Positions 1 through 44,259 of a stretch of DNA of 44,259 bases are shown piece by piece. A model generated the notes under the pieces. It had not been told where the DNA came from. It saw nothing but the letters and a program-made list of their open reading frames with translations, and ran no database searches. This stretch comes from a virus. The stretch spans positions 1 to 44,259 of the IMG/VR virus record IMGVR_UViG_3300035698_006796. One strand, 5' to 3'. Position numbers and translations under genes: made by a program. Numbering within the stretch: the first letter of the stretch is position 1; each line of letters starts with the position of its first letter.

Positions 1-36
1 CTTCTTATCCCAAGCTCTAAACTTTATCTCTCTCAT
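1..36 (-). CDS. YopX-like protein, partial N-terminus (duplicate of the gene at 43773-44168)
   Basis: This is the first 12 codons of the YopX-domain gene, reading leftward off the window start from an ATG at 36-34. The complete gene is at 43773-44168, so this copy exists only because of the 127-base terminal overlap. It follows the gene that ends at 76. Confidence 0.9.
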   Translation of the reverse strand, partial: MREIKFRAWDKK

Positions 37-127
37 TTACTGTACCTCCTTATAACACCTTGTGTTGCACAACATTTACAAAATAATGTCAGGCGCCTTT
101 TCACTTCTACTCTCTCTCTTGCTGACA
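1..127. repeat. Terminal direct repeat, left copy
   Basis: These 127 bases are identical to 44133-44259 at the other end. The repeat begins inside the YopX-like gene and ends inside the following leftward gene, so both copies interrupt normal coding sequence. A 127-base overlap equals a common maximum assembler word length, so the simplest reading is a circular or circularly permuted genome cut at an arbitrary point. A true short terminal repeat is less likely because it would not be expected to lie across two genes. Confidence 0.95.
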
Positions 128-510
128 TATTGTTTTTCTGGAATGTCCTGTACCTTTTCACTCCCAAGATCTTTAACGCTAAACCCATACCTCCTCCTTC
201 TGTATCGTTTTCCCATTAACAAACAACTCTCAACAGTATCCATATCATTTTCAAAGTCAGCCATACATATTAAATCTTTCTCATTGTTTACTACTGCACA
301 CTTTAATATAGTTCTAAGTACATCTATATGCTTGTCCATCTCTTCCATACTCATTACATCATACAAATACATTCTATCATAAGTCTGGTGTGCAGTGAAA
401 CTAGCACCTAAACATCTATCATCGTCCGGCACTCGTGGCTCTTCCTCTTTAAAATGGCATTTACCACCTACCATATACATACACCATAATTGGTTAGCTG
501 TGCATATCAT
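76..510 (-). CDS. Hypothetical early protein, 144 aa
   Basis: I do not recognise this protein. It is hydrophilic, has several Cys in the first half (for example C3, C10, C18 and C33), an acidic middle and a very basic stretch of consecutive Arg near residues 102-106, and ends in a charged Lys/Arg/Glu-rich tail. Its ATG at 510 overlaps the TGA of the upstream small membrane-protein gene (ATGA), so translation is probably coupled. It belongs to the leftward early unit; the next gene downstream across the circular junction is the YopX-like gene. Its 3' end is repeated at 44208-44259. A DNA-binding or host-interacting role is possible but not shown. Confidence 0.75.
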   Translation of the reverse strand: MICTANQLWCMYMVGGKCHFKEEEPRVPDDDRCLGASFTAHQTYDRMYLYDVMSMEEMDKHIDVLRTILKCAVVNNEKDLICMADFENDMDTVESCLLMGKRYRRRRYGFSVKDLGSEKVQDIPEKQYVSKRESRSEKAPDIIL

Positions 511-656
511 TTAATTACACCCAAAGTACAAGTACCTATAAATAACAACATTAAAATAGATGTAATGGTGAACAACAGTAAGCTAGTTATATCCTTACTT
601 ACTCTTTCTTCAAAGTACTTATTCAGCTTTGTTACGCACAGCGAAATAAATGGCAT
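507..656 (-). CDS. Small single-pass membrane protein, 49 aa
   Basis: This short gene fills what would otherwise be a gap. It starts at the ATG at 656 with an AAAAGGAGACTAT ribosome binding site directly upstream, and its TGA overlaps the next ATG at 510 by the ATGA arrangement. The product has a short polar N-terminus with Lys and Glu residues (about 1-22), then a hydrophobic segment from about residue 25 to 47 rich in Leu, Ile and Phe that would span a membrane once. No family is recognised. Such small membrane proteins are common in early phage regions; a role in superinfection exclusion or host takeover would be speculation. Confidence 0.7.
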   Translation of the reverse strand: MPFISLCVTKLNKYFEERVSKDITSLLLFTITSILMLLFIGTCTLGVIK

Positions 657-679
657 ATAGTCTCCTTTTGTTCATTATG

Positions 680-859
680 TTAAACTTGTGTCGATCTAAT
701 GGATACACCTTGCATAATGCCTCCACTAACTGGTGCTTTAGGTGCGGAACGTAAAAATCGTGCTTTCTCATCATCTATCCTCACTTTCTTTGCCAGTCTA
801 TCAAATACATCTTTACCAACAATGTCTTCCATAGTGTGAGTTACTTCTTTACTCTCCAT
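680..859 (-). CDS. Hypothetical small protein, 59 aa
   Basis: This gene starts at the ATG at 859, has GGAG about 7 bases upstream, and overlaps the end of the upstream gene (849-1124) by 11 bases. It encodes a mixed-charge, soluble 59-residue protein with an acidic N-terminal half and a basic Arg/Lys and Ser-rich second half. It shows no membrane segment or Cys cluster and I do not recognise a family. The tight overlap, the ribosome binding site and the lack of any other gene in this gap argue that it is real. Confidence 0.65.
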   Translation of the reverse strand: MESKEVTHTMEDIVGKDVFDRLAKKVRIDDEKARFLRSAPKAPVSGGIMQGVSIRSTQV

Positions 860-1124
860 TCAACTTCTCCTTCATATTGTCTATTACCATACTTGTCATA
901 CCAGTGTATATATGATCTCTCACCTCACTGGTGCTAGAACCTGAAGCTTTAACTTCTGTAACCTCTTCACCTCTCACTGCTGTGAACAACATAAAACCAT
1001 CACAATTATTAAGCAGTTTAATAGCTTCTTTCAATGCACTTCTAGTTAGTTTTTCCTGCAGTTCTGGTTGGTGTCCTTCAATAGTTATTCTACGCTCATC
1101 TCCGTTAATCGGTACATCTCCCAT
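849..1124 (-). CDS. Hypothetical early protein, 91 aa
   Basis: A leftward gene with a clear GGGAGGCGAT ribosome binding site before its ATG at 1124. The product is soluble. It has a charged N-terminus (about 1-30), a helical Leu/Ala-rich segment at about 30-42, then a strand-like hydrophobic patch around FMLFTAV at 44-50 and a Ser/Thr-rich stretch. I do not recognise the family. It is the second gene of the leftward unit, 18 bases after the gene at 1143-1370, and may be expressed very early. Confidence 0.7.
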   Translation of the reverse strand: MGDVPINGDERRITIEGHQPELQEKLTRSALKEAIKLLNNCDGFMLFTAVRGEEVTEVKASGSSTSEVRDHIYTGMTSMVIDNMKEKLNGE

Positions 1125-1142
1125 ATCGCCTCCCTTACTTTG

Positions 1143-1370
1143 TTATAGTTCTATAACAACTCTATCATCAACTTTCTTTTCTCTCTTGCGTACTGGTGTA
1201 ACTTTAATCTCTTCCACAGGTGTCATATCCTTAACACTAACCAACTTAAAACTGTCAGCCATAGCATCATCTTCAACCTTACTAATAGCTTCTTCAGGCG
1301 TAGTTGCATACACACCCTTAATTATATGTTTGCTAACTACAAGGTCAGCAGTGATTACATAGAATCTCAT
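1143..1370 (-). CDS. Hypothetical first gene of the leftward unit, 75 aa
   Basis: I place the start at the ATG at 1370, eleven codons inside the longest frame, because ACGGAGGC lies directly upstream of it. The protein begins MRFYVITAD, a beta-strand-like start, followed by a segment (TTPEEAISKVEDDA) of the kind seen in small phage proteins that modulate host enzymes, then a basic tail. No family is recognised with confidence. It is the promoter-proximal gene of the early unit, preceded by about 150 bases of untranslated leader and two candidate leftward promoters at 1523-1551 and 1562-1591. Confidence 0.7.
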   Translation of the reverse strand: MRFYVITADLVVSKHIIKGVYATTPEEAISKVEDDAMADSFKLVSVKDMTPVEEIKVTPVRKREKKVDDRVVIEL

Positions 1371-1522
1371 ACTATGCCTCCGTGTAATTGGTTTTCGCAC
1401 CGTGCAATTAGTCGACCGTGTAAACAGTTGTGGACTTTATTAAAAACGTGGATTTTGAGTATAAATTTAGATTTTGGCTTTTTAATATTCAATATTATCA
1501 AATTTGAATGTTTACAAATATA

Positions 1523-1551
1523 AGCATATCAAATTAAACGCTAAAAGTCAA
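1523..1551 (-). promoter_or_regulatory. Candidate leftward sigma70-like promoter, proximal
   Basis: Read on the minus strand, a TTGACT -35 box (1551-1546) is separated by 17 bases from a TATGCT -10 box (1528-1523). The spacer contains TTTTAGCGTTT (1546-1536), which recurs in the spacer of the rightward promoter at 1835-1864. It would serve the leftward unit beginning at 1370. The -10 box is imperfect, so this is weaker than the neighbouring 1562-1591 element. Confidence 0.45.
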
Positions 1552-1561
1552 GCATAATCAG

Positions 1562-1591
1562 ATTATAAGCTATTTTCTTTTAGATTGTGAA
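1562..1591 (-). promoter_or_regulatory. Candidate leftward sigma70-like promoter, distal
   Basis: On the minus strand a TTCACA -35 box (1591-1586, one mismatch from TTGACA) lies 18 bases from a perfect TATAAT -10 box (1567-1562). Transcription would start near 1555 and read into the leftward early unit, giving a leader of roughly 185 bases before the ATG at 1370. No phage RNA polymerase gene is seen, so use by host polymerase is expected. Confidence 0.5.
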
Positions 1592-1834
1592 CTCTTGGCG
1601 TTTACCTTTCCTTTATATATAGGGCATAAATCATTTTTAAGGGCATAAATTCAGATAGTGAATAGGTAGGTATGGCTTAAATAGAGAATGTTGGCAAATT
1701 GCCGATTTTGGCGTTGCTTTATAATTATAAAGATTGAATTTATATAATATTGTATGTTTTAGTGTAAGCTATGCAAGGCGTGGAAGTGGGTTTGGAAGTC
1801 TATTTGTAAACTTCTATTTTTATTTATTTGGTTC

Positions 1835-1864
1835 TTGACATTTTATATATTTTAGCGTTATACT
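1835..1864 (+). promoter_or_regulatory. Strong rightward sigma70-like promoter
   Basis: A perfect TTGACA -35 box (1835-1840) and a TATACT -10 box (1859-1864) are separated by 18 bases. Transcription would start near 1871, about 55 bases ahead of the gene at 1926. The spacer ends with TTTTAGCGTTA (1850-1860), the same word found in inverse orientation between the boxes of the leftward promoter at 1523-1551. This suggests a shared operator, which is inference. Confidence 0.65.
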
Positions 1865-1925
1865 ATATTTACACTTCTTAAACAGTAAGTTTAAAATCTA
1901 AAAGTGTAAAGGTGGGTGAATAAAA

Positions 1926-2150
1926 ATGGAATATACAATCACGCTGACAATACGCAAACAGCTTGTAAAGGTATCTGGCACAATTGAAGAAATCGCAACA
2001 AAATTGAGTAAGTTTGCAGGGTTCACGCTTACACCAGAAGATATCATCAAGCAAGGTGCTTGGTCGGTAGTTTACAGAAAAGACTATCAAGCGTCTAGAC
2101 CACGCAAGACATCTGACGGAGAAGTAAAAGAGAGCATAAGTTTAGATTAG
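1926..2150 (+). CDS. Hypothetical small rightward early protein, 74 aa
   Basis: The ATG at 1926 follows AAGGTGGG about 10 bases upstream and a consensus-like promoter at 1835-1864. The product starts with two strand-like segments (MEYTITLTIRKQL and VKVSGTIEE), then a helix (EIATKLSKFA) and a Thr-Pro-Glu-Asp helix cap, ending in a charged tail. The layout could be a small nucleic acid or protein binding fold, but no family is recognised. It is followed by a hairpin with a short T run at 2168-2202, so it may be a single-gene transcript. Its position at the divergent switch makes a regulatory role attractive but unproven. Confidence 0.6.
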   Translation: MEYTITLTIRKQLVKVSGTIEEIATKLSKFAGFTLTPEDIIKQGAWSVVYRKDYQASRPRKTSDGEVKESISLD

Positions 2151-2167
2151 TAGTGTGTAAATACATT

Positions 2168-2202
2168 TAGCCACGCTTGATATATTAAGGGCGTGGCTAT
2201 TT
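2168..2202 (+). terminator. Candidate Rho-independent terminator
   Basis: TAGCCACGC (2168-2176) and GCGTGGCTA (2191-2199) form a perfect 9 bp stem with a 14-base loop, followed by TTTGC. It lies 18 bases after the stop of the gene at 1926-2150. The T tract is short, so termination may be partial. Confidence 0.55.
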
Positions 2203-2266
2203 GCATAATATGAAAATGACACAATTCAAAACAAATCAAATCAAAACAAAATTAAAGGGGTATAAA

Positions 2267-2470
2267 ATGGTTATATCTAAATCTATAAGCGTTGATATTG
2301 GTCGTGTTGTAATGTTTAATTATGCGTTGCATAATGATATTCTTGGCGTAGTTGTGAATGGTGACACAATACAATGTATTGATTTTGAAGAGCAACAATA
2401 TATAAATAAAGTACATCACAATAGTTTATTTCTTGATATTACAGAATGTAAACTTATAAGGGGTGTATAA
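2267..2470 (+). CDS. Hypothetical small protein, 67 aa
   Basis: I choose the ATG at 2267 because AAAGGGG ends 6 bases upstream; upstream in-frame starts lack a ribosome binding site. The protein is strand-rich with alternating hydrophobic residues (SVDIGRVVMF, ILGVVV, TIQCIDF), and could be a small beta-barrel. No family is recognised. Its TAA overlaps the next ATG at 2470 by one base, so the pair is probably co-translated. Both genes lie between two hairpins and upstream of the origin-like region. Confidence 0.6.
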   Translation: MVISKSISVDIGRVVMFNYALHNDILGVVVNGDTIQCIDFEEQQYINKVHHNSLFLDITECKLIRGV

Positions 2471-2679
2471 TGATTAACATAGAAAATATAACAGCATTAG
2501 ATCGTGAAGTGTTATTGGAGATTGTAGAAAATTATATATTGAATGGTTGTGATATTATTGACGATATTCTTGACGATAGTTTTAAAGATGTTAGGGGTAA
2601 AAATAAGCATATAGACCTATTAAAAAGAATAGTTATAACATATCATTTATATTTTAACTTAAAGGGGTTTAAAACATAG
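2470..2679 (+). CDS. Hypothetical small protein, 69 aa
   Basis: The ATG at 2470 overlaps the stop codon of the preceding gene, with AAGGGGTG a few bases upstream. The product is acidic in the first two thirds (DIIDDILDDSF) and basic and aromatic towards the C-terminus, and is probably helical. I do not recognise a family. A hairpin at 2730-2766 follows, so the transcript of this two-gene unit probably ends there, before the iteron region. Confidence 0.6.
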   Translation: MINIENITALDREVLLEIVENYILNGCDIIDDILDDSFKDVRGKNKHIDLLKRIVITYHLYFNLKGFKT

Positions 2680-2729
2680 CACTAGCGTTGGAATGTATTT
2701 GCATTATATCCCTAAAGTTTAATTCAAAT

Positions 2730-2770
2730 AATACGCTAACATTGGAAGTTTAAGTGTTGGCGTATTTCCT
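2730..2770 (+). terminator. Candidate terminator after the small rightward genes
   Basis: AATACGCTAACA (2730-2741) can pair with TGTTGGCGTATT (2755-2766), giving a 12 bp RNA stem with one G-U pair and a 13-base loop, followed by TCCTTTAT. It sits 50 bases past the stop at 2679. The tail is pyrimidine-rich rather than a clean T run. Confidence 0.45.
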
Positions 2771-2892
2771 TTATATATCTATATGTAGTGGGTGCAAGTC
2801 GTGGATCAGAATTTACTACATACCATATATAGCGTGTAGCATAGTTTTAATATTATAGGTATGTTTATTCAGATCGTAGCGTGTGCGTGGCT

Positions 2893-2932
2893 TGGAAGTC
2901 AATATGGAAGTCTATATGTAAATGTGGAAGTC
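2893..2932 (+). repeat. Three TGGAAGTC direct repeats
   Basis: TGGAAGTC occurs at 2893-2900, 2905-2912 and 2925-2932, the last two extended to TGGAAGTCTAT-TGTAAA. The third is followed by ACTTCC, making a short stem. A related element with TGGAAGTCTATTTGTAAACTTC lies near 1792-1814. These are iteron-like and may bind an initiator or regulator; they lie about 100 bases upstream of the GTTATGG array. Confidence 0.55.
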
Positions 2933-3025
2933 TATCTGTAAACTTCCAAAACCTTTATATTTATATATGCTACATAGTAAGTTCAGGCAAATTGCCTAAA
3001 TCCGTAAGTTCAGGGATTGAGATTT

Positions 3026-3286
3026 GTTATGGAATGTAAGGCGTGGCGTTATGGACTTAAGTCTATATATATCAATAGAGTTATGGCGTTATGGAAGTTA
3101 TGGCGTGGTGCTTGTTGGTGTGGGTGGTTGTGCTTAAATCTATATATATACATATATAATATATATATTTATAAAGTAGTATAGACAATAGCAACAACAT
3201 AGATTGCGTTCCATAATCTCCATAACTCCATAACGTCAATCATAGCGTGTGTTTTTAGCGTAAGTGTACCATAACGCGTCCATAAC
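3026..3286. other. Candidate replication origin: inverted iterons around an AT-rich core
   Basis: Five GTTATGG words occur on the left (3026, 3048, 3080, 3088 and 3097), and on the right there are four CCATAAC words plus one CCATAAT (3211, 3220, 3228, 3269 and 3280). The two sets are inverted relative to each other and lie almost symmetrically around an AT-only tract at about 3139-3174. Spacing within the sets is often 8-9 bases. Inverted iterons beside an easily melted core are typical of replication origins. This is the longest stretch without a gene (2680-3642), in keeping with that role. The initiator protein is not identified. Confidence 0.6.
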
Positions 3287-3487
3287 TATCTAATTGTTGC
3301 ACTCGCACCTATATATTATATATCCTTATATATAAAGCGACCACGCCACCCCCCCACGCACCCCCTTATAATATATATATAGTGGTATATATTCAGCTAT
3401 CATTTTTCCATTCTTATTAAATTCCTTTATTAAGTTTCTTTATAAAGTATGCCTAAAAAATCCACCCCTTTATAGTGTCTATTGTGC
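3287..3487. other. AT-rich gene-free spacer with a C-rich block
   Basis: I see no gene in these 200 bases. There is an AT-rich stretch with repeated TATATA words, a short C-rich block (about 3339-3366, with runs of seven and five C), and a second AT-rich stretch ending before the late promoter. The C-rich block resembles, in inverse orientation, the G-rich stretch at 3102-3129 on the other side of the AT core. Confidence 0.5.
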
Positions 3488-3516
3488 TTTACAAAATCAA
3501 CAATTTGTGATATTAT
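3488..3516 (+). promoter_or_regulatory. Candidate promoter of the virion operon
   Basis: TTTACA (3488-3493) and TATTAT (3511-3516), each one mismatch from the sigma70 consensus, are 17 bases apart. Transcription would begin near 3523, about 120 bases before terS. No other promoter of similar quality was seen between here and 3643, so it is the best candidate for the rightward virion unit. Confidence 0.55.
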
Positions 3517-3601
3517 ATATATACATACAAATACATTATAAAAATATGAATATTAAAAATTTACAATTTGAATTTAAGGTTTACACAACCTACGAATGTT
3601 C

Positions 3602-3626
3602 ACCAATGTTTATTTATATCATTGGT
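3602..3626 (+). promoter_or_regulatory. Hairpin immediately upstream of the terS ribosome binding site
   Basis: ACCAATG (3602-3608) and CATTGGT (3620-3626) form a perfect 7 bp stem with an 11-base AT-only loop, ending three bases before the GGAGG at 3630-3634. The lack of a T run after it argues against a terminator. It could protect the transcript 5' region or be a translational operator for terS. Confidence 0.4.
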
Positions 3627-3642
3627 AATGGAGGTATAATAT

Positions 3643-4170
3643 ATGGCAACAGCTAAAGGTAGGCATAAGACAGGTGCTGGTACGGAATATGCTGAAAGCA
3701 CAGAACGCCTATTCCCTAAACAACTTAATAGTAGACACCGCATTTTAATGCGTTTACTCATTACTGGTATGCAACTTAAGGATGCGGCTAAGGAAGTAGA
3801 TTATAATTTGCAGCGTGCACAAACCATAGTTAGTAGTCCATTGTTCAAACTTGAGAAGAGTAAAATGGAGAAAGAGATAAGGGATAGATATACAACCAAT
3901 GAAAGCAAACGCGGGTTGCCAGAGAACATACGTAGTAAATTGCAGGATGAAGCTTTGTTCGCACTTGACGAGATTGTACGCCTACGTGATAAGGGTACAA
4001 GTGAAGGTATTAGACAACGCAGTGCATTTGATATATTGGATAGAGCTGGTTATAAGGCGCCGGATAAGTTTGAAGGTATAGTTGCAGTTGAGGCTACGGA
4101 AGGATTAGTTAATGCTTTACAACGTTCATTAAAGGAGCAAAAGCCTGAAAATGGAAATGTTGAACCCTGA
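3643..4170 (+). CDS. terS: Terminase small subunit
   Basis: This is the likely DNA-recognition subunit of the packaging motor. The protein (175 aa) has a basic N-terminus, a helix-turn-helix-like segment at about 39-66 (LLITGMQLKDAAKEV), a long charged helical middle and a C-terminal segment (DILDRAGYKAPDKFE) of the type seen in small terminases. It starts at an ATG 8 bases after GGAGG. Its 3' end overlaps terL by 20 bases, the usual small-large terminase arrangement, and this position is much of the evidence. TerS proteins form rings that bind pac or cos DNA and pass it to TerL. The call rests on motif and synteny, not on a database match. Confidence 0.8.
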   Translation: MATAKGRHKTGAGTEYAESTERLFPKQLNSRHRILMRLLITGMQLKDAAKEVDYNLQRAQTIVSSPLFKLEKSKMEKEIRDRYTTNESKRGLPENIRSKLQDEALFALDEIVRLRDKGTSEGIRQRSAFDILDRAGYKAPDKFEGIVAVEATEGLVNALQRSLKEQKPENGNVEP

Positions 4171-5656
4171 ACAATATGAACACATAAGGGATAATATGCG
4201 AAGTAGTTTCGCGTTTTTCTGTCAATCAATTATGCCACCAGAGTGGTTTGATGACGTGTTCCATTTGGAGCTATGCAACTTTATGCAGTACAGTAAAAAT
4301 AGGAAACTAATAATACTTCCGCGAACACACCTAAAAACAACAATAGCCGCAACACTGTACCCTTTATGGCGTGCAACTGTGGATACAAATAAACGAATAC
4401 TAGAGGTAAGTAATACTAGTACTAACGCTGGGAAAACTGTTCGCGCTATTCGTAGTTATGTTGAGAATAACAAGTTATACAGTGCGTTTTTTCCAGATTG
4501 TGTTCCACAATTTTCCAAGGTGCGTTGGTGTGATGAGTGTGCTTGTTTACGGAGACCAGAAGATTTTCCGGAAGGTACCTTTGAAAGTGCAGGTGTCGGC
4601 GCTAACATTATACGTCGTCACTTTAATATAATAATTGAGGATGATACGGTTGCCCCACAGAAAGATGACTTGACGGGGGAGGAATGTATGCCTTCACGTG
4701 ATGATATAGAGAAGGCTGTTGGGTTCCATAGGTTGATACCACCACTACTTATAAACGAAGAGGATGAAATATTAGTTATAGGTACAAGGTGGGCTGATTA
4801 TGACCATATCAAGTGGGTTAAGGAAAATGAAGACTATGACATATTTGATAGAGCAGCATATGATGAAGCAGGTGTGCCACGCTATAAAAGGTTTAGTGTG
4901 GGTAGGTTAGCAGATATAAGAAAGAGTATGGGTTCACACCTATTTAATGCTTTGTACTTAAATGACCCATTGAGTCAGGATAGTATGATATTCAAACCTA
5001 GTTGGCTGCATTACTATACTGAGGATGAGTTGCCAGCAGAAGGGCAAGGAGTAGTTACCGTTGATCCTGCAGACCCACCTACTGGCAAGAAATCACAGGA
5101 CTATAGCGCCATTGTTAGTTGTAAGCATACTAAGAAGGGTGTTTATGTTCGTAGATATATAAGGGAAAGGTTAACTGACAAGCAAGTAATAGATAAGGCT
5201 ATGGAGGTTGCTAAGAAAGATGGTGCATACAAAATAAGGATTGAGGTTGATAGGTATGCACATTTACAGTATGGAATTAAGGAAGCTATGAATAGGAAGA
5301 ATGAGTGGTATAGTATAGATGCTGTTAAAACTAGAGGTAGGAATAAAGAAGCACGTATTAAACAAAGACTTGCACCTATGTTTGAGAATGGCGTCATACA
5401 CCTTAAGCAAGGAATGAGAGAGTTGGAACAGGAGTTGTTCGCATTCCCTAATAGTGCTCACGATGATTTGATTGATGCGCTAGCTTGGCAGATAGAAGGC
5501 ATATCACCAACTGATATGACACCACCACCAAAGAAGTCAAGTGGTAGAAAGTTGCCGACGTTTGGAGAAATGTTGGGGACTTTAGAAAAAAGAGGTAAAG
5601 GGCAGTACCCATTTGAAGTACAACTAGGTGGGCAGGTCAGTAATTTCAATAATTGA
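4151..5656 (+). CDS. terL: Terminase large subunit
   Basis: This is the packaging ATPase and nuclease. The 501-residue protein has a Walker A-like motif with PRTHLKTT at 57-64 (a deviant, Arg/His-containing P-loop as in many phage terminases), a Walker B with IIEDD at 161-165, and a C-terminal RNase H-fold nuclease marked by VDPADPP (D305) and the HDDLIDALAW segment (D438, D439). E365 may be a further metal ligand. A CDEC pair near 127-130 is unusual. Length is slightly short but normal. The ATG at 4151 follows GGAG in the terS end. The last codons (Asn-Phe-Asn-Asn-stop) lie inside one of the dispersed palindromes at 5640-5662, an odd overlap. Confidence 0.93.
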   Translation: MEMLNPEQYEHIRDNMRSSFAFFCQSIMPPEWFDDVFHLELCNFMQYSKNRKLIILPRTHLKTTIAATLYPLWRATVDTNKRILEVSNTSTNAGKTVRAIRSYVENNKLYSAFFPDCVPQFSKVRWCDECACLRRPEDFPEGTFESAGVGANIIRRHFNIIIEDDTVAPQKDDLTGEECMPSRDDIEKAVGFHRLIPPLLINEEDEILVIGTRWADYDHIKWVKENEDYDIFDRAAYDEAGVPRYKRFSVGRLADIRKSMGSHLFNALYLNDPLSQDSMIFKPSWLHYYTEDELPAEGQGVVTVDPADPPTGKKSQDYSAIVSCKHTKKGVYVRRYIRERLTDKQVIDKAMEVAKKDGAYKIRIEVDRYAHLQYGIKEAMNRKNEWYSIDAVKTRGRNKEARIKQRLAPMFENGVIHLKQGMRELEQELFAFPNSAHDDLIDALAWQIEGISPTDMTPPPKKSSGRKLPTFGEMLGTLEKRGKGQYPFEVQLGGQVSNFNN

Positions 5657-5662
5657 ACTTAC
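5640..5662. repeat. Dispersed palindrome, copy 1 (end of terL)
   Basis: Arms GTAATTTCAA and TTGAACTTAC flank TAA; one mismatch from a perfect 10 bp inverted repeat. It covers the terL stop codon and ends six bases before the AGGAGG of the next gene. Five further copies lie at 15445, 25350, 33032, 38317 and 42656. Confidence 0.85.
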
Positions 5663-5681
5663 ACTTTAGGAGGTGTATATT

Positions 5682-6068
5682 ATGGGATTTAATAGTTCTA
5701 CAGTAACAGTACAAGTTGCTGGTGGAGAAACAGTAACAGGACTTAATCGTTTGTATGGTTGTGGCATAAAGGCAGGAGCAGCTACATCCAGTGTAACAGT
5801 ACGTGAGACATCAATAACTGGTAATGTGCTTGATGGTGTAAGTGCACTTGCTACTGCATTTAATACTAGTAGAAATGATATGCCAGTATCAGTTAGTGGC
5901 AAGACGTTATACATAGAGGCAGTAGGTAATGCAACTAACACTGTACTTTATGTAGATGATGCAACAGGTGCTATAGTAACACACCCATATGACAAGTTAG
6001 TAACTAGGGTTACAATATTAAATTATAATAACACTAAACTGTTAGGTACAGTAACCGTAACAAGCTAG
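5682..6068 (+). CDS. Virion-like protein with C-terminal repeat tag, 128 aa
   Basis: The start is the ATG at 5682, 8 bases after AGGAGG. The protein is Thr, Val, Gly and Ser-rich with many beta-strand-like segments and no Trp, as in small phage decoration or fibre proteins. Residues 104 to the end (LVTRVTIL and then LLGTVTVTS) match the 14-15 residue repeat of the giant protein at 16750-20907, so this looks like a domain carrying two repeat copies as a tail. Its place between terL and the portal gene is unusual, since terL is normally followed directly by the portal. It has no recognised family; a decoration role is inference. Confidence 0.7.
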   Translation: MGFNSSTVTVQVAGGETVTGLNRLYGCGIKAGAATSSVTVRETSITGNVLDGVSALATAFNTSRNDMPVSVSGKTLYIEAVGNATNTVLYVDDATGAIVTHPYDKLVTRVTILNYNNTKLLGTVTVTS

Positions 6069-6078
6069 GAGGCGAGTG

Positions 6079-6183
6079 ATGGCTAAAGGAACACCAAAGC
6101 GGGACGGGAGCGGTGGAGGAACAAGAGGTAATAAAGGTAGAGGTGGATGCTCTACTACTAAGAAAACGGGACAAGGTAAATAG
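6079..6183 (+). CDS. Small basic Gly-rich protein, 34 aa
   Basis: A very short gene with CTAGGAGGCGAGTG before its ATG at 6079; its TAG at 6181-6183 abuts the portal ATG. The product is almost entirely Gly, Lys, Arg, Ser and Thr (for example GTPKRDGSGGG and GNKGRGGC). Small proteins of this composition are often found just before the portal gene in tailed phages, from my recollection. The function is unknown; it may bind DNA or be a packaging accessory. The good ribosome binding site and exact fit between neighbours support it being translated. Confidence 0.7.
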   Translation: MAKGTPKRDGSGGGTRGNKGRGGCSTTKKTGQGK

Positions 6184-7947
6184 ATGCCAAGCAAGAAGGC
6201 TGACACATTAGAGAACTGGCAACAACTTATAGAATCTGGTAACATCTATAAGAAGAAGTATGGTAATAGTGACCAATGGTCTACTTACCGTAATTACTAT
6301 AGGGGAGACTTTGGTAACTACAAGGGTGATACCAGTGGTACACTACCATACAACTTAACTTATGCTATGGCTAGGGCGTTGATACCGAGTATATACTTCC
6401 GTAACCCATACATTAACATAAGCCCCAGATTTAGAATGGGTGAAGCTTCCTTGCATAGAGACATACACGCTAAAATAGTTGAGTCTATAGACAACTGGCT
6501 TATACAAGAGATGAACATAAAGAAGGAAATGAAGACTGCACTGCTTGACTGTTACTTCACCAACAAAGGTTTGTGGAAAGTTGGGTATGACAGTCAGTAT
6601 GGTTTTGCACCAGAGTTAACTGAAGGCGGTATACAACTTGGAGATACAACATTCAGTTCTTTTGATAAGACAGGTAAAGCACTTGAGTATAATATAAATG
6701 TAAAACCTGGTATGCCTTGGGTGTTGCGTGTCAACCCTGATGATATAGTTGTACCATTCGGCGTACGCACATTAGATGATTGTCCTTGGATCGCACATCG
6801 TGTTATACGTCCATTGGAAGATGTGAAGGCAGATCCCAAGTATAGCAATACTAAAGACTTAACTGGTACACATATAAACTCAATATATAAAGACACACAA
6901 AAGAGTGACTTCTATATGGAGCTGCAAAAGATGTGTGATTGGGTTGAGATATATGAAGTTAGAGATAGGAAGAAGAAGGAAGTGTTTGCGTTTGTGCCAG
7001 GACACCCTAAATACTTAAGGACGCCAGAGGATGATGTACTACAAATAGAAGGTTTGCCATATGTTGATATAGCATACAATGAAGATGTGGAGTACTACTG
7101 GGGTCCAAGTGATTGTAAGATTATTGAACCACAACAGTTGGAAGTAAATGAAGCAAGAACGCAAGCTATGAAACATAGAAGGATCGCACTTGTTAAGTTC
7201 CTTGTAGATAGCAACTTAATAGATCCTGTAGAAGTGGATAAGATGTTGAGTGAGAACGTTGGTCCAGTAGTTAGAGTTAAGGGGAGACCAGCTGACAGTG
7301 TTACAACATTGCAACCACACATCCCACCTGATTTAGTTCAGTGGGTAGAACAAATCAGGATGGATGTGAGAGAGACGTTAGGTTTTGGTCGTCATCAAAT
7401 GGGTGACTTAAGTACTGGTCGTAGGACTGCTACTGAAACATCTGCTGTACAGATGGCTCACGAGATACGTATAGATGAACGTAGGGATATGGTTGGTGAC
7501 GCACTTGGTGGTATTGTACGTAAGGTTAACCAAGTTATATTTAGCAGATGGGACGAGCAACACATAACACAAGTTGTAGGTTATGATGGTGCAAAGTATT
7601 GGGTTAAGTATAATAAGGAAGCTATTGCAGGTGAGTATAATATCAAGGTTGATGTTGAGAGTTTAAATCCATCAACTAAAGCAGTAAAGAAAAGAGATTT
7701 AATTGAGCTTATAGGCGCTTTAGCAAAACACCCACAAGCAAACATAAATTACCTATTAAAACAATTAGTTAGACAGTATGATTGGATAGATGCTATGGCA
7801 GTATTGCCTGAAGCTAAGGAGACAGCGAATGGACAACCTATGGGAGTTGACCAGTATGCACAGCAACAACAAGGGCTACTTAATAACCCATCTCAATTAG
7901 GTGCACGTGTGCGTCAAACACAACAGAATGCAGGGAGACGGATGTGA
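6184..7947 (+). CDS. Portal protein
   Basis: This 587-residue protein is the likely dodecameric portal through which DNA is packaged and ejected. It follows the terminase genes and precedes the scaffold and capsid genes. Features match portals of podovirus-like phages: an N-terminal helical region (YYRGDFGNYKG, about 38-48), a central strand-rich wing, a segment around EVNEARTQAMKHRR (near 318-331) typical of the stem/clip helices, and a Gln-rich C-terminus (QYAQQQQG). The start is the ATG at 6184; no strong ribosome binding site precedes it, but it directly abuts the stop of the 34-residue gene, so coupling is likely. The length is in the usual range. Confidence 0.85.
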   Translation: MPSKKADTLENWQQLIESGNIYKKKYGNSDQWSTYRNYYRGDFGNYKGDTSGTLPYNLTYAMARALIPSIYFRNPYINISPRFRMGEASLHRDIHAKIVESIDNWLIQEMNIKKEMKTALLDCYFTNKGLWKVGYDSQYGFAPELTEGGIQLGDTTFSSFDKTGKALEYNINVKPGMPWVLRVNPDDIVVPFGVRTLDDCPWIAHRVIRPLEDVKADPKYSNTKDLTGTHINSIYKDTQKSDFYMELQKMCDWVEIYEVRDRKKKEVFAFVPGHPKYLRTPEDDVLQIEGLPYVDIAYNEDVEYYWGPSDCKIIEPQQLEVNEARTQAMKHRRIALVKFLVDSNLIDPVEVDKMLSENVGPVVRVKGRPADSVTTLQPHIPPDLVQWVEQIRMDVRETLGFGRHQMGDLSTGRRTATETSAVQMAHEIRIDERRDMVGDALGGIVRKVNQVIFSRWDEQHITQVVGYDGAKYWVKYNKEAIAGEYNIKVDVESLNPSTKAVKKRDLIELIGALAKHPQANINYLLKQLVRQYDWIDAMAVLPEAKETANGQPMGVDQYAQQQQGLLNNPSQLGARVRQTQQNAGRRM

Positions 7948-8216
7948 ACAAACTAATCGCACAAAAGAAAGAACGCGCATCTATGCATTGGAAGGGTGGT
8001 AAGCAAGTTGCTGCTATATGTAACAAGCACGGGTTCTATCACGGTGAGCATTGTCCAATGTGCGTAGAAGAAATTAAAGGTGATGGACCACAAATGATGT
8101 TCTTCACACCACATACTTACGAGGACTTAGGTTTAAGTCCTGTACATATAACAAGTAAGAGACAGTTGAAAGAAATATGTAAACGGAGAAATTTAAAAGC
8201 TGCACGGTTGCAGTAA
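7944..8216 (+). CDS. Small zinc-finger-like protein after the portal, 90 aa
   Basis: The gene starts at a GTG at 7944 that overlaps the portal TGA by 3 bases (GTGA), with GGGAGA upstream. The protein is basic and has CNKHGFYHGEHCPMC at about 27-41, a compact Cys/His cluster that could bind one zinc ion. The C-terminal part (SKRQLKEICKRRN) is basic. Small zinc-binding proteins often sit between portal and scaffold genes in podovirus-like genomes; their function is not established. Coupled translation with the portal suggests a virion or assembly role. Confidence 0.7.
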   Translation: MNKLIAQKKERASMHWKGGKQVAAICNKHGFYHGEHCPMCVEEIKGDGPQMMFFTPHTYEDLGLSPVHITSKRQLKEICKRRNLKAARLQ

Positions 8217-8227
8217 AAGGAGGTAAT

Positions 8228-8452
8228 ATGAGTGGTGCGAATACCAAGGTGGCTGATGACCTAAAGGTTACTATGGATGCAGGCGTTGTTAAGGGTACTG
8301 TGACTATAACCTTATATGAGAATAAACCACCAAAGGCGAGGTTTAATGGTAAGTTAGTTGGCAGTGATATGCAGGTTATGTTTAAAGCTATGTTGAGCGG
8401 TTATAGGATGTGGCAGCACGAAAAAACAAAAGTTAACTTAGGAGGTAAATGA
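8228..8452 (+). CDS. Hypothetical small protein, 74 aa
   Basis: Preceded by AAAGGAGGTAAT and starting at an ATG at 8228. The product has an N-terminal segment (about 1-20), strand-like VKGTVTITLY, then a basic segment with KPPKARFNGKL and a helix around DMQVMFKAMLSGYRMW. I do not recognise the family. It lies in the head-assembly cluster and its stop overlaps the scaffold gene start, so it is probably made together with the scaffold. Confidence 0.65.
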   Translation: MSGANTKVADDLKVTMDAGVVKGTVTITLYENKPPKARFNGKLVGSDMQVMFKAMLSGYRMWQHEKTKVNLGGK

Positions 8453-9177
8453 TGGCGGATGAGAACACAGCAGGCGATGGTGGAAAAGGCGCAGGCGAAG
8501 AACTTCAAACACTTAAGGAAGAGTTAGGAACGTTAAAGAGTGAGTTTGAAGGTGCGCGGACAGCGAAAGAGGATTTGGAACGTAAGTTGGAATTGGCGGA
8601 CAAAGATTTACTCAGCCCAGAGTATTTGAGTTTCATTGAGTCAAAGAATGCACCAAACAAAAATGCGAGTGAAGTCCCATCAATAGACTTTGACGATATG
8701 ACTCCAAAGGAAATAGCGGATGCGTTGGACAAGAGGTTTAAGGGAGACATTGGAAAGGCTATGGAAGCTGTAGGCAAAAAACTTGAAGACATTGAGAAAA
8801 GTATCGGAGGTGCATACGCACGTATCGATCTAACAATGACAGGTCAAAAGTACCCAGAGTTAGGTGAGGCTATGGAAACACCAAAAGGAAAGAGATCAAC
8901 CGAACAAAACCAGTTGGTCAACACACTATTTAAGATAGCTGGAGACAATCCAACCTGGGACGCTAAAAAATGCTACAGACAAGCCAAATGGGAGATTAAA
9001 GCTGAACTGGATGAGAAGACCGAGATTGAAAAAACTAAGGCTGAGGCAGAACGCAAAACACTTACGGAAAAAGGTGGCATTTCAGTGAACTCTGTGGAAG
9101 GCGCTAGCATAGGCAAAGATGAGGCTGCAGATAAAGCTTGGAACGCTACATTTGGAAATAAACATAGTATAGACTAA
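8452..9177 (+). CDS. Scaffolding protein
   Basis: This 241-residue protein, placed directly before the capsid gene, has the features of a phage scaffold. It is strongly acidic and Lys/Glu-rich, with a long coiled-coil-like segment at about 20-55 (LQTLKEELGTLKSE), a Pro/Asn linker, and a helical C-terminus with charged repeats. Two adjacent ATG codons (8449 and 8452) are possible; I prefer 8452 because it is 7 rather than 4 bases from the GGAGG at 8441-8445. Scaffolds guide procapsid assembly and leave or are cleaved afterwards. No protease gene is recognised next to it. Confidence 0.8.
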   Translation: MADENTAGDGGKGAGEELQTLKEELGTLKSEFEGARTAKEDLERKLELADKDLLSPEYLSFIESKNAPNKNASEVPSIDFDDMTPKEIADALDKRFKGDIGKAMEAVGKKLEDIEKSIGGAYARIDLTMTGQKYPELGEAMETPKGKRSTEQNQLVNTLFKIAGDNPTWDAKKCYRQAKWEIKAELDEKTEIEKTKAEAERKTLTEKGGISVNSVEGASIGKDEAADKAWNATFGNKHSID

Positions 9178-9189
9178 AGGAGAATTGTA

Positions 9190-10179
9190 ATGGCACTTTC
9201 GTACACAGAACAACTTGACACCCTCTATACTACTACGTGGCAGCTCAGACGGAAAGAGATTGTTGACCAGATCTTTAATGCTACACCATTCTGGTATATG
9301 ATGACTAAGAAGGGTAGACGCAGGACTGAATCTGGAGGCAGATGGATTGAGGTACCACTACAGTACGCCAAAAATGAAACTGTAAGTTTCTTTGGCAAGG
9401 GTGACACAATTAGCATCAATGATACACAACCTCTAACTGTTGCAAGGTGGGATTGGAAGTATCTCGCAGGGTCAGTTGTAAGATATTTCGTTGACGACCA
9501 GAAGAACAGGGGTAAGAGTGCTGCATTGAATATGATGAACAACAAGTTAGAAAACTTGAGGAGTTCACTTATAGATAAGTTAGAAGAGAGTTTATTTAGC
9601 GATGGTACTGGAGACAGTGGTAAGGCTATTGATGGTTTGGGTAACATTGTAGCTAGCGCCAATACGACTGGTACTGTTGGTGGAATAAATAGAGCTAGCT
9701 ATGACTGGTGGAGAAATAAGTCCACTACTTGTACTGGCTTAAGTGCTGCTGTTTACTTAAGGAAAAAGATGGCAACAATGTTTAACGATTGTGGACAGCA
9801 AGGCGAAGGGGTTACAAGATTTCCTAACTTACTGGTTACTAACCAGACTGTTTATGAATACTATGAGAGTGAGACACTTGAAATAGCTAGAATAAACATT
9901 GGCGATAGGACTCTTGCTGACTTAGGTTTTGGTGATTTAGCATATAAAGGGAGACCGTTAACTTGGTCACCTGCTGTATCTAGCACCAATAGTATCTACT
10001 TCCTCAATACAAACTTCCTTGAATGGGTAGCTGATCCAATAGCTAACTTTGATATGACTGATTGGAAGAGTATTGTGGACCAACCAAACGATAGAATTGC
10101 TCAAATCGTGGTCGTTGGTAATGTAGTTTGTGGTAATTGTAAAAGGCTAGGTGTGTTACACACTATTGACACTGCGTAA
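9190..10179 (+). CDS. Major capsid protein
   Basis: The gene follows the scaffold gene with a good AAAGGAGAATTG ribosome binding site. The 329-residue product has the order of elements of HK97-fold capsid proteins: an N-terminal helix (TTTWQLRRKEIVDQIF), an early strand pair (RWIEVPLQYAK), a segment with DGTGDSGKAIDGLGNIV at about 140-156 typical of many phage capsids, and a strand-rich C-terminal part ending near the axial domain (NDRIAQIVVVGNVVC). It is Trp-containing and of normal length. It is one of the safest calls in the window on synteny. A terminator lies after the next gene. Confidence 0.88.
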   Translation: MALSYTEQLDTLYTTTWQLRRKEIVDQIFNATPFWYMMTKKGRRRTESGGRWIEVPLQYAKNETVSFFGKGDTISINDTQPLTVARWDWKYLAGSVVRYFVDDQKNRGKSAALNMMNNKLENLRSSLIDKLEESLFSDGTGDSGKAIDGLGNIVASANTTGTVGGINRASYDWWRNKSTTCTGLSAAVYLRKKMATMFNDCGQQGEGVTRFPNLLVTNQTVYEYYESETLEIARINIGDRTLADLGFGDLAYKGRPLTWSPAVSSTNSIYFLNTNFLEWVADPIANFDMTDWKSIVDQPNDRIAQIVVVGNVVCGNCKRLGVLHTIDTA

Positions 10180-10209
10180 ATAACTGATAATTGATAGGAG
10201 GACATTGAT

Positions 10210-10968
10210 ATGGCATATGATGGTGAACAACAAACGAACATAAATAACGCTAGCCACGGTGCTAGGGTTGCAGGTCAGTCGATTTATGAGGAAAAAGAAG
10301 ATGCTGTGTGTGCTATAGGTACTAGGCTCGTTCTTGGTGATAGAGTATTTAGGTATACTAAGAATGGTGCTGTAGCACTTGGTGCTGCTTATGTAGTTGA
10401 AGCACCAGTACCTGAAGCTACATATACTATAGGACAAGCTATAGGTACGACTGCTGTAGGTAGTCAAACTGTAACTTGGACAGTTAATACAAGTGGTACC
10501 AACTTTACAAAAGACCAATATAAAGATGGGTACTTCTTGGTGGATGACGCAGGTGGTACTGCAGCTGAAGAAGGTTACTGTTATAAGATTAAGAGTAACA
10601 CAGCTGCTGTTGTGACTGCTGACAGTACAATAACATTGTATGATAGATTAGCTAAAGCTATATCTGCTTCCGCAACTGGTGGCATAACAGCTAATCCTTA
10701 TAATGGTGTTGTTATTGATGCAGGCACTTCCCATATCTTAGGTGTACCTTTAATTGAAGTAACTATAGGTTACTACTTCTGGGTACAGACTTGGGGTCCA
10801 GCACCTGTTGTTGCAGATGCTACTGGTACAGCTTTAGGCACATTGCTTACCTGTACTGCTGGTGAAAGTGATGTTAGGGATGCAGATACTGAACCAATAC
10901 TTGGTCACGGTATGAGTACAACTGCTGCTAATGATGTTGGGTTTGTCAACTTAATGATAAATCCTTAA
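10210..10968 (+). CDS. Putative head decoration protein, 252 aa
   Basis: This gene lies right after the capsid gene with GGAGG 8 to 12 bases before its ATG and is followed by a terminator. The protein is rich in Gly, Ala, Thr and Val with strand-like segments and few Lys or Arg in its second half. It has a middle part of alternating Thr/Val strands (TVTWTVNTSGTNF), then AKAISASATGGI, and a C-terminal hydrophobic strand (EVTIGYYFWVQTWGP). This is what one expects of a capsid-stabilising or decoration protein; no family is recognised. Together with the capsid gene it forms the segment before the terminator. Confidence 0.65.
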   Translation: MAYDGEQQTNINNASHGARVAGQSIYEEKEDAVCAIGTRLVLGDRVFRYTKNGAVALGAAYVVEAPVPEATYTIGQAIGTTAVGSQTVTWTVNTSGTNFTKDQYKDGYFLVDDAGGTAAEEGYCYKIKSNTAAVVTADSTITLYDRLAKAISASATGGITANPYNGVVIDAGTSHILGVPLIEVTIGYYFWVQTWGPAPVVADATGTALGTLLTCTAGESDVRDADTEPILGHGMSTTAANDVGFVNLMINP

Positions 10969-10983
10969 AATAGTTTGTTAATT

Positions 10984-11010
10984 AAGGGGGCGTTTAGGCG
11001 CCCCTTTATT
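10984..11010 (+). terminator. Rho-independent terminator after the capsid genes
   Basis: AAGGGGGCG (10984-10992) pairs with CGCCCCTT (10999-11006) with one bulged G and a six-base loop, followed by TATT. It is 15 bases past the stop at 10968 and before the next ribosome binding site. A partial terminator here would give more capsid and decoration transcript than downstream genes, as the T7 terminator after gene 10 does. Confidence 0.75.
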
Positions 11011-11025
11011 AAAGGAGGCATTAAA

Positions 11026-11229
11026 ATGAGTTTAGTTGGACACTTAAAAGATAAAGTCTTTGCAGGCAGGGATATTAACCAACAGATAAATGGTAACATT
11101 GCAGTCGCTGCTCCTAGTGCTGGTAGCTACGCTACTTGTGGAGTTGGTGAATTGATATGGGATGGTACTAATGACAACTGGTACATTTGTACTGTTGCCG
11201 ATACTACTTGGGTTCTTATTAACGCTTAA
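11026..11229 (+). CDS. Small virion-associated hypothetical protein, 67 aa
   Basis: The start is the ATG at 11026, after AAAGGAGG and just downstream of the terminator; a longer frame starting further upstream would run through the hairpin. The N-terminal half is basic and polar (SLVGHLKDKVFAGRDINQQ), the second half has Trp and strand-like segments (ELIWDGTNDNWYICTV). The latter resembles the short C-terminal modules seen in phage fibre proteins. No family is assigned. The next gene starts 4 bases after its stop. Confidence 0.65.
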   Translation: MSLVGHLKDKVFAGRDINQQINGNIAVAAPSAGSYATCGVGELIWDGTNDNWYICTVADTTWVLINA

Positions 11230-11233
11230 CGTT

Positions 11234-11671
11234 ATGGGAGCTGGAGATGTAGCTAAAGCAATTAAGGATAAAGCCGGCATAAACAAGTATGCTGATGTTG
11301 ATAGTAAGTTGGACAATGTGCTATTTGCTGAAGTCGGTGGAGGTTCGCCTGAAGAGGTGGCTGCTGTTGGTAGTGTGTTTCTCAATAGGGTAGAGAATGA
11401 AGGTTATGAGAGAGCACTTGGCGGTTCTTCAGCATATACCACTCAATCTGATCAGTATAAGAAAGCTGATACTGGCGACTTAAATGCTTATGAAAGCGCA
11501 GTGCACGAAAGGAATAAACAAATATTAAAAAAGCTTATAGCTAACCCTGATTTGATTGACCCATACTACTACTTTGAGAATGTGGATGCGTTTGGTGAAC
11601 CAAGTTGGGCTGGTACCAAGGAATACCAAGACATAGGTAGGCAGAGGTTCTATCACAAGGAGGACAAGTAA
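11234..11671 (+). CDS. Cell wall hydrolase, SleB-like (Hydrolase_2)
   Basis: This is a probable peptidoglycan hydrolase. The segment LFAEVGGGSPEEVAAVGSVF followed by LNRV at about 31-54 matches the start of the SleB/CwlJ-type fold, in which the Glu after Ala is the likely catalytic acid; the C-terminal part has the Tyr/Phe-rich elements of the family (PYYYFENV). The domain fills the whole 145-residue protein. Such enzymes may act at entry or in lysis; with the head-tail genes on both sides a virion role is as likely as lysis. I choose the ATG at 11234, although it lacks a good ribosome binding site. An in-frame ATG at 11162 would add a hydrophobic N-terminus (see findings). Confidence 0.75.
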   Translation: MGAGDVAKAIKDKAGINKYADVDSKLDNVLFAEVGGGSPEEVAAVGSVFLNRVENEGYERALGGSSAYTTQSDQYKKADTGDLNAYESAVHERNKQILKKLIANPDLIDPYYYFENVDAFGEPSWAGTKEYQDIGRQRFYHKEDK

Positions 11672-12354
11672 TGGCTATGACATTAACTCAAATGCGGACT
11701 GAAGTACGTGGCAATCTTAAACGTACTAGTTCCGCATTGGCTGATAGTAAAATAACAACTTGGATAAATTGGGGTCAACAACTGCTTGGTGATTTGCATA
11801 CCTATGAAGAGATGAAAAAGAATTATACAGGTGCTACAGTTGATGGACAACTTAGGTATGGGTTTCCAACTAGGATGAAAGATATAGTTAGTATGACTTT
11901 ACAGAGTGCTGCTTCAAGTCGCAAACTAACTTATGTTAAGGCTAGAGAGTTTGATAGTAAGATAGCTAGACCTGAACAAACTAGTGAAGGCAAGTCAAAC
12001 TATTATGTAGATTATGGTGTTAACTTTGAATTGTATAGGATACCTGATGCTGTGTATGTACTCAGGTTAAGGTGTAGTATATTTCCAGAGGACTTAAGTG
12101 CAGATAGTGATGAGAGTGATCTATTAAGGAAAGACGCACTGATTTGTAGTACTGCTACAATGTTAGGCTTTCTATCACTTAAGGAAGTTGATGATGCGAA
12201 CTATTGGAAGAGTGAGGTTATACCAACATTCTTTGATGCTAGTCTGCGTGGTGACCATAGTGGTGAAGATTGGACACCAATAGCTAGGGGATTTAATAGT
12301 GTTGCTACACCTTTAGGTGAGACAACTAGCAACCCTTTAATATATGGTAATTAG
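11671..12354 (+). CDS. Head-tail connector / adaptor-like protein, 227 aa
   Basis: The ATG at 11671 overlaps the preceding stop by one base and follows ACAAGGAGG. The protein starts with a helical segment (LTQMRTEVRGNLKR), has a typical short motif INWGQQLLGDLH, then strand-rich middle parts and a Trp-containing C-terminus. Proteins of about this size and layout occur in podovirus-like phages as adaptors bound to the portal (T7 gp11 or P22 gp4 position). The function is inferred from position after the capsid genes and from this layout. Confidence 0.65.
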   Translation: MAMTLTQMRTEVRGNLKRTSSALADSKITTWINWGQQLLGDLHTYEEMKKNYTGATVDGQLRYGFPTRMKDIVSMTLQSAASSRKLTYVKAREFDSKIARPEQTSEGKSNYYVDYGVNFELYRIPDAVYVLRLRCSIFPEDLSADSDESDLLRKDALICSTATMLGFLSLKEVDDANYWKSEVIPTFFDASLRGDHSGEDWTPIARGFNSVATPLGETTSNPLIYGN

Positions 12355-12397
12355 GCGATGGGTAAAATTGAAACTGAGTGGAAAGAGGAGATAACAG

Positions 12398-13072
12398 ATG
12401 TCAAGTGGAAGGACAGTATTTGTGAAACCAAATGGGAGGAAGAGAGCCAAAGTAAGTGTACCAGAGGGACTGAAGGTGTGCAAGGAAATGCCACCGATAG
12501 AAAAGTATAATATTGCTTATCAGTTTCCTGAGTATGCTCACACTAGTTGCGGTGCTATTTATGCTCCATTACTAGACAGGCGCCTTAAGTTTAAAAGTGT
12601 GCTTGATGTAGGTTGTGGTGCTGGATATGCGGTAACATACTTCCTAGTTGAAGGCAAGTCAGTTAAAGGCATTGAACCTTGCGATGAGTTATTAAAGAAC
12701 ATATTAAAACCGTTGCACTTTAATCGTGTAGTGCAGAAAGGTATGATACAAGGATTACCTTTCCCTAATGATACATTTGATCTTGTTATGAGTACGGATG
12801 TATTAGAACATATTAAGGAAGAGGATATTGACAAGTCAATTAAGGAACTTATTAGGGTTAGTAAAAGGTATGTGTTTGCATCAATTGCTTTAACTAAAGC
12901 TATCTTCCTTGATTTGAATTTGCACGAGACAGTGAAGCCAGCGAAATGGTGGAGAGAAAAGTTTGAAAAGTATAAAGTAAAACGGTTGGAGTTTAGGAAT
13001 AAGTCTATTAACAGCTCTGGCGATAAGTTGCATAGAGCAGGCGGATTGGAGGTATTGTATGAAAAGTACTAG
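12398..13072 (+). CDS. SAM-dependent methyltransferase, class I
   Basis: This 224-residue protein has the Rossmann methyltransferase motif I, VLDVGCGAGYAV, at 68-79, an acidic residue at the end of strand 2 (GIEPCDE) and a post-motif segment with FDLVMSTDVLEHI near 128-140, all typical of Methyltransf_11-type enzymes. These methylate sugars, lipids or small molecules and also proteins. It begins at the ATG at 12398 after GAGGAG. It overlaps the next gene by 14 bases and is the first of three overlapping genes that look like a surface-glycan cassette embedded in the virion operon; sugar O-methylation is a plausible role but not shown. Confidence 0.8.
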   Translation: MSSGRTVFVKPNGRKRAKVSVPEGLKVCKEMPPIEKYNIAYQFPEYAHTSCGAIYAPLLDRRLKFKSVLDVGCGAGYAVTYFLVEGKSVKGIEPCDELLKNILKPLHFNRVVQKGMIQGLPFPNDTFDLVMSTDVLEHIKEEDIDKSIKELIRVSKRYVFASIALTKAIFLDLNLHETVKPAKWWREKFEKYKVKRLEFRNKSINSSGDKLHRAGGLEVLYEKY

Positions 13073-14069
13073 GATTGAAGCAGAAGTTTTTATGCCAAAG
13101 GATGCACTAACTCACATTAGGCAGAAACATTCGGAGAGTTGTAAAGCAGACTTACCAGATATGCACTTAAGTAATTTTTTGTTTAACGTTAAGACTATAC
13201 ACAATTATCCTGGTATACTTGGGTTTGAGAAGATATTTAAAAAGACGCCTGCAGTAATTGTGGGAGCTGGTCCAAGTTTAGATAGTAAGACTGTTGAGCT
13301 GCTTAAGAAGTATAGGGATAACATTATAATTATATCTGTTGATGCGGCGCTACCTGTACTAGTTGGTAAGTATGATTTATACCCACACTTTGTATGTATG
13401 GTAGACCCTACGGAGAAACAGAAGGATAACTTTAAAGGTATAGACACTACTAAGTTCTATTCTATAATACCTACTGTTGTACACCCGTCTATATTTAGAA
13501 CTATAGACCCACAACATCTAGCAGTGTACAGCATCAAGGATAGTGGCAGTACGTTGCTTGAATTGGCACCTTATCATACTGGTAAAATTGGTGCATTACC
13601 GGCTGGAGTACTTACAAGTGGTACCTGTTTTGCATTTGCGGCTATTATGGGATGTAATCCTCTTATGTTTGTGGGTCATAGTCTAAGCTGGCCGGATACA
13701 GAACACGTGTATGCTGATGGCATAGATCAGAAGAAGATTGATTTCCAGAAGGGTGCTAAGTTTAGAGGTGGTTGTTTATTGTTCCCAGACATCGATGGTA
13801 AACTTGTACTAACACACGAAACATTCGTAGTGTTCTGGGCGTGGGTAAATGATATGGCACACCGTATGAAACAAAAAGTTTTAAATTGCAGTGGTGCTGG
13901 TATACTTAAGAGTAGAGATATTAAGGCAGTACCATTTAAAGACGCACTTAAAAAGTATTGTAGTAAGGAGCTGGTAGGTGTGGATGAAACTATTAAGAAA
14001 GCATATAAATATCAGGTATCAGATGGCTATATTGAAAAGCTATTAACACCAGACTTTAAGCGTATATGA
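13059..14069 (+). CDS. DUF115 / Maf-like protein
   Basis: The 336-residue protein carries AVIVGAGPSLD at 65-75 and, further on, an MVDPTEKQ segment near 118, the hallmarks of the DUF115 (6-hydroxymethylpterin pyrophosphokinase MptE-like) family. Bacterial members next to glycan genes are Maf-type motility accessory factors that transfer nonulosonic acids to flagellin or are linked to cell-surface sugars; archaeal members are pterin enzymes. Since it lies between a methyltransferase and a pyruvyl transferase gene, a surface-sugar role is more likely here. Overlaps on both sides (14 bases upstream, 4 downstream) suggest co-translation. Which sugar is involved cannot be seen. Confidence 0.8.
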   Translation: MKSTRIEAEVFMPKDALTHIRQKHSESCKADLPDMHLSNFLFNVKTIHNYPGILGFEKIFKKTPAVIVGAGPSLDSKTVELLKKYRDNIIIISVDAALPVLVGKYDLYPHFVCMVDPTEKQKDNFKGIDTTKFYSIIPTVVHPSIFRTIDPQHLAVYSIKDSGSTLLELAPYHTGKIGALPAGVLTSGTCFAFAAIMGCNPLMFVGHSLSWPDTEHVYADGIDQKKIDFQKGAKFRGGCLLFPDIDGKLVLTHETFVVFWAWVNDMAHRMKQKVLNCSGAGILKSRDIKAVPFKDALKKYCSKELVGVDETIKKAYKYQVSDGYIEKLLTPDFKRI

Positions 14070-14953
14070 AAATTTACCTATTCAACGACACTACTGGAAT
14101 AAGTATGACACACGAAGGTAGCATTGCTGTAATGAAAGTTATACGCAAACGCTTATCTAAGTATGATGTTATAGCTACACACCACGTTACTGAGCGTAAG
14201 TATAATAAGAAAGCTATGGACGAGTGTGATGTAGTTGTTGTCAATGGTGAAGGTACTATACACCACAACAGACCTAATGGCGTATACCTTATGAAAGTGT
14301 TGAGGAAAGCACAAGCACTTGGTAAACGTACAGTACTTGTTAATGCGTTGTTTGAAGTTGAGCCTCCATTCTATAGAGATGTTTTGGAGAAGTTGGATTT
14401 CCTTGGAGTTAGGGAGCCTTGGAGTGAACATTCTGCAAAGTGCTGTGGTGGTAATCCTGTTGTCTATCCAGATTTAGTTTTGGATGATATGTTTATGAAA
14501 GGTGTACCATACACAAGTGGTAGCATAGTTATAGGTGAGGTCATAAGTAAACTTGTTAGGCTTAAAGATGGTGTTGAGGAAGCTGTAGAGGATAAGATAC
14601 TGGAAGAGGCTATGTTACCAAAGGTGTGGTTGAATAGACCATTTGAAGATGTTATAGCAACTTTGAAGAAGTGCAGCTTATACATAACTGGTCAACACCA
14701 CGGTATATACGCAGCAGCTATGGCAGGTGTGCCTTTTGTACCTGTAGTTAGCAACTCACATAAAATACACGCTTTAATGGATTGGAGCAAGTTACCTATA
14801 AGGGTGTGTACGTTTGATAGTGAAGTTAGGGAAAGAGTTGAATGGACGTTAAAAAATAAAAAGATGCTTAAAGATTTTTCAAAGTTTCTATTATCACAAC
14901 CTCGTATGACACAAGAGGTATGGGATAAAATCTTAAAAAAAGGAGGTGATTAA
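14066..14953 (+). CDS. Polysaccharide pyruvyl transferase family protein
   Basis: This 295-residue protein has the elements of the PS_pyruv_trans family: an N-terminal segment after a strand, DVVVVNGEGTIHH at about 54-66, LDFLGVREPWS near 112-122, and TGQHHGIYAAAMAGVPFVP at about 208-226 close to the C-terminus. Relatives such as CsaB and WcaK add pyruvate ketals to cell-surface polysaccharides. The ATG at 14066 overlaps the DUF115 gene stop (ATGA), so it is the third member of a coupled cassette. A phage copy might modify host surface glycans to block superinfection, or decorate virion or receptor sugars; both are inference. The full length of the family domain seems present. Confidence 0.82.
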   Translation: MKIYLFNDTTGISMTHEGSIAVMKVIRKRLSKYDVIATHHVTERKYNKKAMDECDVVVVNGEGTIHHNRPNGVYLMKVLRKAQALGKRTVLVNALFEVEPPFYRDVLEKLDFLGVREPWSEHSAKCCGGNPVVYPDLVLDDMFMKGVPYTSGSIVIGEVISKLVRLKDGVEEAVEDKILEEAMLPKVWLNRPFEDVIATLKKCSLYITGQHHGIYAAAMAGVPFVPVVSNSHKIHALMDWSKLPIRVCTFDSEVRERVEWTLKNKKMLKDFSKFLLSQPRMTQEVWDKILKKGGD

Positions 14954-14956
14954 GTT

Positions 14957-15427
14957 ATGGCAGCTCCGTCAATTGCTTGGTATAGATGTACAAACAGTGC
15001 ACCTACATACTCTGCTGTTGCTAGTTTGAATTTTGGTACTGTTACTGCTGGTGCCTGGTCTGTAGAGCAAGTTATTAGACCAAAGGTAACCAACAATAGT
15101 ATTCAAAGTGCAAAATGGTGGATGTATGATGTAATAGGTGTGCGAAGTGGTGCTTCGGCATCAGTAGGAACAGCAGCTGGTTGGCTCCATTATCTTACAG
15201 CGACAGGTACTTATGTAACAGTAAGTTCCACATCGCCAAAGGGTAGTGCGGGCATTACTGGTGCTTGGACCGAAATGCCGCAAACAACCGGTTCAGGTTA
15301 TGCGTACAGTGCAGTTAGTGATGCAGCTTATGGTGATTTTGTATATCTCACTATTAAGGTTCCATCTGCAGCTGGGGATGGTGCAACAACTGCTTGGGGC
15401 TATCAACTTAAGTATAGTTATACTTGA
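14957..15427 (+). CDS. Putative virion protein, 156 aa
   Basis: It starts at an ATG at 14957 with a near-perfect AGGAGGTGAT ribosome binding site about 7 bases upstream, predicting high expression. The protein is Ala, Gly, Ser, Thr and Trp/Tyr-rich (SIAWYRCTNSAPTY at the start, ending WGYQLKYSYT) with many strand-like segments and few charged residues. This is typical for fibre or decoration proteins. No family is recognised. It follows the glycan cassette and is followed by a dispersed palindrome at 15445-15471. Confidence 0.65.
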   Translation: MAAPSIAWYRCTNSAPTYSAVASLNFGTVTAGAWSVEQVIRPKVTNNSIQSAKWWMYDVIGVRSGASASVGTAAGWLHYLTATGTYVTVSSTSPKGSAGITGAWTEMPQTTGSGYAYSAVSDAAYGDFVYLTIKVPSAAGDGATTAWGYQLKYSYT

Positions 15428-15444
15428 TATTGGTAGTTGAATTA

Positions 15445-15471
15445 CCGTAAGTTCAATTTTTGAATTTACGG
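15445..15471. repeat. Dispersed palindrome, copy 2
   Basis: Arms CCGTAAGTTCAA and TTGAATTTACGG flank TTT; one mismatch in 12 bp. It lies between a virion gene ending at 15427 and the ribosome binding site of the gene at 15496. Same element as at 5640, 25350, 33032, 38317 and 42656. Confidence 0.9.
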
Positions 15472-15495
15472 AATAAAACGGAGGATTATGAACTT

Positions 15496-15837
15496 ATGTT
15501 TATTGCACACTTAAGAGACGGCAGAACACTCAAGGAAGCGGATGGGGTGGACTGGAAGGAATTGCCTGTTAAGGACATAACATCTCTCCAACTTTACCGC
15601 GAAGGTAAATACTATACAGTGAGTGCTGATGGGAAGAATGTTGATTTGATACAACTTAAAAGAGAAATTACTGGTATGGGACCTATGCCTCAAGGTTTGT
15701 GTGAAAGAGTTATTGGTTTTGTTATTAAGGAAAAGGGTGATATTAAATATGCTGTCAAGATGGAAGTAGATGAGAGGAATGGTAATGTTAAATTAACTTT
15801 AGAAGAGAAGGTTGGTAAACAATGGAAAAAACTGTAG
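15496..15837 (+). CDS. Hypothetical protein, 113 aa
   Basis: I choose the ATG at 15496, with GGAGG at 15480-15484, rather than a TTG at 15460 that lies inside the palindrome. The product is soluble and charged: a first half with LRDGRTLKEADGVDW and strand-like ITSLQLYREGKYYTV, and a second half rich in Lys, Glu and Val (YAVKMEVDERNG, VKLTLEEKV) that may form an antiparallel sheet. I do not recognise a family. It begins a block of three genes (15496-16743) next to the palindrome that precede the giant repeat protein. Confidence 0.65.
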   Translation: MFIAHLRDGRTLKEADGVDWKELPVKDITSLQLYREGKYYTVSADGKNVDLIQLKREITGMGPMPQGLCERVIGFVIKEKGDIKYAVKMEVDERNGNVKLTLEEKVGKQWKKL

Positions 15838-15846
15838 GAGGAAATT

Positions 15847-16482
15847 ATGGCTATAGCACAACCAGTGTCAACAGATGCTTTAAACTCGCCAGACCACTCG
15901 CTACTACATAGGATAATAGCAGCGGATGCGGGTGCAACAGTACAAAGTTTGACAGTAGACTCAAGTGATAATGTAAAGGTTCTTAATGGTAACTTAGTAA
16001 TAGGAACTTCAGGTAAAGGTATAGACTTTTCAGCTGATGGACACGCTGCTGGTATGACATCTGAATTATTAGACGATTATGAAGAAGGAACTTTTACTGT
16101 AACTATAACCCCAGCAACAAGCGGAACTGTTACTCTAGACGCATCTTGGAATCTTGCACAATATACCAAAATCGGAAGATTAGTTACAGTAAGCGGAAAT
16201 ATAAAAGTAGCAAGTGTTAGTAGCCCTGTAGGAAAAGCTAATTTTAATTTACCATTTACAACTGCTACTTTAACAAAGGGCGCTGGTTACTGCGGTGGTG
16301 TTGTCGCATTTCATCTTGTAGATTATGCGTCGGCAGGTTGGTTAACTCCAAGAACGTCAGGGGGTTCGGCAACTTTTGCTCTCATTTCAACTGCTGATAA
16401 TGCAGCTTGGGCTTGGGAAACTGCAGATATTTTTACTGCAGGCGACGAAATAACCTTTTCGTTACAATTTGTAACAGCATAA
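15847..16482 (+). CDS. Putative tail or head fibre protein with receptor-binding-like C-terminus, 211 aa
   Basis: The ATG follows GTAGGAGGAAATT. Residues 1-60 include a repeat-like N-terminal part; the middle carries the sequence GMTSELLDDYEEGTFTVTIT (about 75-94), a motif widespread at the start of the C-terminal domain of phage fibre proteins (often DYEEGTWTPT-like). The last about 110 residues are a strand-rich domain with Thr, Ala and aromatic residues (WNLAQYTKIGRLVTVSG). From established fibre architecture this is likely trimeric with the C-terminal domain contacting a receptor or glycan; this is inference from the motif. Confidence 0.7.
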   Translation: MAIAQPVSTDALNSPDHSLLHRIIAADAGATVQSLTVDSSDNVKVLNGNLVIGTSGKGIDFSADGHAAGMTSELLDDYEEGTFTVTITPATSGTVTLDASWNLAQYTKIGRLVTVSGNIKVASVSSPVGKANFNLPFTTATLTKGAGYCGGVVAFHLVDYASAGWLTPRTSGGSATFALISTADNAAWAWETADIFTAGDEITFSLQFVTA

Positions 16483-16497
16483 ATTAAGGAGGAACAA

Positions 16498-16743
16498 ATG
16501 TTAGAAAAAGTAATTAGTATAGACTCAATCGAAGTTCTGGAATCAGGACATATCCAAGTCCGACAAGCAACTAAGATAATTGAAGATGGTAAGGAACTAT
16601 CTAAAAGTTATCACAGATGGGTAGTATCACCAGGAGATGACTATTCAACTCAAGATGAGAGAGTAAAGAAAATAGCAGAAGTAGTTCATACTAAAGAAGT
16701 AGTTGATACTTACAAAGCAAAACAAATAGAGAACAAAATATAA
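16498..16743 (+). CDS. Hypothetical small protein, 81 aa
   Basis: It starts at an ATG at 16498 after AAGGAGG. The product begins with strand-like LEKVISIDSIEVL and HIQVRQATKIIEDG, then a YHRWVVSPGDDYST segment and a helical Lys/Glu-rich C-terminus. Small proteins with this order are common beside phage fibre genes, from my recollection, and may be assembly chaperones or fibre accessory proteins. It immediately precedes the giant repeat protein; only 6 bases separate the stop and the next ATG. Confidence 0.65.
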   Translation: MLEKVISIDSIEVLESGHIQVRQATKIIEDGKELSKSYHRWVVSPGDDYSTQDERVKKIAEVVHTKEVVDTYKAKQIENKI

Positions 16744-16749
16744 TATAAT

Positions 16750-19700
16750 ATGGCTGTACTATATAATACTACTGGTTGTGATTATAGTAGTGCTGATACA
16801 ACATTTAATGGCACGCCTACTGCTAGTAGTATTAGTGTAGTTTGTCGTATATCAGTATTAGTACCTAGTAGTAGTAATCTTATATGTAGAGCAACTAGTT
16901 TAGTTAAAGGTAGTGATAGCTTAGTATGTAGTACTACAGTTGTTTATACAAACGCTAGCGATGATTTAGTTAGTAGAGTTACTACGTTAAAATTAACGAC
17001 TGATGCACTTGTTTGTCGTCTTATCAGTTTAGTTGTAAATAGTGAATCACTCATTTGTCGTCTTACTAGTTTGAATGTAGGGAGTGATGCATTAGTTTGC
17101 AGTACTAACGTAACTTATACAACTGCGACTGACAACTTAGTATCGCGAGTTACAGCACTACAACTAAAAGTAGATAATTTAGTATCTCGTACAACTGTGT
17201 TGGATGTAAGTAGTGATGCGTTGGTTTGTAGAACTAATGTTATATACAGTGCTGGCGTTGATAACTTAGTTTGCCATACAACTGTACTAGTGACAGCTAC
17301 TAGTGATTTAGTTTGTACTGTAGGTGTAATGAGTACTAATACCACAAATGTGGTAGCTAGAGTTACTGTGCTTGATGTGGCAGTAATGAACTTAGTTGCA
17401 CGTACTACAGTATACTTTACACCACTAGTTGAGAATCTAGTTAGTAGAGTAACTATACTGCAACCAGCTATTGATAATTTAATTGCACGTACAACAGTAC
17501 TTGATGTAGGCACTGCTTCACTAGTTAATAGGTTAATTGTTTTACAGTCTGTAGGTAAAGCGCTAGTAAGTAGGGTAACTGCATTACTATATGGAAGTGA
17601 TAACTTAGTTAGTAGAATAACACCATACTATAGAAAATTAGCAACTGACTACCAAAGGAAACAATGGTATGATGGTATTTATTACTGGAGAAGTTATTAT
17701 GATGGACCTAATCAGAGAGTAAGATTTGATTATTCTACTGCTGCTAGATTAGCTATAGACCCTGATGATTGGACAGAGAATATAACAGCTAGAATAACTG
17801 ATGCAGGTGTCAGCTCTGACTACGCCATTCGTGGTGATGGTAGTAATACTTATATAGTCTACAAAGTAGGAGATGATATATATGGTAGAAGAGATACAAA
17901 CTATCCAGCTATTAACTTTGGATGGGCTGCTTCAACAACAGTATTTGATGGTTCTGCAGATGGTGGAGTTTATACTAATTGTAATGTATGTTTTGATGGG
18001 AGAGATAAAAGTTTAAATGCAAGTGCTTCTATTCAAATGACAGATGATAGTTTATATGATTTGCATGTAAAGAGGTCTGGTATCACAGGTAGATTACCTA
18101 GTACGAGCGATACAAGTAAAGCTCTTATTGTAGATTCTGCTGCACATATAGGAGCGACAATAAGAAGAGGTATTGATAGCACTAAGAATTCTTTAATATG
18201 TGTAGTCCGTAATGGGGTAGCTTTAAAATCTTATTATAGAGATGGCAAAAATAATGTCACTGACTGGGAAGCTGAGCAAAGTATCGATAACACTAAAGCA
18301 GGACAAGGATATAGCTATGATATAGAGCATGAAGCTATTTCAGGTATAACACATTTGATTTATATAAATGCCTCTGGTAATGCATCTTCGAGAATAAGAC
18401 CTGCAGGCAGTGCTCAAGCTTGGAGTGCTGAACTAATAATCGGCACTGAGACAACTGACTTATATCCATCTATAGGACAACACGGTCAAGCAGATATGCA
18501 CTTTGTTTGGTTATGTGGTACACATAATGTTTTACATCAAAGAATATATACTCCTCTAACAGATACTTGGGAACCTACAGTTGATCCTTATGAGAATCCT
18601 ACAGCTTTGGATAGTGGTACAGAACATCCCAATGCTCAATTCTTACATTTAACAGATGAGTCGCCTAACGTAGGATTACTATTCCAAGAGTTAGAAGCTA
18701 TTTCAGCTGTGCAATGTTTTGATAGTATCCAACCATTAGCACCTTCAGCTTTAGAAGTAGAGGGAGCTACTAATCCTGGTAATGTTTCTGATACTACACC
18801 AGAGTTTACTGCCGTATTTGAAGCCAATGGAGATACTGATACAGCTACTCAATATCAGATAGAAGTAAAAACTGATGGCGGTACATATATTACTTCTAAA
18901 GATGTATTAAATTTGGACGCAACTATAGGTATTAGTACAAGTGTAGCAGGATTACAAGGAGCAACTGCAGTCATAACTTGTTATAGTTTAGGTGGTACTG
19001 TTAGTTCAGGTACTGCTGGGTATTTAGGTCAGTTGGACAATAATGTATATACTGATGGAGATGTATTAACTGGTGCAGTGCCTATATATTTAAGGTTTAG
19101 TGAGACAGCAACTTGTGATGCTGGAGACGAATTAGCTATTAAGTTGGCAGACACAACTACACTAACAATATGTTTACCTGCAATTGCAGATGATGCAGCA
19201 GTTGATTTATTTATAACTAGTGATGGTAGTACTTGGTATGATGGTGCTTATTCTGAACTTGCTCGCTCTTGTTTAGCAACTGCTTGGTTAAGTGGTATGC
19301 AAGACTTTGTTACTCCGGTAGTAGATCAAGCAAGGTGTGAGTCTATCTCTTGTGGTAACGCACTTGCAAGAGATGGTGAGGTATATGACTGGAAAATAAG
19401 GTTTAGGGATTCTAGTTGGTATTGGAGTCCTTGGACTGATGGCGCTGCTACATTTACAATGGTTACCGATGCAGTTACCAGTCTTATATCTAGAGTTACT
19501 ACATTAAAAGTTAGTAGTAGAGCACTTATTAGTAGGATAAATGTATATTACATAACTGCTAGTAAAGATTTGGTTTGTAGATTAAATGTATATTATGTAA
19601 CAGCTATTAGGAACTTAGTAGCAAATGTGACTACATTAAGGGAAAGTAGTAAAGCACTTGTTAATAGAGTCACAACATTACAAGTTAATTCTGACAGTTT

Positions 19701-20907
19701 AGTATCACGAGTTAATACTTTGCGTGAATTAAGTGATGTACTTATATCACGTATTACTATATTAAAGGTGAGTAGCGATAACTTAGTATCAAGGTTAAGT
19801 GTGTATTTCACACCTTTGAGTGAAGATCTGGTTTGTAGAGTTATAGCGTTAAGGGTATTAAGTAAAGCATTAGTGAGTAGGGTAACTACTAGAGTGCTTG
19901 GTAATGATGCACTTGTGAGTAGGGTTACAACACTTCTAACTAATAGTGACTCACTAGTAAATAGAGTTAGAGTGCTAGAGAAAGCAACGCGCTCACTTGT
20001 TAGTAGAATAACTGTATACTTTACACCAGCACTTAGGAATTTGGTGTCAAGAGTAACTACGCTAAAGGTAAATAGCGACGCACTTATAAGCAGAGTTACA
20101 ACATTACTAACTAGTGATGATAGTCTGGTATCGCGTGTTACTACATTAAGGGAGTTAAGTAAAGCACTTGTATCACGCACTACTGTACTGTTAGAAAATA
20201 GTAGGAACTTGGTTGCTAGATTAAGTGTTTACTACACACCATTAAGTGAGAACTTAGTTGCTAGAGTTACAACGTTAAGGGAATTAAGTGCTTCACTCGT
20301 AAGTAGGTTGACAGTTAGATCTATTAGTGTGCATAGTCTTATAGCACGCACAACAGTACTACGTGAGTCAACTGCTGATGCTGTTACTTACTCTAGTAGT
20401 GTGGTTACTTATAGTAATACCATAAAGAATTACAATGGTATAGTTGGACCTCTCACTTGTAAAGTAACAGTTTACTTCCCTATATCTTCTAATAATCTTA
20501 TTTGTAGGGTTATTAGTAGAGTTGTAACTGGTGCTAACTTGGTTGGGCGTACAACGGTACGTGCACAAAGTAGTGTTAACTTAGTTGCAAGGACTACTGT
20601 ACGTTGCTGTTGTTGTGGTATAATAATTAGTAGAGTAACAGTTGTATACACAACTAAGACAGATAACTTGGTATGTAGAAGTACGGTATTAGTACCAACA
20701 TATGACAACTTGGTGTGTAGAATGATAGCACTGAGGAAAGAGGCTGACGCACTTGTAAGTAGAGTAAGTATATGGCGGTGGGATGTAGTTACACCTAAAA
20801 CAACTACTTGGAATGATGTAGGTGATAATAGTAGTGTTTGGACTGACGTTGGTGATAACAGTACAACTTGGACTGATGTAGACGTACCCAGTTACATCAC
20901 ACCATAA
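16750..20907 (+). CDS. Giant repeat-rich virion protein, 1385 aa
   Basis: This largely beta-strand-like protein has three parts. Residues about 28-297 hold 19 repeats of 14-15 residues with consensus NLVSRVTxL (position 4 Ser, Cys, Ala or Asn). Residues about 298-900 are a different, Trp/Tyr and Asp-rich domain with propeller-like and FN3-like elements (YYWRSYYDGP, ITHLIYINASG, TTPEFTAVFEANG). Residues about 911-1345 hold about 29 more repeats, including a Cys-Cys-Cys-Cys run. The end has three WTDVGDNS-like units. No visible ribosome binding site precedes the ATG, so coupling to the upstream gene 6 bases away is likely. The protein is probably a large tail appendage or fibre. The same repeat tags three other proteins (see findings). 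Confidence 0.75.
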   Translation: MAVLYNTTGCDYSSADTTFNGTPTASSISVVCRISVLVPSSSNLICRATSLVKGSDSLVCSTTVVYTNASDDLVSRVTTLKLTTDALVCRLISLVVNSESLICRLTSLNVGSDALVCSTNVTYTTATDNLVSRVTALQLKVDNLVSRTTVLDVSSDALVCRTNVIYSAGVDNLVCHTTVLVTATSDLVCTVGVMSTNTTNVVARVTVLDVAVMNLVARTTVYFTPLVENLVSRVTILQPAIDNLIARTTVLDVGTASLVNRLIVLQSVGKALVSRVTALLYGSDNLVSRITPYYRKLATDYQRKQWYDGIYYWRSYYDGPNQRVRFDYSTAARLAIDPDDWTENITARITDAGVSSDYAIRGDGSNTYIVYKVGDDIYGRRDTNYPAINFGWAASTTVFDGSADGGVYTNCNVCFDGRDKSLNASASIQMTDDSLYDLHVKRSGITGRLPSTSDTSKALIVDSAAHIGATIRRGIDSTKNSLICVVRNGVALKSYYRDGKNNVTDWEAEQSIDNTKAGQGYSYDIEHEAISGITHLIYINASGNASSRIRPAGSAQAWSAELIIGTETTDLYPSIGQHGQADMHFVWLCGTHNVLHQRIYTPLTDTWEPTVDPYENPTALDSGTEHPNAQFLHLTDESPNVGLLFQELEAISAVQCFDSIQPLAPSALEVEGATNPGNVSDTTPEFTAVFEANGDTDTATQYQIEVKTDGGTYITSKDVLNLDATIGISTSVAGLQGATAVITCYSLGGTVSSGTAGYLGQLDNNVYTDGDVLTGAVPIYLRFSETATCDAGDELAIKLADTTTLTICLPAIADDAAVDLFITSDGSTWYDGAYSELARSCLATAWLSGMQDFVTPVVDQARCESISCGNALARDGEVYDWKIRFRDSSWYWSPWTDGAATFTMVTDAVTSLISRVTTLKVSSRALISRINVYYITASKDLVCRLNVYYVTAIRNLVANVTTLRESSKALVNRVTTLQVNSDSLVSRVNTLRELSDVLISRITILKVSSDNLVSRLSVYFTPLSEDLVCRVIALRVLSKALVSRVTTRVLGNDALVSRVTTLLTNSDSLVNRVRVLEKATRSLVSRITVYFTPALRNLVSRVTTLKVNSDALISRVTTLLTSDDSLVSRVTTLRELSKALVSRTTVLLENSRNLVARLSVYYTPLSENLVARVTTLRELSASLVSRLTVRSISVHSLIARTTVLRESTADAVTYSSSVVTYSNTIKNYNGIVGPLTCKVTVYFPISSNNLICRVISRVVTGANLVGRTTVRAQSSVNLVARTTVRCCCCGIIISRVTVVYTTKTDNLVCRSTVLVPTYDNLVCRMIALRKEADALVSRVSIWRWDVVTPKTTTWNDVGDNSSVWTDVGDNSTTWTDVDVPSYITP
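16831..17638 (+). repeat. N-terminal array of 19 in-frame 42-45 bp coding repeats
   Basis: The array encodes 19 units of 14 or 15 residues of the form N/D/S/A-L-V/I-S/C/A/N-R-V-T-x-L followed by a variable 5-6 residue linker. Codons differ strongly between units while the residues are kept, so the repeats are old or selected at the protein level and are not a CRISPR or simple tandem DNA repeat. Units with Tyr at position 9 (VTYTTATD, VIYSAGVD, VYFTPLVE) are one residue longer. Confidence 0.85.
19480..20790 (+). repeat. C-terminal array of about 29 in-frame coding repeats
   Basis: About 29 units of the same consensus as in the N-terminal array, interrupted by one degenerate unit near 20386-20450 (residues TYSSSVVTYSN). 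Several units share longer stretches with the N-terminal array (VYFTP and VYYTP units at 17407, 19801, 20017 and 20227), so units may have been copied between arrays. Linkers such as KVSSD, RELSK and LTNSD recur. Confidence 0.85.
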
Positions 20908-20917
20908 AGGAGATGGA

Positions 20918-21112
20918 ATGGATAAGTATAAATTTGGCAGTAAGGAACTATCATCAAACCAAGTGGTTAAGGTATTGGAGCGTCTGATGATGCACGAACT
21001 AGTTCCTTTGATAGATACTTATAGAGATCTGGGTATGTACCATTGTGCATTATACTTGAGTAAGGTTAAGGATATTACACTGGAAAAGATGGAAGAAATT
21101 AACATTAAATAG
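20918..21112 (+). CDS. Hypothetical small protein, 64 aa
   Basis: The ATG follows AAAGGAGATGG. The product is charged and helical throughout with several Leu heptad-like positions (VVKVLERLMMHELVPL, EKMEEINIK) and no membrane segment. It lies between the giant repeat protein and the small membrane-protein gene. A chaperone or fibre-assembly role is possible but not shown; no family is recognised. Confidence 0.6.
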   Translation: MDKYKFGSKELSSNQVVKVLERLMMHELVPLIDTYRDLGMYHCALYLSKVKDITLEKMEEINIK

Positions 21113-21120
21113 GAGGTAAT

Positions 21121-21351
21121 ATGGGAACATTTTTTCAGAAGTTAATACCTAAAAACATTGCAGGTATTATAGGTGTAGTACAAGGCGTACTTGTAGCAGT
21201 TAGAGAAATACTTATGTTAGCTACTCGTATATGTGCTACAGTTATACCTGGAGACAAAGATGATAAGGCAGTTGCTAAGATTAAAGCTGTATTTGATAAG
21301 GTAGAAAGTGTATTTAATAAAGTAAAAAAGTTCTTATTGGGGTTGGACTAA
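21121..21351 (+). CDS. Small amphipathic membrane protein, holin-like, 76 aa (or 107 aa by -1 frameshift)
   Basis: Starts at an ATG after AGGAGGTAAT. Residues about 12-40 are hydrophobic (IAGIIGVVQGVLVAV then ILMLATRICATVI), followed by a charged helical C-terminus with DKDDKAVAKIKAVFDKVES. Small membrane proteins like this next to a second membrane-protein gene are often holins or holin partners. The sequence A-AAA-AAG at 21324-21330 is in the exact frame of a -1 slippery site, and the -1 frame stays open for 37 further residues to 21443, just before the next ribosome binding site. A longer product ending in a hydrophobic patch and a basic tail is therefore likely (see findings). Confidence 0.65.
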   Translation: MGTFFQKLIPKNIAGIIGVVQGVLVAVREILMLATRICATVIPGDKDDKAVAKIKAVFDKVESVFNKVKKFLLGLD

Positions 21352-21443
21352 TTGCATTTGTCAAACAACATTTTGAGTTTGGTAATTGTACGACTCCAAG
21401 AGGTACAAAGTATAAGGGATTTAAGTTTAAGATACGCTGGTAA
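21324..21443 (+). other. Candidate -1 programmed frameshift site and extension
   Basis: In the frame of the gene at 21121 the codons GTA AAA AAG contain A-AAA-AAG, the most efficient known bacterial -1 slippery heptamer. After slipping, translation continues from 21330 for 37 codons (VLIGVGLIAF, then QHFEFGNC and a Lys-rich end) to the TAA at 21441-21443. No strong downstream hairpin is visible by eye. An A-run length error in the assembly would produce the same picture. Confidence 0.5.
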
Positions 21444-21455
21444 AAGGAGACTATT

Positions 21456-21716
21456 ATGATAGGCGTTGCTGAATGGATAACTGGAGGAAGTGTGATAACA
21501 CTATGTATTATGGTAATAGCTAGCAATAGTAAAAATGATACTAAGCGTAGTCGTATATATGAAAGGATGGATGAAGTTAAGAAAGAGATTGATGAGAAGA
21601 AAGTTGGTAAAGATGTATGTAATGTAGTAACAAAAGGTATGAGTGAAGATTTAAGAGAGATTAAATTAGACGTTAAAACATTGTTGCGTAAGAATGGATT
21701 TAAGGAGGTGAAGTAA
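21456..21716 (+). CDS. Membrane protein with coiled-coil tail, holin/spanin-like, 86 aa
   Basis: The ATG follows AAAAGGAGACTATT. Residues about 10-24 form one hydrophobic segment (SVITLCIMVIAS), followed by a long charged, helical part (YERMDEVKKEIDEKKVGK, DLREIKLDVKTLLRK) like many phage holins or spanin-type proteins with one N-terminal membrane anchor. With the small membrane protein just upstream it forms a probable lysis pair. Its stop overlaps the next ATG at 21716 by one base. Confidence 0.6.
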   Translation: MIGVAEWITGGSVITLCIMVIASNSKNDTKRSRIYERMDEVKKEIDEKKVGKDVCNVVTKGMSEDLREIKLDVKTLLRKNGFKEVK

Positions 21717-22495
21717 TGGCTTTCACAAAAAGTTGGGATGAAACATTCCCAGATGGTGATGTTGATACAATGGATGAAGTTGATGATGACTTGCGTAATT
21801 TAAAGTACGCAATTAGGGAAAGGCAAGCTGTTGAACATAGAGCGTATGCTGATGAAAGTGGACAAACTAATATAGGTGCTCACGACCAAGTATCACTTAT
21901 AACACGTACAGCACCTAGTGCACTTGCAGATGCTATACGTTTATATGGGAAAGATGTTAGTGGTATATGTGAGTTACATACTATTGATGAAGACGGCAAT
22001 GAGCTACAGTTAACAAGTGGTGGATCTATAAACCTTAGTTTAGCTGCTTACTTAAATAAAGATGGTACTGTAGCTTTGACTGCAGACTGGGATGCGGGTA
22101 GTTATAAGATAACAGCAGAAACATTTGAGAGTGATGTAGCAACTGGAACAGCACCATTAGTAATAGCATCTACTACAAGAGTATCAAATTTGAATGTTTC
22201 AGATTCTGATAAAGTAGATGGTATTGAAGCTACATCTACAGACCTTAAACCATTTGGTGCGTGGGTTAGTAAGTCTAATAACACAGTATATGAAGCATTA
22301 ACAGATGGACTTGTTACAGCACAAGGTTCAGCAGGTGTTGCCCTTCAAGGTTATACTGATGGGTCAACTCCACCAACTACTAATGTTGCTGGACATCCAG
22401 GAGAGTGGGGATCTCTTACTATGCCAGTAAAGAAGAGTGATTATTGGAAGGTTACTAACGCTAGCTCGGTATATTGGATACCTATGGGAGTGTAA
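21716..22495 (+). CDS. Putative fibre or tail structural protein, 259 aa
   Basis: The ATG follows AAGGAGGTGAAGTA. It has a short acidic N-terminus typical of phage fibre-adaptor proteins (KSWDETFPDGDVDTMDEVDD), then a charged helix, and a strand-rich remainder. The central part around ATGTAPLVIASTTRVSNLN resembles a widespread segment of phage fibres, and the end is Trp/Tyr-rich (SSVYWIPMGV). A tail-fibre or head-fibre role is likely from these signatures; the receptor is unknown. The downstream gene starts 3 bases after the stop. Confidence 0.65.
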   Translation: MAFTKSWDETFPDGDVDTMDEVDDDLRNLKYAIRERQAVEHRAYADESGQTNIGAHDQVSLITRTAPSALADAIRLYGKDVSGICELHTIDEDGNELQLTSGGSINLSLAAYLNKDGTVALTADWDAGSYKITAETFESDVATGTAPLVIASTTRVSNLNVSDSDKVDGIEATSTDLKPFGAWVSKSNNTVYEALTDGLVTAQGSAGVALQGYTDGSTPPTTNVAGHPGEWGSLTMPVKKSDYWKVTNASSVYWIPMGV

Positions 22496-22498
22496 ATT

Positions 22499-22909
22499 AT
22501 GGCAAGTACAAAGGTACCTAAAACTAGACGTCAATATTTTAAAGTGTCAGGCTTTAACGTAGGATTAGTGGAAGACTCACCAACTACTATGTTACCTAAT
22601 AACGCTACACCGTTGTGTAGTGAGGTGCACTTTGAAGATCAGGAGATACGTAAGAATATAGGTACCACATATTTTGCTGGTACAGGCACAACAGCATTAG
22701 ATGGAAGTGTTATGCTACTTTACCATTATAAGAAAACTGATGGTACTGATACACTTGTATGCTTTACGACAACACACGTATATAAGTACAGCACTACAAA
22801 AAAAGAGTTTCAACTTATTGATGAGACACTTAAGAAATTGTTATGCAAAATAACAGTAACTCAAGGTTACTTAACAAACAATGTAGTATGCAGGGTAACA
22901 GTAGGTTAG
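22499..22909 (+). CDS. Propeller-like tail protein, N-terminal half with repeat tag, 136 aa
   Basis: The product starts like the N-terminus of a common podovirus-type tail protein (FKVSGFNVGLVEDSP, EVHFEDQEIRKN, LLYHYKKTDGTD, CFTTTHVYKYSTTKKEFQLI), in which a propeller-type chain normally continues for several hundred residues. Here, at about residue 111, the chain changes to LLCKITVTQGYLTNNVVCRV, two copies of the 14-residue repeat family, and ends at TAG. The next gene (22919-24157) begins where the normal protein would continue. I therefore read it as one ancestral gene split by insertion of the repeat module. The ATG at 22499 has no clear ribosome binding site and lies 3 bases after the previous stop. 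Confidence 0.65.
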   Translation: MASTKVPKTRRQYFKVSGFNVGLVEDSPTTMLPNNATPLCSEVHFEDQEIRKNIGTTYFAGTGTTALDGSVMLLYHYKKTDGTDTLVCFTTTHVYKYSTTKKEFQLIDETLKKLLCKITVTQGYLTNNVVCRVTVG

Positions 22910-22918
22910 GAGGTATGA

Positions 22919-24157
22919 ATGGCATTTTTTAATGGTGATTTAGATGATGTATTTTGTGCTACCGTTATAAATGACTCACTTATATTTACTAATGGTGTTG
23001 ATGGTATATTCAAATGGGATATGAGTGGTAGTGTGGCACGTCTTGCAAATGCTGATAGTTTTAGTGCTAAGTGGATGCTTAAGTATGGTGAAAGGTTATG
23101 TCTATTTAATACTACGGAAAGTGGTACACGTAGACCACAATATGTACGGTGGCCTGTAGCTGGCGACCCTGAAGATTGGACAGGTACTGGTAGTGGATAT
23201 GTAGATTTAGTAACTGTTATGGGAAGTGATCCAATAATAAGAGCTGAGAAGTTAGGTAACTATGTTATTATATATGGAAGTGATACTATAGTGCTTATGG
23301 AATATAAGAATGATGTTAATGAACCATTTATATTTAGCACCCGTCTAACTGGTTTGGGATTGGCTGCGAGAAGAGGATTAGTAAACCTTGGAGACAGTCA
23401 TATATTTCAAAGTGTCAATGGTGTACATATATATAATGGCGGCAGAAGTGTGGAGGATGTGGATGCAAATATAAATTCTGCTATGGTTGATTTAGTAAAC
23501 CCAGAACAAATTGGTCGTTCATTTATGAGCTACAAGAATAATAAGGAAGTAAGATTAAACTTCCCTAAAGCTAGTGCTACATCACCGAACACATACTACT
23601 TGTATGATGCTAAAGGTAAGACTTGGAGTAAAGGTGCACGTAGTTATACTGGTACTGGAGAGTACTTGAGAAAGACAAGTCTAGTCATAAATGATATGAC
23701 TGATATTATAAATAGTTATACTAACTTAAGGTTTAATGACCGGACAACACTTGCACTACAGCCTATAACTTTATATGGCACTAGTGATGGTGTAGTGGTA
23801 TATGATGATAGTAGTACGTATAGTGCTGCAGGCGGTGTGGCAATTGATGGAGAGTTTGAGACTAAGGACTTTATACGTGGAGAAAGATATACAGGAGAAG
23901 AGACTAGTTGGATGGAACTTAACTTTGAAGCTAAGGGTAATAATATTAAAGTAAGTTATAGTTTGGATATGGGTAAGACTTGGAGTGATTACACTGAGTA
24001 TACGTTAGACAGTAATTGGGATACATATAGGTATGATACTGAGGCGTGGTCACCACAAATACGTTATCGCTTTCGTAATAACACAGCTGGTGAAAGTTTC
24101 CGTTTACGCACTTTTGAATTAGGTTACTTAGGCGCTAGTGATAGGAGTGTTGAGTAG
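22919..24157 (+). CDS. Propeller-like tail protein, C-terminal part, 412 aa
   Basis: The ATG follows TAGGAGGTATGA, and the product starts with strand-rich sequence (FFNGDLDDVFCATVIND, LIFTNGVDGIFKWD) followed by more repeats with GYVDLV, NYVIIYGSDTIVL and GLVNLGDSHIFQSV typical of the propeller-type tail/adaptor proteins of short-tailed phages. The C-terminal part is a strand-rich domain ending in FRLRTFELGYLGAS. It lacks the usual N-terminal portion, which is supplied by the gene at 22499-22909. Both parts may associate into one structure. Function as a tail hub or nozzle component is inferred. Confidence 0.7.
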   Translation: MAFFNGDLDDVFCATVINDSLIFTNGVDGIFKWDMSGSVARLANADSFSAKWMLKYGERLCLFNTTESGTRRPQYVRWPVAGDPEDWTGTGSGYVDLVTVMGSDPIIRAEKLGNYVIIYGSDTIVLMEYKNDVNEPFIFSTRLTGLGLAARRGLVNLGDSHIFQSVNGVHIYNGGRSVEDVDANINSAMVDLVNPEQIGRSFMSYKNNKEVRLNFPKASATSPNTYYLYDAKGKTWSKGARSYTGTGEYLRKTSLVINDMTDIINSYTNLRFNDRTTLALQPITLYGTSDGVVVYDDSSTYSAAGGVAIDGEFETKDFIRGERYTGEETSWMELNFEAKGNNIKVSYSLDMGKTWSDYTEYTLDSNWDTYRYDTEAWSPQIRYRFRNNTAGESFRLRTFELGYLGASDRSVE

Positions 24158-24477
24158 TGAAAGTTAACTTACCTATTGATGTAATATTGCCAAACGATTA
24201 CAAGACTAATGAAGACCCTAAAGTGTTGGAGAAGTGGCTAGCAGAACTTGTGAGAGCCTTGGAGGATTTGTTTAAGAAGGCGTATTATGATATAGCTTTT
24301 GGTAGAAGTAAGTTTAGTGTGTTCACAAGTTTACCAACCACAAGTGATTTACAGGAAGGTCAACTAGCATTATATGGTAGTAATTTATATACTTCTATTA
24401 ACAGTACTATTTATAAATTGGGTTTGACTGAAGTTAATGTTGGCAACTTAATATGCAGAGTAACGGTAACAAGTTAA
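24157..24477 (+). CDS. Hypothetical virion protein with C-terminal repeat tag, 106 aa
   Basis: It starts at a GTG at 24157 that overlaps the previous TAG by one base. The first about 90 residues are typical of short phage tail-associated proteins (VLEKWLAELVRALEDLFKKAYYDI, then TSLPTTSDLQEGQLALYG). The last 10 residues, NLICRVTVTS, match the repeat consensus and end with the same VTVTS-stop as the protein at 5682-6068. The shared nucleotide context at the end (GTAAC-GTAACAAG, then stop, then GGAGG) is noted under findings. It may be needed for tail or fibre assembly. Confidence 0.6.
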   Translation: MKVNLPIDVILPNDYKTNEDPKVLEKWLAELVRALEDLFKKAYYDIAFGRSKFSVFTSLPTTSDLQEGQLALYGSNLYTSINSTIYKLGLTEVNVGNLICRVTVTS

Positions 24478-24489
24478 AGGAGGTATGGT

Positions 24490-25341
24490 ATGGATTGGGG
24501 AAATCTGTTTGACCCTTTTGGTATGTTTGAAGACGAGGAAGGAGGGATTGAGAAGACAAGTACGCTGAGTACTGAACAGCAAGCAGTAATGGACAAACTT
24601 TCACCTTACTTAACTGAAAGGATTGGTAAAGGTTTACCAGCTTATGAAGGTGACTTTACTGCACCTATGAGTCAGTATGAGGAGACAGGATTAAGTAAGT
24701 TAGGTCAATACTTAGGTCAAGATGAATTAAGCGAGACTGGTCAAGAAAGTTTAACACAGTATAGAGATGCTATTAAAGGTATGGATCCATCAGAAACATT
24801 TGACTGGTACCAGAAGTATGTAGCACCAGAGGAAAATAGATACTTTGAAGAGAACATATTACCAGGCGTAAGAGAAGCACACATTGGTCCTGGTACTTAT
24901 AGAGGTACGCCAATGTATGGTGACGTCAGTAACGCTTGGCAACAGTTTGGTTCTCAACAACTTGGACGTATAGGTGAGAACGTTATGTCTGAGAGAGCAA
25001 ATGCTAGAAGTATGTTGCCATATGCACCACAGATGGAAGAGATGGCTAGCGGTTTACCATTAAAGCAGACACAAGCTGCTATGCAGTATGGCGCCTTACC
25101 AAGACAGATAGAACAGCAACAGTTAACTATGGAGTTACAAGAGTTTATGCGTACTAGTCCTGAATTGAGTCCTGTGATTGAACAAGCGTTAGCAATGCTT
25201 AATACAGTTACACAAGCTTCGTATTATAGACCTTATCAAGCAAGTCCATTTATGCAACTTGCAACAGCTGCGCTAGGTGGAAGTGCTTCATCAGCAGGTG
25301 CAAGTTCAGTAGGAGGTTCTAGCAACGCTAGTATAGGATGA
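24490..25341 (+). CDS. Putative internal virion / ejection protein, 283 aa
   Basis: After AAAGGAGGTATGGT the ATG at 24490 starts a hydrophilic helical protein. It has a short acidic N-terminus (DPFGMFEDEEGG), repeated Gln-rich helices (TLSTEQQAVMDKL, LPRQIEQQQLTMELQ), and a Gly/Ala/Ser-rich C-terminus (GGSASSAGASSVGG). This composition is typical of small internal or ejection proteins in podovirus-like genomes, and it precedes two more such genes. A palindrome follows at 25350-25372. The role in ejection is inferred from composition and place. Confidence 0.6.
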   Translation: MDWGNLFDPFGMFEDEEGGIEKTSTLSTEQQAVMDKLSPYLTERIGKGLPAYEGDFTAPMSQYEETGLSKLGQYLGQDELSETGQESLTQYRDAIKGMDPSETFDWYQKYVAPEENRYFEENILPGVREAHIGPGTYRGTPMYGDVSNAWQQFGSQQLGRIGENVMSERANARSMLPYAPQMEEMASGLPLKQTQAAMQYGALPRQIEQQQLTMELQEFMRTSPELSPVIEQALAMLNTVTQASYYRPYQASPFMQLATAALGGSASSAGASSVGGSSNASIG

Positions 25342-25349
25342 TGATGACA

Positions 25350-25372
25350 GTAAATTCAATAATTGAACATAC
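25350..25372. repeat. Dispersed palindrome, copy 3
   Basis: Arms GTAAATTCAA and TTGAACATAC flank TAA; two mismatches to the perfect form. It is in the 51-base gap between genes ending at 25341 and starting at 25393. Same flanks (ACA before and GGA after) as the copy at 33032-33054. Confidence 0.85.
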
Positions 25373-25392
25373 GGAAATGGAGGTGAAATAGA

Positions 25393-26118
25393 ATGGCACA
25401 GATGCAATGGTTAGGAACCATACCAAAAGAGGACAAGTGGTCTTATCTTGCTGACGCTATTAAAGGCGGTACTAAAAGTTATATGGAAGGTAAAGAAAAA
25501 GCACAAAATCAGAAGATAAAGACTGATGAGATAAGCTACAATAAGAAAAAGGACTTGGCTAATATGATGCTCAAGATAGCTGGCACACTGCCACCAGGTA
25601 AAGCTGATGAATTTCTAGCTGGTGTACCAGGATTACAAGATACGTTTGGTGAACTTGGTATGACATTACCTAAAGGTATGGGTAAGACTAGCGCTAAAAT
25701 AAATAAGGCTGGCGCTATGTTAGATACTAAACAAACATTGTTTATGGGTATGCCAAGGAATATGTCAGGTAACAGGGATAAAGTTATTAGTCAGATAGCT
25801 TTGGAATTAGGTGACGCTGATTGGATAGATAACTATCCAGAACTAGCAACTAAGCTTAACAAAGGTTGGCCGGATCCAGCAGCTGCAGCGGTGAGTGATG
25901 AAGGACATACTTTGGCTACAGGTTTAGGAGAAAATACTGCAAAGGCTGATCCTAAAGGTGAAGTATATAATGAGGATAGCGCTAATAGGAATAAGATTGG
26001 TAAAGCGTTAATGGATGAGGCTGAAAGTCTCCTTAAAGAAAAAGGTATACCTGTAACTCAAGAGGCAGTAATGGAAGTAGTTAAACAACTTGTAGGTATA
26101 AAGTATGGTGGAGAGTAA
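25393..26118 (+). CDS. Putative internal virion protein, 241 aa
   Basis: The ATG follows GGAGGTGAAATAGA. The protein is hydrophilic and helical, with a Lys-rich N-terminal part (GGTKSYMEGKEKAQNQKIK), many Gly and Pro around KMGKT-like segments, an acidic stretch in the second half and a C-terminal helix with EAVMEVVKQLV. It has no membrane segment. Its position between the ejection-like gene and the 1503-residue gene suggests an internal virion role; no family is recognised. Confidence 0.6.
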   Translation: MAQMQWLGTIPKEDKWSYLADAIKGGTKSYMEGKEKAQNQKIKTDEISYNKKKDLANMMLKIAGTLPPGKADEFLAGVPGLQDTFGELGMTLPKGMGKTSAKINKAGAMLDTKQTLFMGMPRNMSGNRDKVISQIALELGDADWIDNYPELATKLNKGWPDPAAAAVSDEGHTLATGLGENTAKADPKGEVYNEDSANRNKIGKALMDEAESLLKEKGIPVTQEAVMEVVKQLVGIKYGGE

Positions 26119-26121
26119 ATT

Positions 26122-29100
26122 ATGGCTGGAATAATAGATAAGATTGACTGGGGTAAAGTTACGAAAAACAAAACAAAAAAACCTATAAAAGAAGTAGCCA
26201 CTTCCCCAGTCGGTCCTACTTTTAACAACATAGAGAGAAGTGATATAGACTGGAGTAAGGTGCCAGTAGGCGAGCAACCTACTAGTGAGATAAGTGCACT
26301 AACTCCAGAGATGAAAAAGTATATGCCTAAAGCTACAAAAGAGCAGAAGGACTATATGCAAACTATGAGTGATGTACGTCAGATTAAAGAGAATCCAGTT
26401 AACTTATACTCTGGCGTACCAGCAACCTTTGATTCATTTGCACAAGGTGTGCTACCAATAAGACCAAAAGACTTACAGCAACCAGGATTGAAAGAGGCAC
26501 ATCCTATTGCTGACGCTGTAGGTAATGTGGTTGGTCTAGTTGCGTCTGCTTATGTAACTGGCGGCTTAGCTCCAATAGTGAGTAATGCTAAAGCTGTATC
26601 CGCACTTCCAACTATATATAGAATGGCTGCTGGTCGTGCTGCACAAACTGGTGCGTCATTTGGACTTAAGGAGCTGTCTGATATTACAGCTGAGATAATA
26701 GGTGGAGATAGAAAGGCAGCTGATGAGGTTGTAGGTAGACTTACTAAAGCTACAGCATTTGGTGCAGGACTTGGTGCGACTGGTGGTATAGCTCATCCAC
26801 TATTACGTATACCAGCTCAAGCAGCTTATGGCTGGACTACAGCAAAAATGCAAGGTGCTGATAATTTACAAGCTGGTATGTCTTCAGCTTTGTTTGGTAT
26901 ATTTGGTATGTTTAATACTGCCAACTTAAGTAACGCTTATAAAGTACAATCCTTTAATGGTGCTAAGAAAGCTATGTTAGATAGTATGGTTAAAAGAGGA
27001 TACGCACCTAAACACGCTGAGGAAGTAGTCTCACGTTTCTTAAGGTTTGCAGTTAAGAAAGCTGGAGGTTGGGGTAAGATTAAGACTGGTGATTTGGATA
27101 CATTCTCTAAAGCTATGAGAAGGGGTTGGAAGATTACTTTCCCTGATGATGTGCCACCTCCAACTGGTGCACCAAAGCCGTCAACCAGTGCACCACCTAT
27201 TAAAGTTCCACAAATGGGTGCTAGTGTGCCTGACCCTAGGATACCTAAAACTATACCTATAGCTAAAGGATCTCAAGTTACTTTTAAGCCTTCTGGAGAT
27301 AAAGTAATGGGTAAAGGTGTTGTAATGTCTGAACCTTATACTGCTAACTTTAAAGTGCAAGGTAAGGTTGAAGTGGTGGATGTTAAACTAGAAGGAGAAA
27401 CAAAGACTACACAAGCTGCTGTAAAAGATTTAATAGCAGTCACTACTGATACAGCACAAGAGCCAGTACAAGCAATACCTGAACTTGGTGAAACAATAAC
27501 AGTTACTAACACCTCTACTCTTAAAACTCAAACTGTAAAAATAGAACCAAATAAGACTTACCCAGATAAACTAGTAGATATAAATGGGAAGAGTTTTAGA
27601 CGTAGTATTGCAAGTAATGGAGATATATTATACTCTCGTACTTATAAAGGTACTATAACAGGAAGAGATAAGAAAGTAAGAAGTAGCACTAGAAGTATAG
27701 AGTATAGATATAGTAAAGTAGAGCCAGTCAAAGTGTTGGATGCGACTGGTAAGGTAGATGAGAAAGTTGTGAGTAAGATTGTCAGTAGGCACACAGAGAA
27801 AATAACTAATCAATATACATTAGCAAAAGTTGGTAATGCGATAGCTAAAGAGATGGGCATAACTAGACCTATTAAATGGCATTTTAAAACTATGCCTACT
27901 GGAGCTGGTGTGTCTGGTACACATAAATATACAAGGAGTAAAGATACACACGATATAATTATAAGACGACACCAAGCAATAAATACATTACAGTATAGTA
28001 ATAGCATAAGTAAGTACGCTAAAAAACATAACATTACTATAACTGAAGCTAATAAACATTTTAATCGTATAGGTTCTATATCTCAAGGCAGTATAAAGAA
28101 TGTAATTGTACACGAACTTGCACACGCACTTCCAGAAGTGAGAGAGAAAAGAGTGTCTGGAGTTATGCACCCTAAAATATTCTGGGAAAAGTTTGCTGAA
28201 GCACGCACTAACTGGTTGTTTGATACAGTGGATAAAGTTATACCAGGTACTCCACCACCTAAAGTACCACCAACTGATGTAGATAGTCCAGGTGGAGCAA
28301 GTGACCCAGAACCATTACCAAGTGCAGAAGAGGTTGACACTAGTAAGGAACCTAAGATACCAGGTGCACTTAAGGCAGCTGCGACTAAAGGAATTAACTG
28401 GATAAGTGTCGAAGCAAAGTGGCGTGCAATTGGAGCACCTAAAACAGGCATGCACATTAAGAATTACTTTGGTATTGTAGGCGCTATGGAAGATGAAGCG
28501 TACACTTTGATTAAGGACATAACAAAACTTAAATTAACTATACCAGAGTTGGAGGTACTTACATATGTTAGCGCCCAACCTGGTTTGTTTGTGAACTTAA
28601 GTAAGCCTAGACGTACGATATATAGTAAAGGCTACCACTTAGTACGTAATTTCTTTGATAAGTATAGTGAGGTTGGCAGAGAGAAAACAATATTTGTAGA
28701 CCCTTGGCCGAAGTCTCAAGTGAATACTTTACGTAATGACATACAACACTGGGAGGAAGTCAAACTTAGTGTAAGCGGTAGTGGGATGCCACCTCAATTA
28801 GCTGAAGCTAGAATGATAGAAATGGATGAAAATATAAAGGCGGCGAAAAAGACTATCACATTACTGGAGAGTGGGAAGATAAAGTATGTACATATACCAT
28901 CACGTATGTGGTTGGATAACTTACTTAAAAGCAACCCAGACAAAGCAAGGCGTATAATTAACCGATTCTTTGCTGAAAGGAGTACAGTAAGTATAAGGTC
29001 ACTTGCTGCACACCTTAAGAAAGAGGGTGTAATTACAGCTAAGGATATAGATATACGTAACATCATCGCTAGTTACGCACATACTATGGGACATAAGATA

Positions 29101-30633
29101 GGACTTAGTAACATAATTAACGCAGCTCGTAGTGAAGGTCTAATAAAACCTGGCTATATGAAGCCAGAATGGAACCACTTTAGCAAACAACTTGCACCAG
29201 AACTCAAAGGTTATAAGGTGCATCCTGCATTTAGCGATTGGTTAGATCAGTTTTCACGTATGCCATCACCTCGTATATTAGGAAGGTCGTTTGCATATGC
29301 TAAAATTATGGCATTTATCAACCCTTTGTTCCTACCTTTGTATGATATGCAACAGGCGTTTTGGTTAGGGTCTGCACGCAGTGTGTTTACTCTGCCATCA
29401 ATAGGTAAAGCTATTAAAAGTATGGCTCGCAAAGATCAAGCTTACTATGATGCTTTTACTAAAGGTGCGTTTAGTCAACCATTCACACCACCATTCTCAC
29501 AATTTATGCAGGCTATTGAAATGGCTAAGGTACAGAACCCAATGTTAAGATACACTATTGAGTTTGCTCGCCAACATTTGTTCCCAACTAAAGGTGAACC
29601 TAATTGGAAGGTCGCAGCTAAGTTTCCAGCACGTGTAGGTATGCTAGGGTTAGATACTATATATAAACCATTGTGGCATATGGCTTGGGGTGGTGATAGA
29701 ACAGTACGTATGATGAGTTATCATTACTTACTTCGCCACCATTTCACACCAGAAGAGGCTGCACAAACTACTGCTTTATTCCATAGTGATTATGCATCAG
29801 TGCCAGACTCTACACGTAATGCACTTAACCACGTGTTCTTTACTCCTGTATTTCCTATTACTATGGGTAAGTTGCAAGCACAGATGGTATACTCTATGGG
29901 TAAAACGCTTACTAGTATTGCACGTATGAAAGTACCTAAACGTAGACACACTATGTTAGCTAGTGCTTTGGTAGCTATGGTTGGATTTGAGTTGATGAAA
30001 GACCATATGTTAAGGAGTATGGGTTATACTAGGGACGTACTTGGGTACAGGTATTACAAGCAAGTTACTGATAGGTTAGGTAGGGAGAAAGAGTTAACAG
30101 TTACTATGGCTTCACCTGCTAATGTTCTTCTCCGTTACTACTACGCATTTAATATAATACCATACACACCAGATCGCTTATCTCGTTTATTAAAGAAAGC
30201 GTCTTGGAAGTTCCACCCTATTTGGAACACAACAATGCATTTATATATGAATGTAGCTGAGGATAATAAGACACCTATATACAATCCATTCCTCGGCAAA
30301 AAACATATAGCTACTCAAGGACTTAAGTATGCCTTCCGTAACATAGTTGCAGTTATGAGAAAGGTTGATGAGATGCCACATATGAAAAATGAACGTAGTG
30401 TTGCTATGGCGGCATTTAGGGATGATGTAGGTATGATTAAATCTATGTTCCTTAAACCGTTTATGAATGTATACTTGAGGCAGGAAACTGAGACAAGGAA
30501 CAATGCACGTATGTATGAGATGATACAGGATTTTAAAAGGTTTGATAGGTCTGAAAACTTAAGTGAAGTACAAAGGGAAGAAGCGTTTGAATCATTACTA
30601 AAGAAGATGGAGACATTTGGGGAGGCGAACTGA
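26122..30633 (+). CDS. Large internal virion protein with zinc-metallopeptidase motif, 1503 aa
   Basis: The largest gene encodes a long, mostly helical protein of the type that forms the ejection apparatus in podoviruses. Residues about 150-340 are Ala/Gly-rich with hydrophobic helices (AVGNVVGLVASAYVTGG, FGIFGMFNTANL) that could insert in a membrane. Around residue 664-668 is HELAH, an HExxH zinc-protease motif, in IVHELAHALPEV, preceded by a strand-rich domain. The last about 500 residues are helical with aromatic and Arg residues. The HExxH suggests that a peptidase domain is embedded, possibly acting during entry; no catalytic test can be made here. The ATG at 26122 has no strong ribosome binding site and lies 3 bases after the previous stop. 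Confidence 0.72.
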   Translation: MAGIIDKIDWGKVTKNKTKKPIKEVATSPVGPTFNNIERSDIDWSKVPVGEQPTSEISALTPEMKKYMPKATKEQKDYMQTMSDVRQIKENPVNLYSGVPATFDSFAQGVLPIRPKDLQQPGLKEAHPIADAVGNVVGLVASAYVTGGLAPIVSNAKAVSALPTIYRMAAGRAAQTGASFGLKELSDITAEIIGGDRKAADEVVGRLTKATAFGAGLGATGGIAHPLLRIPAQAAYGWTTAKMQGADNLQAGMSSALFGIFGMFNTANLSNAYKVQSFNGAKKAMLDSMVKRGYAPKHAEEVVSRFLRFAVKKAGGWGKIKTGDLDTFSKAMRRGWKITFPDDVPPPTGAPKPSTSAPPIKVPQMGASVPDPRIPKTIPIAKGSQVTFKPSGDKVMGKGVVMSEPYTANFKVQGKVEVVDVKLEGETKTTQAAVKDLIAVTTDTAQEPVQAIPELGETITVTNTSTLKTQTVKIEPNKTYPDKLVDINGKSFRRSIASNGDILYSRTYKGTITGRDKKVRSSTRSIEYRYSKVEPVKVLDATGKVDEKVVSKIVSRHTEKITNQYTLAKVGNAIAKEMGITRPIKWHFKTMPTGAGVSGTHKYTRSKDTHDIIIRRHQAINTLQYSNSISKYAKKHNITITEANKHFNRIGSISQGSIKNVIVHELAHALPEVREKRVSGVMHPKIFWEKFAEARTNWLFDTVDKVIPGTPPPKVPPTDVDSPGGASDPEPLPSAEEVDTSKEPKIPGALKAAATKGINWISVEAKWRAIGAPKTGMHIKNYFGIVGAMEDEAYTLIKDITKLKLTIPELEVLTYVSAQPGLFVNLSKPRRTIYSKGYHLVRNFFDKYSEVGREKTIFVDPWPKSQVNTLRNDIQHWEEVKLSVSGSGMPPQLAEARMIEMDENIKAAKKTITLLESGKIKYVHIPSRMWLDNLLKSNPDKARRIINRFFAERSTVSIRSLAAHLKKEGVITAKDIDIRNIIASYAHTMGHKIGLSNIINAARSEGLIKPGYMKPEWNHFSKQLAPELKGYKVHPAFSDWLDQFSRMPSPRILGRSFAYAKIMAFINPLFLPLYDMQQAFWLGSARSVFTLPSIGKAIKSMARKDQAYYDAFTKGAFSQPFTPPFSQFMQAIEMAKVQNPMLRYTIEFARQHLFPTKGEPNWKVAAKFPARVGMLGLDTIYKPLWHMAWGGDRTVRMMSYHYLLRHHFTPEEAAQTTALFHSDYASVPDSTRNALNHVFFTPVFPITMGKLQAQMVYSMGKTLTSIARMKVPKRRHTMLASALVAMVGFELMKDHMLRSMGYTRDVLGYRYYKQVTDRLGREKELTVTMASPANVLLRYYYAFNIIPYTPDRLSRLLKKASWKFHPIWNTTMHLYMNVAEDNKTPIYNPFLGKKHIATQGLKYAFRNIVAVMRKVDEMPHMKNERSVAMAAFRDDVGMIKSMFLKPFMNVYLRQETETRNNARMYEMIQDFKRFDRSENLSEVQREEAFESLLKKMETFGEAN

Positions 30634-31709
30634 TGAACATTTTATTTATTGGTAACAACGGCGAAGGTTTGAGTATGGCACACAAAGTACAAAGCGCTGA
30701 CCATAGTACTTACCTGTACAGTACATCTAAAAGAGTGGGAGAAGGTATAGTAGAAAAACCTCTATTCAATAGCCCTATAACTACTTCAACTAATCGGGCT
30801 ATTAAGGGCAGTGTGAAAATGTTGATTAAAGAGACACAGCCTGAACTGGTTGTACTATGTAGTAGTGGGTTTGGTGATGTTGGAGATTACATACGTGGTC
30901 TAAATATAAATGTTATTGGGGGTAGTAAGTGGGCTGATGTTATAAACAGTAATGAGGAGTATGCAGGGAAGATACTTAAAGCTGCAGATGTAAATGTTGG
31001 TACAGGTGGTAACTTAATATGTGAGTTATGGTGGGATGGTCTCCACTCTTCCTTACATAACTTAACAGTCCTTAAGAGTAAGTTGATGAATGATGACTTA
31101 GGTCCAGATGTAACATTCTCTGGTGGAGTAACACAACTATCCTCCATTAACCATAAGGTGATTAAGGATACTGTAAGTAAAATGGAAAGATTACTTAAGA
31201 AAGTAGATTATAGAGGTCCTGTAAGTATGCGTGTTAATACAGCAAATGGGGTTGAGGTTAGTGAGCTATACGTAGGGTTTAGGTTGGGCACAACTCAAGC
31301 TTTATTTGAGTTGTGTAAGACAGGTATCGCAGAACTGTTATATAAGGTGGCGACTTGTAATAAGGTAGAAGAACATACTAAACATAAGTCTATTGCTATC
31401 CGTCTTACCGTACCAGAATTCCCATATGGTAACAGTCGCTTAGCTACTATAATTGAAGGTGTGAATAGTAACAATGAAAAACATATATGGTTTAGTGATG
31501 TTTGTAATGGTACTAGTACTTATGTAACAAGTGGAAGTAATGGAGATGTATGTACTATTACTGCGTGGGGTGATACTGTCAGGGAATGTCGTCGTCGTGC
31601 ATACCGCACAATTAGCAACTTACAAATCCCTGACGTTCAGTACCGGACTGATATAGGGAAAGGAGTGGAAAGTGTTATTTCCCACCTTATATCTTTAAGG
31701 CTTTTGTAG
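30633..31709 (+). CDS. PurD-like protein lacking the ATP-grasp core, 358 aa
   Basis: The N-terminal segment ILFIGNNGEGLSMAHKV and the C-terminal part (CTITAWGDTVRECRRRAYR, then YRTDIG) match phosphoribosylamine-glycine ligase (PurD): its N-terminal nucleotide-fold domain and C-terminal domain are recognisable. Between EEYAGKILKAADVNVG (about 109-124) and the segment with WWDGLHSSLHNLTVLKS (about 135-151) about 70 residues of the usual ATP-grasp domain, including the ATP-contacting Lys residues, are absent. A catalytically active ligase is therefore unlikely; a structural or binding role seems more plausible. The ATG overlaps the stop of the previous gene by one base, so it is co-translated with the ejection protein and ends the rightward unit. 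Confidence 0.65.
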   Translation: MNILFIGNNGEGLSMAHKVQSADHSTYLYSTSKRVGEGIVEKPLFNSPITTSTNRAIKGSVKMLIKETQPELVVLCSSGFGDVGDYIRGLNINVIGGSKWADVINSNEEYAGKILKAADVNVGTGGNLICELWWDGLHSSLHNLTVLKSKLMNDDLGPDVTFSGGVTQLSSINHKVIKDTVSKMERLLKKVDYRGPVSMRVNTANGVEVSELYVGFRLGTTQALFELCKTGIAELLYKVATCNKVEEHTKHKSIAIRLTVPEFPYGNSRLATIIEGVNSNNEKHIWFSDVCNGTSTYVTSGSNGDVCTITAWGDTVRECRRRAYRTISNLQIPDVQYRTDIGKGVESVISHLISLRLL

Positions 31710-31871
31710 TGCATCCTTAAGTTGAGTTATAGATCTTTCAATTCTGTCACCAATGTACTCTGTCATAACTAGTAGTCTAGAGTCAAAGTCCAGTAATTCC
31801 CATACCTCATAATCACTCTTATCCTTAAACATCTCGTGCTCTGTATCAACATACTTTTTTACTGGTACCAT
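31695..31871 (-). CDS. Hypothetical small protein at the convergent end, 58 aa
   Basis: On the minus strand an ATG at 31871 follows AAAGGAGGTAAAGTA, and the frame stays open to the TAA at 31697-31695. The product is acidic to neutral and helical (TEYIGDRIERSITQLKDAL). It overlaps the 3' end of the rightward PurD-like gene by 15 bases on the opposite strand and its ATG overlaps the stop of the next upstream leftward gene. No family is recognised. As the last gene of the leftward unit it marks where the two units meet. Confidence 0.6.
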   Translation of the reverse strand: MVPVKKYVDTEHEMFKDKSDYEVWELLDFDSRLLVMTEYIGDRIERSITQLKDALQKP

Positions 31872-32056
31872 TACTTTACCTCCTTTAGTGTCTCTAACAT
31901 ATACTTTAAGAATCCTACATCTACAAGAGAGGTAGTTAAGCCACAGCTTATATGGCTTTCTAATCTGTGCTTACAATACTTTAAACATTCTACTAATCTA
32001 CCTTTCTCTGACTTGTCCAACACTAGACCTACCTTACTTATTCTTACTGTTTCCAT
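31871..32056 (-). CDS. Hypothetical small protein, 61 aa
   Basis: A leftward gene with GGAGAGAAAAGAGAA before its ATG at 32056. The product has a helical, Lys/Arg-rich middle (LDKSEKGRLVECLKYCKHRLES) with two nearby Cys residues and a hydrophobic C-terminal part. It overlaps the next upstream gene (32034) by 23 bases and the downstream gene by one base. No family is recognised. Confidence 0.55.
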   Translation of the reverse strand: METVRISKVGLVLDKSEKGRLVECLKYCKHRLESHISCGLTTSLVDVGFLKYMLETLKEVK

Positions 32057-32249
32057 TTCTCTTTTCTCTCCTTAGTAGTTCAGCTTTCTTTTCAGCAGTC
32101 TTAACAAAGTTATCCATAGTCTGTGGTATAGCTTCCAAAGCTTGTGGACTACAGCCCTTGTTTTGTAACGCTTTTGACTTACGTAGCGCTCCCTTCGGTG
32201 TGCTAGCATATAGATGCCATTCAGTAAACTTAATGCGATACAAGTTCAT
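32034..32249 (-). CDS. Hypothetical basic protein, 71 aa
   Basis: It starts at an ATG at 32249 after GGAGGAAGTAA. It is very basic, with an N-terminal strand-like segment (NLYRIKFTEWHLY), then a region with KGALRKSKALQNKGC and a Lys/Arg-rich C-terminus (AEKKAELLRREKRNG). This suggests nucleic-acid or host-protein binding, but no family is recognised. It overlaps both neighbours by about 20 bases. Confidence 0.6.
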   Translation of the reverse strand: MNLYRIKFTEWHLYASTPKGALRKSKALQNKGCSPQALEAIPQTMDNFVKTAEKKAELLRREKRNGNSKNK

Positions 32250-32448
32250 TTACTTCCTCCAGTTGTTGTACTTTAGTTTCTAGTTCTTGTTGCCTGTTAC
32301 ACATAGTAAATAAACAGACGATTAGTATTACACCTAATAACCCTATACCGCCACCTTTATTACCTCCACAATTTACGCTACGTCCACTCTGTACAGTATT
32401 ATTAAACCCATCTGAACTGTAACCTACAAATCCATCTGCACTATACAT
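32230..32448 (-). CDS. Small membrane protein with coiled coil, 72 aa
   Basis: The ATG at 32448 follows AAGGAGGTGATGT, a near-perfect ribosome binding site. It has a Gly/Ser/Asn-rich N-terminus with Cys, a hydrophobic segment at about 36-50 (GLLGVILIVCLFTM), and then a charged coiled-coil-like C-terminus (QELETKVQQLEEVNELV). This is the order of type II membrane proteins such as small spanin or holin-like accessory proteins. It is one of several membrane proteins at the distal end of the leftward unit. Confidence 0.6.
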   Translation of the reverse strand: MYSADGFVGYSSDGFNNTVQSGRSVNCGGNKGGGIGLLGVILIVCLFTMCNRQQELETKVQQLEEVNELVSH

Positions 32449-32459
32449 ACATCACCTCC

Positions 32460-32927
32460 TTAGTACATTGCTAATATGCATATTGTCATAGCTACTGCCG
32501 CTCCTCTGCCCCATTCTTCCCATTCTACATCATCAACTTGTTCACTATATATAGATGTAAATATAGTTAGTAATACAGATCTACATAATATTGTATGCCA
32601 GTTGCCAAACTCTATTGCTATTGGTATATACGCAAGACCATAAGCAAGTCCGGTTAAAGCCCAGTTAAACCAATACTTAGTGTCAGTTGGTAAGCCAAAC
32701 CATTTGTTTATCTTACACCAGTAAGTAGTCATAGCACCAAACAATAACAGTGTGCTCCAAAGTAGAGACCAACCAATAGGTAGACCAAGAAAAGCGTATA
32801 CTAGAGCTGCGACTAACGGCACACCAAAGTCCCTATACTTTGTATTCCAAGGCTTACCTATACCGCCTAACCTATAAAGTATACCACCTATGTAACTAAG
32901 CGCTACCACTACTATCAACTTCCACAT
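32460..32927 (-). CDS. Multi-pass membrane protein, 155 aa
   Basis: The ATG at 32927 follows AAGGAAGGAG. The protein has about four hydrophobic segments (roughly 1-18, 34-52, 57-70 and 88-110), each interrupted by Gly, Trp and charged residues (GKPWNTKYRDFG, CKINKWFGLPTD). Membrane proteins with a GGILYRLGGIGKP-like start occur in several tailed phages, from recollection. The function is unknown; lysis, exclusion or host takeover are possible. It overlaps the zinc-ribbon gene upstream by 32 bases. Confidence 0.65.
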   Translation of the reverse strand: MWKLIVVVALSYIGGILYRLGGIGKPWNTKYRDFGVPLVAALVYAFLGLPIGWSLLWSTLLLFGAMTTYWCKINKWFGLPTDTKYWFNWALTGLAYGLAYIPIAIEFGNWHTILCRSVLLTIFTSIYSEQVDDVEWEEWGRGAAVAMTICILAMY

Positions 32928-33063
32928 CTTTTAACTCCTTCCTTTTGTACCAGTACTCCGCATCACACCATATACATCCACCTTCTGTAATATATATTGT
33001 TTGCACAGTACGTTGGCAGTTGTTACATACAGTAAATTCAATTATTGAACTTACGGACTTCAC
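32896..33063 (-). CDS. Small zinc-ribbon protein, 55 aa
   Basis: Translation begins at a GTG at 33063 that overlaps the TGA of the upstream ATPase gene (GTGA), a coupled start. The protein has CNNC at 13-16 and CIWC at 30-33, a classical pair of CxxC knuckles 13 residues apart, and ends with Lys/Glu-rich sequence. It probably binds one zinc ion; a nucleic-acid role is plausible. Codons 4-11 (VSSIIEFT) lie inside one of the dispersed palindromes. It also overlaps the following membrane-protein gene by 32 bases. Confidence 0.65.
   Translation of the reverse strand: MKSVSSIIEFTVCNNCQRTVQTIYITEGGCIWCDAEYWYKRKELKDVEVDSSGSA
33032..33054. repeat. Dispersed palindrome, copy 4
   Basis: Arms GTAAATTCAA and TTGAACTTAC flank TTA, one mismatch, followed by GG. 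It lies within the first codons of the zinc-ribbon gene, where on the minus strand it reads VSSIIEFT. Confidence 0.88.
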
Positions 33064-34220
33064 GCTCTAGTAAATCTCCGTTTACCCTTTGTTATATGTT
33101 CTACAATAACCTCTTCCATTAACAGCTCACTTAATATCTCATTCAATCTACTAGCTGACAGACAATAACTCAAGCTACGCAACAGATCTACATACCCTAC
33201 CTCCTTCTTTCTGGTTATAGCACGTACTACCTTATCCCTTTCTTCCCCACCCATTGTGGTCATAACACTTCTCATAACTAATGGCAAGTACTTCTCAGTA
33301 TTGTTAAGTGCGTTAAGTGCGTTACTTAAATCATACTCAGTAAGCTTCATACTATCATTAGTTGCGACTGACAAACACATACCAACCTTAAGTAATGTGT
33401 CGTGTTTCCTACCATAGTACCCATCCAATATACCTTCTCGTTTATCCGCCATTCTCGGTAACACATTTGTATACCAATCACTAAACCAATCCTCAGCCTT
33501 CTTCGTTAAAGTAAACTCACCTTTCAACCCATTTATCCAAGTTAGGTCACTAACTAAATCTTCCTTAAGTCTAGCTAGCTCTGGGTTTATTTTAGGGAAA
33601 GGTATTAGTTTTTCAGGTGTGTCTTGGTACACAAATATTACACGACTTGTAAACCCACCACCTATAGCGTGAGATGGCATAGTACTTTTGATCCACTCTG
33701 GTGTAGTCGCAGCAAGCATATCACAGTAAGTGTTCAAGCATACCTCTCTACCTCGCATTAGTGTATGGTAATCTAACGTCTCTTCACAATCATACAACTT
33801 GGTTAGTAACTGCATAAGGGAATCATCAGTCATACTTCTTCCCAGAAATACACTTAACTCACCACTTATAACACTTGCACCACTAAACCCTTTCTCTTCA
33901 GTCTTCTCCTTAATGAAGCTAATAAGTGCCTCAGTAGTTATCTTTTGACTAACCAAATTGATCTCTGGTATAGCTTGTTTAAGTAAGCGTGTACCAATAC
34001 TGACTGCTGTTGTCTTTCTCACTCGTGCACTAGCACCAACTAGTATAACATATAAGTTGGGGAATAGTTGGTAGTAACTACGATCCATCCAAACACTCCT
34101 CTCCAATGCACTAGCTATGGTACTTATAGCCACCCACAAATGGAACATAGTGGGAGACTCTTGCTCATTTGTATATCTCTCGTAAGCACGTAACCAATTC
34201 TTGCACTTTCTATCAGCCAT
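33060..34220 (-). CDS. DUF3987-like replicative ATPase, 386 aa
   Basis: This protein has the start and middle of DUF3987-type proteins: MFHLWVAISTIASALER at about 25-41, a deviant P-loop GASARVRKTTA at 62-72 in which Arg replaces the usual Gly before Lys-Thr, and later a segment with SAVISGELSVFLGR-like residues near 113-131. DUF3987 proteins are linked to phage replication, often with primase domains, and are usually thought to be helicase-like. No separate primase domain is seen here. The ATG at 34220 directly abuts the DUF4326 gene stop. It lies downstream of the DNA polymerase gene. Confidence 0.7.
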   Translation of the reverse strand: MADRKCKNWLRAYERYTNEQESPTMFHLWVAISTIASALERSVWMDRSYYQLFPNLYVILVGASARVRKTTAVSIGTRLLKQAIPEINLVSQKITTEALISFIKEKTEEKGFSGASVISGELSVFLGRSMTDDSLMQLLTKLYDCEETLDYHTLMRGREVCLNTYCDMLAATTPEWIKSTMPSHAIGGGFTSRVIFVYQDTPEKLIPFPKINPELARLKEDLVSDLTWINGLKGEFTLTKKAEDWFSDWYTNVLPRMADKREGILDGYYGRKHDTLLKVGMCLSVATNDSMKLTEYDLSNALNALNNTEKYLPLVMRSVMTTMGGEERDKVVRAITRKKEVGYVDLLRSLSYCLSASRLNEILSELLMEEVIVEHITKGKRRFTRA

Positions 34221-34490
34221 TTATTTTTCCCATATTTTATCCTCCACCATACGTACAAGTATATCTCCGTGACAACCAAGCGGCTTACAAAAACAACCAA
34301 GTACCTTTCCTTCTAACTCTAGTAAGTCAGCTATAAGATCTGGGTTGTTCATAATGTGTGCTTCATACTTACTAATAACGTCTTCTCTGGTACCATCTTT
34401 ACCTATACTAAAAGGATTTCCCCATTTAGATGGTCTTCCTATATACACATCATACTTCTCTTTTCTTAAGTCCACTACTCTACTCGACAT
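34221..34490 (-). CDS. DUF4326 protein, 89 aa
   Basis: The segment RVVDLRKEKYDVYIGRPS followed by KWGNPF, and near the end GKVLGCFCKPLGCHGD, are the signatures of DUF4326, a small family of phage and bacterial proteins with conserved Cys/His residues of unknown function. The full domain is present. It starts at an ATG at 34490, overlapping the polymerase gene end by 11 bases, and its stop abuts the ATPase gene. It may be a small nucleotide- or metal-binding protein acting with the polymerase; this is inference from location. Confidence 0.75.
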   Translation of the reverse strand: MSSRVVDLRKEKYDVYIGRPSKWGNPFSIGKDGTREDVISKYEAHIMNNPDLIADLLELEGKVLGCFCKPLGCHGDILVRMVEDKIWEK

Positions 34491-36780
34491 TTTTCATATC
34501 CTCCCAGTTTCCCCCAACTTTAATATCTATAGGTATGAGCAACGTCCTACCCTTAATATAAACTGGTATATTAAATGCTTCCTTGATACACCTAATAACC
34601 TCATCAACCTTTGAATCTTTACACTGGCACATAAAACTGTCGTGTACTTGTAGCATCGGTATTGCAGGTGTCTCCATCTTGACAAAGTTAATAAGTGCCA
34701 AATCGAGAATATCTGCAACAGTACTCTGAGGCACAAAAGCGTAAGCCTCTCTAAACAATCCATCACCCCACCTCCCGAAGAACAAACGTTTGCGACCAAG
34801 CGGGTTGGTCATTATTTTTGTCTTGCCAAGCTGTGCTTGGACTTGCGTCTGCCACGATTTGATATGTGGGAATGTGTCAAAATATCTTTGCAACAATTGT
34901 TTCGCTTCACCCTCTGGCTTTCCAATGTGGTAAGCGAAAGCGCGAGGTCCAATACCGTAGTTACCTGCGTGGACAAGTTTCTTTCCAATGTTTCTCTCTT
35001 CCTTTGTGACATCGATTTTAATCTTGTTATAGATCCAAGCTGCGTTTTGAGTGTGGATATCTCCTCCTTTAGTGAACAGCTCAATGAGTCTTTCTTCTTC
35101 AGCGAGGTACGCGACAACCCTCGCTTCCGCTTGGGATAAGTCAGCCTCAATAAGCACTTCTCCAGCGTCCGCAACAAACATTCGTCTACAACTTCCCTTC
35201 GGGATATTCTGCAAGTTAGTACCAGTCCCGAAGATACTTGTTCTACTAGATAATCTTCCTGTCTCAGTTCCTCCCATTCCATCTTTATCACCTCCAATTA
35301 TGTAACTACACCTTGCTCTACCATCGTCCCCAGCAATACCTGTTAAGTATGTACTAATCAACTTACGGTTATGCCGTATGTTAAGTATTAGGTTAAATTC
35401 TTTACGTGGATACTTTTTAGACATAGCTTGTATAGCTTCAACATCTGTAGTTAACTTACTAGTGCTACGCTTAAAGCGTGGAGGCAAACCCATCTTCTCA
35501 TAGAACAATTCCTTAAGTTGTTTAGGTGACATAACATTTACTGGGTAACCTACCTCAATATCCAATTCATTCTGTGACTCAGCTAATTGTTTTTCACAAG
35601 TCTCTTTAGCTTCACCCAACCATTTACTATCTATTTTAATACCACCTATCTGCATATCAACTAGTATAGGTATTAGTGGGTGTACATATTTGAAGTAAAA
35701 GTCTTTAACTCCAAACTCTTCCATCTCTTTCTCAATCTCTATTGCAGCTTCAAATGTTACCGCTGCGTCCATCGCATTGTACTCCCAAAACACTTCGTCA
35801 CCACCGTCTTTTCTCCAGTGCTTGTAGTACGGTTGCTTTGTGTATATTGATGTGATGATATCCAATCCTTTAGGCAACTCGGGATATACAGTATGATGTG
35901 CACACATAGTATCAAGAGCCAAATTGCGAACCGTGAAGCCGACTGGATTAACGCGACCAACCACCAAATCGAACTGGGCGTTCTGTGCAATCTTCCCAAT
36001 GTTTTCATCTTCCATTATCTCCTTAACTTTCCTTAGTATTGTAATCTCTTCATCAACACTAAAGTAGTTTATAGTTTCTTCCCCTTTACTGAATGTGAAT
36101 GGTATACACACAGCCTTGCCAACTTGGTCACTAAATCCTATACAAGTTGGAAGTGGTATACCACCTACTGTTGTTTCATAATCAAATGCTAGCAACTTGC
36201 TTTTACTTAACCTATCCAGCTCCTTCATACTCTCTTCAAATGTTGGTGCTATTAAAAAGTCGTACTCCGGCGCTTTGTAACTAGCACTTTTACCTTCGTC
36301 GTGTACGCGCTTTAAATCAAACATCATTAAAGGCGCGAACTCCCATTGTCTCATAACCATAGTTGGATCTATAGTTGGGATTACTTTACACTGCAGTTTA
36401 TCACACCAAAGTATACTACCTCTCCACTTAGTCACACCGAACTTATTAACCAGTGCAGCCATAGCTTCATTACCTAACGCACAAACCACGTTAGGTCCGG
36501 TCTTTTTAATATCATCAATTAAGTACTTCCTCCCTATCTCCAAACTAGGCGAAGGGTACTTGCCGTTGTAAAAGTTGCGAAAGTTGTTGCCAGGTGGTCG
36601 TGTACGCATAACACTACCAATCCTACATTCGCCTCTCGCTATACCGACATCCATCAACATCTTTGTCAGTATAGTACCGCCACCTCCTGTGAATAACTTC
36701 CTGTGCAATTCATCAGTCGCACCAGGTGCTTCTCCCACAAGGTAAATCTTTGCTGGTTGTGGTCCTTCGAACTCTACCAT
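34480..36780 (-). CDS. DNA polymerase, family A, with N-terminal UDG-like domain, 766 aa
   Basis: Three domains are visible. Residues 1-165 resemble family 4/5 uracil-DNA glycosylases: GEAPGA at 16-21, FTGGGG at 30-35, GNEAM at 103-107, and IDPTMVMR at 137-144 where an active-site His-Pro would be expected (the His is Asp here). Residues about 195-345 hold a 3'-5' exonuclease with D200-Y-E202, N267-AQFD271 and Y334-NAMD338. Residues about 370-766 are a family A polymerase: DLSQAE at 547-552, R596-K600-Y608 and H713-D714-S715. All polymerase and exonuclease residues are present. It starts at an ATG after GGAGGAAGG and overlaps the membrane-protein gene upstream by 68 bases. It is the main replicase. 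Confidence 0.9.
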   Translation of the reverse strand: MVEFEGPQPAKIYLVGEAPGATDELHRKLFTGGGGTILTKMLMDVGIARGECRIGSVMRTRPPGNNFRNFYNGKYPSPSLEIGRKYLIDDIKKTGPNVVCALGNEAMAALVNKFGVTKWRGSILWCDKLQCKVIPTIDPTMVMRQWEFAPLMMFDLKRVHDEGKSASYKAPEYDFLIAPTFEESMKELDRLSKSKLLAFDYETTVGGIPLPTCIGFSDQVGKAVCIPFTFSKGEETINYFSVDEEITILRKVKEIMEDENIGKIAQNAQFDLVVGRVNPVGFTVRNLALDTMCAHHTVYPELPKGLDIITSIYTKQPYYKHWRKDGGDEVFWEYNAMDAAVTFEAAIEIEKEMEEFGVKDFYFKYVHPLIPILVDMQIGGIKIDSKWLGEAKETCEKQLAESQNELDIEVGYPVNVMSPKQLKELFYEKMGLPPRFKRSTSKLTTDVEAIQAMSKKYPRKEFNLILNIRHNRKLISTYLTGIAGDDGRARCSYIIGGDKDGMGGTETGRLSSRTSIFGTGTNLQNIPKGSCRRMFVADAGEVLIEADLSQAEARVVAYLAEEERLIELFTKGGDIHTQNAAWIYNKIKIDVTKEERNIGKKLVHAGNYGIGPRAFAYHIGKPEGEAKQLLQRYFDTFPHIKSWQTQVQAQLGKTKIMTNPLGRKRLFFGRWGDGLFREAYAFVPQSTVADILDLALINFVKMETPAIPMLQVHDSFMCQCKDSKVDEVIRCIKEAFNIPVYIKGRTLLIPIDIKVGGNWEDMKNVE

Positions 36781-36997
36781 CCTTCCTCCAATATTTATGG
36801 ATCCCTATACACCAACTAACCGCATAAAATAAAGACAGAATACATATTGAATAGGTTTGAGTGCGCCACCCTATCGCTAACCAGAATGGCTGTGACAATA
36901 AGCCGATGACCGGTCCCCACTTGTTTCCAAGTAGGGATAGAGTCAACGCACTTAAACCAAACACACCTAGACTGACATCTAATACTATGTCAATCAT
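36713..36997 (-). CDS. Small membrane protein, 94 aa
   Basis: The ATG at 36997 overlaps the stop of the methyltransferase gene by the ATGA arrangement. The protein has hydrophobic segments at about 1-24 (IVLDVSLGVFGLSALTLSLL), 29-43 and 48-66 (YSICILSLFYAVSWCIGI), followed by a charged C-terminus that reads into the polymerase start. Similar small two- or three-span proteins occur near replication genes of phages and may act in membrane attachment or nucleotide supply. No family is assigned. The 68-base overlap with the polymerase is unusual. Confidence 0.6.
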   Translation of the reverse strand: MIDIVLDVSLGVFGLSALTLSLLGNKWGPVIGLLSQPFWLAIGWRTQTYSICILSLFYAVSWCIGIHKYWRKDGRVRRTTTSKDLPCGRSTWCD

Positions 36998-38247
36998 AGA
37001 CTTAATTCCTTTCCAAAGTCTTCAATTCTAAGTACTATTTTATTATAGTACTCTTTGTTCAATTCACATCCCCAAGCCTGTCTCTTAGTCTCCAACGCAG
37101 CAATAAGTGTACTACCACTGCCTGCAAAGGGGTCTATAACTAAGTCGCCTGGATGGCTACTCAACTCTACCAACCTACGCAATAGTGTAGTTGGCTTTTC
37201 AGTTGGGTGCACTTTGTACTGTGGAGCTAACCTTGGTTCGGTAAACACATTAGTTTGTCCTAGTTTTGTCAGTCTATAATCACCCTTCCTACAGAAGAAG
37301 AATGACTCATACATAGGTGCAAACTCTCTACCTGTTGTACCACCTGGTCCACTACCTGTCTTAACCCAAACCAACGGTACATCCCAAACCTTAAACCCAC
37401 TATCAATCAGTTTGTTGTAGACATACTGGTAATGGCGAATGTGAAAGAATATATACATATGTGCATCTTCTTTGAGTACACGGTAACATTCTGTTATCAC
37501 CATACCAATCGTACTAAGTATTTGTTGTGCGTCATCTTCATACGGTTTAACACTATCCGTATCATTCCTTTTCATAAGTAAGTCAACCCCGAATGGTGGA
37601 TCTGTAAGTACCAAGTCCACACTTCCACTAGCCAACTTACTCAATTCCTTAGCACTGTCTCCATTCACAATACAATCTTTACTAGCTGTGATTTTAACCT
37701 TGCTAGCAAGCACGTCTAGTAGCACAGTTTCCTTAAGTTTTTGATACATACGCCAAGCAGCTTCCTTATTCTTTTCTTTCTCCAGCTGTGGAAATTCTTT
37801 AATGGCTTCAGCAAGTCTAATGTCCCTACTAGTTAGACCAACACTTTCACCAAGGCTGTCTGCAGTATCCCTTAAGCTCCAACCACCACCGTGACCTTTA
37901 ATTGCACTGCCGTACAACTCTCTCTTTATCTTATCAACTTCATTCTTCGCTTTCACTTCTTCCTGCCAAGTGAAGTTCTTACGACGAATGTTCTCTTCAA
38001 TTTCAACTTCTCTTTTAACTAACTCATCAGCGTCTTCTAATATCTTAACTTCAATCTCTTCCATACCTAACATTACGTGTGCTTTGTAACGCCTTTCTCC
38101 TGCGACCAAATTATAATCTTTGTCTACAATGATTGGGTGGAATAATCCATACCTTTGTATGGACACAGCCAACTCCTCAATGGCTCCAAAGTCCTCCCTG
38201 AACCTTTCATTCTCTACTTTAATTTCCTTAAGCACAACTTTAGGCAC
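36994..38247 (-). CDS. ParB-like/Srx domain fused to DNA N-methyltransferase, 417 aa
   Basis: I place the start at a GTG at 38247, directly after TGAGGAGGTAACA; the longer frame begins at a TTG inside a palindrome and lacks a ribosome binding site. Residues 1-110 form a ParB N-terminal nuclease-like domain (FHPIIVDKDYNLVAGERRY at about 36-54). From about 190 is an N4/N6-methyltransferase with DPPF at 216-219 (motif IV) and, near the C-terminus, DPFAGSGST at 372-380 (motif I), with TEKP before it. The order (IV before I) matches beta-class enzymes. Such fusions are common in phages and may protect phage DNA from restriction. The recognition site cannot be read from the sequence. Confidence 0.82.
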   Translation of the reverse strand: MPKVVLKEIKVENERFREDFGAIEELAVSIQRYGLFHPIIVDKDYNLVAGERRYKAHVMLGMEEIEVKILEDADELVKREVEIEENIRRKNFTWQEEVKAKNEVDKIKRELYGSAIKGHGGGWSLRDTADSLGESVGLTSRDIRLAEAIKEFPQLEKEKNKEAAWRMYQKLKETVLLDVLASKVKITASKDCIVNGDSAKELSKLASGSVDLVLTDPPFGVDLLMKRNDTDSVKPYEDDAQQILSTIGMVITECYRVLKEDAHMYIFFHIRHYQYVYNKLIDSGFKVWDVPLVWVKTGSGPGGTTGREFAPMYESFFFCRKGDYRLTKLGQTNVFTEPRLAPQYKVHPTEKPTTLLRRLVELSSHPGDLVIDPFAGSGSTLIAALETKRQAWGCELNKEYYNKIVLRIEDFGKELSL

Positions 38248-38277
38248 TGTTACCTCCTCACATTTATACGGTATCAC

Positions 38278-38310
38278 GTGGCAAGTACCCATATCAGTAG
38301 TACTTGCCAC
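38278..38310. repeat. Perfect 11 bp inverted repeat in the methyltransferase leader
   Basis: GTGGCAAGTAC (38278-38288) and GTACTTGCCAC (38300-38310) are exact reverse complements with an 11-base loop. It sits 31 bases upstream of the GTG at 38247 on the leftward unit and next to a dispersed palindrome. It lacks a T run, so it is more likely a regulatory or RNA-stability element than a terminator. Confidence 0.7.
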
Positions 38311-38316
38311 TAAACA

Positions 38317-38343
38317 CCGTAAATTCAATTCTTGAACTTACGG
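38317..38343. repeat. Dispersed palindrome, copy 5
   Basis: Arms CCGTAAATTCAA and TTGAACTTACGG flank TTC, one mismatch in 12 bp. It lies in the 99-base gap between the DUF669-like gene and the methyltransferase gene, six bases from the 11 bp inverted repeat. Confidence 0.9.
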
Positions 38344-38346
38344 ATG

Positions 38347-38730
38347 TTAAACCGTGGTGCAAGGAGAGTATTTTGCGGATACCCTATTCCTTACCTTCCC
38401 ATCATACTCCTGCTGGTCAACCTGAATATCTAGTTTAGCACCTACCGCATCTTCAGTGTTGAAACCAGTACTGTCCATAGCAACATCTGCAGCTTCAAGC
38501 AATGCTTTCAAGTTCCAAAGTGCATCTTTCTTTAAGCTGGTGTTAGTAAAGACTTTACGTCCTTTATTGTCTTCACCTATTACTGTGAATTCCCAGTTGA
38601 TGTATTTACTATCTCCACTCTTTGCTGTCTTAATTTCCTGACCACTAATAACCACACTATAACAACCTGGTGTAAGTGGCTCAAAGTCTTTTACTTCTAC
38701 TGTGTCAAATCCTGGTAAATCAATTTTCAT
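38347..38730 (-). CDS. DUF669-like, possibly ssDNA-binding protein, 127 aa
   Basis: The product has PLTPGCYSVVISGQEIKTAK followed by SGDSKYINWEFTV at about 19-51, then FTNTSLKKDALWNLKALL, then a Lys-poor strand-rich end with YDGKVRNRVS. This order is that of DUF669 proteins, which sit in phage recombination and replication clusters and may bind single-stranded DNA. Its ATG at 38730 overlaps the stop of the upstream zinc-ribbon gene. It is downstream of the RecA-like ATPase and nuclease genes, consistent with a recombination role. The protein is complete for the family. Confidence 0.7.
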   Translation of the reverse strand: MKIDLPGFDTVEVKDFEPLTPGCYSVVISGQEIKTAKSGDSKYINWEFTVIGEDNKGRKVFTNTSLKKDALWNLKALLEAADVAMDSTGFNTEDAVGAKLDIQVDQQEYDGKVRNRVSAKYSPCTTV

Positions 38731-38933
38731 CTGCCTGTCTCCTTTCGCACTTGGCGAATAAACTCGTTACTTGCCTCTTGTATTGGCTTGCCGCAATGTT
38801 CACAAAACTTATTGTCAATACCATTAGGCGCCTTGCAATACGGACAGGGAAATTTACCAAATACAGTTTGTGTTCCACACTCGCTGCAAAAACTTCCCCG
38901 TTTACTTCCCAGTCCACATTTTGGACAGTACAA
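38727..38933 (-). CDS. Double zinc-ribbon protein, 68 aa
   Basis: The protein has four CxxC knuckles: CPKC at 3-6, CSEC at 16-19, CPYC at 30-33 and CEHC at 44-47, enough for two zinc ribbons, followed by a charged C-terminal helix (EFIRQVRKETGR). It starts at a TTG at 38933 after AAGGAGGTGTTAGG; no ATG is better placed. Such proteins bind DNA or RNA or other proteins. Overlaps the DUF669-like gene by 4 bases (ATGA). A role in replication or transcription is inferred only from its neighbours. Confidence 0.75.
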   Translation of the reverse strand: MYCPKCGLGSKRGSFCSECGTQTVFGKFPCPYCKAPNGIDNKFCEHCGKPIQEASNEFIRQVRKETGR

Positions 38934-38948
38934 CCTAACACCTCCTTT

Positions 38949-39236
38949 TTATTTACCATTATTTTCAGTTGTATCAAACTTACTAATAGCTTTCTCCACA
39001 CCAGCTGGTCCGATACACATCCATAGGAACCCAGTTAGTTTTGCTAACAGTGCTAACGCTTCCTTCCTATTCAAATCTTTAAGTGCATATACATCTCTAA
39101 CTATATCACTCTCACTCATAGTCATAGTTGCTATCTTTACTGATATAGCTTCACCTAGTTTAAATACTTCCTTCCACCTTTTATCACTAATACCCAAATC
39201 TTGGTGGTACGTTTTAACGTCTAGATTTTCATCCAT
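38949..39236 (-). CDS. Hypothetical protein, 95 aa
   Basis: A leftward gene starting at the ATG at 39236. The product is acidic and helical, with SDKRWKEVFKLGEAISVK at about 17-34 and a helix of ALALLAKLTGFLWMCIG near 59-75, with an acidic tail. No membrane segment of full length is convincing. I do not recognise a family; its place between the RecA-like ATPase and the zinc-ribbon gene suggests a role in recombination. It overlaps the ATPase gene by 8 bases. Confidence 0.6.
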   Translation of the reverse strand: MDENLDVKTYHQDLGISDKRWKEVFKLGEAISVKIATMTMSESDIVRDVYALKDLNRKEALALLAKLTGFLWMCIGPAGVEKAISKFDTTENNGK

Positions 39237-39894
39237 TTTTCACCTTCTCCATTATTGAGTTATAGTTTGGTACTTCAATAGTATCCAATACACGCAACCT
39301 ACTCTTTGCAGTGTATTTTGTTGTAGCTGTGGTCATTGCTTGATACACAGGTCCTTCCTTACTCTTAGCAACTTGCATACGGTACACTTCATCAAACCAT
39401 AGTGGCAACTGACCTGGTAACTTCTTACCATAAATCAATGGCAACACCAATATCTCACTAGTGATGTCATCTTGTACAACTATCTCGTGAGCTATACAAA
39501 TGATATGCTTTTTAATCTGTGTCAACCGCATAAATATATCACTCAATTGTAATATAAGTTGCCCCCACTCATACTGTGTTGCGATACTTTTATTGTTAAT
39601 TTTAAGTATGTTATCCATCATTAACTCCTGCATATTTGTAATGCTATCAAATACCAGTGTATCATATGGACAATTTCTCTCTAACTCTTGTATCTTAAGC
39701 AGTGCTACAGCCCAATCTGTATAAGTATCATACTCAACATCAAAGCCTCTCTGGCTCAACATACCAGCATCAAAGTCAAATACATATGGGTTAGGGAAGG
39801 TACAGGCAAATGTTGTTTTACCAGTACCTGACTTACCATAAGGTAGCACCTTTAACTTTAAGTTACTTACATCAATATCCTTAGCGTTCGCCAT
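39229..39894 (-). CDS. RecA/Sak4-like ATPase, 221 aa
   Basis: The start is set at the ATG at 39894, after GGAGAGTGATAACG; a longer frame adds 17 residues without a ribosome binding site. Residues 20-27 are a classical Walker A (GKSGTGKT) and residues 80-83 (LVFD in TLVFDSIT) a Walker B. This fits the Sak4-type single-strand annealing recombinases (RecA-fold ATPases) that occur next to Cas4-like nucleases and DUF669 proteins in phages; these three occur here in that order. It probably loads on ssDNA during phage recombination. The protein is of normal length for the family. Confidence 0.75.
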   Translation of the reverse strand: MANAKDIDVSNLKLKVLPYGKSGTGKTTFACTFPNPYVFDFDAGMLSQRGFDVEYDTYTDWAVALLKIQELERNCPYDTLVFDSITNMQELMMDNILKINNKSIATQYEWGQLILQLSDIFMRLTQIKKHIICIAHEIVVQDDITSEILVLPLIYGKKLPGQLPLWFDEVYRMQVAKSKEGPVYQAMTTATTKYTAKSRLRVLDTIEVPNYNSIMEKVKNG

Positions 39895-40093
39895 CGTTAT
39901 CACTCTCCTTTTCATATCCAGTTCCACTTTCATAAATAAACCCACACTTCATACATCTACACTCCCAACCTCTTTTACCAACGGCGTAAGTATATATTGT
40001 ATCACTACAACCATCCATCACACACTTACCACCTTTTATTGTTGCCAGCTTCTGCGCCACTGTCAGAAGTTGATACTCCTTCTCCGTCATCAT
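39881..40093 (-). CDS. Small zinc-finger-like protein, 70 aa
   Basis: The ATG at 40093 follows AAGGAGGTAGATG. It has Cys residues at 24, 29, 45, 47 and 50 (CVMDGC and CRCMKC), which could form a zinc site, followed by an acidic tail. It overlaps the RecA-like gene by 14 bases and, in another frame, the gene at 40026 by 68 bases. This overlap leaves some doubt, but both have good ribosome binding sites. No family is assigned. Confidence 0.55.
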   Translation of the reverse strand: MMTEKEYQLLTVAQKLATIKGGKCVMDGCSDTIYTYAVGKRGWECRCMKCGFIYESGTGYEKESDNDGER

Positions 40094-40316
40094 CTACCTC
40101 CTTACCTGTGAGTGTTACAAAACCTTTACTTATCATCATCTGTACAAATGCCATCATACCACAAGCATACTCGTAACTGGTAAGTGCGTTGCTCTCTAAC
40201 ACCATATGGTGGTTAGCACAACCAAGTGCTGTAGGGAACATAAACTTTGTATCATCAGTTAACTTGGTAAGTCTCTTTACTTCTTCTTCACTGAACTCCA
40301 TATCTTCATTTATCAT
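40026..40316 (-). CDS. Hypothetical protein, 96 aa
   Basis: Starts at an ATG at 40316 after GGAGGGAAAGCG, 11 bases inside the end of the nuclease gene. The protein is helical with MEFSEEEVKRLTKLTDD, TYEYACG-like and AFVQMMISKGFVTL segments, and an acidic Ser/Gly tail (EVDDDGEGVSTSDSG). No family is recognised. The 68-base overlap with the following zinc-finger-like gene is notable: both are read in different frames over that stretch. Confidence 0.6.
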   Translation of the reverse strand: MINEDMEFSEEEVKRLTKLTDDTKFMFPTALGCANHHMVLESNALTSYEYACGMMAFVQMMISKGFVTLTGKEVDDDGEGVSTSDSGAEAGNNKRW

Positions 40317-41121
40317 CGCTTTCCTCCCTGACTATATACTTCATATCAATTAACCTATCATCCTCTCCATACACACACAAGTCCCAGAACATACATTTAC
40401 TACCACCATACTTGTTACAATGGGTGTAGTACTTTGGGTACCTGTTATGCAACATTGCAAACTCAATATCCTCACTCCACAAATGGAACTGTGTTTTAAA
40501 TTCATCCAGCTCCTTATGCGTCCTACTACTAATATCCCTCTTAAACCTCTCCTTTGGGTTAGCCGCAATACTTATCCCATTTATAACGGCACCTGAACAT
40601 TGTCCAAGTAGTTCTCTACAAGCATAACTGTACCCACACATTTGTACACTTGGACGGAATGAGTTGAAGAATGATGCACCAAGTTGTGTTGTAGTCTTGT
40701 GGTCCATAATGTACTTCTGGCTCTGCAACTGCACCGGTCTATCCATAGTACCCACATACATTCTACCTTCTCCCATATCAATATGGAATTTAACCTCAAC
40801 TTCTAGCGTTGTGTACCTTTCACCTTTCCACCTTATCACATACTCTTTAAAGATGGACTCACCTCTTTCCTTGGTACGCCGGTCATCTCCTATTTGTTTT
40901 GGTAGTATGTCAAACTCTGCTATACATTCATCTACATTCTTCCCACTATAATGGTTAGCTAACGCTGCGTGCATAGCTCTACCAAATATAAGTGGTGCAG
41001 GTTCCTCCTGTAATTCCAACCGTCTCACCCACCTATAATAAAATAGACGTGGGCAACTTATGAAGTCGCTAATACAACTAGCGTCAAACATACGTTTTGA
41101 TACACGTGCCTCAGTCATCAT
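40306..41121 (-). CDS. Cas4/RecB-like PD-(D/E)XK exonuclease, 271 aa
   Basis: The protein has the order of Cas4/RecB-type nucleases: Cys at 23 in ISCPRLFYYR, an acidic residue D127 in TMDRPV, the core IMDHKT with D140 and K142, and Cys at 235, 243 and 249 in the C-terminal part (CNKYGGSKC, then WDLC). The Cys at 23, 235, 243 and 249 could bind a 4Fe-4S cluster. In phages such nucleases resect DNA ends for recombination and pair with Sak4-type annealing proteins, as here. Either ATG (41121 or 41118) follows GGGGAGGA. Good call from the catalytic core. Confidence 0.8.
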   Translation of the reverse strand: MMTEARVSKRMFDASCISDFISCPRLFYYRWVRRLELQEEPAPLIFGRAMHAALANHYSGKNVDECIAEFDILPKQIGDDRRTKERGESIFKEYVIRWKGERYTTLEVEVKFHIDMGEGRMYVGTMDRPVQLQSQKYIMDHKTTTQLGASFFNSFRPSVQMCGYSYACRELLGQCSGAVINGISIAANPKERFKRDISSRTHKELDEFKTQFHLWSEDIEFAMLHNRYPKYYTHCNKYGGSKCMFWDLCVYGEDDRLIDMKYIVREESDDK

Positions 41122-41290
41122 TCCTCCCCTTTTCCATTAACACATTAAACCTTTCAATCTTATCTATTTTCTTTTTCTTGTGCAACTTATAATACATACG
41201 ATTATACCACTTCAACCTACACCTGCTACACCTATTACTTGTCTTGCGTCCACTAAAGTAATTACCGCAAGTAGTACATATCCTATTCAC
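41111..41290 (-). CDS. Small zinc-finger protein, 59 aa
   Basis: Begins at a GTG at 41290 that overlaps the TGA of the upstream zincin-like gene (GTGA). The protein has CTTC at 5-8 and CSRC at 21-24, followed by a very basic helix (YYKLHKKKKIDKIER). It is thus a probable single zinc ribbon with a nucleic acid-binding tail. It ends at a TGA overlapping the nuclease gene start by 11 bases. It fits exactly in a gap of 165 bases. The function is unknown. Confidence 0.65.
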   Translation of the reverse strand: MNRICTTCGNYFSGRKTSNRCSRCRLKWYNRMYYKLHKKKKIDKIERFNVLMEKGRNDD

Positions 41291-41688
41291 TTCTTTACCC
41301 CTTCTATTAAGTCTTTTGCCTCATTGAATGTAATCATATTATTATAAAGTTCTCCAGATAGATCACTACATATACCATAAAGTAACCTAAACCTTTTATT
41401 TCTATCTTTTACATTCTTCTTAATCCATTCCCACTGGTTAGTGTACGCCTCAACCTCTTGAGACAGGCGAAAGTTAACATCTGTAAAGTACTTCTTCCAC
41501 CATTTTTTAGGTTTAACCTGTTGTCTGGTATGTGTTGATTCGTGAGCTATTAAATCAGGTGTAATTCTCTTGCAATAACAAGTGTCTCCATAAGTGAATA
41601 GTATTCCTTTATTATAGTCTGCATTTGGGAAATACTTCTGTATCTCTTTATAGTTTGGTGGTGGAGTATGTTTAATCTTTAGTTCCAT
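41287..41688 (-). CDS. Putative zincin with HESTH motif, 133 aa
   Basis: Residues 49-53 are HESTH, an HExxH zinc-protease motif, in LIAHESTHTRQQ; a Glu-rich helix LSQEVEAYTNQW follows at about 76-87 and could supply the third ligand (E78 or E80). The domain resembles small phage or bacterial zincin-like proteins with the metal site near an N-terminal TYGDTCYCK segment. It is a short, probably non-secreted peptidase or a degenerate metal-binding protein. The ATG at 41688 follows AAGGAGATGAATAAAA. Its substrate cannot be inferred. Confidence 0.55.
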   Translation of the reverse strand: MELKIKHTPPPNYKEIQKYFPNADYNKGILFTYGDTCYCKRITPDLIAHESTHTRQQVKPKKWWKKYFTDVNFRLSQEVEAYTNQWEWIKKNVKDRNKRFRLLYGICSDLSGELYNNMITFNEAKDLIEGVKK

Positions 41689-41809
41689 TTTTATTCATCT
41701 CCTTTCTAAGCTCTTCTTCCCTTTCTTTCGCTGCATCATCATCTTTCTTTTCGTGGTACCTTTCGCAAGCTCTATCCCACTTATCAGGTATATAGTCTTC
41801 GTCTCTCAT
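41672..41809 (-). CDS. Small charged protein, 45 aa
   Basis: The ATG at 41809 overlaps the TGA of the upstream Lar-like gene (ATGA). It is highly charged (DEDYIPDKWDRACER, then EREEELRKEMNK) and probably one long helix. It also overlaps the zincin gene start by 17 bases. No family is recognised. The small size leaves some doubt, but the coupled start and full gap coverage support it. Confidence 0.55.
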   Translation of the reverse strand: MRDEDYIPDKWDRACERYHEKKDDDAAKEREEELRKEMNKNGTKD

Positions 41810-42303
41810 TTAACCACCTTTATAACCTTACCTTGTGATATTGCTTTAGAGATAGTTTTACTTAAACTTTCTGGTAAAAAAGTTTCGCTCCAAATTCTAA
41901 CAATAGATGATAGTTCTCCCTCATCAACCTCTACTTCTCTATTGCAGAGTTGGTTGTTCCAAGCATCTATTGCATCTTGTTTTTTAACATAGCAAGTAGC
42001 ATAATTATGTAACTCTCTTAATTTAACATCTTTAGGTATCCACGCAAAACATTCTAAATTATCACAACCAATAGTATATTTAGTTTTATCACATTTTCTT
42101 TCCCATAACCTTGCTTTTCCGCCACAAAAAGGACAAGGCAATAATCCTTCCTTCTTCTCTAACCCACCTATTACATTATGTAGTTTTAAAGGTTTTTCTT
42201 TAAATGGTGGTATTGGCTGTAAGTTACATTTAGGACAAATTTCTGTATCATATGGTACTACCTTACATCCACAATAAGTACATCTATAAGTTTTATCTTT
42301 CAT
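41806..42303 (-). CDS. Lar-like zinc-ribbon protein, 165 aa
   Basis: Residues 8-26 form a first zinc ribbon (CTYC and CPKC). From about 54 is a Lar-type segment LLPCPFCGGKARLW with C57 and C60, then C80 and C85, and the end of the motif with ATCYVKKQDAIDAWNNQ near 103-119. Lar-family proteins relieve host restriction (restriction alleviation) in lambdoid phages; the similarity is to the zinc-binding core only. A C-terminal extension with acidic and Ser-rich helix (SKTISKAISQGK) follows. It could counter a host restriction system, together with the methyltransferase. The ATG at 42303 follows AGGAGGTAATAA. Confidence 0.7.
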   Translation of the reverse strand: MKDKTYRCTYCGCKVVPYDTEICPKCNLQPIPPFKEKPLKLHNVIGGLEKKEGLLPCPFCGGKARLWERKCDKTKYTIGCDNLECFAWIPKDVKLRELHNYATCYVKKQDAIDAWNNQLCNREVEVDEGELSSIVRIWSETFLPESLSKTISKAISQGKVIKVVK

Positions 42304-42313
42304 TTATTACCTC

Positions 42314-42472
42314 CTATGCTTTCCAAAATCCATTATCATAAAAATCTCTATCTATATAAAGAAAATATACATAGGGTTGGTCTTTCCTATCATCTAAAAC
42401 TTCCCACCTTCCAAGAAGTTTAATCATCAGCCAAACTATTTTTGATTTAATTGTTTTCTCTACTGTTATCAT
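42314..42472 (-). CDS. Hypothetical small protein, 52 aa
   Basis: Starts at an ATG at 42472 after GGAGAGGAGATGAT, one base after the stop of the upstream gene. It has a basic N-terminal helix (EKTIKSKIVWLMIKLLG) and an aromatic, acidic second half (VYFLYIDRDFYDNGFW). No family is recognised. It fits a gap of about 170 bases that otherwise would be empty. Confidence 0.6.
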   Translation of the reverse strand: MITVEKTIKSKIVWLMIKLLGRWEVLDDRKDQPYVYFLYIDRDFYDNGFWKA

Positions 42473-42473
42473 A

Positions 42474-42797
42474 TCATCTCCTCTCCTTCAACATTTTCTC
42501 AACAGCCTGTATGGCATACCACAAGCTTAACTTAGCATTGAGTAAATTCTCTCTACATACTTTAATTGAATAGTCTCTAATCATATTACCATTATCAACA
42601 TTTGTCTTCCGGTACTGCAATAAACCATCACTCCGTTTATTGCTCCGTGTTTTATCCGTAAGTTCAATTTTTGAACTTACCGTCTTGCCACCCTTTACTT
42701 TAGAGTTCAATGACTGGTCTGTCGTCTTTCTTTTTCTTCCTTGCTGCACCTTCTCTTTTTTCCCTACTTTGGACTCTTTTCTTTTTTCCTGTACCAC
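42474..42797 (-). CDS. Basic hypothetical protein, 107 aa
   Basis: The likely start is a GTG at 42797 after GGGAGGAGAGAC. The first 50 residues are very Lys/Arg/Gln-rich (KEKVQQGRKRKTTD), then VSSKIELT encoded inside a dispersed palindrome, and a helical C-terminal part (ENLLNAKLSLWYAIQAVEK). The N-terminal third overlaps the gene at 42700-42873 by 98 bases in a different frame. A shorter form from the ATG at 42584 (36 aa) is possible but has no ribosome binding site. It may bind nucleic acid; no family is recognised. Confidence 0.5.
   Translation of the reverse strand: MVQEKRKESKVGKKEKVQQGRKRKTTDQSLNSKVKGGKTVSSKIELTDKTRSNKRSDGLLQYRKTNVDNGNMIRDYSIKVCRENLLNAKLSLWYAIQAVEKMLKERR
42656..42682. 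repeat. Dispersed palindrome, copy 6
   Basis: The core 42658-42680 is perfect: arms GTAAGTTCAA and TTGAACTTAC flank TTT, preceded by CC and followed by CG. It lies inside the gene at 42474-42797, where on the minus strand it reads VSSKIELT. Confidence 0.92.
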
Positions 42798-42873
42798 GTC
42801 TCTCCTCCCTTATCTTTGCGAGTTCTCTTCTCAACTCTTCTTCACTCAACTTATTAAAGTCTACAAACGGCAT
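42700..42873 (-). CDS. Small charged protein, 57 aa
   Basis: The ATG at 42873 follows GGAGGTGTAGT. The product has FNKLSEEELRRELAKIREER at about 6-25, a helix of a kind frequent in small phage proteins, then a Lys/Arg-rich tail that is read in the same 98 bases as the start of the gene at 42474-42797. The start and helical N-terminus look real. Which of the two overlapping frames is used more cannot be decided by eye. Confidence 0.6.
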   Translation of the reverse strand: MPFVDFNKLSEEELRRELAKIREERRGTGKKKRVQSREKREGAARKKKKDDRPVIEL

Positions 42874-42884
42874 ACTACACCTCC

Positions 42885-43283
42885 TTAATCGTCATTTCCC
42901 CAGTTATTGTTATCTAATACAATGTCATCAGGTCTTTCTAGCTTAAATATAAAATCACTATCACTATTGATAGGTGTTAGTGTTGGTAAAGGTTTAGGAG
43001 GATCAACTTCCTTAGCTATTAACTCTCTTTTCGTAATCTCTTTATTAAGGAAGTCTATGGCATTAAGTCTTCTCACGTGGACTACAAGTTCTTCTCTCAT
43101 AGCTTCTCCAGCAGCCTCTTGTGCCATCTCTCCACTAGGACCGAAAAAAGGGTGATAGTAGAAAGCTTGTAATTCTTCATATTCCACTTCTTGTCTCCTT
43201 AACATACGGTGAGAGTTAAGTAGATGGTTATTATCCATATCTTTTACTTCCATCACTGTACCATCTCTTGTTTTCCACTTCAT
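42885..43283 (-). CDS. Hypothetical protein, 132 aa
   Basis: A leftward gene with AGGAGATATT before the ATG at 43283. It has a strand-like, charged N-terminus (MKWKTRDGTVMEVKDMD), a helical middle (EYEELQAFYYHPFF, AGEAMREELVVHV), then Pro-rich and acidic sequence (PPKPLPTLTPINSDSD). It has no membrane segment or Cys cluster. No family is recognised. It may act with its neighbours in early host takeover. Confidence 0.6.
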   Translation of the reverse strand: MKWKTRDGTVMEVKDMDNNHLLNSHRMLRRQEVEYEELQAFYYHPFFGPSGEMAQEAAGEAMREELVVHVRRLNAIDFLNKEITKRELIAKEVDPPKPLPTLTPINSDSDFIFKLERPDDIVLDNNNWGNDD

Positions 43284-43291
43284 AATATCTC

Positions 43292-43570
43292 CTATATCAT
43301 CGTTACAGTTTTAGCTTCAAATGCGTTACGTAACACTTCAGGCACATCACCTATTTCCTTAACTGCTCCATTATTACCTATGTTAGTAACGCCTCTAAAC
43401 TCCATCTCTTCCACACACTCTCTAGTACAACCTCTATTACCGTCCGCATCAGCACCATAACCTTTCTCTACATATATAGTTACTACTGCATCACAGTCAA
43501 AAAACTCTTCACCTTCACCTATATCACAACATACCTGCACATTCTCTACAACTCTTTTATATGTACTCAT
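43292..43570 (-). CDS. Hypothetical Cys-containing protein, 92 aa
   Basis: The product is acidic with CCDIGEGEEFFDCD at about 14-27 and a second Cys pair in CTRECVEE near 48-55, so a metal site is possible. The C-terminal part is strand-rich with alternating hydrophobics (GVTNIGNNGAVKEIGDV). The ATG at 43570 overlaps the stop of the upstream gene by one base. No family is recognised. Confidence 0.6.
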   Translation of the reverse strand: MSTYKRVVENVQVCCDIGEGEEFFDCDAVVTIYVEKGYGADADGNRGCTRECVEEMEFRGVTNIGNNGAVKEIGDVPEVLRNAFEAKTVTMI

Positions 43571-43776
43571 TATATTAGTGTTATGTAAGATATACCATCA
43601 ATAACACAACTCAGCTCCAAGTACCCACCATTTTTACTTGCTGTTACAGATTCATTACTACGCAACGCTTTAAACAATTTAAGGCTCACGTGTATCTGGC
43701 TAGTACTAATTCCAAGTACTCCTGCTTTATACATTGCTTTGTACTCTGTGAATAACTTTGTCAATCTCGCTTTCAT
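43570..43776 (-). CDS. Hypothetical basic protein, 68 aa
   Basis: The ATG at 43776 overlaps the stop of the YopX-like gene by 4 bases (ATGA), so translation is coupled. The first half is helical and basic (ARLTKLFTEYKAMYKAG, then SLKLFKALRSN), the second half strand-rich (GGYLELSCVIDGISYITL). It is small enough to be a DNA-binding winged or ribbon-helix protein, but no motif is decisive. Confidence 0.55.
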   Translation of the reverse strand: MKARLTKLFTEYKAMYKAGVLGISTSQIHVSLKLFKALRSNESVTASKNGGYLELSCVIDGISYITLI

Positions 43777-44168
43777 TGTACTGCCTCCTTATTCTCATAT
43801 ATGTTGCCGATTACTTTAATGTAATATTTCCATGTGTTTAATTGCTCAAAACCATCACTGCCATAAGACTCAAAAAGTTTTATAGCATACCAACCAGTGG
43901 CTTCTTTGTATTCGACTACACCCCTGCCTTCTTTATGATCTCCATGAACACAACAATTCCATTCAACTATATCCCCCTCATATATCTCAACTCCATTCTT
44001 GTCTTTTAAGCCCGTGTATTGCATGAAAATTACTTCTAAGTCTATACCTACTCCTTTAAGTTCCCACTTTAAATGCCCCTCTGTTTCTGATCCTATAATC
44101 TCTTTATTGTAAGGAGCAACAAACTCTTTGTTCTTCTTATCCCAAGCTCTAAACTTTATCTCTCTCAT
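43773..44168 (-). CDS. YopX-domain protein, 131 aa
   Basis: MREIKFRAWDKKNKEFV at the start and FMQYTGLKDKNGVEIYEGDI at about 50-69 are characteristic of the YopX family, widespread in phages of Firmicutes and other bacteria; the rest is a small beta-barrel-like fold (YAIKLFESYG, then WKYYIKVIGNIYEN). The function is not established; it is usually found among early or accessory phage genes. The ATG at 44168 follows AAGGAGGTACAGTAA. Its beginning is repeated at 1-36 of the window because of the terminal overlap. Confidence 0.85.
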   Translation of the reverse strand: MREIKFRAWDKKNKEFVAPYNKEIIGSETEGHLKWELKGVGIDLEVIFMQYTGLKDKNGVEIYEGDIVEWNCCVHGDHKEGRGVVEYKEATGWYAIKLFESYGSDGFEQLNTWKYYIKVIGNIYENKEAVQ

Positions 44169-44259
44169 TTACTGTACCTCCTTATAACACCTTGTGTTGC
44201 ACAACATTTACAAAATAATGTCAGGCGCCTTTTCACTTCTACTCTCTCTCTTGCTGACA
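44133..44259. repeat. Terminal direct repeat, right copy
   Basis: Identical over 127 bases to positions 1-127. It contains the first 36 bases of the YopX-like gene and the 3' end of the gene at 76-510. See the left copy. Confidence 0.95.
44208..44259 (-). CDS. 3' end of the gene at 76-510 (duplicate fragment)
   Basis: This is the last part of the leftward 144-residue gene repeated by the terminal overlap; the complete gene is at 76-510. It ends at the TAA equivalent to 76-78. Confidence 0.9.
   Translation of the reverse strand, partial: VSKRESRSEKAPDIIL

Follow-up and report, generated by a model that had tools for sequence, protein, structure and literature searches.

A 14-15 residue repeat shared by array proteins and by C-terminal tags, one of them on a split tail nozzle, in two phage lineages

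Introduction

Ig-like domains occur on different phage virion proteins, and they resemble the system described here in that a single module has been appended C-terminally to various virion proteins of no mutual relation, with a patchy distribution among phages. These domains are folded and span ~90 residues, whereas the element found in the present window (the whole 44,259-base stretch of phage DNA that was analyzed) is a tag of 10-60 residues which, in addition, builds long arrays on another protein. A second point of comparison is curli, in which the nucleator CsgB and the fiber subunit CsgA pair through a common repeat (PMC10192328). Many copies of a short repeat are likewise carried by the curli fiber protein, and the surface-bound nucleator starts the fiber by homotypic stacking. 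Curli are, however, secreted cell-surface amyloids rather than parts of a phage virion, and they bear curlin N/Q motifs instead of a 14-15 residue unit with a conserved Arg (L-V-[SCAN]-R-V-T) placed as C-terminal tags on unrelated proteins; the arrays produced no Pfam match to the curlin family up to E 10.

A 14-residue period was also observed in L015 (IMGVR_UViG_3300009515_000003), where two adjacent proteins with BNR-like domains harbor 11 and 62 units of the type 'TKxVSLDAxLQxxx', with a different consensus and no tags found on its other proteins. Homology was rejected because neither the consensus nor a structural gene or backbone is shared with the window, and these arrays, possibly convergent with ours, are left as a parallel case. 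Finally, virion glycosylation has been reported in mycobacteriophages and linked to phage-encoded glycosyltransferases (PMC11256854). Those virions and the Maf/PseD flagellin glycosyltransferases find their counterpart here in the Maf-like enzyme encoded by the module, for which the repeat units would be putative substrates.

Results

The genome and its relatives

The window corresponds to the complete genome of IMG/VR record IMGVR_UViG_3300035698_006796 (G000), as indicated by a 127-nt direct repeat at both ends (1-127 and 44133-44259). The presence of genes encoding a terminase, a portal, a major head protein, and a nozzle-family protein (phrog_3287) identifies a tailed phage, and weak nozzle matches in the Pseudomonas phages UFV-P2 and NV1 suggest that it may be a podovirus. 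Its closest relative, G002 (IMGVR_UViG_3300029892_000009; 67% backbone identity), is tag-less. A second array-bearing phage, G007 (IMGVR_UViG_3300033148_003439; 43,664 bases; 57% backbone identity to the window), was retrieved by searching for the tail adaptor together with G008, a partial record 99% identical to it. Neighboring relatives are mostly partial contigs, for which presence and absence were read from a protein-by-contig table, and trees of the backbone and of the C-terminal part of the nozzle were built with FastTree. The features of the window are collected in Table 1.

Table 1. Features of the repeat system in the window. Genes are named in the text by their start coordinate.
Feature	Position	Strand	Remarks
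Small tagged protein between terminase and portal	5673..6068 (GTG 5673 or ATG 5682)	+	Two-unit tag at nt 5994-6068
SAM methyltransferase	12398..13072	+	Best of many NCBIfam matches, all told below cut-off for this one: pseudaminic acid biosynthesis-associated methylase; array-bearing phages only
MptE-like / Maf (PseD-like) glycosyltransferase	13059..14069	+	Array-bearing phages only
156-aa protein	14957..15427	+	72% identical in G007; array-bearing phages only
125-aa protein	15460..15837	+	63% identical in G007; array-bearing phages only
Array protein, 1385 aa	16750..20907	+	Arrays 1-3, middle domain, W-rich C-terminus
Array 1	res. 24-293, nt 16819-17628	+	Repeat units in the 1385-aa protein
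Non-repeat middle domain of array protein	res. 294-905	+	Weak Ig-like Rha78A match at 666-735
Array 2	res. 906-1204, nt 19465-20361	+	Repeat units in the 1385-aa protein
Array 3, irregular	res. 1244-1342	+	Repeat units in the 1385-aa protein
Nozzle N-terminal piece (phrog_3287), 136 aa	22499..22909	+	Two-unit tag at nt 22835-22909
Break within nozzle gene	22907..22921	+	In-frame TAG overlapping Shine-Dalgarno (TTAGGAGGT), second in-frame stop TGA, then ATG
Nozzle C-terminal piece, 412 aa	22919..24157	+	Joined to the N-piece as one ORF in tag-less relatives
Small protein adjoining nozzle	24157..24477	+	15-residue extension EVNVGNLICRVTVTS at nt 24430-24477

The array protein and its repeat unit

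An earlier note on this DNA had described about 48 units in the 1385-residue protein, arranged as two arrays around a non-repeat domain. These counts were closely reproduced, with 46 units detected by regular expression and 47 by HMMER, and the two arrays do flank the middle domain, to which an irregular third run has to be added ahead of the W-rich C-terminus ('IWRWDVVTPKTTTWNDV...'). Successive units are spaced by 14 aa in 33 cases and by 15 aa in 9, and share the core [LV][VI][SCAN]R[VLI]Tx[LY], or, in a narrower form, with [VT] at position 7. Positions 1-4 and 6 rank with the best conserved columns, which are thus consecutive, and the variation among S, C, A, and N at core position 3 is the one previously noticed at position 4, counting the preceding N. 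At the DNA level, a degenerate pattern for four successive units produced 8 matches against 0 expected.

Pairwise codon identity between units at L1, V2, R4, and T6 was 0.24-0.44, compared with 0.26-0.40 expected from the codon usage of the genome. Divergence among codons is therefore saturated and the protein sequence is what is conserved, which bears out the earlier proposal of protein-level selection: the array units are old and have been held by it.

No match that would name the unit was found in Pfam, PHROGs, or PDB, where a sequence search with the array gave nothing better than E 0.08, and the cultured phage records contained no relative of the array proteins, 5673, 14957, or 13059. Weak matches in Klebsiella and Enterobacter (E 2-10) were set aside. 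A degenerate pattern with the 14-aa period had 102 matches in bacterial and archaeal genomes, all of them low-complexity DNA tandem repeats.

Three proteins of the window end in units of the same kind

The C-termini of the products of 5673 ('..KLVTRVTILNYNNTKLLGTVTVTS'), 22499 ('..KLLCKITVTQGYLTNNVVCRVTVG'), and 24157 ('..EVNVGNLICRVTVTS*') had been read as tags made of these units, and this was sustained when a PSSM was run over the 39 proteins of the window. The three tags ranked first to third, with 13.3, 20.0, and 22.6 bits respectively, followed by a next best score of 6.3, and the 13.3 bits of the weakest tag were not reached by any of the 817 ORF ends that were taken as controls from other phage contigs. 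Shuffling the last 30 residues of each protein reached its tag score 52, 2, and 1 times per 20,000 for 5673, 22499, and 24157. With the 14-column HMM alone, the 5673 tag was weak (E 0.35) and the other two gave 1e-4 to 4e-5; the 5673 tag is settled by the tagged homologue in G007.

Comparison with G002 indicates that the tags are additions, as the G002 homologue of 24157 stops where the window tag begins and the G002 nozzle is unsplit. Over their final 18 nt, five tags resemble one another somewhat more closely than synonymous-codon shuffles do (0.78 vs 0.67; 17/5000), a DNA likeness which may reflect a common origin of the tags; a search of Rfam found no match for an RNA element at this place.

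The tail nozzle is split at its tag

The tail nozzle contributes one of the tagged proteins, its N-terminal half, and at least one tag is therefore on a virion part. The C-piece matches phrog_3287 (2e-33), and the nozzle homologue in L002 matches solved nozzle proteins (9nwi_Y, 6e-8; gp16 8zkk, 1e-4). A phrog_3287 nozzle would be expected as a single polypeptide, such as the 593-residue protein of G002, and it was unsplit in every relative whose nozzle gene could be read (G002, G003, G006, and G009); it consists of two ORFs both in the window and in G007. Because the tag ends in a stop followed by a new ribosome-binding site, two chains are produced from the nozzle gene.

Two trivial accounts of this break were rejected. 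Sequencing error is at odds with the stops and Shine-Dalgarno present at the window break and with a break at the same place, in another frame, in G007. Readthrough would have to pass two stops in the window, where both ORFs share a frame, and it cannot join the pieces in G007, which lie in different frames. At the break site, a short loop (L124) or an additional domain of ~75 residues is present in relatives, and the G002 domain at this site is weakly like a pyocin side-fiber N-terminus (E 0.02), a hint that the split site could be a fiber attachment site. That the nozzle should come in two chains, divided at a site of domain insertion, is surprising in its own right.

A second phage carries the same arrangement

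Tags occur in G007 on these same three genes, with two units on the 5673 homologue ('..KNLVCRINPMVRGVTDNLVCRITVTS'), four on the nozzle N-piece ('..KNLVCRVSVIILDSKNLVCRITRVPNTPATKNLVSRVTVKVYDVRNLHCGITVTS'), and one on the 24157 homologue ('..GYKSLVCRLTVTS*'). The slot of the window's array gene is occupied by two array proteins, holding 7 and about 10-12 units, and beyond these five proteins no unit was found in G007. The non-array domains differ between the phages, with a weak Ig-like match in the window and a weak DUF4082-like match in G007, and the array-protein C-termini share the pattern 'IWxWDxV..xxTxW'. Five of the seven G007 tag units carry a K before N/S, as in the G007 array; the window tags fit the G007 array model as well as they fit the window's own.

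The array, the 5673 gene, 12398, 13059, 14957, and 15460 were all present in G007, and all except the array in the partial G008. None of them occurs in the other relatives of the protein-by-contig table, and in the relatives covering these loci, G002 included, array and tags are lacking and the nozzle is unsplit. The system is thus known from two phage lineages, the window and G007/G008. The backbone tree groups the window with the tag-less G002 (67%) rather than G007 (57%), whereas the tree of the nozzle C-part groups it with G007 (support 0.94). The simplest reading of these distributions is that the array, the tags, the nozzle split, and the accessory genes would form a module moving or lost as a whole.

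Genes accompanying the arrays

The product of 13059 matches PF01973 above cut-off (3e-29) and the NCBIfam FlagModPseD below its full-length cut-off (3e-17). Together with the methyltransferase it lies just upstream of the array, only in array-bearing phages, which raises the serious alternative that the unit is an O-glycosylation acceptor: these enzymes would put sugar on Ser/Thr of arrays and tags, coating the tail and small virion proteins. Position 6 is indeed T or S in 11/12 tag units, Ser and Thr comprise 22-26% of the arrays, and mycobacteriophage virions offer a precedent (PMC11256854). Against this, the most conserved positions are L1, V2, the small residue 3, and R4, with no fixed Ser/Thr among them, and array positions 3 and 6 are often other residues. 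The strict 14-15 residue period is also left unexplained by an acceptor role alone, and the phage enzymes may instead target the host surface. We consider this reading unlikely; if right, it would give a Maf-like enzyme of phage origin a defined acceptor tag.

Between the window and G007, the module genes with the highest conservation are 14957 (72%) and 15460 (63%), which exceed the backbone (57%) and are found only with arrays; 14957 is a possible partner of the repeat unit. One could then envisage the unit as a docking peptide for such a third protein, e.g., 14957 or 15460, which would sit in many copies on the array and bridge it to the tags by a cohesin-dockerin or SunTag logic. The occurrence of the same unit core in two phages with array proteins that are unlike in other respects would agree with this. 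However, no recognizable domain was found in either protein, and evenly spaced tandem units are found more typically in repeats that are structured by themselves, and we hold bridging by a third protein to be quite improbable. That the module enzymes or the two highly conserved small proteins could be readers of the unit nevertheless counts against the tag-array pairing proposed below.

Fold of the repeat

Structure prediction of the arrays, suggested as a check by the earlier note, yielded a divided outcome. AlphaFold modeled array 1 as a solenoid built wholly of beta structure, each coil comprising two units (pLDDT 62, pTM 0.62), and part of array 2 as one 152-residue helix (pLDDT 92); arrays 1 and 2 being the same repeat, one prediction must be wrong. 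In VIA-align, the array 1 model was closest to a CsgA (Z 20.4, rmsd 9.1), a protein expected to form a beta solenoid with a strand-arc-strand in each repeat, and Foldseek against PDB gave E no better than 0.08 for this model.

If the helix were correct, arrays and tags could be alpha-helical, with Leu at positions 1 and 8 building coiled-coil fiber stalks which the tags would join as short coil segments. Besides the pLDDT of 92, this way is pointed to by Pfam, with weak matches to bZIP-like coils, and by phmmer, with one to the coil of reovirus sigma-1 that is likewise weak (E 0.08). The beta model for the same repeat in array 1 speaks against it, as does the composition of the arrays (V+I+T 32-36%, E+K 3-6%). 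The windowed moment at 3.5 residues was 0.23-0.27 in arrays 1 and 2 compared with 0.21-0.27 in shuffled sequence, and heptad periodicity was accordingly absent. The conserved S/C/A/N residue would fall at an outward heptad position, the conserved columns are consecutive, prolines are present, and 15-residue units are frequent. Coiled-coil stalks thus appear very doubtful.

By composition, the lack of heptad periodicity, the consecutive conserved positions, and the outward small residue, we tentatively favor a beta fold for the repeat. It would differ from the adenovirus-type triple beta-spiral, whose ~15-residue repeats have a conserved turn Gly/Pro, since most units here have neither (7 Gly and 4 Pro in array 1, 1 Gly and 3 Pro in array 2, ~20 units each).

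Discussion

We propose, with a probability of roughly 0.5, that these genes constitute an exchangeable virion module in which repeat strands on anchor proteins associate with arrays on variable adhesion proteins by homotypic stacking. According to this proposal, 1-4 strand-forming 14-residue units would be fused to the C-termini of virion anchors, namely the nozzle N-half, the post-nozzle protein, and the terminase-portal protein, and runs of 7-40+ units would serve as the stalk in adhesion proteins that vary between phages in their remaining domains. Tags and arrays would pair via the same repeat, through homotypic strand or coil stacking, and any array protein could plug onto any tagged anchor, presumably with a role in host attachment. 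The nozzle tag would sit where relatives have a loop or insertion domain, resulting in the two-chain nozzle.

We counted in favor of this proposal the tagging of the same three genes in G007, the joint absence in relatives, the conflict between backbone and nozzle trees, and array proteins that differ outside the repeat and the W-rich end. To these were added the K shared by G007 tags and array, the saturated codons, the beta model of array 1 with its consecutive conserved positions and lack of heptad periodicity, and the pyocin-like domain at the split site in G002. Counted against it were the helix for array 2, the low-confidence beta model, the cross-fitting window tags, and the restriction to two lineages. 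The common assembly interface suggested in the earlier note is accordingly upheld in part: one peptide module lies on several virion-unit proteins, with tags and arrays present together in two phages and absent together in relatives, whereas the binding of tags to arrays, by strand addition or otherwise, is a matter of interpretation and the two fold predictions disagree.

More tentatively, the repeat could represent a transferable peptide-tagging system, in which one 14-residue repeat would have two uses, docking at the C-termini of three structural proteins and, in polymeric form, making up the stalk of interchangeable adhesins, entering genes as a unit-stop-ribosome-binding-site cassette and splitting the nozzle without loss of function.

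Should homotypic docking prove true, it would offer a small self-pairing tag for protein engineering. It would also explain how repeat-rich proteins without a recognizable attachment domain are retained on the virion, and for these phages the repeat would act as a plug-and-socket peptide, through which adhesion proteins could be exchanged with the nozzle unchanged.

Array periodicity and other genomic features

In array 2 of the window's array protein (16750-20907), the units are grouped into a higher-order repeat with a period of 71 residues (14+14+14+14+15); VYFTP or VYYTP occurs in the unit of 15 residues. The C-terminus of this protein is similar to a W-rich motif in G002, the window's closest relative. 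Another 14-residue repeat, with 62 and 11 units in two neighbouring proteins, was found in an unrelated phage and differs from that of the window.

The polysaccharide pyruvyl transferase gene, present in the window only, adjoins the Maf-like glycosyltransferase gene. In G007, the second phage with arrays, three proteins bear putative N-terminal signal peptides, judged by eye (e.g. MKKFVITILSLFCLISTAFA); signal peptides are unusual on virion proteins.

Because its terminal direct repeats are identical, the window record looks like a complete genome. The dispersed palindromes, most of them intergenic, are operator-like, and a similar site (TAAGTTCAATTTTTGAACTTA) lies upstream of the G007 homologue of the small tagged 5673 gene.

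Coordinates of the features described (L134, L002 and L015: G007, G002 and the unrelated phage)
Feature	Coordinates	Details
Polysaccharide pyruvyl transferase gene	14066-14953	PF04230
Three fibre-like or small G007 proteins	L134:13245-17903	upstream of arrays
TKxVSLDAxLQxxx repeat, two adjacent proteins	L015:166-8207	IMGVR_UViG_3300009515_000003
Direct repeat, 127 nt	1-127 and 44133-44259	both ends of record
Palindromic sites, ~27-34 nt	5638, 15439, 25342, 33024, 38311, 42650	CCGTAAATTCAATTNTTGAACTTACGGA; scattered over window
Small separate G002 protein	L002:6207-6428	NTTNWVEVG..TEEWTNEG
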